A stretch of DNA of 40,119 nucleotides from Candidatus Gastranaerophilales bacterium (GTDB lineage: Bacteria > Cyanobacteriota > Vampirovibrionia > Gastranaerophilales > Gastranaerophilaceae): positions 1 to 40,119 of the forward strand of contig CALVGZ010000018.1 in assembly GCA_944327225.1 (NCBI GenBank). Reading direction: 5' to 3'. How positions within the stretch are numbered: position 1 is the stretch's first letter; every line of letters begins with the position of its first letter. The notes under the pieces are model-generated. The model ran no database searches, had not been told where the DNA came from, and saw only the letters and a list, made by a program, of their open reading frames with translations. A program made the translations under genes and the position numbers. Below are positions 1-40,119 of the stretch, piece after piece.

Positions 1-1203
1 AGAGAAAAATACGAAAGAACCAAGCCGCACGTTAACGTAGGTACTATTGGACACGTTGACCATGGTAAAACAACTTTAACGGCTGCTATTACAGGCTGTA
101 TGGCTGCAGCAGGTCAAGCAGAAGCAAAAAAATTCGATGAAATCGATGCTGCTCCTGAAGAAAAAGCACGTGGTATTACTATTTCAACTGCACACGTTGA
201 ATATGAAACTGCTACTCGTCACTATGCACACGTTGACTGCCCGGGCCACGCAGATTATGTTAAAAATATGATTACCGGTGCTGCACAAATGGACGGTGCT
301 ATTCTTGTAGTTGCTGCAACAGACGGTGCAATGCCTCAAACTCGTGAACATATCTTACTTGCACGTCAAGTTGGTGTTCCTAACCTTGTTGTATTTTTAA
401 ATAAATGCGATATGGTTGACGATCCTGAATTATTAGACCTTGTTGAAATGGAAGTTAGAGAATTGTTGTCTTCTTATGAATTCGACGGAGACAATATTCC
501 ATTTGTTAAAGGTTCTGCTTTAAAAGCTTTAGAAGCTGTTCAAGCTAACCCTTCCGTTAAACGTGGTGAAGATGAATGGGTTGATAAAATTTGGGAATTA
601 ATGGATGCAATTGATTCTTACTTCCCTGAACCTGTTCGTGATTTAGATAAACCGTTCTTAATGCCTGTTGAAGATGTATTTTCAATTACAGGTCGTGGTA
701 CAGTTGCAACAGGAAGAGTTGAACGTGGCGTAGTAAAAGTTGGTGACGAAGTTGAGCTTGTTGGTCTTGGTGAAACTAAGAAAACAACTGTTACAGGTGT
801 TGAAATGTTCAGAAAATCTCTTGATCAAGGTCAAGCAGGTGATAATATCGGTGCTCTACTTCGTGGTATTGATAAAACTGAAATTCAACGTGGTCAAGTT
901 TTGGCAAAACCCGGTTCAATTACACCTCACAAAAAATTCACAGCTAACGTTTACGTATTGAAAAAAGAAGAAGGTGGACGTCATACTCCATTCTTCCCTG
1001 GTTACAGACCACAATTCTATATTAGAACAACTGACGTAACCGGTTCAATTAAATTCGATGGCGAAATGGTAATGCCAGGCGATAACGTTGTAATGGAGGT
1101 TGAATTGATTAACCCTGTTGCTATTGAACAAGGTATGAGATTCGCTATTCGTGAAGGCGGAAGAACAGTTGGTGCCGGTATTGTAGATAAAATTATTGAA
1201 TAA
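1..1203 (+). CDS. tuf: Translation elongation factor Tu, 5'-truncated by the window edge
   Basis: EF-Tu is the GTPase that carries aminoacyl-tRNA to the ribosomal A site in the cytoplasm. The frame is open from base 1 ([17 protein letters not shown]), so only about two residues (usually MA) lie outside the window. The P-loop GHVDHGKT, the switch-[10 protein letters not shown] and the NKCD guanine-specificity motif are all present, followed by domains 2 and 3 ending at [12 protein letters not shown]. The visible 400 residues match the normal length. Arginine is largely CGT, and GGT, GCT and GTT are frequent, unlike the AGA-rich neighbours; this fits strong codon selection in a very highly expressed gene. 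A perfect terminator follows 18 bases after the stop. Identification is certain. Confidence 0.98.
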
Positions 1204-1218
1204 CAATAATTTAAATAT

Positions 1219-1253
1219 AAAATCCGATAGGCAAGTGCTTATCGGATTTTTTA
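1219..1253 (+). terminator. Intrinsic terminator of tuf
   Basis: A 12-bp stem (1221-1232 with 1237-1248, one G-T pair) closes a 4-base AAGT loop and runs straight into a T-tract. It follows the tuf stop codon and separates tuf from the opposing minus-strand gene. Confidence 0.9.
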
Positions 1254-1271
1254 TGCTCAATTTTAATTTAA

Positions 1272-1496
1272 TTAGCAATTATAGTGCGAACATTCAATAT
1301 TTTCTTTAACAGAAAACATAAAGTATCCTACAGCACTAAGACCTACAATAGAATAAATAATTCTTGATGCAATTGACATTTCTCCAAATAAAAAGCCGAC
1401 TAAATCAAAGTCAAATGCTCCGATTAAGCCCCAATTTAGAGCACCAATAAGCACAAGTGTGTAAGTAGTCCATTTAAATACATTCATTAAATTCAT
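1272..1496 (-). CDS. DUF378 family small membrane protein
   Basis: This 74-residue protein matches the DUF378 pattern: two hydrophobic helices (about residues 10-30 and 42-62) around the signature LIGALNWGLIGAF-DFDLVGFLFG. The family is widespread in bacteria and of unknown function; it is predicted to sit in the inner membrane. The ATG is preceded by a good Shine-Dalgarno (AAGGAGA, about 8 bases upstream), which fixes the start. The short tail ends in ECSHYNC. The gene converges on tuf, with the tuf terminator between them. A longer minus-strand frame at 1045-1278 lies inside tuf and is only its shadow. Confidence 0.85.
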   Translation of the reverse strand: MNLMNVFKWTTYTLVLIGALNWGLIGAFDFDLVGFLFGEMSIASRIIYSIVGLSAVGYFMFSVKENIECSHYNC

Positions 1497-1587
1497 AGAG
1501 TCTTCTCCTTTAAAATTGATATCGATATTATGAAGAAGACATAAATTAAAATTAATGCCCGATTGTTTAATATATGGTTAGATTAAA

Positions 1588-1785
1588 TTATCCCAAAGCA
1601 TTAATTGAGCCGCCACCGCTATTATTATTTGCAGATGAAGTATTGCAAGCTATAGTTCCTGCTGTTTCATTTTGTGTTGTAAATAGTGGAGATGGCGAAT
1701 TTTTTGCCATTGTTTCTGCTGTTTTAGCAGATTCTTTTTCTGTTTTTTCAGGCGAAACCTTTTGTGAGTTTAAGTTAATGTCCAT
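1588..1785 (-). CDS. Small Ser/Asn/Gly-rich hypothetical protein
   Basis: This is a 65-residue frame beginning MDINLNSQKVSPEKTEKESA and ending NNNSGGGSINALG. I do not recognise a family. It has no membrane segment and no signal peptide; the N-terminal half is charged (Lys/Glu) and the C-terminal half is low-complexity Ser, Thr, Asn and Gly. I start it at the ATG at 1785 because GGAAAGAG lies about 5 bases upstream. A TTG at 1830 would add 15 residues but has no ribosome site. It lies between two minus-strand genes and could share a transcript with either. The opposite frame (1574-1816) looks like a shadow. Coding status is probable, not certain. Confidence 0.5.
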   Translation of the reverse strand: MDINLNSQKVSPEKTEKESAKTAETMAKNSPSPLFTTQNETAGTIACNTSSANNNSGGGSINALG

Positions 1786-1881
1786 TAATGTCTCTTTCCA
1801 TTTAAATATAACATAAGGTATATTCCACAAAATTTAAAATAATAAACTATAAATTTAAAACTTGTTAAATTAATTAATTTT

Positions 1882-2988
1882 TTATTTTAATTTTTCAGGA
1901 AAAACAAAATATTTTCTAAGTAAGAAATTACCCAAAACTCCGACGCCGCTTGAAATTGTTTTAGACCAGAAATTACCGCAGCCGATTATAATCAAACCAA
2001 GAGTTGTGTAATAGTCAATTGTTCCCATTATTATTAAAGTGATTATGTATGTAATAATTTCCATTGCGGAGTTCCAGCGGGCTTTGTGTCGAAATAGAAT
2101 TAAAATACATAAAATATAATTTACGAATGCGGATATAAAAAACGCAATTGCTATGTTTAAAATCAGATTATTAAATATCGTTGTAAGTATCATAAAAGAA
2201 ATAATATTCGCAATTGCACTTATGCCACCTATAAATAAATATAAAATAAATTGCATAGGAATAGGAGCCGTATTTGCACCATAGTGAAATATGCAATACA
2301 TTGCTCTTAATCCGTCTTTTGCTTTTATTTTTTTGCCTTCTTCGTATGTTCTTGGAGTGTATGAAATTGCAGTTTCATACACTCGCCAATTACCTTTTGC
2401 AACTTGAATTGTAACTTCTGGTTCGAAACCAAATCTGTTTTCTTTCAGTTTTGGTGCAATTTCTTTTATAACTTCTTTTTTAAATAATTTGTAGCAAGTT
2501 TCCATGTCTGTAATGTCGAGATTTGTGTACATATTGGTTAAAAGAGTCAGAAATTTATTCATACACGTATGCCAGAAATAAAGAACTCTTCTTGTATTTT
2601 GTTTTAGATATCTTGAGCCAAAACAAACATCAGCTTTATTTTCAAGTAAAGGTTTTAAAAGTTTAATATAATCTTTTGGGTCATATTCATTGTCTGCATC
2701 TTGTATTCCTATATAATCACCGGTTGCTTGAATAAATCCTGTTTTAAGGGCTGCACCTTTTCCTTTATTTTTTTTATGAGTAAAAAATTTTATTTTGTTA
2801 TTGTCTGAAATTTTTTCTGCAATCTCTTTGCTTTTGTCATTTGAGCAATCATCAACTAGAATAACTTCAATTTCAATTAAATTTTTTTTAAAATAATCTT
2901 CTTTTTCAAGTTCTATGATTTTATTAACTGTATTTAAAAGTGTTGTTTCTTCGTTATAAATCGGAACTATTAAGCTTAATTTTTTCAT
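1882..2988 (-). CDS. GT2 polyisoprenyl-phosphate glycosyltransferase with C-terminal GtrA membrane domain
   Basis: The N-terminal 235 residues are a DPM1-like family 2 glycosyltransferase: SLIVPIYNEE at the start, the nucleotide-binding VDDCSND and the metal-binding DAD at residues 97-99 (IQDADNEYDP). From about residue 243 there is a GtrA-type domain with four hydrophobic helices (ISAIANIISFMILT, NYILCILILFRHK) ending in NFLLRKYFVFPEK. Such fusions transfer a sugar from a nucleotide donor to a polyprenyl phosphate and help present it for glycan or protein decoration at the envelope; the sugar and target cannot be read from sequence. There is no Shine-Dalgarno. A -10 hexamer ends 6 bases before the ATG, which suggests a leaderless mRNA. 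The gene diverges from fixC. Confidence 0.9.
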   Translation of the reverse strand: MKKLSLIVPIYNEETTLLNTVNKIIELEKEDYFKKNLIEIEVILVDDCSNDKSKEIAEKISDNNKIKFFTHKKNKGKGAALKTGFIQATGDYIGIQDADNEYDPKDYIKLLKPLLENKADVCFGSRYLKQNTRRVLYFWHTCMNKFLTLLTNMYTNLDITDMETCYKLFKKEVIKEIAPKLKENRFGFEPEVTIQVAKGNWRVYETAISYTPRTYEEGKKIKAKDGLRAMYCIFHYGANTAPIPMQFILYLFIGGISAIANIISFMILTTIFNNLILNIAIAFFISAFVNYILCILILFRHKARWNSAMEIITYIITLIIMGTIDYYTTLGLIIIGCGNFWSKTISSGVGVLGNFLLRKYFVFPEKLK

Positions 2989-2994
2989 ATAAAG

Positions 2995-3023
2995 ATTATA
3001 TTTTTTTTGTTTTAAAAGGGCAA
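2995..3023 (-). promoter_or_regulatory. Promoter of the GT2-GtrA gene, leaderless geometry
   Basis: On the minus strand TTGCCC (3023-3018), a 17-base spacer and a perfect TATAAT (3000-2995) are followed by only six bases before the ATG at 2988. Transcription would start at or within a base or two of the start codon. Confidence 0.7.
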
Positions 3024-3067
3024 ATATAATTAAAATTGTAAAATTTTTTGATTAGGATTTTCTTCTA

Positions 3068-3096
3068 TTGTCTTTTAATTAAATAAACTGTAAAAT
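3068..3096 (+). promoter_or_regulatory. Promoter of the fixC operon, leaderless geometry
   Basis: TTGTCT (3068-3073), a 17-base spacer and TAAAAT (3091-3096) are followed by six bases and the fixC ATG. No Shine-Dalgarno lies between. It is divergent from the GT2-GtrA promoter about 45 bases away. Confidence 0.65.
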
Positions 3097-3102
3097 TAAA
3101 TT

Positions 3103-4431
3103 ATGAATAGTGTGAACAAAGCTGATGTCATAGTTGTTGGAGCAGGACCTGCGGGGATTTCCGCTGCACTTGCTGTTGCAAGGGGCGGAAAAAAAGTTTT
3201 GCTTATTGAAAGAGCACAATATGCCGGTTCTAAGAATATGTATGGTGGTGCAGTTTACACTACTGCATTAAAGGAAGTTTTTAAAGATGATTTTAAAACA
3301 ATACCTTATGAAAGAATAATAAATTCCCACACTTGGGCTTTTTTAACCGATACCGGTTCGTTTGAAATGACTTATAAAAATGACGATTCAACGGCTTCGT
3401 ATGCTATAAAAAGATTTAACTTAGAAAAATGGATGATAGAAAGAGCAAAAGAAGCCGGAGTATATTATATTCCAAATACTTTGGTAACTAATCTTCTTTT
3501 AAAAGATGGATGTGTAATAGGTGTTAAAACTGAACTTGAGGAATATTTTGCTTCAGTTACAATACTGGCGGATGGTGTAAATTCACTTTTAAGCAGACAG
3601 ATAAATTTAAGAAGTAATTATGAACCAAAAGACATTATTTTATCGGTAAAAGAAGCAATAAAGCTTGATAAAAAAGTTATAGAAGAAAGATTTAATCTTA
3701 AAGAAGATTGTACAAACGGTGTTAATAAACAATATTTTGGTACGGGTTTTGGTAAGATGAAAGATATCAAAAATCTTTTTATGATGACTTTTCTTCATAC
3801 TTTTAAAGATACCGTAATGCTTGGAGTTGGTGCTAATTTAGCAGATTTAACAAAAAATAAACTTAATTTAAATGAAATTTTAGATGAAGTTAAAAAGCAT
3901 CCGGATATTTATCCGCTTATTAAAGATGGTGAAACCATTGAGTATAGTGCACATTTAATTCCTGAAGGCGGGTATAACAAAATGCCGAAGTTGGTTTCCT
4001 CGGGTGTTATAATAGTAGGTGATGCGGCAGGATTTGTTAATAGTGTTCATTTGGAAGGAACAAATTTTGCTTTAATTTCGGGTAAATTAGCCGGTGAAAG
4101 TGCATTGAATGCATTGGAGAATGATGATTTTTCGGAACGCAGTCTTTTAATCTATAGGAAAAAATTGGAAAAATCTTTTATTTTGAAGGATCTTTATTCT
4201 TATAGAAATGTTATTAATAAATTATACTCGCGTTCAAATTCTTTATCTGTTTATTACCCTAAAAAAATAAGAGAACTTTTTGAAATAGTAACAAGTGCAA
4301 ATTGTATTCCAAAAGGAGAACAGATAAGGTCTTATGTTAAAAGTTTTTTTAAAGATAGAAAAATAACCGAACTTTTTAAGGATTTTTTTGCCTTTTTAAA
4401 GTGCGGACTTGATGTATTTTTTGGGAAATAA
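3103..4431 (+). CDS. fixC: FixC-type electron-transfer-flavoprotein:quinone oxidoreductase
   Basis: This 442-residue flavoprotein opens with the FAD-binding Rossmann motif DVIVVGAGPAGISAA (residues 8-23), followed by the ETF-QO/FixC signature GSKNMYGGAVYT. A second FAD contact, VIIVGDAAGFVN-VHLEGTNFA, lies near residues 305-325. The family passes electrons between an ETF-type flavoprotein and a quinone at the membrane surface. The next gene, two bases downstream, is the small ferredoxin FixX, which supplies the iron-sulfur part that is fused in mitochondrial ETF-QO. FixA and FixB are absent from this window, so the partner must be encoded elsewhere. The start is the ATG right behind a -10 element, with no Shine-Dalgarno. 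Confidence 0.9.
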   Translation: MNSVNKADVIVVGAGPAGISAALAVARGGKKVLLIERAQYAGSKNMYGGAVYTTALKEVFKDDFKTIPYERIINSHTWAFLTDTGSFEMTYKNDDSTASYAIKRFNLEKWMIERAKEAGVYYIPNTLVTNLLLKDGCVIGVKTELEEYFASVTILADGVNSLLSRQINLRSNYEPKDIILSVKEAIKLDKKVIEERFNLKEDCTNGVNKQYFGTGFGKMKDIKNLFMMTFLHTFKDTVMLGVGANLADLTKNKLNLNEILDEVKKHPDIYPLIKDGETIEYSAHLIPEGGYNKMPKLVSSGVIIVGDAAGFVNSVHLEGTNFALISGKLAGESALNALENDDFSERSLLIYRKKLEKSFILKDLYSYRNVINKLYSRSNSLSVYYPKKIRELFEIVTSANCIPKGEQIRSYVKSFFKDRKITELFKDFFAFLKCGLDVFFGK

Positions 4432-4433
4432 TT

Positions 4434-4733
4434 ATGAATGAAAATAAAGATAATAAAAAATCAATTCAAGAAAAATTAGAATTATTAAAATATAATTGTG
4501 CGAATTCATCTCATTTAATTGTTGATCAAAAAAAGTGTGCGAAATGTAAGGAAAAACCCTGTACCTTTATTTGTCCTGCCGGAGTTTATACAAAAGATGA
4601 AATTACCGGAGAGATTATTGTACAGTACGAAAATTGTCTTGAATGCGGTGCATGCAGAATTGCATGTCCTAAGAATGTTATTGATTGGAGCTATCCTGAA
4701 TCGGGATGCGGTGTAGTTTTTAAGCATAATTAA
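4434..4733 (+). CDS. fixX: FixX-like ferredoxin
   Basis: A 99-residue ferredoxin-like protein. Two cysteine clusters are visible: CAKCKEKPCTFICP and CLECGACRIACP. The tail WSYPESGCGVVFKHN is the FixX signature. FixX is the iron-sulfur partner of FixC and probably docks on it at the membrane. Both cysteine sets look complete, so either one or two [4Fe-4S] clusters could be bound; classical FixX is usually described as binding one. It starts two bases after the fixC stop, so the two are almost certainly translated together. A minus-strand frame over the same bases is a shadow. Confidence 0.9.
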   Translation: MNENKDNKKSIQEKLELLKYNCANSSHLIVDQKKCAKCKEKPCTFICPAGVYTKDEITGEIIVQYENCLECGACRIACPKNVIDWSYPESGCGVVFKHN

Positions 4734-4751
4734 GGAAATTAAGGAGCAAAT

Positions 4752-5210
4752 ATGGAAAACCAATATTTTTCAAGGTGGTATGATAAGGATCCGGTTCTGT
4801 CGATGTCTATGAGGACTTTGGCTAATTCTTCGGATACAAGACAAATAATTGTTGCTCTTAACTTGATTAAAGTTATAATTGAACATAATATTCAAGATAA
4901 TAAGTATGAAAATGTTGAAGATATTATGTCTGCTGTTGAAGACGGACGTATTCAAAGAGGTCATTCTCGTTGGTATGATATTGATTCAACGGTTAGGACA
5001 GCTATACAAATGCTTGAAAAATGTCCTTTGGAGACAAAAAAGAAGGTGGCACTTGATATGGCTCAAATTGTTATAGAAAAAATAATCCAAGATGATGATG
5101 AAGAAGAATTAAAAAAAGAAGAAGAGGAACAAAATAGAGATGTTCAAGAATTTGAAGGAAAAATTATAGATTTGGATTTAGATAAAGCACTCGAAAACGA
5201 AAATGAATGA
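4752..5210 (+). CDS. Unrecognised protein with an exact internal duplication (SRWYD repeats)
   Basis: I do not recognise this 152-residue protein. Residues 7-49 and 72-114 are two copies of one helical unit at an exact offset of 65: both start SRWYD-D, share an Ala-Leu in the middle (35-36 and 100-101) and end with a hydrophobic helix followed by E, I and QD (VIIEHNIQD, IVIEKIIQD). The tail (115-152) is very acidic and probably disordered. There is no signal peptide or membrane segment, so it should be cytoplasmic. AAGGAG lies 6 bases before the ATG. It sits between fixX (18 bases upstream) and a TPR gene whose start overlaps its stop, so it is part of the same operon. The pattern suggests a protein-binding adaptor, but that is a guess. 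Confidence 0.85.
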   Translation: MENQYFSRWYDKDPVLSMSMRTLANSSDTRQIIVALNLIKVIIEHNIQDNKYENVEDIMSAVEDGRIQRGHSRWYDIDSTVRTAIQMLEKCPLETKKKVALDMAQIVIEKIIQDDDEEELKKEEEEQNRDVQEFEGKIIDLDLDKALENENE

Positions 5211-6135
5211 TACGGAAAGATTTGAAAATTTGCAAACCACACTCAAGCTTAATCCGAAAAACTTTCAGGCAAGGCGTGAGCTTGTTATGCTGTGTTTGGA
5301 TTTGGGCTACGAAAAGGTTGCTCTTTCTCATATAAAATATCTGCTTTCGATTTTTCCTGATGATGCGGATTTGTATTTTAATACTGGTATTTGTTGGGAA
5401 AAATTAAAAAATTATGAATATGCACTTGCTGCATATAAAAAAGCAGTTGAAATAAGGCCGGAAGACCCAGATTTTTTGTATAACTTAGCTTTAATTTATG
5501 AAAAAACAGGTGATATAGATAATGCAATGAAGAATTTTAAAAAAGTTATTTATTATAAACCGGAAGATGCTAATGCTTTTTTTTCAATCGGAGTTTTATA
5601 TTCTAAAAAGAATGATTCAAAAACAGCTATAAAATGTTATAGAAAAGCGATTGAATATAATTACAGTGATTATTTTGCCCATTTCTATTTGGCTTTGGAG
5701 TATAAAAAAATTAGCGAAATTGATTTTGCCCTTGTTGAATATAGGAAAGTATTGGAATTATCGCCTGATTATTCTTGGGCGTATTTTAATATAGCTCAAA
5801 TTTATTGGGAGTTGGGTAGAGTTGAAGATTCTGTTATAATGTTAAAAAAAGCAATTGAAAAAAACCCGAAAGATATGGAAAGTTATAAACTTTTAGTTCA
5901 AATTTTAATAAAGGAAGAGAAAATTGAAGAGGCATTAGATATTTTAACAAATGAAACAGAAAAAACTCAAAATGCTGATTTGTATTATCTTATGTCTAAA
6001 ATTTTTGAAATAACGGATGATGAGTCTTCGAGATTTGATTGTCTTGAACTCGCACTTGAGAATAAAAAAAGTCTTACTTTTAATTTAAATGCAGTTAAAG
6101 AAGAATATAAGAAATTAAAAAAGAAGATAGCCTGA
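5203..6135 (+). CDS. Tetratricopeptide (TPR) repeat protein
   Basis: Nearly all of the 310 residues form TPR helical hairpins; about seven units can be counted from residue 16 to 250. The clearest have the A-x(3)-Y/F-x(2)-A-I-x(3)-P pattern, for example YEYALAAYKKAVEIRPEDPD and SKTAIKCYRKAIEYN. There is no signal peptide or catalytic domain, so this is a cytoplasmic protein-protein scaffold. The ATG overlaps the end of the preceding gene by 8 bases, giving translational coupling and suggesting that the two proteins act together. It closes the fixC-fixX operon; a new promoter follows within 25 bases. The partner and pathway cannot be told from sequence. Confidence 0.9.
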   Translation: MNDTERFENLQTTLKLNPKNFQARRELVMLCLDLGYEKVALSHIKYLLSIFPDDADLYFNTGICWEKLKNYEYALAAYKKAVEIRPEDPDFLYNLALIYEKTGDIDNAMKNFKKVIYYKPEDANAFFSIGVLYSKKNDSKTAIKCYRKAIEYNYSDYFAHFYLALEYKKISEIDFALVEYRKVLELSPDYSWAYFNIAQIYWELGRVEDSVIMLKKAIEKNPKDMESYKLLVQILIKEEKIEEALDILTNETEKTQNADLYYLMSKIFEITDDESSRFDCLELALENKKSLTFNLNAVKEEYKKLKKKIA

Positions 6136-6153
6136 GGTTTTTTATTTTTCTTG

Positions 6154-6162
6154 TGCTAAATT
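6154..6162 (+). promoter_or_regulatory. Extended -10 promoter of dprA, leaderless geometry
   Basis: TGC directly precedes TAAATT (6157-6162), giving an extended -10; six bases then separate it from the ATG at 6169. No Shine-Dalgarno is present. I see no good -35, which extended -10 promoters can lack. Confidence 0.55.
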
Positions 6163-6168
6163 TAATTT

Positions 6169-7302
6169 ATGGATACTAAAATAAAACAATTAAGTTTAAT
6201 AAATGGTGAAAAAGAAGATAAATTGAAGTTTTACGTTGCTTTTAGCTATCTTTTTATTCGCCCTTTATTTAAATCTAAATTATTTGAATATTTTGATTAT
6301 GATATAGAGCGAGCTTTTAATGCTTCTAAAGAAGATTTAAGAAAAATTGCATCAAAATTTGACATTTCAATTCCAAGAGATTTTATCGAAAAGAGAAATA
6401 ATTTAAATGTAGAGGAATGTTTATATAGTGCTTTTTTGGATGATGAAGTTAAAATATTGACTTATGAAGATGAAAAATATCCCCCTTTATTAAAGGAAAT
6501 TCCTGATTTTCCGCTTTCTTTATATTACAAGGGTGATATAGATAAAATTGATTATGATTACAATATTGCAATAGTTGGTTCAAGGTTGGCTTCAGAAAAT
6601 GCAAAATTATCATTAAAAAGTATTTTAGCTAAATTAAAAAATTCAAATATAGTTGTGGTGTCTGGTCTTGCTTATGGTATAGATTCACAGGCTCATCAAA
6701 GTGCTTTGGATAACAATCTAAAAACAATAGCCGTTGTTGGTTCGGGATTGGATATAATTTATCCTGCTCAAAATAAAAAGTTATTTAGAGATATATTAAA
6801 TAATGGGGGTGTTATTTTTAGTGAATATCCTTTAAAAACTCGTCCCTTGGCTCAAAATTTTCCTCAAAGAAATAGAATTGTTGTCGGCATGTCAAAAGGA
6901 ACGCTCGTTGCGGAAGCAAAATTGAAAAGCGGAGCTATGATTAGTGCTAATTTGACTTTGGATTATAATAGGGAGCTAATGTGTATTCCGGGTAATATTT
7001 TAAATCCGAATACTTCTGGAATATATTATTTAATAAAAAATGGAGCGGGAATTATTGCGGATTCGAGTGATTTGTTAAATCAAATGGGTTGGGATATTAT
7101 AATTGAAGTAAGTGATAAAAAAATTACATTGAGCAAAATTCAACAAAAGGTGGTAGAAGTTTTGTCTTTAGATGCCAGAACATTTGATGAAATAGTTAAT
7201 TTTCTAAATGCAGATGTTTCTGAAGTTATGGTTAACTTGACAGAGCTTGAATTAAAAGGTTTAATTAAACAATCGAATAATAAATATTATAAATGCGAAT
7301 AG
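6169..7302 (+). CDS. dprA: DNA-processing protein A (single-strand DNA and RecA loading factor)
   Basis: DprA/Smf protects incoming single-stranded DNA during natural transformation and loads RecA on it; it is cytoplasmic. The 377 residues show an N-terminal helical part, the Rossmann core (IAIVGSRLAS near 130, SGLAYGIDSQAH at 165-176, VVGSGLDIIYPAQN) and the strongly conserved FPQRNRIVVGMSKGTLVAEA with GSGAMI-like KSGAMISANLTL. The last 60 residues form the winged-helix domain typical of DprA. topA follows after 6 bases, a dprA-topA order found in many bacteria. The gene has its own extended -10 promoter immediately before the ATG. Without comEC or comF nearby, actual competence cannot be claimed. 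Confidence 0.95.
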   Translation: MDTKIKQLSLINGEKEDKLKFYVAFSYLFIRPLFKSKLFEYFDYDIERAFNASKEDLRKIASKFDISIPRDFIEKRNNLNVEECLYSAFLDDEVKILTYEDEKYPPLLKEIPDFPLSLYYKGDIDKIDYDYNIAIVGSRLASENAKLSLKSILAKLKNSNIVVVSGLAYGIDSQAHQSALDNNLKTIAVVGSGLDIIYPAQNKKLFRDILNNGGVIFSEYPLKTRPLAQNFPQRNRIVVGMSKGTLVAEAKLKSGAMISANLTLDYNRELMCIPGNILNPNTSGIYYLIKNGAGIIADSSDLLNQMGWDIIIEVSDKKITLSKIQQKVVEVLSLDARTFDEIVNFLNADVSEVMVNLTELELKGLIKQSNNKYYKCE

Positions 7303-7308
7303 GTTAAT

Positions 7309-9579
7309 ATGGCAGTTAAAGGAAAAAACAGTAAAAACGAAAAAACACTTGTTATAGTCGAGTCTCCCGCTAAATCAAAGACAATTGGAAAAATATTGGG
7401 AAATAATTATATTATTCAAGCGTCAATGGGTCATGTTAGGGATTTGGCCTCTAAGGGACTTGGTTTTGATATAGAAAATAATTTTAAACCGACTTTTGAA
7501 GTTATACCTGAAAAGAAAAAAGTTATAACGGAATTAAATAAAATAGCAAAAACGGTAGATAAAATTTATTTGGCATCCGACCCTGATAGAGAAGGTGAGG
7601 CAATTGCTTGGCATGTTAAAGAATGTCTTAAGTTCCCTGAGGATAAAATTTTTAGAATTGTTTTTAATGAAATAACTCCGCATGCCATAAAAGAGGCTGT
7701 TGCAAATTATCATCAAATTGATATGTTAAAGGTTGAAGCTCAAAAAACAAGACAAATTTTGGATAAACTTGTTGGTTTCAAAATAAGTCCTATTTTATGG
7801 GAAAAGATGAAAAATTATAAGCTTTCGGCAGGCAGAGTTCAATCCGTTGCACTTAAAATGATATGCGAAAGAGAAGATGAGATTGAAGCATTTAATCCTG
7901 TTGAATATTGGAGTATAGAAGTTTTATTAAACAAACTTAATGTTGATTTCACTGCCGAATTAGCAAGAATAATTAAAAACGGTAAAGATGAAAAAATTGA
8001 ACTTCATAATGAAAATGATGTTAAAGAGGTTATAAAAAATCTTGAAAAAGCAAAATATATCGTTTCAAAAATTACTCCGAGAGATACACAAAGAAAACCT
8101 CAACCTCCTTTTATAACTTCAACATTGCAAAGAGAAGCAAGCTCAAAATTAGGTTATGGTGTATCCAAAACCATGCAAATTGCTCAAAAATTGTATGAAG
8201 GTATTGACTTAGGTGATGGTTCGGTTGGTCTTATTACATACATGAGAACAGATTCTACAAGAATTTCGGATGATGCTAGAGATTTTGCCAAAGAATATAT
8301 ATTGGAAAATTATGGAAGTGAATATTATCCCGAAAAGCCAAATGTTTATGCTAAAAAGAAACAAAATACGCAAGACGCCCATGAAGCTATACGTCCTTCT
8401 TATATAGATAAAACGCCGGATAGTATAAAACAATATTTAACAAGTGAGCAGTACAAGTTATATAAGTTAATTTGGGACAGATTTATGGCATCTCAAATGA
8501 CAAATGCCAAGGTTAAAAATTTAACAGTCGATATTGAAGCTAATAATTATATTTTTAAGATGGGTTCATCAAAGATTGTTTTTGATGGTTTTACAAAAAT
8601 ATATTCAGATGCTGAAGATGTCGTTAGTCAAAAGTTTCCTGATTTAAAAGCGGGAGATGAGCTTAATTTTAAAAAGTTAAATCCGGAACAACATTTTACT
8701 CAACCGCCTGCAAGATTTTCCGAAGCAAGTCTTGTTAAACAGCTTGAAGAATACGGAATAGGAAGACCGTCTACTTATGCACCAATTATAACCAAAATTC
8801 AACAGAGAAATTATGTTGAAAAAACCGAGACAAAATCTTTGAAACCGACTCCGCTAGGGAGAGCTGTGTGTAAACAACTGGTTGAACATTTTGAAAAAAT
8901 TATGGATTATAAATTTACGGCTCAAATGGAAGCAAGTCTCGATGATATAGCCGAAGATAAAGAAAATAGTACGGAATTTTTAAATTCTTTCTGGCAACCG
9001 TTTTCAAAAACTCTTGATTTGGCCCAAAAAAATATGAAAAGAGTTGACGTGGAAACAGATAAAGTTTGTCCTAACTGCGGAAGAAAAATGGTTGTCAAAC
9101 TTTCCCGTTATGGAAAACAATTTTTGGCATGTTCTGGTTATCCGGAATGTAAAACGGCTTTACCTATGGAAGGTGCTGAAAAGACTGAAATTCCTGCGGA
9201 TGAGCCTACGGATAAAAAATGTGAAAAATGTGGTTCAAATATGGTAATTAGAACAGGACCTTACGGAAAGTATTACCAATGTTTAAATGAAAAATGCAAA
9301 AAAAGATTTTCAATAGTAGAATCATCAGGAGTAAAGTGTCCCGAATGTGAAAAAGCAGGTAGAGACGGCGAGCTTGTTAAAAGAAAATCACGTTACGGTA
9401 CATTTTTTTGGGGCTGTTCAAAGTATCCCGATTGTTCTTTTGCTGTTTGGGCTGAGCCAACCGGAGAAAAATGTCCTGATTGCGGCAGTCTTTTAGTTAA
9501 AAAATATTTAAAAAGAGGCAATAAAATCGCTTGTTCCAATAAAAATTGTAAATACTCAAGACCGATGGATGAAGAATAA
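7309..9579 (+). CDS. topA: DNA topoisomerase I (type IA)
   Basis: TopA relaxes negative supercoils by cutting one strand through a tyrosine-DNA link. The 756 residues contain the Toprim domain (VIVESPAKSKTIGKIL with Glu18; the DPDREGEAIAWH acidic triad at 91-95) and the active-site block GLITYMRTDSTRIS with catalytic Tyr311. GIGRPSTYAPIITKIQ lies further on. From about residue 587 there are four cysteine zinc ribbons in tandem (CPNC, CEKC, CPEC and CPDC openings); the last has CSNKNC as its second pair. Length is normal for a TopA with four ribbons. It is six bases after dprA and overlaps aroE by one base, so the three are co-transcribed. Confidence 0.98.
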   Translation: MAVKGKNSKNEKTLVIVESPAKSKTIGKILGNNYIIQASMGHVRDLASKGLGFDIENNFKPTFEVIPEKKKVITELNKIAKTVDKIYLASDPDREGEAIAWHVKECLKFPEDKIFRIVFNEITPHAIKEAVANYHQIDMLKVEAQKTRQILDKLVGFKISPILWEKMKNYKLSAGRVQSVALKMICEREDEIEAFNPVEYWSIEVLLNKLNVDFTAELARIIKNGKDEKIELHNENDVKEVIKNLEKAKYIVSKITPRDTQRKPQPPFITSTLQREASSKLGYGVSKTMQIAQKLYEGIDLGDGSVGLITYMRTDSTRISDDARDFAKEYILENYGSEYYPEKPNVYAKKKQNTQDAHEAIRPSYIDKTPDSIKQYLTSEQYKLYKLIWDRFMASQMTNAKVKNLTVDIEANNYIFKMGSSKIVFDGFTKIYSDAEDVVSQKFPDLKAGDELNFKKLNPEQHFTQPPARFSEASLVKQLEEYGIGRPSTYAPIITKIQQRNYVEKTETKSLKPTPLGRAVCKQLVEHFEKIMDYKFTAQMEASLDDIAEDKENSTEFLNSFWQPFSKTLDLAQKNMKRVDVETDKVCPNCGRKMVVKLSRYGKQFLACSGYPECKTALPMEGAEKTEIPADEPTDKKCEKCGSNMVIRTGPYGKYYQCLNEKCKKRFSIVESSGVKCPECEKAGRDGELVKRKSRYGTFFWGCSKYPDCSFAVWAEPTGEKCPDCGSLLVKKYLKRGNKIACSNKNCKYSRPMDEE

Positions 9580-10442
9580 TGACTCAAAATTTTAAATTGG
9601 CAATAATAGGTTATCCTATAGGGCATACGTTAAGTCCTGTTTTGTATAAAGCTGCTTTTGAAGAGTTGGATTTAGAATATAGTTATGAGGTTTTACCTAC
9701 TCCTTCTGAAGATTTGATTTCTCAAATTAAGCATTTGCGTTCGGGGAAATATTTTGGTTTTAACGTAACCATTCCGCATAAAGTTCCTGTTACTTTGTTT
9801 CTTTCGAAATACGATGAATATGTTAATTTAACGGGTTCTGTTAATGTTGTAAGAGTTGAAGAGGACTTGTCTTTGTCGGGCTTTAATACAGATGTATATG
9901 GTTTTATGGAGGCAATTCCAAAAGATGTTGATTTGTCAGGAAAAAAAGCGGCAATCATTGGATCAGGCGGAGCAGCAAGAGCTGTGTGTGCCGGTTTGTA
10001 TAAAAAAGGTATCAAAAAAATTGATATTTATACAAGAAATGTTATAAATTCTTCGGAAACAATTAAAACATTAAGAAATAGATTTAGTGAAATCGAAATT
10101 AAATCAATTCAAACATCTTTAATGGATGGCCTAGGGGATGTTGATATTCTTATAAATACTACTCCTGTAGGCATGAAAAATTTTAATGAAGAGAATTCTC
10201 CGGTTGATGATAAGAATATTGAAAGTTTAAATGATGATGCTATTGTGTATGATATAGTTTATAATCCATTAAGAACGGCATTAATTTCAAAAGCAATAAA
10301 ATTTAACAAAAGATATGTATGCGGATTAGATATGCTTGTCCACCAAGCAGTGGGAGCAGTTGAGATTTGGACAGGGAAAAAACCGGATTTTAAATTAATG
10401 AAGATACGTGCATTAGAGGAGTTTTTAATTAATTTAAATTAA
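9579..10442 (+). CDS. aroE: Shikimate dehydrogenase
   Basis: AroE reduces 3-dehydroshikimate to shikimate with NADPH in aromatic amino acid and chorismate synthesis. The 287 residues show the substrate-binding GYPIGHTLSPVLY at the N terminus, the catalytic Lys in NVTIPHK, the paired Asp in GFNTDVYGF and the nucleotide-binding AAIIGSGGAARAV. NTTPVGM follows. The ATG shares its A with the topA TAA stop, so translation is coupled to topA. This is the third gene of the dprA-topA-aroE unit. No other aromatic pathway gene is in the window. Confidence 0.97.
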   Translation: MTQNFKLAIIGYPIGHTLSPVLYKAAFEELDLEYSYEVLPTPSEDLISQIKHLRSGKYFGFNVTIPHKVPVTLFLSKYDEYVNLTGSVNVVRVEEDLSLSGFNTDVYGFMEAIPKDVDLSGKKAAIIGSGGAARAVCAGLYKKGIKKIDIYTRNVINSSETIKTLRNRFSEIEIKSIQTSLMDGLGDVDILINTTPVGMKNFNEENSPVDDKNIESLNDDAIVYDIVYNPLRTALISKAIKFNKRYVCGLDMLVHQAVGAVEIWTGKKPDFKLMKIRALEEFLINLN

Positions 10443-10466
10443 TTTTCAACTCATTGTATGATTTTT

Positions 10467-10475
10467 TGTTACAAT
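10467..10475 (+). promoter_or_regulatory. Extended -10 promoter upstream of the pilin-like gene
   Basis: TGT followed by TACAAT (10470-10475) is a good extended -10 in the 68-base gap after aroE. It would give a leader of about 30 bases. No convincing -35 is visible. Confidence 0.45.
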
Positions 10476-10510
10476 ATAGACATAAGATTATTTTTTAGGT
10501 AGTATGAATA

Positions 10511-11206
10511 GTGATGACCTATGGTTTTAGAAGTATAGGAAGAATGAACGGTAGCAAAGAAGACAGAAAAATAAGAGGTTTTACATTAGCTGAGGCATTG
10601 ATTACTTTGGTAATAATCGGTGTAATTGCGGCACTTACCATCCCTGCTATTTTGATTAATACAGAACAACATGAGTATAAGTCTGCACTTAAAAAGGCTT
10701 TATCTTCTTTAAATCAAGTCATTGAGTTAAATATTGCTCTTGAAGGTTATGGACCCATTGAAGCGACCGATATGACAAACCCTGATGTAGAGGACAGTTT
10801 TTTTGAAATGTTTAGAAATAGGATGAATGTAATTTCTATTTCAAAAGCTTATAATTGGGGTAATACTTCAAACTATGCGTTCTTTACTGCAGATGGTATG
10901 AGATTTGAATTTCCTACTACTCCAACGGTTAATGGCGGCACTTTTGCAGTAAACAACGGAAAATGTTCAACTCCAGGAGCTGAGATTCAAGATGATTTTG
11001 GTATAGTATATGATAAACCTTGTTTGATAGTTGTTGATGTAAACGGTGATAGAAGACCAAATCCTCGTAAAACAAAAGGTTCTTATAAGGTTCCTTCTGC
11101 TGCTTCAAAATCTAAGATATTGGATGTGTTTCCAATAATTGTAACAGATAAAAACGCTTATCCTTACGGTGTAGTTGGGCAACGTGCAATATTTCAACAT
11201 AATTAA
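10511..11206 (+). CDS. Type IV pilin-like protein (prepilin leader, pseudopilin fold)
   Basis: A short positively charged leader ends at the prepilin peptidase site RG|FTLAEALITLVIIGVIAA, followed by the single hydrophobic helix that anchors pilins in the membrane and packs the fibre. The globular part holds two cysteines (KCSTPG, KPCLIV) that could form a disulfide, then a DVNGDRRPN loop resembling the calcium loop of major pseudopilins. Proteins of this type are numerous in Gastranaerophilales genomes. The start is uncertain: GTG 10511, ATG 10514 and ATG 10544 are all in frame and none has a well-spaced Shine-Dalgarno. It is monocistronic and converges on nrdG. It could be a minor pilin, a pseudopilin or a DNA-uptake pilin. 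Confidence 0.9.
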   Translation: MMTYGFRSIGRMNGSKEDRKIRGFTLAEALITLVIIGVIAALTIPAILINTEQHEYKSALKKALSSLNQVIELNIALEGYGPIEATDMTNPDVEDSFFEMFRNRMNVISISKAYNWGNTSNYAFFTADGMRFEFPTTPTVNGGTFAVNNGKCSTPGAEIQDDFGIVYDKPCLIVVDVNGDRRPNPRKTKGSYKVPSAASKSKILDVFPIIVTDKNAYPYGVVGQRAIFQHN

Positions 11207-11261
11207 ATCAGTTTAACTTAAAGTTTTGGAGTAATAAAAATCGTAATTGATTGACTACTTT

Positions 11262-11756
11262 CTATTGTTCGCAGTGAAGTATGACCTTGTTTTCTTTTAT
11301 GCTTTTTTGAACGTCAATTATTCTTTGATTTGAGCTTCCAATCCATTTTAAATTGTTATCATTTAATTCTTTTATAAATTCACCATCTACAAGAACATCG
11401 ATATCAGTTAAATCAATCGTTTTTATTACTTCTTCCCATAAAAAACCGGTATATAGCCATACTGTTTTATTAGGAAGCTGGGTTTTAACTTTTTTGGCAA
11501 GTCTTAAAACCGTTTCTCTGTTAAACGGATGCAACGGGTCTCCGCCGGAGAATGTAATTCCTGAAATATGATCTTTGGAAAGCGCTTCAAATAGTTCATT
11601 CTCTGCTGCTTCATCAAATTCTATTCCGCTTGAAGCATCCCACGTTTGAGGGTTTTGACAACCGTTGCAACAGTGTGTGCAACCGGATGTCCAAAGAACA
11701 ACTCTTAGTCCGTCCCCATTTAACATATCGTCTTTTGTAATATTATGGTAATTCAT
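11262..11756 (-). CDS. nrdG: Anaerobic ribonucleotide reductase activating protein (radical SAM)
   Basis: NrdG is the radical SAM activase that places the glycyl radical on NrdD. In its 164 residues the cluster motif CTHCCNGC supplies Cys26, Cys30 and Cys33 in the family C-x3-C-x2-C spacing. It is followed by the SAM-binding TFSGGDPLHP and VWLYTGFLWEE. The length is normal for the short NrdG family. The ATG is preceded by AAGGAAAAATA, a fair Shine-Dalgarno. It lies 55 bases downstream of nrdD, but a strong terminator-like hairpin occupies that gap, so nrdG may be expressed mainly by read-through. Identification is secure. Confidence 0.95.
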   Translation of the reverse strand: MNYHNITKDDMLNGDGLRVVLWTSGCTHCCNGCQNPQTWDASSGIEFDEAAENELFEALSKDHISGITFSGGDPLHPFNRETVLRLAKKVKTQLPNKTVWLYTGFLWEEVIKTIDLTDIDVLVDGEFIKELNDNNLKWIGSSNQRIIDVQKSIKENKVILHCEQ

Positions 11757-11778
11757 TATTTTTCCTTTTTTTCATGCA

Positions 11779-11805
11779 AAAAACCGCCCTATTTAGGCGG
11801 TTTTT
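11779..11805 (-). terminator. Intrinsic terminator between nrdD and nrdG
   Basis: A 10-bp perfect stem (11779-11788 with 11796-11805; core CCGCC/GGCGG) has a 7-base loop, A-tract on one side and T-tract on the other, so it could act in either direction. On the minus strand it follows nrdD by 6 bases and ends 22 bases before nrdG. Confidence 0.85.
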
Positions 11806-11811
11806 CTATTT

Positions 11812-14058
11812 TTACATACTTACTCTATCTTTTATTTCTTCCATTTTATGATCTGCAAGTCTTGAATCACCTTTGACTCTTGAATAAGCCAAATAGCCAT
11901 TCATTCTGTCAATTTTGGTCAGGTTTTTTGATCCGCAAACAGGGCAAACATCCATATTTAATTCTTGATGTCCGCAATCATCGCAATATGAAAGAGATAA
12001 ATTTACACCTTCATAAAATCCTTTTTTCATTGCACGTTTAAGTAAAGTTTCGACTGCTTTTGTGTTATATGAGACCGGATATTTAACATATTGAATTTTT
12101 CCGCCATTCATTAAATCCCAAAATCTTCCTTCAAGGTCTTGTTTTTCAATTGGACTGATTTGTTCTGAAACATGGCAGTGGAAAGAATTTGAAACATAAG
12201 GTTTATCCGAAACACTTTCAACTATACCGTATTTTTTTCTGAATTGTTTTACTTGTAACCCGCATAAGTTTTCAGCGGGTGTGCCATATAGGGCGTATAA
12301 CCAACCATCTTCTTTTTTAAATTCAGCCACTTTTTTATTTATATATTCCATAACTTCAATTGCAAAAGCACCATCTTCTACAAGAGATTTGCCATTGTGA
12401 AGTTCTTGAAGTTCGTTTAGAGCGGTAATACCAAATGAAGCTGTTGCTGATTTAAGTAATGGTTTAATTTTTTCGTTAAACTTCAAATGCCCGCCATAAA
12501 ATCCACCTTCACAATATGCTAACGGATTAACGGAAGCTCTCATTTCTCCTAAGTATTCGTAAGTTCTTATATGAATTTTTCTTATTAAATTCATATAGTA
12601 ATCTAAAACTTCATAGAAATCTTTGCTTTCTTGTTTTGCTTTAGCATAAATCATTGGCAGATGCAGAGAAATTGCACCTATATTAAATCTTCCTACAAAA
12701 ACAGGTTTATCATTTTCGTCTGCAGGTTCTATTCCGCCTCTTTCAAACCAAGGTGATAAAAATGCTCTGCAACCCATAGGTGATACTACTCTTCCGTATT
12801 TTTTATACATTGAAGCAACGTAGCCTTCGCCTGATAAGCTTAACCAATCGGGATACATTGTTTTTTTGGAACATTCAACTCCTGCATGGAATAGTTTTTC
12901 AAGAGGTTTACCTTCGCCATGGAGTTCTTCATCGTATAAAAATACTATTTTAGGGAACAATACCGGTTTTTTACATTCTTTTTTACCTTGTCCGCCTTGG
13001 CGAGTTTTAAGACAAGCCAATGTTGCCATTACTTCAAATTCACTCTGACCGAGACCGGTTGTAACTGTAATAAAAGGATAATCACCACGAGATGAAGCAA
13101 CCGTATTAAATTTATATTCCCAACCTTGAAAACCTTGTTCAAAATCTGCCTGAACATCTTTCATAGCTTCTTCGCGAGCTTTTTCGAAAGTCAGACCCAT
13201 ACAGATATATCTGTCATATTGTCTATCGTATGTTTTTTGAGCATAAGGTGCCAGAATTTTATCAACTTCCGGAACTGTAAATCCGCCGTATTGTTGGCTT
13301 GCTGCTGCCATTACGATATCACCTATAACATCAAAAGCAACATCTAAGCTTTTTGGTTCGTTGTACCAAATGTTACCCATTTCAAAGCCGTCTTTTAAAA
13401 CTGCTGCAACATCAAACAAGCAACAATTCATAGTATCTCTTCTTGCCGACATATCATGAATATAGATATAACCTTCTTTTATGGCTTGTTTATCTTCTAC
13501 GGTTAAGAAGAATTTTTTGTATAACTCTTTATTTAATTCATTAAATATAAGCGAACGTTTGGTTGAAACCAAGGTAGAGTCAGCATTTGCATTTTCTTTG
13601 TCGCCTATATACATAATTCTTTGCGATTCTTGATAAACTTTATCAAGCATGTGCACAAAATCGGTTTTATAATTTCTGTAATTTCTGTAGCTTTCTGCTA
13701 CTTTTGGACTCAATGCCTGTAGAGCAGACTCTACAATGTTATGCATTTGAGCAATTTCAACAGTGTCAGAATCCATATCTATGACACTTTTATTTACATA
13801 GGCACAAATGTCTTTAATTTCTTTTTCACTGAAAGTTACAAGCATTCTTGTTGCTGATTTCTTAATAGCGTCAACAACTTTTTCAACGTTATATTTTTCT
13901 TTTGTACCATCTTTTTTGATTATGCAAACATTATTAAGATTTCTTCTTGTAAAATTAATTATATTTACAGGATTTTCGTTGTGTTTAATCGCATCAGTAA
14001 CGGGCTGATTTGATGTTTGCGTATTTGCCAAATTGATATCGTTTGAAATCTTTTGCAT
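11812..14058 (-). CDS. nrdD: Class III anaerobic ribonucleoside-triphosphate reductase
   Basis: NrdD reduces ribonucleotides to deoxyribonucleotides without oxygen, using a glycyl radical. The 748 residues start with a non-conserved 45-residue stretch and then an ATP-cone allosteric domain (about 45-135, IIKKDGTKEKYNVEKVVDAI). The barrel contains DTMNCCLFDVAAVL, with cysteines in the active-site region, and LACLKTRQGGQGKK. Near the C terminus four cysteines (CDDC, CPVC) form the zinc site, and RMNGYLAYSRV carries the radical Gly721. A perfect AGGAGG lies about 7 bases before the ATG. Its activase NrdG follows. No aerobic reductase is in the window, which fits an anaerobe but does not exclude one elsewhere. 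Confidence 0.97.
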   Translation of the reverse strand: MQKISNDINLANTQTSNQPVTDAIKHNENPVNIINFTRRNLNNVCIIKKDGTKEKYNVEKVVDAIKKSATRMLVTFSEKEIKDICAYVNKSVIDMDSDTVEIAQMHNIVESALQALSPKVAESYRNYRNYKTDFVHMLDKVYQESQRIMYIGDKENANADSTLVSTKRSLIFNELNKELYKKFFLTVEDKQAIKEGYIYIHDMSARRDTMNCCLFDVAAVLKDGFEMGNIWYNEPKSLDVAFDVIGDIVMAAASQQYGGFTVPEVDKILAPYAQKTYDRQYDRYICMGLTFEKAREEAMKDVQADFEQGFQGWEYKFNTVASSRGDYPFITVTTGLGQSEFEVMATLACLKTRQGGQGKKECKKPVLFPKIVFLYDEELHGEGKPLEKLFHAGVECSKKTMYPDWLSLSGEGYVASMYKKYGRVVSPMGCRAFLSPWFERGGIEPADENDKPVFVGRFNIGAISLHLPMIYAKAKQESKDFYEVLDYYMNLIRKIHIRTYEYLGEMRASVNPLAYCEGGFYGGHLKFNEKIKPLLKSATASFGITALNELQELHNGKSLVEDGAFAIEVMEYINKKVAEFKKEDGWLYALYGTPAENLCGLQVKQFRKKYGIVESVSDKPYVSNSFHCHVSEQISPIEKQDLEGRFWDLMNGGKIQYVKYPVSYNTKAVETLLKRAMKKGFYEGVNLSLSYCDDCGHQELNMDVCPVCGSKNLTKIDRMNGYLAYSRVKGDSRLADHKMEEIKDRVSM

Positions 14059-14131
14059 TAAATTCCTCCTAATTGCATAAAAATGCTTCCCGTATTTGTT
14101 TAATTCCTATGGCAAAAAATTGCTTCGGTTC

Positions 14132-14152
14132 TTTCTCTATTTCTCTATTTCT
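14132..14152. repeat. Short tandem repeat in the nrdD leader
   Basis: The 8-base unit TTTCTCTA occurs 2.6 times in a row (14132-14139, 14140-14147, 14148-14152). It lies about 75 bases before the nrdD start, inside the 5' leader or promoter region. No clear NrdR box was seen in this gap. Confidence 0.6.
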
Positions 14153-14217
14153 ATTATTCTACTACAAATTAATTGGCATGAGTACCATTTATTTTATTGA
14201 AATATTGTTTATTTTTT

Positions 14218-14260
14218 AAAAGATAAAAATCACTCCGTTGTGGAGCGATTTTTATCTTTT
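14218..14260 (-). terminator. Terminator downstream of the Skp/OmpH gene
   Basis: A 19-position stem with one A-C mismatch (14218-14236 with 14242-14260) closes a 5-base loop, with T-runs inside the 3' arm. It follows the Skp/OmpH stop by about 35 bases and separates that gene from nrdD. The rest of the 236-base gap (14059-14294) is nrdD leader and promoter sequence with no gene. Confidence 0.85.
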
Positions 14261-14294
14261 AATTTTAATTTTTAAAAAAATTTACTTTACAAAA

Positions 14295-14759
14295 TTATTT
14301 TACTAAGGGTAAAACAGAAGCTGTGATATCAGTTCCGCCAAATAGTAGCGAATCCTTTCTGAATACTAAATCATAGCCCATGGCTTTAGCTTTTTGATTT
14401 ACTGCTTCACTTAATTGGTTATCAACTTGATTTACTTTTTTTGCATAATCATCTCTTATGCTTTTTTTCTTTTGAGTTAATTGTGCTTCATATTTTTTAA
14501 TTAAAGCTTGTTTGCCTGCAGCAGTAGATTGCTTTTTAATATCAGCACTTGCTGTATCGTACCATTTTAACATGTTTTGAGTTTGCTTTGCTCTGGTTTC
14601 TTCTGCTGATTTTAATACTTTAGAAGCACTTAATAATTTACCTACATTGACATAAGCAACTTTTGATGCTTGAACATCACTGAATGCAATGTTGTTTAAT
14701 CCGAAACCAAGACCGAATGCAAATGAGCATAGAACCAGTGTTAACAAACTTTTTTTCAT
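14295..14759 (-). CDS. OmpH/Skp family periplasmic chaperone
   Basis: Skp/OmpH proteins hold unfolded outer-membrane proteins in the periplasm. The 154 residues start with a signal peptide (MKKSLLTLVLCSFAFGLGFG, cleavage near 30), then KVAYVNVGKLLSASKVLKSA, the family opening strand and helix. A long charged coiled-coil region (about 55-125) forms the tentacle helices, and the closing AKAMGYDLVFRKDSLLFGGTDIT-type strand is present. This implies a diderm envelope with an outer membrane. AAGGAGA is well placed before the ATG. The gene lies 10 bases after nadE on the same strand, so both are probably co-transcribed; a strong terminator follows. No bamA or lpx gene is adjacent here, unlike the common arrangement. 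Confidence 0.88.
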   Translation of the reverse strand: MKKSLLTLVLCSFAFGLGFGLNNIAFSDVQASKVAYVNVGKLLSASKVLKSAEETRAKQTQNMLKWYDTASADIKKQSTAAGKQALIKKYEAQLTQKKKSIRDDYAKKVNQVDNQLSEAVNQKAKAMGYDLVFRKDSLLFGGTDITASVLPLVK

Positions 14760-14769
14760 AAAATTCTCC

Positions 14770-16584
14770 TTATTTTGAGTAGTTTATATCAGATATTATT
14801 GGTTGCTTAAATTCGATTTTATTGATTGAACGACCATCAACAATTGGACCCGGAGGGATAATGTACCATTTGTAAATTGCCGTATTTAATCTTTTAAAGA
14901 ATTTATTTAACCATTGAAGTTTGGTTTGATTATCTAATATATTCTTTTTCTCATATAAAAACTTAGATTTCATCATATTATCGATTGATTGATTAAAATT
15001 TTCTATTCTCCAAATGACTTCGTCTAAAAATTCATAAGGCATTAAAGCGTCTTCTGCAAGCAGAGTTTTACCTGTTTTAGGGTCAAGTGCAAGCTCCGCT
15101 TGCGGAGGTTTTTTGATAATCGCTTCAGGAATAGCATTTTTTTGAGGTCTGTTTTCATTCATCCAACGTGCAAGGGCAAAAAGTTTCGTTTTAACAACAT
15201 CTGATATGGGAGCATATCCTCCTGACATATCGCCGTTTATCGTTGCATAACCCATATAAAGCTCGGATTTATCAGATGTTGCTATGGGTATAGTTGAATT
15301 AAATTCATTTGCTATACCCCATAAAATCAAGGCTCTGCTTCTTGCTTGAATGTTATCTTGTGTAAAGGATTGATTATATCTGTCAGAGAACGAATTTTGA
15401 GCTTCATTAAATATTCCTTCAAATTTGTTTGAAATTGCTTCTTGCATATCTTTTATAGGTATTTCCATAAAATTAATGCCTAAATTACTTGCTAATTCTT
15501 TTGCATCATTTTTGCTATCTGAAGAAGTTAATTTAGAAGGCATGGAAATTCCTAAAATATTTTCTCTACCCAAAGCATCAGCCAAAAGAACTGCACAAAT
15601 TGTGCTGTCTAGTCCGCCCGAAAGCCCTAAAACGGCACGTTTAAAATTATTTTTTTTGAAATAGTCTTTAATAGCAAGAATGATTGTCCTATAAGTTCTT
15701 TCTAAATCGGGTGTGTGGTCAAGAGAAAATTCTTTTTGAGAATTTAAAGTAAGCTCTAATCCTTTTGGCAGCGGGTTAATTATATTTTTGTTTGTGTTTA
15801 TGTTTAGTATAAAAAAGTCTTCCTCAAAACCTTTTGCCATGGCACAAAGGTTGCCGTTTTTATCATACATTCTTGAATAACCGTCATAAACAAGCTCATC
15901 ATTTGCTCCGACTTGATTTACATATATGTAGTTAACATTGTATTTTTTTGCGATGTGACTCATCATGTTATGTTTTAGCTGTTCTTTTTTAGCTCTTGTA
16001 CAAGAAGATGAAGGGCAAATTATTGTGTTGACATACGGTGCAATTTCTTTTATCGGGTCGATTGAATATAAATTTTTTTCAAAAAAATCAAAATCATTCC
16101 AACTGTCTTCACAAATAGCAATTCCGTATTTTATTCCGTTTAAATTGATTATTCTTTCTTCTTTATTTATTTTTGCCGGTTCAAAATATCTGAAATCATT
16201 GTGTTCGGCGTAATTTGCAAGAAGTGATTTTCTGATTATTTTTTTTATTTCTTTATTTTGAATAAATGCTATTGAATTATAAAAAGGTTTTCCGAATTTT
16301 TCTTTATTTTTTTCTGCAAAACCTATTAAAATGGCAGTATTTGTTGCTGTGTTTTTAATTTCGTTAAGTGCTTCTTCTGATTGTTGTGCTATATAAGGAT
16401 ATCTTGTTAGGATATCGCCAAGCGGGTAACCTATCAAAAATAATTCCGGAAAAATTATTAAATCCGCATTAATTTCATTTGCTTTTTTAATACTCTCAAT
16501 AGCTTTATTTTTGTTGTATTCAATGTTTCCTGATATTGGATTTAATTGTGCCAATATCACGTTATTTGAATTTTTATTTTCCAT
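14770..16584 (-). CDS. nadE: Glutamine-dependent NAD+ synthetase
   Basis: NadE makes NAD+ from nicotinate adenine dinucleotide, taking ammonia from glutamine. The 604-residue protein has two domains. The N-terminal nitrilase-type glutaminase carries the Glu-Lys-Cys triad at Glu47 (FPELFL), Lys119 (RKSLL) and Cys158 (AICEDSW). The synthetase domain has the ATP pyrophosphatase loop SGGLDS at 322-327, followed by QNIQARSRALILWGIAN-type and TSDKSELYMGY motifs. It is somewhat longer than many bacterial two-domain enzymes, through a C-terminal extension. The ATG has no Shine-Dalgarno; an extended -10 ends seven bases upstream. The Skp/OmpH gene follows on the same transcript with no evident functional link. 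Confidence 0.96.
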   Translation of the reverse strand: MENKNSNNVILAQLNPISGNIEYNKNKAIESIKKANEINADLIIFPELFLIGYPLGDILTRYPYIAQQSEEALNEIKNTATNTAILIGFAEKNKEKFGKPFYNSIAFIQNKEIKKIIRKSLLANYAEHNDFRYFEPAKINKEERIINLNGIKYGIAICEDSWNDFDFFEKNLYSIDPIKEIAPYVNTIICPSSSCTRAKKEQLKHNMMSHIAKKYNVNYIYVNQVGANDELVYDGYSRMYDKNGNLCAMAKGFEEDFFILNINTNKNIINPLPKGLELTLNSQKEFSLDHTPDLERTYRTIILAIKDYFKKNNFKRAVLGLSGGLDSTICAVLLADALGRENILGISMPSKLTSSDSKNDAKELASNLGINFMEIPIKDMQEAISNKFEGIFNEAQNSFSDRYNQSFTQDNIQARSRALILWGIANEFNSTIPIATSDKSELYMGYATINGDMSGGYAPISDVVKTKLFALARWMNENRPQKNAIPEAIIKKPPQAELALDPKTGKTLLAEDALMPYEFLDEVIWRIENFNQSIDNMMKSKFLYEKKNILDNQTKLQWLNKFFKRLNTAIYKWYIIPPGPIVDGRSINKIEFKQPIISDINYSK

Positions 16585-16591
16585 AAAATTA

Positions 16592-16606
16592 ATTTTAGCA
16601 TAAAAT
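16592..16606. promoter_or_regulatory. Back-to-back -10 elements between nadE and the GT-C-like gene
   Basis: ATTTTAGCATAAAAT is a perfect inverted repeat of two -10 hexamers around a 3-base centre. Read leftward it gives TGC-TAAAAT, seven bases before the nadE ATG. Read rightward it gives TAAAAT (16601-16606), which would serve the divergent gene starting at 16624. One polymerase at a time could bind. Confidence 0.5.
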
Positions 16607-16623
16607 GAGTTAAGGGGAGTTTG

Positions 16624-18222
16624 ATGAAAAAATTTTCTATAGACATATCTTTATTTTTTCTTATTTTTTTATTTGTACTCTTTGGCATTTCTAATATCGG
16701 TTTTTTTCTGGGTTTTTCTTTAAATATTTGTTATATTTTATTTTCTTTTATTTTTGCTTTGTTTTATTTGTATAAAAGTGGAGAGTTTTTAAAAAAAGTT
16801 GTTGTTGCATTGTTTTTGGTGTTAATTTCTTTTATTTTTTCAAATTTTTTTATAGATACATCTTTTGATGGCAGATGTTATCATTTTACAATTGAAAATA
16901 TGTTTAAATTAGGATTTAATCCTTTTTGGATTAAAGATTCTTTAAATTGGTTAAATAACAACAATATGTATTATAATCATTTATTTGCTCTTTCTTATCC
17001 TAATGCGGCGGAATTGTTGAGAGCGAATTTTTATTTGATTTTTAATTATCTGGAAACAAGCAAGATTGTAAATTTTTTCTTTGTTTTTTCACTTTTATTT
17101 TATTCATATTATTTTTTCTCAAGAAAATTAACTAAAGTGAAATCAGTTGTTTTAACCTTATGTGTTTGCTGTTGCTCTGTTTTGATATGTCAAATAAATA
17201 CTAAAATGGTTGATTTTATTTTATATTGCCTTTTTTGCTTTCAATTATTTTCAATAATTTTGATTGAAAAAAATAAAGACACAAAAGTAAATTATTCGGT
17301 ATTAATCATTGCTTCCGTTTTATCAATAGCAGTTAAATATACAGGATTGTTTAATACTTTAGTTATTTATGCTCTTTTTTTAGTTTATAAATTTAATAAG
17401 AAAAAATTAATTTCTTTTGTTTTGGTTATATTTTCAAGTTTGGTATTGTGCGTTCAACCTTATGTTTTAAATTTAATAAAATATAAAAATCCTTTATATC
17501 CTTCTATTGGTTATAATAAGCTTGATTTTATGACAAAACAAAATCCAAAAGAGTTTTATGGAAAGCTTTATATTTATAAATTTATAAGGAGCATGTTTTC
17601 TTCTGTTTCGGATGCTAGAATGAATAATCCTCAAACACCCAAGCTTTATTGGAAAATTCCCTTTACATCGCATTATGATATGCCTTTCGAGGCTGAAGAT
17701 GTTAGAATTTCAGGTTTTGGACATTTATTTTCAGGTATATTTTTAATAAGCATAATTTTAACAATTTGTTTAATTAAAAAAAGAAAAAGCATTTTTCCTT
17801 TATTGTTAATTTATTCTACAGTATTATTAAATCCTATTTGTTGGTGGGCAAGGTTTGTTCCCCAGTTGCATCTTTTGCCGGTTATGATATGTTGTTATTT
17901 TAGAAAAAATAACTATATTTTTTATTTGTTAAGCTTTTTAATTCTTTTAAACGGTTTTACGGTAGCAAAGGAGAATTTTCTAACCTATGCTTATAAGACT
18001 TATGTTATGAATAATTTTTATGTTGGTTTATATGAAAAATCAAAAGATAAAAAAATTCTTATTTATGTTGATAAAACCCCTTATGATGAAGACGATTCCA
18101 GTATTTTATTTAGAATGTTCGAATATGGTGTTAATTATGAATTGTCTGATAAATTGGATAAAAGTTTTAAAAAAATTAAAACCGATTGTACAGTAAGTGA
18201 TTCTTACTATATAAAATATTAG
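16624..18222 (+). CDS. Polytopic membrane protein, GT-C glycosyltransferase-like
   Basis: A 532-residue protein with roughly ten hydrophobic segments. Loop residues FDGRCYH (81-87) after the second or third helix resemble the acidic Asp and Asp-x-x-Tyr-His loops of GT-C enzymes such as ArnT/PMT relatives, which move a sugar from a lipid carrier on the outer face of the membrane. The last 80 residues form a small soluble domain. The fold assignment is an inference from architecture; I cannot name a donor or acceptor. I use ATG 16624, five bases after AAGGGGAG; a TTG three bases earlier is too close to that site. Very Phe-, Ile- and Leu-rich. Its stop codon overlaps that of the convergent DUF4127 gene. 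Confidence 0.75.
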   Translation: MKKFSIDISLFFLIFLFVLFGISNIGFFLGFSLNICYILFSFIFALFYLYKSGEFLKKVVVALFLVLISFIFSNFFIDTSFDGRCYHFTIENMFKLGFNPFWIKDSLNWLNNNNMYYNHLFALSYPNAAELLRANFYLIFNYLETSKIVNFFFVFSLLFYSYYFFSRKLTKVKSVVLTLCVCCCSVLICQINTKMVDFILYCLFCFQLFSIILIEKNKDTKVNYSVLIIASVLSIAVKYTGLFNTLVIYALFLVYKFNKKKLISFVLVIFSSLVLCVQPYVLNLIKYKNPLYPSIGYNKLDFMTKQNPKEFYGKLYIYKFIRSMFSSVSDARMNNPQTPKLYWKIPFTSHYDMPFEAEDVRISGFGHLFSGIFLISIILTICLIKKRKSIFPLLLIYSTVLLNPICWWARFVPQLHLLPVMICCYFRKNNYIFYLLSFLILLNGFTVAKENFLTYAYKTYVMNNFYVGLYEKSKDKKILIYVDKTPYDEDDSSILFRMFEYGVNYELSDKLDKSFKKIKTDCTVSDSYYIKY

Positions 18223-19622
18223 TTTATTTTTATTCTGATTTCAAAAGATCTGTTCCAAGGGAGCGAATAAGAAATTTTTTTAGGATAAAAATTTAAAAAT
18301 TTTGAAATTTGTTCTGCATATTTATTTAAATCGTTTTCTTTTTCGGTTAATGCTTGAATAAAATCAGGATTTTTTTCACGTATAAATTTTCTTATTATGG
18401 CTTGATAAGCCCAATCATCAAGAAATCTTATAAATTGAATTTTTTTAAATGCTAATTCATTGTAAGAATTATTTTTTGCAGCTAAAAATTTTACAACTGC
18501 ACAAAATAAAGCACATCCTATTGTGTTTGCACTTGTATTATAGGCACAATATCCAAAAAAGTTTTTATCTGTTTTTTTAAATATTGTTTCAATAAAACTT
18601 AAATCACTTCCGTTTGCGTTGTTTACGTCGGCTATAAAATAATTTTTTAACGGTAAAGATATTTTATTTTTGTTTGCATTTATTATATCTCCTAAAACAA
18701 GATCTCCTTGTTCGTTTTTAAAATTATTAATTATCATTTCCAAATCAAAATCATTTTTATTTATATTACATCCTGCAAGCAAAATTTGGCCTTTGACACA
18801 GTCATAAATTGAAATATCTTCATATTTTGAAATTAAATTCGTTGAATTTTTTTCCAAAAAAACAGGGTTGATTTTTATGTTTTGATTTTTGCTTAAGGCT
18901 CTTGTAATAAGCCCAAGAGGAATTTCGTCCGCTCCTGTTTTAATAAATGTTTGTTTTATATTGTTTTCGTTGATTATTTTTTGCAATTCATTTGCTTCTT
19001 TTACATTTAGTCCAAATTCCGCACAGTCATCTTTAGAAAAAATTAAAGTATCGAAAAATCCTTCTTTTGCCCAATCAAGGTATATCTTATTTATTTCAAA
19101 ATTTCTTTTTCTGGTTTTAATGTAATCTTCTAAAATGTTTTCAGGAACTTTATTTATTACGCAATTATAACTTTTTTCAACTTCTGACTTATGAAGGTAA
19201 TATGACCAGTCAAAAATTCTTTTGCCCCATTGGCTCCAATATGGTTTTTCTTCTTCATTTATATTGTTGTTTGAGATTCTCATAACGGAAGAAAAGGCGA
19301 GAATTTTATTTGTTTTTGTTTGAATTATATTTTTAAATTTTTTAATTCTTTCTTTAATTGTTTCAAAATCATCTTCAACTCTTCTGGATGGAATAAGTCC
19401 GCCATAAGCTACGGTATCTAGTGAAACTATTATGAAGTCCATATTTTCAAGGTTTTCCAGAAACTCAAAAATTTTATTAATGTTGGATTGAGTGGTTAAG
19501 TCGCCTAAATATTTAATATTTGGCATGTAAAGTTTAATATTATTATCAATAGATAAAATATCATTAATTAAATCATAACAGATTGGTCTGTTATCAATCG
19601 GAATAACTGCAATTTTTATCAT
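18219..19622 (-). CDS. DUF4127 family protein
   Basis: The 467 residues match DUF4127, a soluble family of unknown function. The recognisable parts are the opening KIAVIPIDNRPICYDL, then YMPNIKYLGDLTTQSN, SLDTVAYGGLIPSRR and, toward the C terminus, ADVNNANGSD and the NTSANTIGCALFCAVV block. There is no signal peptide or membrane helix. The conserved Asp, Arg and Gly clusters look like a catalytic or ligand site, but no reaction is established to my knowledge. No Shine-Dalgarno; TAAAAT ends six bases before the ATG. Its 3' end overlaps the GT-C-like gene, and its 5' end diverges from murF. Confidence 0.85.
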   Translation of the reverse strand: MIKIAVIPIDNRPICYDLINDILSIDNNIKLYMPNIKYLGDLTTQSNINKIFEFLENLENMDFIIVSLDTVAYGGLIPSRRVEDDFETIKERIKKFKNIIQTKTNKILAFSSVMRISNNNINEEEKPYWSQWGKRIFDWSYYLHKSEVEKSYNCVINKVPENILEDYIKTRKRNFEINKIYLDWAKEGFFDTLIFSKDDCAEFGLNVKEANELQKIINENNIKQTFIKTGADEIPLGLITRALSKNQNIKINPVFLEKNSTNLISKYEDISIYDCVKGQILLAGCNINKNDFDLEMIINNFKNEQGDLVLGDIINANKNKISLPLKNYFIADVNNANGSDLSFIETIFKKTDKNFFGYCAYNTSANTIGCALFCAVVKFLAAKNNSYNELAFKKIQFIRFLDDWAYQAIIRKFIREKNPDFIQALTEKENDLNKYAEQISKFLNFYPKKISYSLPWNRSFEIRIKIN

Positions 19623-19628
19623 AGTTTG

Positions 19629-19637
19629 ATTTTACAA
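19629..19637 (-). promoter_or_regulatory. -10 element of the DUF4127 gene, leaderless geometry
   Basis: On the minus strand TTG-TAAAAT (hexamer 19634-19629) is followed by six bases and the ATG at 19622. The -35 position (TTTAAT, 17 bases upstream) is weak. Confidence 0.5.
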
Positions 19638-19677
19638 TACTTTTTTAAATAATTAAATATTATTTATAAAACTTCAC

Positions 19678-19706
19678 TTGTTAGATGTGTTTTTTCAAGA
19701 TAAAAT
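19678..19706 (+). promoter_or_regulatory. Promoter of the murF-folC operon
   Basis: TTGTTA (19678-19683), a 17-base spacer and TAAAAT (19701-19706) form the best sigma70-type promoter in the window. It gives a leader of about 30 bases containing the murF Shine-Dalgarno AGGAG. Confidence 0.75.
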
Positions 19707-19743
19707 TATTTAAGTAAGAAGGAATTATTTTCAGGAGAAAATT

Positions 19744-21093
19744 TTGCATTTTTGTTTAGATGAGATTGTAAACTGTTTAGATTGTGAAATATTATATAAA
19801 AAAGAAGACTGCGACACAAAACAACTTTTTAGTGTCTCGACAGATACAAGAAAACTTCAAAAAGGGGATGTTTATCTTCCTTTAAGAGGAGAGAACTTTG
19901 ATGGTCATAATTTTATAGATAAAGCTATTGAAAACGGTGCTTTGGGTTATTTTACGCAAGATAAATATAAAATAAACAAAGAAGCCGAATTTGTAATATA
20001 TGTTAAAAATTCACTTGTTGCATATTTAGAACTTGCAAGTTATATAAGAAAAAAAATTAATCCGACAGTTATCGCTATAACAGGTTCTTGCGGTAAGACT
20101 ACCACAAAAGAAATGCTTTATAGTGTTTTTTCGACAACCTATAAAACGCATAAAACCATGCTAAATCATAACAATGAAATCGGTTTTTGTGAAACTATGT
20201 TCAATATGCCTATTGATACTCAAGTTGTTATTGTTGAAATGGGAATGCGTAATTTGGGTGAAATTGAACTTTTGTCCAAGTACTCTAATCCTGATATAGG
20301 TATTATTTCAAATATCGGTTCAGCTCATGTCGAGCGTCTTGGAACATTAAAAAATATTGCAATTGCAAAATGCGAAATAGCCAAAAATTTGAAATCAAAA
20401 GAACAAGGCGGACTTTTCATCGGTACAAAATGTTCTCAAATACTGGAAAATCTAAAATATGACGGAGATAAAATCTTCACATCTCTTGAGGATGCTTATG
20501 ATATCGATATAGCCCTTGAGTCAACTAAATTTACATATAAGGGCGAAAATTATGAAATAACTCAATCGGGAGAATATAATGTTTTAAATGCTTTATTGGT
20601 AATTGAGGCAGCACTTGCAAAAAATATATCCATTGAAAATATTAAAAAGGGTTTGTTAAATTATAAACCTATTGAAAAACGCTGGGAAAAAACCGTTATA
20701 GGTGATTTTACGTTTGTAAATGACAGTTATAATGCTAATCCTGAATCAATGAATGCCGTATTAAAGACCTTTTTAGCTATATATCCTCGTCCTATTGTTC
20801 TTGTTCTTGGTGATATGGGTGAACTTGGAAAAGATGAGATTATGTATCATAAGCAAGTGGGAGAGTTTTTGTCTTCTTACAAAGATGTAATTTTGCTTAC
20901 GGTTGGAAATCTTGCCCGTCATATTGCAAGAAACACCACTCTTAAAAGTGTTGAATTTGAAGATAATGACGAGTGTGCAAAATATATCGTAAATAATATT
21001 AAAAAAGGTTCGACTATTCTTTTAAAGGCTTCTCGATCCATGAAATTTGAACAAATAATTGAAAAAGTTAGCGAAATGGCGGTTAAAATATGA
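19744..21093 (+). CDS. murF: UDP-N-acetylmuramoyl-tripeptide:D-Ala-D-Ala ligase
   Basis: MurF adds D-Ala-D-Ala to UDP-MurNAc-tripeptide, the last cytoplasmic step of the peptidoglycan precursor. The 449 residues show STDTRKLQKGDVYLPLRGENFDGHNF in the N-terminal domain, the ATP loop AITGSCGKTTTKEML (near 112), NHNNEIGFCETMF and VIVEMGMRNLGEI in the central domain, and FVNDSYNANPESM at the start of domain 3. The start is TTG, with AGGAG six bases upstream and no in-frame ATG that keeps the N-terminal domain. It opens the cluster; murE is not next to it. mraY overlaps its stop by four bases. Confidence 0.96.
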   Translation: MHFCLDEIVNCLDCEILYKKEDCDTKQLFSVSTDTRKLQKGDVYLPLRGENFDGHNFIDKAIENGALGYFTQDKYKINKEAEFVIYVKNSLVAYLELASYIRKKINPTVIAITGSCGKTTTKEMLYSVFSTTYKTHKTMLNHNNEIGFCETMFNMPIDTQVVIVEMGMRNLGEIELLSKYSNPDIGIISNIGSAHVERLGTLKNIAIAKCEIAKNLKSKEQGGLFIGTKCSQILENLKYDGDKIFTSLEDAYDIDIALESTKFTYKGENYEITQSGEYNVLNALLVIEAALAKNISIENIKKGLLNYKPIEKRWEKTVIGDFTFVNDSYNANPESMNAVLKTFLAIYPRPIVLVLGDMGELGKDEIMYHKQVGEFLSSYKDVILLTVGNLARHIARNTTLKSVEFEDNDECAKYIVNNIKKGSTILLKASRSMKFEQIIEKVSEMAVKI

Positions 21094-22055
21094 TAATGAT
21101 TAGTGTAGCGGGGCTTATTGCTCTTATTTTATGTTTGCTTTTTGGAATACCTTATATAGATTTTATGAAAAAAAAGGCATATTCTCAATATATAAGAGAA
21201 GAAGTTGCCCAGATGCACGCATATAAAGAAAAAACTCCTACAACAGGAGGTGTCTTTATTGTGGTATCAATAATTATAGCTTCTTTGATTGCACTTTTTA
21301 TGGCTCAAAAAACTACAACATCGGCCATGATTGTTATTATGACGTTGATTTTCTACACTTTTACAGGGTTTGAAGATGATATTAAAAAAATAAAAGCTCA
21401 TCACAATCTGGGTTTATCTGCCAGAGCCAAATTGTTATTACAGGTTGCAGTTGCTATGCTTCCTGCTTTTTATATAATATTTTCCGGAAAAACAGAGGTT
21501 AGTTTTTTAAATTTTAGTTTTGATTTAGGTTATTTTTATCCTGTTTTTGTTGTTTTTATGATGGTTGGAGCTTCTAACGCTCTTAATTTAACCGATGGTT
21601 TGGATGGACTCGCTGCTTCGTCTTCAGTATTTGCTTTTTTAGCCTGTGCTTTAATATGTTACTTTAATAATAATATTGATTTAGCAATTATTTCTATTGC
21701 CGCAAGTGCTTCTTGTTTAGGCTTTTTGTATTTTAATAAAAAACCAGCAAAAATATTTATGGGAGATACAGGAAGTCTCGCATTGGGCGGATTGCTTGCA
21801 ACAATTGCTATTATGGGAAAATTTGAATTGTGGCTTATTCCGATTGCGATTGTTTTTATATGCGAGACGCTTTCGGTTATGATTCAGGTTACAAGTTTTA
21901 AATTGACCGGCAAAAGGGTTTTTAAGATGAGTCCCATACATCATCATTTCGAACTTTCAGGGTGGTCAGAAAATAAAATTGTAAAAGTTTTTACATTTAT
22001 TACTTTTTTGGCTTGCACTTTGAGCGTTTTGGTTTATTTTTTATATAAGGCTTAA
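21090..22055 (+). CDS. mraY: Phospho-N-acetylmuramoyl-pentapeptide transferase
   Basis: MraY attaches phospho-MurNAc-pentapeptide to undecaprenyl phosphate, making lipid I on the inner membrane. The 321 residues hold about ten transmembrane helices with the family motifs: EKTPTTGGVFIV near the N terminus, FTGFEDDIKK, NALNLTDGLDGLAA, MGDTGSLALGG and the cytoplasmic SPIHHHFELSGWSENKIV. It is shorter than the E. coli enzyme (360) but has all catalytic Asp and His motifs, as in other compact bacterial MraY. The ATG overlaps the murF stop (ATGA), giving coupled translation. murD starts five bases after its stop. Confidence 0.97.
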   Translation: MIMISVAGLIALILCLLFGIPYIDFMKKKAYSQYIREEVAQMHAYKEKTPTTGGVFIVVSIIIASLIALFMAQKTTTSAMIVIMTLIFYTFTGFEDDIKKIKAHHNLGLSARAKLLLQVAVAMLPAFYIIFSGKTEVSFLNFSFDLGYFYPVFVVFMMVGASNALNLTDGLDGLAASSSVFAFLACALICYFNNNIDLAIISIAASASCLGFLYFNKKPAKIFMGDTGSLALGGLLATIAIMGKFELWLIPIAIVFICETLSVMIQVTSFKLTGKRVFKMSPIHHHFELSGWSENKIVKVFTFITFLACTLSVLVYFLYKA

Positions 22056-22060
22056 AAATT

Positions 22061-23410
22061 ATGAATAAATATACAGATTTAAAAAATAAAAAGGTTTTGA
22101 TTTTGGGATTTTCTACTACGGGAATTGCTGCTGCTAAGTATTTTAAAAAACTCGGAGCAGATGTTTTTGTTTCAGAAAGTGCTGAAATGTCCGAAAAAAA
22201 TCAAGATATGTTGTCAGAATTAATTTCTAAAGGTATAAAAATAGAATTTAACGGTCATAGTGATGATTTTATTGATGGCTCAGAATTTTGCATATTAAGC
22301 CCTTCTATACCTGATGATGCGGAAATTTTAAACAGATTAAAAGAAAAAAATATTGAATATTTTTCCGATATTGAATATATTTCAAAACTTGAAAACAAGA
22401 AGATGATTGTTGTAACGGGTACAAATGGTAAAACAACAACGACTGCTTTGATTTCGCATGTTTTATCTCAGAAATATAATGCACCTTATTGTGGAAATAT
22501 AGGTATAAGTCCATTGGAATATTTAGATAAGGACGTGGATTATTATGTAATTGAAGCAAGTTCTTTTCAGCTCCATTATTCACCTGATTGCAAGCCTAAA
22601 ATTGGTGTTTTTTGTAATATTACGCCTGATCATATTTTATGGCATAAGACTTTTGATAATTATTTTGAAGCGAAAGCAGGCATGTTTAAGAACATGGATG
22701 AAAATTCTTATGCAATTTTAAATTATGATGATGAAGTGTTGCGAAAATTGGGTGAGAAATTAAAAGCAAAAATATATTATTTTTCCATGCAGGATAGGAA
22801 TATGAGAAATTGTACATATTGCGAAAGCGGAAAAATATATTACCATGATGAAAAAATTGTTGACGCTAAAGATCTTCAAATTGTTGGGCCTCATAATATG
22901 CAAAATGTTATGAGTGCGGTAATTGTGGCCAAATTGTTGGGTTTGGATAATAAAAGTATAAAAAATGCCCTGAAGTCTTTTAAAGCTATAGAACACAGGC
23001 TTGAATTTATAAGAACAATAGATGGAACAGATTATTATAACGATTCTAAAGCGACAAATCCCGAGGCAAGCATTGTTGCAATTAATTCATTTAAAAATAA
23101 GAAAGTTGTTTTGATTGCGGGCGGCAGAGATAAAAAAACATCTTTAAAAGATTTTATAGTTGCTGTTAAGGAAAAAATTTCAAAAGTTGTATTAATAGGT
23201 GAAGCGACAAATCGTTTTAAAAATGAACTTGCTAAGAGCGGTTATATGAATATAGTTAATTCAAAAACTCTTGAAGAGGCTATTGATATTGCAAGTCTTG
23301 ATAGGCCTGAAGTTGTATTGTTATCTCCTGCATGTGCAAGCTTTGACATGTTTGAAAGCTACGAGAAAAGAGGAGAAGCGTTCAAAAATTATGTATTATC
23401 AAAAAAATAG
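22061..23410 (+). CDS. murD: UDP-N-acetylmuramoyl-L-alanine:D-glutamate ligase
   Basis: MurD adds D-glutamate to UDP-MurNAc-L-Ala in the cytoplasm. The 449 residues contain the N-terminal Rossmann domain (VLILGFSTTGIAAAKYF), the ATP loop VVTGTNGKTTTTALI, YVIEASSFQLHYSP, ITPDHILWH, AIEHRLEF and YNDSKATNPEAS. The end LLSPACASFDMFESYEKRGEAF is diagnostic for MurD. It lies in the canonical mraY-murD-ftsW-murG order. The 3' end overlaps the most likely ftsW start by 20 bases. The start codon has no strong Shine-Dalgarno, so coupling to mraY is likely. Confidence 0.97.
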   Translation: MNKYTDLKNKKVLILGFSTTGIAAAKYFKKLGADVFVSESAEMSEKNQDMLSELISKGIKIEFNGHSDDFIDGSEFCILSPSIPDDAEILNRLKEKNIEYFSDIEYISKLENKKMIVVTGTNGKTTTTALISHVLSQKYNAPYCGNIGISPLEYLDKDVDYYVIEASSFQLHYSPDCKPKIGVFCNITPDHILWHKTFDNYFEAKAGMFKNMDENSYAILNYDDEVLRKLGEKLKAKIYYFSMQDRNMRNCTYCESGKIYYHDEKIVDAKDLQIVGPHNMQNVMSAVIVAKLLGLDNKSIKNALKSFKAIEHRLEFIRTIDGTDYYNDSKATNPEASIVAINSFKNKKVVLIAGGRDKKTSLKDFIVAVKEKISKVVLIGEATNRFKNELAKSGYMNIVNSKTLEEAIDIASLDRPEVVLLSPACASFDMFESYEKRGEAFKNYVLSKK

Positions 23411-24536
23411 AGCATATACTACCAGAACAAAAACATATACAAAGACCCCTCCGGATAACTTATTGCTTGTGGTCGTTGCTTTTATTGTTGTTTTTGGGAT
23501 TATGGCAGTATTTTCTGCATCTGCTCCAAAGGCAATCGGACTCGGCGAAAATCCTTTAAGTTTTACATTAAAACAATTAGTTTGGCTTATAGCGGGTGTG
23601 TTCGGTGCTTGGTTTTTTTCTAAGTTTGATTATAGAAAATTAAAAAGTTTTGCAGGCATGCTTGCACTTTTTGTACTTATAACCCTTGCACTAGTCAAAT
23701 TTTCACCTTTGGGAGTTACGGTTAATGAAGCAAAACGATGGCTTGTGATTGGCCCGCTGCAATTTCAACCTTCCGAAATGGCAAAGCCTGCTTTGGTATT
23801 GTATTTTGCAACTTTATTTTCAAAAGATTGCACTATAATTGATTCAAGAAAATATCCTTTCTATTTTATATTTGCGTGCATGTTACTCTTAATATATATG
23901 CAACCAAATTTGTCAATGATAATTTTACTTTTAATGACTTCTCTTGCTATGTATTATGTAGCAGGCGGTTCGGCTAAAATTATCGCAGGAGCTTTCGGAC
24001 TTGGAGCTTTAGCAGTAGCCACAACAATCAGGGGTTACCAATTACAGCGTATTAAGGTTTGGTGGAATCCTTTTTCGGATGCTTTGGGTGCAGGGTATAA
24101 TATAATTCAATCCATGGTTGCTTTTTCATCCGGTGGTTTTTTTGGAGTAGGTTTTGGAAATTCAAAACAAAAATTATCTTGGCTTCCTGAAGGACATACG
24201 GATTTTATTTTTGCTATAATCGGTGAAGAATTTGGTTTTTTGGGATGTTTCTTTCTTGTTTGCCTTTTCGGAGTATTTTTGCATAGAGGTTTTGTAATAG
24301 CTAAGAAATGTCCTGATATGTTTGGAAAACTTTTGGCTGTTGGAATTACATTTTCAATATGTTTTCAAGCTTTTACTAACATGTCGGTTGCTTCTTCTTT
24401 TGTTCCTGCAACGGGAATTCCTCTGCCTTTTGTTAGTTACGGCGGTTCGAGTTTATTTGTTTCATTATGTATGATTGGCGTGTTGATTAATATTTCCAAA
24501 AAAAGAGTTCAAAGGATAGTTCATTATGTTCAATAA
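23391..24536 (+). CDS. ftsW: Septal SEDS peptidoglycan glycosyltransferase FtsW
   Basis: FtsW polymerises lipid II at the division septum together with a class B PBP. I start it at ATG 23391, giving 381 residues; the open frame extends 40 codons upstream, but only inside murD and with non-FtsW sequence. About ten membrane helices are visible. SEDS motifs include AVFSASAPKA, the acidic loop LPEGHTDFIFAIIGEEFGFLG and the closing VPATGIPLPFVSYGGSSLF. The location between murD and murG supports FtsW rather than RodA. A possible Shine-Dalgarno (AGGAG) is about 15 bases upstream, further than usual. It overlaps murG by 11 bases. Confidence 0.94.
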   Translation: MYYQKNRAYTTRTKTYTKTPPDNLLLVVVAFIVVFGIMAVFSASAPKAIGLGENPLSFTLKQLVWLIAGVFGAWFFSKFDYRKLKSFAGMLALFVLITLALVKFSPLGVTVNEAKRWLVIGPLQFQPSEMAKPALVLYFATLFSKDCTIIDSRKYPFYFIFACMLLLIYMQPNLSMIILLLMTSLAMYYVAGGSAKIIAGAFGLGALAVATTIRGYQLQRIKVWWNPFSDALGAGYNIIQSMVAFSSGGFFGVGFGNSKQKLSWLPEGHTDFIFAIIGEEFGFLGCFFLVCLFGVFLHRGFVIAKKCPDMFGKLLAVGITFSICFQAFTNMSVASSFVPATGIPLPFVSYGGSSLFVSLCMIGVLINISKKRVQRIVHYVQ

Positions 24537-25647
24537 AAATAAAGAAAAAATATATTTTATAACGGGCGGCGGTACCGGCGGTCATATTTATCCCGCTGTT
24601 TCGGTTATAAATACTTTATTGGATACAAAAGTTCAAAATAGTAATATATTTTATCTTGGTAATAAAAAAAACATGGAGTTTGAAATTGCAAAGAAATACA
24701 ATTATAATTTCTTAAGTCATGGTGCAAAAGGCATGCCAAGAAAATTAAGTTTAAAGTTTATTTTCTGGTTTTTCGGTTTATTTTTTTCAACATTAAAGAC
24801 TTCGTTTTATTTTTTGAAATATAGACCAAATGCTGTTTTTGCAACGGGTGGGTATGTCTGTGCTCCTGCGTTATTTTGTGCTTTATTTTTCAGGGTTCCT
24901 TATGTTTTGCATGATTGCGATATCCAACCGGGAATTGTAACAAGATTTTTTGCCCCCTTTGCATATTGTGTGTCTTTGGCTTTTGATGGTGCAAAGAAAT
25001 ATATAAAATCAAAAAATATTCAAGTGAGTGGAAATCCTATACGTCAGGAATTTAAAACAATATCTAAAAAGCAGGCAAGAGAAGAACTTTCAATCAAAGA
25101 TGATTTTACGATACTTATTATGGGCGGATCTTTAGGGGCGAGAACAATAAACAATTCTTCTTTTAAAATTTTAAAAGAGTATGCAAATAGAGAAGGCTAT
25201 AAAATATTATGGCAGACAGGTAAGAAAAATTTTGATGAAGTCACAAGAAAAATACTTGATGAATTTCAAAGTTTACCTGACAATTTAGTTTTACAACCAT
25301 ATTTTGACAGAATGTACCTTGCTTTGTTGTCTTCAGATGTTGTAATTTCAAGGTCAGGGTCTTTGAGTTTGTCTGAAATATGTGCAAGTTCTTTGCCTTC
25401 GATTTTAATTCCTTATCCTTATGCAAGCCAAAATCATCAATACAAAAACGCAAAGAATTTAGTGGAAAATAATGCAGCACTTTTAATTGAAGATAAGGAT
25501 TGTAATAATGAAAGTTTGTTTGAACTTTTAAATAAATTAATTAATGATAAGGCACTTTTATCGGATTTGTCTTATAATGCGTATAAGCAAGCAAAATTAA
25601 ATTCTGCCGAACAAATAACCGAACAAATTAATAAGGCAATAAAATAA
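24526..25647 (+). CDS. murG: Lipid II synthase MurG (GlcNAc transferase)
   Basis: MurG adds GlcNAc to lipid I, making lipid II on the cytoplasmic membrane face. The 373 residues start YFITGGGTGGHIYPAVSV, the Gly-rich loop that contacts lipid I. GGYVCAPALFCA, LHDCDIQPGIVTRF and GNPIRQEF follow in the N-terminal lobe. The C-terminal GT-B lobe has IMGGSLGARTIN, SRSGSLSLSEICASSLPSIL and the UDP-GlcNAc site PYPYASQNHQYKNA. The start overlaps ftsW by 11 bases. The stop TAA shares its last base with the ATG of folC. Confidence 0.97.
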   Translation: MFNKNKEKIYFITGGGTGGHIYPAVSVINTLLDTKVQNSNIFYLGNKKNMEFEIAKKYNYNFLSHGAKGMPRKLSLKFIFWFFGLFFSTLKTSFYFLKYRPNAVFATGGYVCAPALFCALFFRVPYVLHDCDIQPGIVTRFFAPFAYCVSLAFDGAKKYIKSKNIQVSGNPIRQEFKTISKKQAREELSIKDDFTILIMGGSLGARTINNSSFKILKEYANREGYKILWQTGKKNFDEVTRKILDEFQSLPDNLVLQPYFDRMYLALLSSDVVISRSGSLSLSEICASSLPSILIPYPYASQNHQYKNAKNLVENNAALLIEDKDCNNESLFELLNKLINDKALLSDLSYNAYKQAKLNSAEQITEQINKAIK

Positions 25648-26873
25648 TGCAAACTGCTAAAGAAATTTTAACTTCTTGTGATAAATTTCACATTAGTTTG
25701 GGCCTTGATAGAATAGGAAAAATATTAAATATTTTAAATAATCCCCAAGATAATCTAAAGATAATTCATGTTGCGGGGACAAACGGTAAAGGTTCTGTTT
25801 GTAAAATTATAAACGAAATTTTAATTCAATATTTTAAAAATACAGATAAAAAAATCGGTCTTTTTACGAGTCCTCATCTTTTTTCATATACCGAAAGAAT
25901 TAAAATAAACAATAAGGATATTTCAGAAGATGATTTTAATGAATTAGTCAATAAAATTGATAATCTTGCAGGTAGTTATAATATTGAATTAACGGAATTT
26001 GAACTTATAACTGCTGTTGCCTTTTATTATTTTTCTTTAAATAAGGTTGAATACGTTGTTTTAGAGGTTGGCTTGGGGGGAACGTATGATGCAACAAATA
26101 TTGTAAAATCCCCATTGGTTGAAGTTATAACCGAAATTGATTTAGATCATATTCAAAGGTTGGGTTCGACTGTGGAAGAAATTGCTGTTCAAAAAGCCGG
26201 AATAATTAAGCAAAATTCTAAAGTTGTATTTTTAAAAACTAACAAAGGTTATAATGTTTTAGAAAAAATTGCAAATGAAAAAAAAGCTGAAATTATTACA
26301 ACTCCTAAAGTCAAGGTGGAGTTTAAAGATAGTGCAAATTATGCGATTATTGATGCTAATGAATGTGAATTTAATCTTTTAGGTTATCATCAAGCTGATA
26401 ATTTAGCCCTTGCAATTGGTGCAATTAATGCAATCGGACTAAATGTAAATTTTGATATTTTGCAAAGGGCTTTGAAATTTGTAAAATGGCCTTTTAGGCT
26501 TGAATATCACAGAGAAAAAAATATTTTAATTGATGGAGCCCATAATCCTTCGGGGGCAAGCACTTTAAGAAGGTTTTTAGATAATTATTTTAACAATCTT
26601 GATAAAACATTTATTTTTGGATGCTTAAATAATAAAGATTATAGAAGAATGCTTGATATTTTGTTGACGAAAGATGATGAATTTTATTTTTATGAGTTTA
26701 ATTATCCAAATGCACTTAAATATGATGAGTTGGATGAACAATATAAAGAAAGAGCCATAAAAATTTTAAATACAGTTGAAATTGAACAAATAATTGAAAA
26801 AAAACAAAATTTAAAAATTTTTTGCGGTTCTTTATATATGCTGGGAAAAATTTTTAGTGAAATAAAAATTTAA
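25647..26873 (+). CDS. folC: Folylpolyglutamate synthase / dihydrofolate synthase
   Basis: FolC adds glutamate to folates, and in many bacteria also to dihydropteroate. It belongs to the Mur-ligase superfamily. The 408 residues show LDRIGKILNIL at the N terminus, the P-loop HVAGTNGKGSVCKI, TSPHLFSYTERIKIN, LEVGLGGTYDATN and DLDHIQRLGSTVEEIA. The C-terminal domain begins LIDGAHNPSGASTL and ends CGSLYMLGKIF. These are FolC, not MurC, signatures. It is tied to murG by a one-base stop/start overlap, in the place where murC often stands. The 3' end overlaps the convergent gene by four bases. Confidence 0.95.
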   Translation: MQTAKEILTSCDKFHISLGLDRIGKILNILNNPQDNLKIIHVAGTNGKGSVCKIINEILIQYFKNTDKKIGLFTSPHLFSYTERIKINNKDISEDDFNELVNKIDNLAGSYNIELTEFELITAVAFYYFSLNKVEYVVLEVGLGGTYDATNIVKSPLVEVITEIDLDHIQRLGSTVEEIAVQKAGIIKQNSKVVFLKTNKGYNVLEKIANEKKAEIITTPKVKVEFKDSANYAIIDANECEFNLLGYHQADNLALAIGAINAIGLNVNFDILQRALKFVKWPFRLEYHREKNILIDGAHNPSGASTLRRFLDNYFNNLDKTFIFGCLNNKDYRRMLDILLTKDDEFYFYEFNYPNALKYDELDEQYKERAIKILNTVEIEQIIEKKQNLKIFCGSLYMLGKIFSEIKI

Positions 26874-28399
26874 TTGTCTTTTTTGTTTGGGTGTAAATGA
26901 AAATATTGACATCCGTTCCATATTAAAATTTCATTTTGGGAAATTTGGCATTTACCATTAAGACAGTCTAATGTTCCATCGGGACAAAGAGTAAAATGTT
27001 GACAATTTTGACAGGTTTTAAGTGTCATTCCTTTTGATTTTAATTTATATGTCATATCTTCGAGTGCATCATGCATTCTTAGGTATGAATCAGTTGTAAT
27101 AAAACGATTACCTTCTCTAAATACAACTTTTCTCATTCCGTCTTCCGAGACCAAATCTAATTTGCATACGAAATCTTTTTTGCCATTATTAACAATAGCA
27201 TTAATGGTTGCTGAGTTAATATTTTCTTCTTCATAGTTACTGTCTATAATTGAACGCATTGTAATATTGTTAATTAAAATTTTAATTTTTTGCCAGCTAA
27301 GACAAAAAGGATATAGCATTAGCCAGAATATTTCTTTTATTTGCATTTTTGAAACATTTATAGATATTATAAAGTTTATAAATAAAAATACTCCAAGTAA
27401 GTATACCAATTTTTCAGCTGTATGATTCGGGAAGTATATACTTAACCATACAAGAAATAAAAATCCGAATAATACAAACAATGAATTTGGTTTAAGAAGA
27501 AACAGCATAAACTCTTTAAATGAGTTGCTTTTAAAGGCAATTAATGGAAAATAGTGCGAAAATATCATAAACTTATTTCTTAATGTTGGGGTTGAAAAAT
27601 TGAAATTTTTAATATCTATTGCCGTTATTATATATGGGCAATAAATTGATTTAATGTCATTTGATGCCAGTTCCAGTGAATATTCAAGTTCAGAGTCTTT
27701 ATCTTCTAAAGTGACATATCCTATTTTTTCTAAAACATCATTTGTAATAATAAGATTGTCTCCATCTATAAAAAATGGGAGATTAAACATAGAACGAACT
27801 ATATTGTTTGTTCTGTCTACATATTTCAGATAAGATGAAATAATTGAGTTTTTAATTTTTTTAGCCAGTTGATTTTTTTCATTGACTGATATTTTTGAGC
27901 CAACCAGAACACAGGGTTTAGCTATTGATTTATTTATATTTTCCAGATATTTTTCTCCAACCATTCGATTTGCACCCAAAAATACGTAAGCATCAAACTT
28001 ATTTTCCGGAATCATCTTATTGATAAGCAAGTTTATGGCTTTATCTTTTGAAAAATAATCGGGGTTTTGAATATTGTGTATTCTTGCACCAAGTGCAAAG
28101 TCTCTTGAAGGGTTTGTGTCGTTTTCTTCTTTTTGATATGCAACATGTACTTCATAGAATTCTTTTGGGTAACTTTGATTATTCAAGACAGAAAGAAGCT
28201 TATCAAGATTTTTGTCTTTTTGGGTTGCATATATAAGTACACAAATTTTATTTTTTTCAATGACTATGCTTCTTGTTTTTTCGTGCATTTCAAAATATTT
28301 TTCAATATCATTTGCCTTGATAAAGAAAAATAATTGGTAAATGCAATAAATAAAAAGATATATTATTAATAATGCAAATATTGTATCGAATACTATCAT
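26870..28399 (-). CDS. GT2-like membrane protein with degenerate catalytic motif and Cys-rich tail
   Basis: The layout of this 509-residue protein follows processive GT2 enzymes such as BcsA/NodC. There is one N-terminal helix (3-28) and a GT-A-like domain (50-270; SVLNNQSYPKEFYEVHV is the usual Q-x-YP opening). Three or four helices (about 275-375) and a soluble C-terminal domain follow. The usual metal-binding Asp-x-Asp is replaced by LGANR at 141-145 and no QxxRW is seen, though an LED (231-233) stands where the catalytic base should be. The tail has six cysteines (463, 466, 472, 479, 484, 497) plus His, a possible zinc or iron-sulfur site. It may be an inactive relative or a new enzyme; I cannot say which. 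No Shine-Dalgarno; TAAAAT ends six bases before the ATG. Confidence 0.75.
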   Translation of the reverse strand: MIVFDTIFALLIIYLFIYCIYQLFFFIKANDIEKYFEMHEKTRSIVIEKNKICVLIYATQKDKNLDKLLSVLNNQSYPKEFYEVHVAYQKEENDTNPSRDFALGARIHNIQNPDYFSKDKAINLLINKMIPENKFDAYVFLGANRMVGEKYLENINKSIAKPCVLVGSKISVNEKNQLAKKIKNSIISSYLKYVDRTNNIVRSMFNLPFFIDGDNLIITNDVLEKIGYVTLEDKDSELEYSLELASNDIKSIYCPYIITAIDIKNFNFSTPTLRNKFMIFSHYFPLIAFKSNSFKEFMLFLLKPNSLFVLFGFLFLVWLSIYFPNHTAEKLVYLLGVFLFINFIISINVSKMQIKEIFWLMLYPFCLSWQKIKILINNITMRSIIDSNYEEENINSATINAIVNNGKKDFVCKLDLVSEDGMRKVVFREGNRFITTDSYLRMHDALEDMTYKLKSKGMTLKTCQNCQHFTLCPDGTLDCLNGKCQISQNEILIWNGCQYFHLHPNKKDN

Positions 28400-28405
28400 A
28401 GTTGT

Positions 28406-28411
28406 ATTTTA
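28406..28411 (-). promoter_or_regulatory. -10 element of the GT2-like gene, leaderless geometry
   Basis: TAAAAT on the minus strand (28411-28406) is followed by six bases and the ATG at 28399. The -35 (TAGATT, 17 bases upstream) is partial. Confidence 0.5.
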
Positions 28412-28450
28412 TAAAAAATAAATTTAAAAATCTAGCTTTTTTTATTTCAA

Positions 28451-29206
28451 GTGGATATAATACGTTATGTGATAACTTTTTTAGGTCAATGTGTACAAAA
28501 TTTTATTCAAGCGACAAAATACACTTTTAAAGGCAATGTTCGTTTTTCAGGTGTAATTTCGCAGGCGGCTGCCATTGGATTTGATTCTTTGGGAATTTGC
28601 CTTTCGATAGTTTTTATTGCTGCCTGTGTTATAGCTCTTCAAGTTGCAAAACAGTTTTTAATGTCAGGCGGAGACAGTTATATTGGCGGCTTTTTAACGG
28701 TTGCTTTGGTCAGAGAAATTGCTCCGGGGTTTGCGGCACTGGCCCTTGCTGCACGAGCGGGAACTGCAATAACCGCACAAGTTGCGAATATGCAAGTTAC
28801 AAATCAAATTGACGCTATTGAAGTTTTAAAAGTTGATTCAATAGGGTATTATTTTGCCCCCAGAATTTTAGCCGGTGCAATAAGTTGTTTTTGTATAGTT
28901 TTATTGGCAGAGTTGGTTGGTGTGTTGGGCGGGGCTTTGGTTTCGTATTTTTCTATAGGGCTTCATCCTATCAGATATTTTAATTCTGTTTGGCTAATGC
29001 TTGTTATGAAGGATGTTTATGTTAGTCTTTTAAAAGGTTTGATATTCGGAGCTTTGATTGCTCTTGTTTGTGCAACTGTCGGATACAACACCAGAGGCGG
29101 AGCAAAAAATGTAGGCGAATCAACAACAAAATCTGCAATTTTGTGTACAATTTATATTCTTTGTGCAGATTTAATAATAGGTATTCTTTTTTATATGGGT
29201 GGTTAA
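28451..29206 (+). CDS. mlaE: MlaE/TGD1-type lipid transport ABC permease
   Basis: MlaE permeases form the inner-membrane core of ABC systems that move phospholipids between inner and outer membranes. The 251 residues have five or six helices and the family core LTVALVREIAPGFAALALAARAGTAITAQVANMQVTNQIDAIEVL, followed by the second conserved part GLIFGALIALVCATVGYNTRGGAKNVG and STTKSAI. The start is uncertain: GTG 28451 gives the full length, but TATAAT at 28456-28461 lies inside that frame and points to GTG 28469 (codon 7) on a nearly leaderless mRNA. No MlaF ATPase or MlaD MCE protein is adjacent. Confidence 0.92.
   Translation: MDIIRYVITFLGQCVQNFIQATKYTFKGNVRFSGVISQAAAIGFDSLGICLSIVFIAACVIALQVAKQFLMSGGDSYIGGFLTVALVREIAPGFAALALAARAGTAITAQVANMQVTNQIDAIEVLKVDSIGYYFAPRILAGAISCFCIVLLAELVGVLGGALVSYFSIGLHPIRYFNSVWLMLVMKDVYVSLLKGLIFGALIALVCATVGYNTRGGAKNVGESTTKSAILCTIYILCADLIIGILFYMGG
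28456..28461 (+). promoter_or_regulatory. -10 element that may place the mlaE start at GTG 28469
   Basis: A perfect TATAAT is followed by seven bases and an in-frame GTG at 28469. The -35 is poor (TAGCTT at 28433-28438, 17-base spacer). Confidence 0.4.
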
Positions 29207-29262
29207 TTTCATACAAATAGTTGAAATTATTCAAAAAGAACTTCATAAAAAATTAAATTGGT

Positions 29263-29268
29263 TATAAT
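29263..29268 (+). promoter_or_regulatory. -10 element of the atpD-atpC operon
   Basis: A perfect TATAAT sits 35 bases before the atpD ATG, leaving a short leader with the Shine-Dalgarno AAAGGAAG. No strong -35 is visible. The 97-base gap after mlaE has no other feature. Confidence 0.5.
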
Positions 29269-29273
29269 TTTAG

Positions 29274-30713
<1,440 letters not shown>

Positions 30714-30715
30714 AT

Positions 30716-31135
30716 ATGACTGAAAATTTGAGTGATAAAATTCATTTTAAGGTTATAACTCATGAGAAAATTGTCTATGAAGATAATATTGATGAGCTGT
30801 ATGTGCAGGCAACCGATGGCAGGTTGGGGATTTTGAAAAATCATATTCCAGTTATTTGTGCTTTGAATGTTGGGGTTACAAAAGTTGTGAAAGATAAGGT
30901 GTCCCAATGTATTGCAACTATGGGCGGAATATTGCAATTTGCGAATAATAAAGCTACTATTTTGACGGATATTGCCGAGCTTGATTGTGATATAGATATA
31001 GCAAGGGCAATTCAGGCAAAAGAAAGAGCTGAAGCGAGACTGAAAGCTAAAGATGAAAATTTGGATATTGCAAGAGTTCAAATTGCTCTTGCAAAGGCGA
31101 TAGCAAGAATTTCGGCTAAAGATAAAAAGTTTTAA
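30716..31135 (+). CDS. atpC: F-type ATP synthase subunit epsilon
   Basis: The epsilon subunit sits in the central stalk and can inhibit ATP hydrolysis. The 139 residues begin with the beta-sandwich domain (KVITHEKIVYEDNIDELYVQATDGRLGILKNHIPVI, then GGILQFANNKATILTDIAE), followed by the two C-terminal helices (IDIARAIQAKERAEARLKAK and ALAKAIARISAKDK). All parts of the subunit are present and the length is typical. The ATG is two bases after the atpD stop, so translation is coupled. A strong terminator overlaps the stop codon. An antisense frame across it is a shadow. Confidence 0.96.
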   Translation: MTENLSDKIHFKVITHEKIVYEDNIDELYVQATDGRLGILKNHIPVICALNVGVTKVVKDKVSQCIATMGGILQFANNKATILTDIAELDCDIDIARAIQAKERAEARLKAKDENLDIARVQIALAKAIARISAKDKKF

Positions 31136-31168
31136 TTTAATCCCGCAAATTTGCGGGATTAAATTTTT
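31134..31168 (+). terminator. Intrinsic terminator of atpD-atpC
   Basis: A perfect 32-base palindrome (31134-31165, core CCCGC/GCGGG) forms a long hairpin beginning in the atpC stop codon and is followed by T's. It isolates the ATP synthase pair from the flagellar block. Confidence 0.9.
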
Positions 31169-31200
31169 CAATCAAAAAGATTATTTTTTAAGAAATTAAT

Positions 31201-31228
31201 TAAAGTTTTTCAATAAATTAGATGATGA
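31201..31228 (+). promoter_or_regulatory. Possible sigma28-like flagellar promoter
   Basis: TAAAGTTT (31201-31208) matches the sigma28 -35 exactly; after 12 bases GATGATGA matches 5 of 8 positions of the -10. It lies about 60 bases before fliJ. The spacer is one base longer than usual and the -10 is poor, so this is tentative. Confidence 0.25.
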
Positions 31229-31290
31229 TTAAACATCAAGATTTAAGTATCCTTAGATGTGTTAATAAGTTTTATGGGGATAGAAATTAG

Positions 31291-31734
31291 TTGAGGAGGT
31301 TTAAGTTTAACCTTGAAAGTGTTTTAACCGTCAGGGAAAAAGCACTTAAAGATGCGAGAGTTCAACTTGCTTCCGTAATGAATATATATAACAGACAAAA
31401 AGATGTTCTTGAAGAAATGAATTTAGAATTGGCCAGAATAGAATATGAAAGTGAACAATATTTAAATCAGGGCAATTTTGATTCACAAGTGGTAGCGAAT
31501 TATAATGCTTTTGCTTATAGGTTGATACAAGACATTAAAACTCAAGAGAAAATTATTCAAGAGACAAGAAAAGATTTAGAGAATTTTCAGGAGATTGCAC
31601 GTCTGGCGTATATAAAGGTAAAGTCCTTAGAAAATTTAAAACAAAAACAAAAGGAAGAATATAATAGAGAAATACTGCAGGAAGAATTTAAACAAATAGA
31701 TGATATTGTTAATTCGAAAAGAAAAGCAGTTTAA
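31291..31734 (+). CDS. fliJ: Flagellar export chaperone FliJ
   Basis: FliJ is the small coiled-coil stalk of the flagellar type III export ATPase, acting at the base of the motor. All 147 residues are predicted helix: the opening RRFKFNLESVLTVREKALKDA is the typical FliJ N terminus, followed by long charged heptad stretches. The start must be TTG 31291: the codon before it is TAG, and no later ATG keeps the conserved N terminus. GGGGAT about 10 bases upstream is a possible weak ribosome site; an AGGAGG lies inside codons 2-3. It precedes fliK by 17 bases. FliI and FliH are not in the window. Confidence 0.85.
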   Translation: MRRFKFNLESVLTVREKALKDARVQLASVMNIYNRQKDVLEEMNLELARIEYESEQYLNQGNFDSQVVANYNAFAYRLIQDIKTQEKIIQETRKDLENFQEIARLAYIKVKSLENLKQKQKEEYNREILQEEFKQIDDIVNSKRKAV

Positions 31735-31751
31735 AAGACTTAAGGGGAAAA

Positions 31752-34328
31752 ATGACAAACGCAGTTGTACAAAATAATGATAATAGCCAAGATGTTAGTT
31801 TATCTATTTTGTTAACAAATAATAAATCGGATAATTTACAAATAAAACAAAACGAAAATTTTTCAAACCTTTTGAATAATTTGAGTGCAAGAACCCAGAA
31901 GGCTCAAACTGATTTTGTTCAAAAAGCCGTAAAATCAAATACAAGTTCAATTAATAAGAAAGCTGTTTCTGATAATTTGAAAGAAGTCAGTTCATTTTCT
32001 AATGAACCAAAAATGAACTTAAAGGATATTAAAGATGATACAGATTACAAAAAGATTACAATTCAAGCTGATACTGATGTTAGAAAATCAACTTCAAAAA
32101 AGCTAAATGATGTTTCGGTAGTTTCTAAAAAAGAAAATGAAGTATTGCAAAGTGATAAGGAATTGGTCAAAAATTTTCAAAAGGTTGAGGATATTAAGGT
32201 TATAGAAAAATCCGAATCAAACGAGGAAACTGAAAGCCAGTCGGACATAAATAATAGCTCGCTTGTAGAGTCATCACCGGTTTTTCTTCCCGAATCCGAC
32301 AAGAAAACAGATGATAGTGATTCGTCTGCTGATGTTGAAAATATGTTGAATATTGCACCCGTTCCTGTAGTAATCCAAAATCAGACACAAATTCAAGAGG
32401 TTGCTAAAAAAGTTGAAGATATTATTTCTCAAATACAGACATTAGAAGACGTTGCCTATGCAATAGAGGATATCTCAAATATTTTAGATAATTCGTCTTT
32501 ATCTAAAAATGAAAAAGATTCTATTTATGAAGAATTAAATAAGCTGCAAACTTCAATAAATACAGTTAGTGAAACTTCTGATTTTAAAGGATTGATTACT
32601 AAACTTCAAAATATGGTAATAGAGTTTGAAAGTTTGCAAAAGGATTCTGTTAATTTGTCAGATGATTCTTTTGAATCGGTTAATACTTTAATAAATGATG
32701 AATTTAATAAATTGAATGATATTTTAGCCGATATAAAGAATATTTTAAATTCGAAAGATATTAACAAAGTTGATGAGGCAATAAAAACCGTTGATAAAAT
32801 ACAAGAAGTTTTGATTTCAAATGTTGACGGAAAATCAGAAGTGTCTGATGAAATGAAAGTTGCAGCTGACGACTTAATAAAAGTATTTGACGATATTAAA
32901 GATTTGGTTAAAAAGGATAATTCATCTGTTGAAAGTATAAAAGATTCTCTTGCAAATATTTTTAGTTCTTTGGATATGCCTTTAGCTAATTCCGAAAAGT
33001 CTATAGAGATTTCTGCTTTAAAGGATTTTTCTCAGGAATTATTGAATTATAGCAATAGGCTTGATGACGTTGATTTTTCTAGATTGGAAAATACAAATCA
33101 ACAAAACAAAGATTTAATGCAGGAAATTTTGGATGTTTTTAGTGAATTTCAAAGCAATTCAAGTGATTTAAACTTAAGCGATGATTTAAAAGAAAGTATA
33201 AAAGAAGCAGTTGATGAAATTAAAGCGTATGATGAGGTTGATTTATTAAGTAAATCCGATGTAGATAATTTTAATAGCATTGGTGAAAAAATTGCTCAAA
33301 TTCAAGTAAAAATAAATGATGAAATTAATGTTAAATCATTTAAAAATGATATTGAAGTAAAGGACACCGTTTCGACTTTTGTTTCGCCAAATGCGGATAA
33401 TTCACAAAGTCAGGCAAACATAGTTGATGCGGTCGATACCTTTAAAAATTTGAGTCGAGATAATGGATTTTCAAATAGTCAATTTGGCGAAGAAAAACAA
33501 AGTCAGTACAGGAATGAAAATATTAATAATGATGAACAAATTACAGCGAATGATGATGTTGTTATAAACAAAAAGGTCGTTGAACAAAAGCAAAATTTTA
33601 TAAATGAAATTAAAGAAGATATTTTGCTTGATATTGATTATGGAACAATACCTGAAAAGTCTGCTGCTTTGTCTGTAAGTGATGAGGTTGTAAAACTTGC
33701 CATGGATGATGTCAGTGTTTTGAAAACTGATACAACAATAAAAGGCAGTCTTTTATATGATAGTGCTTCAGGAAATGCAAGCATTATAAGAAATGTTGCT
33801 CAAATGATAAAAGGGACTCAGACAGGTCAAAATACTATTTTAAATCAGCTTGAAAACAGTGACTTAATGAATCAAATTGGTGATAAGTTAACTCAATTGA
33901 AAGATAATAGCGGGCAAAAATTAACAATGGTTTTAAGACCAAATGATCTTGGCAGATTGTCTATTGAATTAACTTCAAATAATCTTGGTTTAACAACGAA
34001 TATTCTTGCTCAAAATGAAGATGTAAGGCAGTATATTGAAAAAAATATTCATACCTTAAGGCAGCAATTAACAGACGCGGGAATTAGTGTTAATAGTATT
34101 CAAATAAAAACTGCAGGTCAGGAGGGTTCAACTAATTATCAAGGTAATCATGGATTTGAAGAAAATAATAACAGCGGGCAGAATAATCAACAAAATTCAA
34201 ATAATAACAGCGGGCAAAAAGAAAGAGAAAAGCAAGAAACTCTTCTAGCAATGTCAAATTATGATTACAGATTTGCAAAAGATTTTTCAAGTGTTATGAA
34301 CAAAACAATCAACTACGTATTAGATTAA
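31752..34328 (+). CDS. fliK: Flagellar hook-length control protein FliK, unusually long
   Basis: FliK measures the hook and switches export from hook to filament subunits. The 858 residues are about twice the E. coli length. Residues 1-680 are acidic, Ser-, Asn- and Asp-rich, with many helical heptad stretches and no recognisable domain; this is the secreted ruler part. The conserved C-terminal switch domain lies near 715-795: KLTMVLRPNDLGRLSIELTS, LAQNEDVRQYIEKNIHTLRQQL. An Asn/Gln/Gly linker follows. GGGG precedes the ATG at proper distance. Position between fliJ and flgD is the classical order. Ruler length predicts a long hook, but that is inference. Confidence 0.88.
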   Translation: MTNAVVQNNDNSQDVSLSILLTNNKSDNLQIKQNENFSNLLNNLSARTQKAQTDFVQKAVKSNTSSINKKAVSDNLKEVSSFSNEPKMNLKDIKDDTDYKKITIQADTDVRKSTSKKLNDVSVVSKKENEVLQSDKELVKNFQKVEDIKVIEKSESNEETESQSDINNSSLVESSPVFLPESDKKTDDSDSSADVENMLNIAPVPVVIQNQTQIQEVAKKVEDIISQIQTLEDVAYAIEDISNILDNSSLSKNEKDSIYEELNKLQTSINTVSETSDFKGLITKLQNMVIEFESLQKDSVNLSDDSFESVNTLINDEFNKLNDILADIKNILNSKDINKVDEAIKTVDKIQEVLISNVDGKSEVSDEMKVAADDLIKVFDDIKDLVKKDNSSVESIKDSLANIFSSLDMPLANSEKSIEISALKDFSQELLNYSNRLDDVDFSRLENTNQQNKDLMQEILDVFSEFQSNSSDLNLSDDLKESIKEAVDEIKAYDEVDLLSKSDVDNFNSIGEKIAQIQVKINDEINVKSFKNDIEVKDTVSTFVSPNADNSQSQANIVDAVDTFKNLSRDNGFSNSQFGEEKQSQYRNENINNDEQITANDDVVINKKVVEQKQNFINEIKEDILLDIDYGTIPEKSAALSVSDEVVKLAMDDVSVLKTDTTIKGSLLYDSASGNASIIRNVAQMIKGTQTGQNTILNQLENSDLMNQIGDKLTQLKDNSGQKLTMVLRPNDLGRLSIELTSNNLGLTTNILAQNEDVRQYIEKNIHTLRQQLTDAGISVNSIQIKTAGQEGSTNYQGNHGFEENNNSGQNNQQNSNNNSGQKEREKQETLLAMSNYDYRFAKDFSSVMNKTINYVLD
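34164..34216 (+). repeat. 17-base direct repeats in the fliK linker
   Basis: AATAATAACAGCGGGCA occurs at 34164-34180 and 34200-34216, 36 bases apart and in the same frame, so each codes NNNSGQ. A shorter related copy (NSGQK) is near 33908. The copies could expand or contract by slippage without breaking the frame. Confidence 0.8.
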
Positions 34329-34343
34329 AAGAGGAAAAGTTAT

Positions 34344-34994
34344 ATGGCTTCAGTTTCAGAACAAATAATTGCTAATACAAATTATTCACAAATGGCAGCT
34401 GCTGCTACCAGTGCAAAAGAAAGCAGCTCGTCGTCAACAATAAATTCTCAGGCTTTTTTGAGACTTTTAACCGAACAATTAAAGTATCAGGATCCGATGA
34501 ATCCTATGGATAACTCTGAAATGTTGGCTCAAGAAGCTCAATTTGCGACTTTGGAGCAAATGGAAGCTTTAACAAGCACATTTTCTTCATTTTCTAATAT
34601 TTATCAAGCAAATTCTTTGCTTGGTCAATGTGTTAGAGTTGAAGTAGACGGTCAAGGTTATGTAGGAATAGTTGAAGGTGTGGATTTTTCGGATTCAAGC
34701 GGTGCAAGTGTATTTGTCGGGGAAAGATATTATCCGCTTTCATCTATAACAAATGTATATTATTTGACGGAAGCGGCACCTGACGGGGATGGTTCGGAAG
34801 GTGCAGAAGGTACAGAGGATGAAGAAGGAAGCTCAGGTGATAATTCAAGTGACAGTGAAGGTGTCGATGCGGTATCTCAAGCTGTTCAAGCTGCAAAATC
34901 TGCTACTGCTTTAAATGCTTTAAGTGGCGGAAACTTAGCTCAAAAAGCTTATGAATATGCAAAACAAACAATAGATGATATAAAAGGACAATAA
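34344..34994 (+). CDS. flgD: Flagellar hook assembly scaffold FlgD
   Basis: FlgD caps the growing hook and is discarded when the hook is complete. The 216 residues carry the conserved N-terminal block SQAFLRLLTEQLKYQDPMNPMDNSEMLAQEAQFATLEQ (35-73), which contains the QDP-x-P-x-D-x-x-x family signature. A short beta region follows (GQCVRVEVDGQGYVGIVEGVDF). The FlgD Ig-like and tudor-like domains are reduced. Instead there is an acidic Gly/Ser/Glu stretch at about 147-176 and an Ala-rich helix at the end. AAAGAGGAAAAG is placed before the ATG. It follows fliK by 15 bases and precedes flgE by 20. Confidence 0.92.
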   Translation: MASVSEQIIANTNYSQMAAAATSAKESSSSSTINSQAFLRLLTEQLKYQDPMNPMDNSEMLAQEAQFATLEQMEALTSTFSSFSNIYQANSLLGQCVRVEVDGQGYVGIVEGVDFSDSSGASVFVGERYYPLSSITNVYYLTEAAPDGDGSEGAEGTEDEEGSSGDNSSDSEGVDAVSQAVQAAKSATALNALSGGNLAQKAYEYAKQTIDDIKGQ

Positions 34995-35014
34995 AGGAAA
35001 GGAAAACAAATTAA

Positions 35015-36412
35015 ATGACACAAGCATTATTTACGTCTATGACAGGGCTTAATGCGGGAACGCAACAATTAACGGTTGTTTCAGATAATGTTGCTAATAT
35101 GAATACAACCGCATATAAAACTTCTCGTGTTGATTTTCAGGATATCTGGTATCAAACAAAAACAACCGGTACTAATTCGACACAAAATTCTGGCGGTACG
35201 AATCCTTATCAAATAGGTGTAGGTGTTCAATGTGCTGCTATTACTAAAGATTTTGGTGCTGCAAGTACAAATACAACAGGTCGAGCAGAAGATATGGCTA
35301 TAACCGGAAGTGGCTGGTTTACTGTTTTAGATTCTGACGGAAAAGTTTTATTAACAAGGGACGGTTCTTTTACGTTGGATGAAAACGGTTATCTCTGTAC
35401 TGCAAACGGTTCAAAAGTTTTGGGTATGGATCAAAATGTTTCTTTAAATCGTTCCACTACACCAATTAAAGTTCCTACTACTATTAAGGTTACAGAAGGC
35501 GGTACTCCTGTTGCAATGTTTGAACAAATGTTCTGTAATGATTTGAACGGTTTAGGAAGTACTTATAGTGGTATTACTTCCGGTAAATTTAAAATTATAG
35601 CTAATGAGGGCGGTGTAGATACTGAAATTGAAGTTGATTTGGGGGATACTTCAAACAAGACTGTAGGAGATATTGTTGATGCAATAAATGCTGTTGCAAA
35701 TGGGAAATATACTGCTACTATTATTGATGGTGCAATTTCATTTGAGCCTCAAGGTGCTACAACATCTATGAGATTTGAAACGATAGATGAAAAAGATGGC
35801 GGATCAAATTTTGTTGCTGCAACTAATTTAGCTTCAATGCCTATGGTTGATGGAGTTTATACAACAAAACTTATGAATGTTTCTGCCTCAATCGGGCAAG
35901 TTGATGATGTTACTTCAGATTTAACGAAAAATTATGAAAGTTTTTCTGTTGGAAAAGATGGTTTGATGACAGTTACTTATGAAGACGGTTCAAAACTTTC
36001 TATTAAATCTAATGAAGATGGTTCAACTTATTTTTCATACACTGATGCTAACGGTATTATAATTAATGATGATATTCAAAATTCTGGAAACGCTTCATTA
36101 TATGTTGATCCTAATGTATTAGAAAAAGCAAATATGCAAATGCAAATGGCAAAGATTACTAATGATAATGGGTTAGTCGCAGTTGGCAACAATCAATATG
36201 AAATAGGTGTTAACTGTGGTGATGTATTATACACTGCTGCCAATGTAAACGGTGTTGGCGGTATAGTAACCGGAGCTTTGGAATCATCTAATGTTGATCT
36301 TGCTCAACAATTTTCAAATATGATTTTGGCTCAAAGACTTGTTCAAGCAAATTCACAGGTATTTTCAAGTGCCAACAGTATGCTTGAAACATTGGTTTAT
36401 TTGGGTCAATAA
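35015..36412 (+). CDS. flgE: Flagellar hook protein FlgE
   Basis: FlgE subunits form the hook outside the cell. The 465 residues have the axial-protein N terminus SMTGLNAGTQQLTVVSDNVANMNTTAYKTSR with the DNVANMNT(T)AYK signature, the FlgE/F/G mid motif MAITGSGWFTVLDSDGK-LLTRDGSFTLDENGYL, and the C-terminal coiled-coil ESSNVDLAQQFSNMILAQRLVQANSQVF. The middle, variable surface part contains the inserted domains, so hook rather than rod (FlgF/G) is favoured by length and by its place after flgD. AAAGGAAAG lies before the ATG. A hairpin follows the stop, ending the flagellar block. It has no cleavable signal, as expected for type III export. Confidence 0.92.
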   Translation: MTQALFTSMTGLNAGTQQLTVVSDNVANMNTTAYKTSRVDFQDIWYQTKTTGTNSTQNSGGTNPYQIGVGVQCAAITKDFGAASTNTTGRAEDMAITGSGWFTVLDSDGKVLLTRDGSFTLDENGYLCTANGSKVLGMDQNVSLNRSTTPIKVPTTIKVTEGGTPVAMFEQMFCNDLNGLGSTYSGITSGKFKIIANEGGVDTEIEVDLGDTSNKTVGDIVDAINAVANGKYTATIIDGAISFEPQGATTSMRFETIDEKDGGSNFVAATNLASMPMVDGVYTTKLMNVSASIGQVDDVTSDLTKNYESFSVGKDGLMTVTYEDGSKLSIKSNEDGSTYFSYTDANGIIINDDIQNSGNASLYVDPNVLEKANMQMQMAKITNDNGLVAVGNNQYEIGVNCGDVLYTAANVNGVGGIVTGALESSNVDLAQQFSNMILAQRLVQANSQVFSSANSMLETLVYLGQ

Positions 36413-36444
36413 TAATAAAAAATTCTCTTTATTGTCTGTTATTT

Positions 36445-36477
36445 TTTAAAGCACTTTCAATTAGAAAGTGCTTTAAA
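36445..36477. terminator. Hairpin between flgE and the tRNA-Arg gene, shared terminator
   Basis: A perfect 14-bp stem (36445-36458 with 36464-36477) closes a 5-base loop. It lies 33 bases after flgE on the plus strand and five bases beyond the tRNA 3' end on the minus strand, so it could end both transcripts. The T-tract is poor on both sides. Confidence 0.65.
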
Positions 36478-36482
36478 TTATT

Positions 36483-36556
36483 TGTGCCCAATGGGACTCA
36501 AACCCACACTCTTTGGCTTCGGAGACCAATGCTTTATTCAATTAAGCTATGGGCAC
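36483..36556 (-). tRNA. trnR-CCG: tRNA-Arg, anticodon CCG
   Basis: The 74-base gene folds into a full cloverleaf: acceptor GTGCCCA/TGGGCAC, D stem GCTT/AAGC, anticodon stem TTGGT/GCCAA with loop CTCCGAA (anticodon CCG), variable AGAGT, and T stem GTGGG/CCCAT. The discriminator is A and no CCA is encoded. The T loop is TTTGAGT, with T56 instead of the invariant C; the D loop has G18-A19 instead of G18-G19, so a 19-56 pair is kept as A-U. It decodes CGG, a codon that should be rare in this AT-rich genome. The rest of the 36413-36714 gap holds its promoter, the shared hairpin and the dnaJ promoter. Confidence 0.93.
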
Positions 36557-36568
36557 AAAGATATTTTT

Positions 36569-36577
36569 ATTTTAGCA
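36569..36577 (-). promoter_or_regulatory. Extended -10 promoter of tRNA-Arg
   Basis: TGC-TAAAAT on the minus strand (36577-36569) ends 12 bases before the tRNA 5' end, the correct place for a short precursor. It is identical to the nadE extended -10. Confidence 0.65.
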
Positions 36578-36679
36578 GAATTTATATCATTTTAAAATTT
36601 TAATTTTCTACTTTTTCGATTTTATGGAAGTAGTACGTTTAAATATTATGAATTTTTTGTGCTTAATCAAGATTACGAA

Positions 36680-36708
36680 TTGGATTTTTTAAAAATTATC
36701 ATTAAATT
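36680..36708 (+). promoter_or_regulatory. Promoter of the dnaJ-like gene, leaderless geometry
   Basis: TTGGAT (36680-36685), a 17-base spacer and TAAATT (36703-36708) are followed by six bases and the ATG at 36715. No Shine-Dalgarno is present. Confidence 0.55.
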
Positions 36709-36714
36709 ATAAAT

Positions 36715-37641
36715 ATGCTAAAAAGTTACTATGAAATATTGAATGTAAACTCTAATGCAACAAAAACCGAAATAAAAAACCAATATAGAAAATTGGTTAG
36801 AATTTATCATCCTGACGTAAATTCTTCGCTTGAGGCGGAAAAAATTTTTAAGGAAATAAATAAAGCGGCAGATATTTTGCTTGATGACGAAAAAAGAAAG
36901 AATTATGATAAGTATCGTTCAAGCGATAAAATTTTTTATAATAAAAATTCGAGTAATTATACTTTTTCTGATTTATTTAAAACTAAAAAAGACAAACCCA
37001 AAGTAAAAACACCTCAGCCTAAAAATGGCGAAGACATATCCGTTAGTGTAAATATAGATTTTAATGAAGCATTTTTGGGAACATACAGAGTTGTCAATAT
37101 TGCTCATTCTATTATCTGTCCAAAATGTTCGGGGCATAAATTTGTAAATGGTTCAAAGTGCAGCTATTGCGATGGTTTAGGAGAAAAAATATTAAAAAGA
37201 AAAATAACGGTTAAAATTCCACCTTCCATTAAAGATAAAACGAAATTAAGAATAAAAGGCGAAGGACAATCCGGATTATATGGCGGAAAGAACGGTAATT
37301 TATATGTTGTAGTGAATATAGAAAAAAATGATGAATTAAAAATTGAAGACGGTATTGTAAGGTATACTGCCCAAATTAGCCCTTATGAGGCTATTTTAGG
37401 CGGAAATATATCAGTTCCGACATTGTGGGGTGAAGCTGTAATAAAAATTCCACCTTTGACAAAAGCAAATCAAAGTTTTAAACTTGTTGATGTCGGTGTC
37501 TTAAATGAAAAAACTAACAAAAAGGGCGATGAAATTGTTAAAATCTTAATTCAAATACCCTCTGAGATAACCGACGAAGAAATGGAATTGTACAAGAAGC
37601 TCGGTGAATTAAATATAAAAAGAAATGCAAAATACTGTTAA
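36715..37641 (+). CDS. DnaJ-like co-chaperone with reduced zinc module
   Basis: The 308 residues start with a J domain (1-65) with the HPD tripeptide at 32-34, which stimulates DnaK ATPase. There is no Gly/Phe-rich linker. Two beta substrate-binding domains follow (KITVKIPPSIKDKTKLRIKGEGQSG; ISVPTLWGEAVIKIPP). Canonical DnaJ has four CxxCxGxG repeats; here only two CxxC pairs remain (CPKCSG at 135-138 and CSYCDGLG at 150-153), enough for one zinc ion at most. It lies between DnaJ and CbpA types, and is shorter than DnaJ (about 375). No grpE or dnaK is beside it; queE overlaps its end by 17 bases. It is probably a second, specialised J protein rather than the main DnaJ. Confidence 0.88.
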   Translation: MLKSYYEILNVNSNATKTEIKNQYRKLVRIYHPDVNSSLEAEKIFKEINKAADILLDDEKRKNYDKYRSSDKIFYNKNSSNYTFSDLFKTKKDKPKVKTPQPKNGEDISVSVNIDFNEAFLGTYRVVNIAHSIICPKCSGHKFVNGSKCSYCDGLGEKILKRKITVKIPPSIKDKTKLRIKGEGQSGLYGGKNGNLYVVVNIEKNDELKIEDGIVRYTAQISPYEAILGGNISVPTLWGEAVIKIPPLTKANQSFKLVDVGVLNEKTNKKGDEIVKILIQIPSEITDEEMELYKKLGELNIKRNAKYC

Positions 37642-38299
37642 TGAAGTTTATGTAAAGGAAATTTTCACATCAATTCAGGGAGAAGGATTGTATGTTGGCG
37701 AAAAACAGATTTTTGTGAGATTTTGTAAGTGTAATTTGGCTTGCAGATATTGTGATACTGATTTTTCTTTAAAAAATGCAAAAAAATATCTTGATAGTGT
37801 GTTGTTTGATTTTATTTATAGTAAAAATGCCGATGTTGTAAGTTTTACGGGCGGTGAGCCTTTAATGGAAATTGATTTTTTGTATAACTTTTTAAAAAAA
37901 TATAAAGAAAAATTAAATAAAAAGATTTATCTTGAAACAAACGGAACTTTATATAAACAATTAGCTAAAATAATTGATTTTGTTGATGTCGTGTCAATGG
38001 ATATTAAACTTAAAAGTGCAACAGGTGAAGAAAATAAGTTTGATGATAATGAAAAATTTTTAGATATTGCAAATCAAAAAGAAATTTTTATTAAAGTAGT
38101 TTTTGATAATAATGTAACTAATGATGAGATAAGTTCTTGTATACAACTTGCAAAAAAACATTGTAATTTTATTGTTTTGCAACCCAAAATGCCTATTTCA
38201 TCGGCTTTAGAACTTGAAAAAATATACGATAAATTTTATAAAAAATATAAAAACATTCGTCTCATCCCGCAGACACATAAATTTTTAAATTTTTTGTAA
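37625..38299 (+). CDS. queE: 7-carboxy-7-deazaguanine synthase (radical SAM)
   Basis: QueE turns 6-carboxytetrahydropterin into 7-carboxy-7-deazaguanine, on the way to queuosine in tRNA. The 224 residues show FTSIQGEGLYVGEKQIFVRF at the N terminus and the cluster motif CNLACRYC (Cys36, Cys40, Cys43; C-x3-C-x2-C), then CDTDF, SFTGGEPLME for SAM binding and YLETNGTLY. VSMDIKLKSA and LIPQTHKFLN are also typical. The length fits QueE. The ATG lies within the end of the dnaJ-like gene (17-base overlap), so translation is coupled. No queC, queD or queF is next to it. NrdG in this window is its distant radical SAM cousin. Confidence 0.95.
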   Translation: MQNTVNEVYVKEIFTSIQGEGLYVGEKQIFVRFCKCNLACRYCDTDFSLKNAKKYLDSVLFDFIYSKNADVVSFTGGEPLMEIDFLYNFLKKYKEKLNKKIYLETNGTLYKQLAKIIDFVDVVSMDIKLKSATGEENKFDDNEKFLDIANQKEIFIKVVFDNNVTNDEISSCIQLAKKHCNFIVLQPKMPISSALELEKIYDKFYKKYKNIRLIPQTHKFLNFL

Positions 38300-38322
38300 G
38301 AATTTATTTATGTGTAATAATA
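38294..38322 (+). promoter_or_regulatory. Possible promoter of the decarboxylase-family gene
   Basis: TTGTAA (38294-38299) is spaced 16 bases from AATAAT (38316-38321), or 17 bases from ATAATA; the ATG follows 6-7 bases later with no Shine-Dalgarno. The -35 overlaps the queE stop. The hexamers are weaker than at the other leaderless starts. Confidence 0.35.
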
Positions 38323-38328
38323 TTTTTT

Positions 38329-39783
38329 ATGACAGGTATGGTTGAAAATAATAAAATTTCGTTTGCTTCAATAAAAGAAAATTTTTTTGAAAAATTTGAA
38401 AAAATGCCTCATGCTCCTTTGGTTGAAGCTATGTTGAATTATAAAAAAGCACCGATGACAGGTTTTCATATTCCTGGGCATAACAGAGGTTGCGGTATTT
38501 TGCCAGAGTTTTCTAATCTTGTAGGTTCGGATGTTTTATCCATAGATACTACTGATGAATTTGATAATTTGGGAACGTTACATCCTGCTTCAGGGGCAAT
38601 TGAAAAAGCTCAAATACTTGCCGCTCAAGCATTTGGTGCAAGAAAAACATATTTTGTAACCGGTGGTTCAACAATTGCAAATCTTGCATTAGCTTTTGCT
38701 GCAACAAGCCCGTTTGATGAAGTCTTAATCGGAAGAAATTGTCATCGTTCAGTATTAACTGGTTTAATTATATCGGGTGCAAAGGTTAATTGGGTTATAC
38801 CAAAGAAGCTTAGTGATTGGGCGATTTTTGGAAATATTGAAGCATCGGATGTCGAAGAAAAATTAAAAAACAACAGAAATATAAAACTTGTTTGGATTAC
38901 AAATCCCACTTATGAAGGGGTTGTATCAGATGTTAAAAAAATAGCAGAGATTTGTAAACGTTATAAGGCGGCTCTTATAGTTGATGAAGCCCATGGTTGT
39001 TTGTGGAATTTTAATTCAAAATTTCCTAAAACTGCTCTTGAATTGGGTGCGGATGCTGTTGTTCATTCTTTGCATAAAACCGGAGGAGCAATGACTCAAT
39101 CCTCTATGCTTCATATTTCAAAAAATTCAAAATTTGAAGATGAAAAAATAACTCATGCTCTTAAATTACTACATACTACAAGTCCGAGTCTTTTATTGCT
39201 TGCAAGTTTAGATGCTGCAAGAGCCAATCTTCAATCTCAAAACGGGAGAAAAATGCTTGAAAATGCAATTGAAAACGCATTATATTTTAGATTGGAAGCT
39301 AAAAAAATAGAAAAATTACATGTTTTAAGTGAAGATAACCTAGATATTACTAAAATTTTTCTTAAGGTTGACGGTTTAAGTGGTGTTGAGCTTGAATATA
39401 TATTGGAGCATGATTATAAAATTGAAATCGAATCGGCTTCTGATGAAGGTGTTTTGATTCTTTCTAATATCGGAAATACTCGTGCAGAATTTGAGTATTT
39501 AATTAATTGCTTTAAGGAAATTTCAAAGAAAGAATACCCTAAAAAACAAATTAATAACAAGATAATGCCTTTAATAGATCCAGAGATAGTTATGAACTTA
39601 AGAGAAGCTTATTTTGCTCCAAAAGAATATATCGACAAAAACAATGCAGTAGGTAGAATTTCATCTGAAGTTGTTGCACTTTGCCCGCCCGGAATTTCTA
39701 TTTTGCTTCCCGGTGAGATAATTAAAAAAGAGCATTTACCTTATTTATTCAGCTATGAAAAAATTGAAGTAATAAGAGAGTAG
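38329..39783 (+). CDS. Orn/Lys/Arg decarboxylase-family PLP enzyme
   Basis: A fold-type I PLP enzyme of the Orn/Lys/Arg decarboxylase group, 484 residues, cytoplasmic. It has the substrate-entry motif MTGFHIPGHNRG, DEFDNLGTLHPASGAI, the PLP-holding TGGSTIANLAL, IVDEAHGCLW with the cofactor Asp, and the Schiff-base Lys250 in SLHKTGGAMTQ. The C-terminal domain has ALCPPGISILLPGEII. Members decarboxylate lysine, arginine or ornithine to diamines or agmatine, for polyamine or acid-stress metabolism; the substrate is not readable here. It lacks the N-terminal response-regulator-like domain of inducible enterobacterial enzymes and is close to the short cyanobacterial/Bacillus type. Its stop codon abuts the convergent regulator gene. 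Confidence 0.92.
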   Translation: MTGMVENNKISFASIKENFFEKFEKMPHAPLVEAMLNYKKAPMTGFHIPGHNRGCGILPEFSNLVGSDVLSIDTTDEFDNLGTLHPASGAIEKAQILAAQAFGARKTYFVTGGSTIANLALAFAATSPFDEVLIGRNCHRSVLTGLIISGAKVNWVIPKKLSDWAIFGNIEASDVEEKLKNNRNIKLVWITNPTYEGVVSDVKKIAEICKRYKAALIVDEAHGCLWNFNSKFPKTALELGADAVVHSLHKTGGAMTQSSMLHISKNSKFEDEKITHALKLLHTTSPSLLLLASLDAARANLQSQNGRKMLENAIENALYFRLEAKKIEKLHVLSEDNLDITKIFLKVDGLSGVELEYILEHDYKIEIESASDEGVLILSNIGNTRAEFEYLINCFKEISKKEYPKKQINNKIMPLIDPEIVMNLREAYFAPKEYIDKNNAVGRISSEVVALCPPGISILLPGEIIKKEHLPYLFSYEKIEVIRE

Positions 39784-40101
39784 CTATTTTAGACTTAAAG
39801 CAATTGTATAAATTGTTTTTAAGAGTTTTGAGTTATTTTCAAGTATTGAAACAAGTTCTTGAAGCATTTTTTTGTTATCAGGTTTTCTTAAATGTTCAAA
39901 AATAAAAAGTTCAAAAATTTCTACATTTAAACCTTTTGCGATTTTTTCAATAGTTTCTGAATTTGGGTAGTTCTTTCCGTTTTCTATGTTGCTAAGGCTG
40001 GGGATTTCAATTCCAATTTTTTCTGCAAGTTGTTCTTGAGTCAATTTTTTTTGTTTTCTCAGTTCTTTAATTCTTTTGCCAAATAATTTTAAATTGTTCA
40101 T
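39784..40101 (-). CDS. XRE-family helix-turn-helix regulator
   Basis: The 105 residues begin with a Cro/CI-type DNA-binding domain (7-62): FGKRIKELRKQKKLTQEQLAEKIGI-PSLSNIENGKNYPNSETIEKIAKGLNV, with the five helices of the family. The remaining 40 residues are helical and probably dimerise (KMLQELVSILENNSKLLKTIYTI). AAGAGGT is well placed before the ATG. It could be a stand-alone regulator or an antitoxin; no toxin gene is visible in the window, though the upstream side is cut by the window edge. Its stop touches the stop of the decarboxylase-family gene. Confidence 0.88.
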   Translation of the reverse strand: MNNLKLFGKRIKELRKQKKLTQEQLAEKIGIEIPSLSNIENGKNYPNSETIEKIAKGLNVEIFELFIFEHLRKPDNKKMLQELVSILENNSKLLKTIYTIALSLK

Positions 40102-40119
40102 AAAACCTCTTGGCTTATT

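Follow-up and report, generated by a model that had tools for sequence, protein, structure and literature searches.

A GT2-like membrane protein of Gastranaerophilales with lost glycosyltransferase motifs and an invariant four-cysteine tail

The window, that is, the whole 40,119-nucleotide stretch that we analysed, is contig CALVGZ010000018.1 (assembly GCA_944327225.1) of a Candidatus Gastranaerophilales bacterium. Its minus strand carries, at 26870..28399, an open reading frame with an ATG start whose translation (509 aa and stop) joins a pseudo-GT2 domain to a four-Cys tail. We read this protein, with a probability of about 0.55, as a membrane-anchored pseudo-glycosyltransferase with a metal-binding Cys tail, most likely a scaffold or regulator and not an enzyme. 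The evidence comes from the layout and relatives of the protein, the pattern of residues kept and lost in its tail and at its catalytic positions, the selection on the gene, and a genomic link to a TPR protein in related families.

Architecture, ancestry and distribution

Hydropathy and sequence comparison gave the order of parts as one transmembrane (TM) helix, the GT2 domain, two clear TM helices, an uncertain hydrophobic stretch (residues ~355-373) and the tail. TM1 (residues 2-20; 28340..28396, minus strand like all parts of the gene) and TM2 (residues 306-324; 27428..27484) were located by hydropathy, TM3 (residues 331-349; 27353..27409) by hydropathy together with sequence comparison, and the diverged GT2 (GT-A) domain (residues ~45-300; 27500..28267) by profile, Pfam and NCBIfam matches. 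A sequence-only reading of this DNA had proposed the architecture of a processive glycosyltransferase, and the anchor, the GT2 domain with its profile matches and the C-terminal TM helices bear this out. Because the hydropathy scan found no K/R ahead of TM1 and several behind it, TM1 is probably N-out, with the GT domain in the cytosol. The fourth hydrophobic segment lies between K/R-rich stretches in the sequences compared, so it is more probably a re-entrant or hairpin segment, with the tail on the cytosolic side. The full-length predicted structure was of low confidence (pLDDT 40.0, pTM 0.27) and was used in no fold search, so the assignment of the GT domain draws on no structure. Promoter and terminator scans gave no excess over shuffles.

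Searched alone, the window protein (P0001) matched no NCBIfam family and reached Pfam Glyco_transf_21 at E=0.033, below the cut-off. A profile of 51 members (A2) matched solved GT2s in the PDB (6p61 at 6e-8), and when each of the 51 was scanned singly, 35 matched Glycos_transf_2 at E<=0.1 and 42 matched EpsU (best 1.3e-14). These profile matches place the N-terminal domain among the GT2s, as a diverged member of the EpsU/PgaC type with significant homology to GT2 families. The EpsU/PgaC-type processive GT2s (NCBIfam NF041865, TIGR03937; Pfam PF13641, PF13632, PF00535), to which many members of the pseudo-GT family have significant profile matches, share with it an anchor, a GT-A domain and C-terminal membrane helices in the same order. 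Unlike them, the pseudo-GT family has not kept D1, DxD, the base Asp or QxxRW and has an additional C-terminal domain, and its member L124 scores 33.7 bits against a curated cut-off of 700.

An orthologue was found in 185 of the 191 sampled genomes of the bacterium's own family. Among 386 genomes drawn from the phylum, 172 were matched by the window protein and 173 by tail profile A4, the latter in families f1, f2, f3 and f5, all within the class; no sampled genome outside the class had a match to the Cys domain. Most families outside the class are probably photosynthetic. Beyond its own family, the pseudo-GT family reaches five further families of the class. Tail profile A1 matched 54 of 117 class genomes, or 53 once G457 (E=0.0097, a 54-aa frame with a stop) was dropped, and these 53 comprise 38 genomes of the own family and 15 in f5, f46 and f47. 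The 15 outgroup proteins (587-687 aa) have their parts in the same order with a longer linker, and both halves matched in all 15, the weakest matches being 0.0074 for the GT half (L134) and 0.00045 for the tail (L137). Most of them carry TRFNE or RRFDES behind the last membrane segment (~residue 410 in L124), which is not seen in the window protein. One outgroup gene (L137:256-2175, minus) keeps the GT half and lacks the four-Cys module at its end, through a possible frameshift or a real loss.

Residues were counted in 79 close orthologues, a set without exact duplicates, partial L048, L059 and L061, and the GT2 outlier L060/L098. Joined to the 15 outgroup proteins, they formed an alignment of 94 members, in which the intact GT2 L098 served as the reference.

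The cysteine tail

The C-terminal domain (residues 395-509; 26873..27217), delimited from alignments A1 and A4 and an AlphaFold2 (AF2) model of the tail, is predicted to form a beta-meander, a helix and a strand ahead of a Cys module at residues 463-500 (26900..27013), in which conservation picks out C-x2-C-x2-F ... G-x-C ... W-x2-C-x2-F. The sequence-only reading had described a six-Cys module, and there are indeed Cys at 463, 466, 472, 479, 484 and 497, only four of which are conserved. Cys463, Cys466, Cys484 and Cys497 (codons 27011-27013, 27002-27004, 26948-26950 and 26909-26911) are each invariant in 79/79 close orthologues, so the fear that the Cys are not conserved proves false for these four, whereas position 472 is Cys in 22/79 and position 479 in 14/79. 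On this alignment the module of the tail comprises four Cys, the other two being lineage-specific additions. Elsewhere in the tail, Cys412 is C in 75/79.

The pattern extends to the outgroup families, where the four Cys together with Gly482 and Ala445 are invariant in 37/37 rows (alignments A4 and A6, from which L137, lacking the module at its end, was left out). The spacing C-x2-C-x17-C holds in 79/79 close orthologues, with x12-x21 ahead of the last Cys. An aromatic residue stands three positions after the second Cys in 93/93 members and three after the fourth in 72/93, a count that leaves out L137 and L098; the W-x2-C-x-Y-F singled out earlier is present as W494-N-G-C497-Q-Y-F500. Against Pfam and NCBIfam the tail found no convincing family match. 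The four invariant Cys are, we infer, most likely ligands of a single metal centre, Zn2+ or [4Fe-4S].

Zinc ribbons carry paired CxxC...CxxC. The four Cys might instead do no more than stabilise the tail, as a structural Zn site or through periplasmic disulfides, and sense nothing, an account that is compatible with a dead GT and that we regard as possible, although short of even odds. The variable loop (x12-x21) before the last Cys would suit it, as would the uncertain number of membrane passes behind the GT domain. The pattern nevertheless lacks the zinc-ribbon pairing, and the K/R flanks of the fourth segment favour a tail in the cytosol, where disulfides are unlikely.

In a sharper form of the preferred reading, the tail would be kin to X-succinate synthase gamma subunits and serve as a HiPIP-like [4Fe-4S] domain for electron transfer or redox sensing, which would make the protein a redox-gated regulator. 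A HiPIP- or BssB-type module had been put forward before the PDB search. When the Cys profile was run against 177,635 PDB sequences, the best match was benzylsuccinate synthase (BSS) gamma at E=0.099, not significant by itself, with four Cys and C-x2-F aligned. BSS gamma (TutF) scored 15.0 bits, against <=5.5 in 100 column shuffles that kept the Cys (0/100 as good), and two subsets of the alignment (24 and 13 rows) placed TutF at the top of ten small Fe-S sequences tried, at 12.1 and 10.1 bits. A CX2CXnCXnC motif is described as binding the [4Fe-4S] of BSS gamma, and a HiPIP-like fold is described for MASS gamma (PMC12358834); the window protein shares the HiPIP-like feature of C-x2-C-xn-C-xn-C with aromatics after Cys 2 and 4.

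Other comparisons are mixed. Against this kinship, MasC, a BSS-gamma homologue, scored only 4.5 bits, which 4/100 shuffles equalled; eight HiPIPs scored 3.3 to 11.4 bits against the Cys profile. Comparison with BssC_TutF (PF08201) gave an hhalign probability of 57%, for a local match to a two-sequence profile. Direct comparison with the HiPIP profile, whose set left out L142 for want of a segment fitting the pattern, paired only the first CxxC correctly. Also against it, neither HiPIP (PF01355) nor BssC_TutF had a Pfam match in 37 tails at E<=10, in a search whose HMMER filters drop most weak matches. Clear HiPIP membership is thus unsupported, by both the Pfam search and the profile comparison. 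BSS gamma and MASS gamma (BssC_TutF), HiPIP-like [4Fe-4S] accessory subunits, resemble the tail in their C-x2-C-x2-F ... C ... C-x2-F arrangement; they differ in being free small subunits of glycyl radical enzymes, unfused to a membrane protein, and the match to them is statistically weak. The lead to BSS gamma and [4Fe-4S] is weak but position-specific and so suggestive rather than proof, and we place the redox-gated regulator on the unlikely side. The Cys pattern and this faint likeness are consistent with metal binding, and bear on only part of the metal sensing or redox control that the sequence-only reading had suggested.

The check proposed earlier, structure prediction and search with the tail alone, succeeded in part. 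In one of five AF2 models the first 68 residues mostly had pLDDT >=70 and showed the beta-meander, helix and strand, whereas the Cys part stayed <50 and is effectively unmodelled. A fold search with these 68 residues gave sub-threshold matches: the best was the Rhs immunity protein TriX (8s2m_A; Z 7.5, rmsd 2.6, 85 aligned), and the others included vasohibin, HVO_2922, an inhibitory subunit of methane monooxygenase and the folds of dsRBD and ribosome-associated factors. Foldseek returned no match to the tail model at E<=0.001. No HiPIP appeared among the tail fold matches, which excludes nothing for a Cys part modelled at that confidence. We set aside UfSP2 (E=0.0092), ribosomal L31 (E=0.062) and YedF, for which the match covers the helix-strand-Cys stretch only. 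The YedF C-terminal domain (TIGR03527, DsrE-like) was matched by 10/13 outgroup members at E<=0.5 (best E=0.0027); the likeness in L124 is a 25-residue match over helix-strand-CGSC and is confined to that stretch, the predicted fold before it being a beta-meander and helix.

Catalytic positions and selection

At the DxD place the window protein has L-G-A-N-R (residues 141-145; 27965..27979), GANR standing where L098 has DADN, so that DxD is absent, as the sequence-only reading had seen. A strict DxD occurs in 20/94 members, 18 of them among the 79 close orthologues and including L010 of the same genus. The objection that orthologues have an intact DxD therefore applies to a minority, and even there QxxRW and the base Asp are missing. 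D1, the nucleotide-binding Asp, survives in 45/94. The [QR]xxRW pattern, present in L098, occurs in 0/94 members, the window protein included, again as first noted. An LED had been remarked near the catalytic base; it is present at residues 231-233, but the alignment to L098 puts the base Asp (xED) on Glu237 (27689..27691), five residues past E232, and the LED was rejected as the base. Asp stands at the base place in 4/94 members, none of these with DxD, and in no member (0/94) are the three catalytic Asp places all occupied by Asp.

Read by alignment, the family thus falls short of a working GT2 at three motifs, DxD, the base Asp and QxxRW. The same genome encodes elsewhere an ordinary GT2 in which DDRSTDDT, DAD, TDD and QRRRW are all intact, which indicates that the motif reading works there. 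On a FastTree tree, at least 17 changes fell on the second DxD Asp and at least 9 on the first. Sister species toggle N/D within DxD: L041 (93% identity to the window protein) has GADR, L042 (91%) has GANR and L010 has DADR. In L055, L062, L070 and L072 the D1 Asp and DxD persist and the base place holds Glu; because such members keep much of the site, some lineages might still have activity. For the family we infer an absence of catalytic activity, and the pseudo-enzyme that had been offered as one option emerges stronger than proposed.

An active, metal-independent glycosyltransferase would have to manage with a substituted site, which in Gastranaerophilales would use Arg145 in place of the metal and Glu237 as the base. 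There are precedents for such chemistry, since some GT-A enzymes are described as working without DxD or metal, and GT14 and bacterial GT6 are reported to be active without DxD, GT14 by means of basic side chains (PMC7185993). The two residues are well kept among close orthologues, with Arg145 in 69/79 and Glu237 in 72/79. An active enzyme would be expected to keep its substituted site constant family-wide, yet all 15 outgroup sequences have Asp at position 145, with Asn or another residue at the base place; the D1 and QxxRW counts also speak against it. We consider such an enzyme unlikely.

The gene is under strong purifying selection. Where computable, dN/dS was ~0.03-0.10 for the whole gene and 0.01-0.07 for the tail, values that give the order of magnitude only, dS being >1 and saturated. 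Because the gene is retained so widely within its own family under this constraint, chance is excluded. Nearly all orthologues are intact. Among the exceptions, G431 has one stop inside the gene, in G106 the gene is split in two pieces on two contigs, and G162 gave no full-length match and a weak tail match (7e-9). That the window copy is a decaying gene, as its LGANR without both DxD Asp might suggest beside the DADR of same-genus L010, has a negligible probability and is refuted by its intact frame, the intactness and constraint of its orthologues and the recurrence of motif loss across the family. Since the motifs are lost across 94 members while dN/dS remains low, the pseudo-GT2 is, on sequence grounds, maintained across several families of one class and is not a single decayed copy.

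Gene neighbours and proposed role

The pseudo-GT gene stands alone in the window. A Mur-ligase family gene (25647..26873, plus; Pfam Mur_ligase_M and Mur_ligase_C, FolC-like by eye) converges on it and overlaps its end by 4 bp, and an MlaE permease gene (28451..29206, plus; Pfam MlaE 2.4e-56) diverges from it. An operon with either was rejected, both being on the opposite strand in a neighbourhood that varies between genera. An anti-phage role was set aside, there being no PADLOC match. The window also contains, at 1882-2988 (minus), a GT2 fused to a GtrA/DPMS-type TM domain (Pfam Glycos_transf_2 3e-35, GtrA_DPMS_TM 3e-9) with a DADN motif, and, at 36483-36556 (minus), a tRNA gene that is the sole Rfam match in the window at the gathering threshold.

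In the outgroup families the gene has a recurrent neighbour. A TPR protein of 185-269 aa, whose start resembles a signal peptide by eye, is encoded directly upstream on the same strand, with a gap of 17-192 bp, in 10/15 loci (L123-L128, L130, L131, L133, L137). At E<=1e-24 this TPR family was found in 54/117 class genomes, namely all 53 with the pseudo-GT and G456; the threshold was chosen after viewing the list, in which unrelated TPR matches lie close, at 6e-23. The co-occurrence follows family lines and is confounded by shared ancestry. Because the threshold was set afterwards and the pattern tracks families, we treat co-occurrence as supporting evidence only. In the own family the TPR gene was not adjacent in the loci examined, and the copy in the bacterium's own genome lies on another contig. 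A gene for a CAAX-protease-like membrane protein follows in four of the TPR-pseudo-GT loci (L124, L125, L128, L130).

In the scaffold or regulator reading, a GT2-type domain whose catalytic residues are lost retains the membrane anchors and, to judge from homology, the fold. It is fused to a C-terminal domain specific to the lineage, with four Cys that most likely bind one metal centre. The protein would then most likely scaffold or regulate an envelope process: its dead GT domain would bind a sugar ligand or a partner, while the Cys tail would dock a partner or report metal or redox state. The best candidate partner would be the exported TPR protein. The fullest version is a class-specific system of these non-photosynthetic relatives of cyanobacteria, in which a dead membrane GT2 fused to a HiPIP-like [4Fe-4S] sensor teams up with an exported TPR protein, so that redox or iron state controls an envelope glycan process; we consider it quite improbable.

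COSMC belongs to another GT family, is eukaryotic and is not known to carry a Cys tail of this kind. It offers an analogy only: this GT31 pseudo-glycosyltransferase chaperone (C1GALT1C1) likewise has a GT-A domain, described as lacking DxD and the xED base and as serving as both scaffold and chaperone (PMC7185993). Our literature search, over titles and the starts of abstracts, found nothing on the window protein and no conserved non-eukaryotic pseudo-glycosyltransferase of this kind. To our knowledge, conserved pseudo-glycosyltransferases outside eukaryotes seem rarely described, and we know of no family in which a GT2 domain is fused to an Fe-S module.

The gene is a core gene, near-universal in its own gut-bacterial family. 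If the tail binds a cluster, the protein would be a fusion of a GT2 with an Fe-S module and would provide a testable entry to envelope control in these bacteria.
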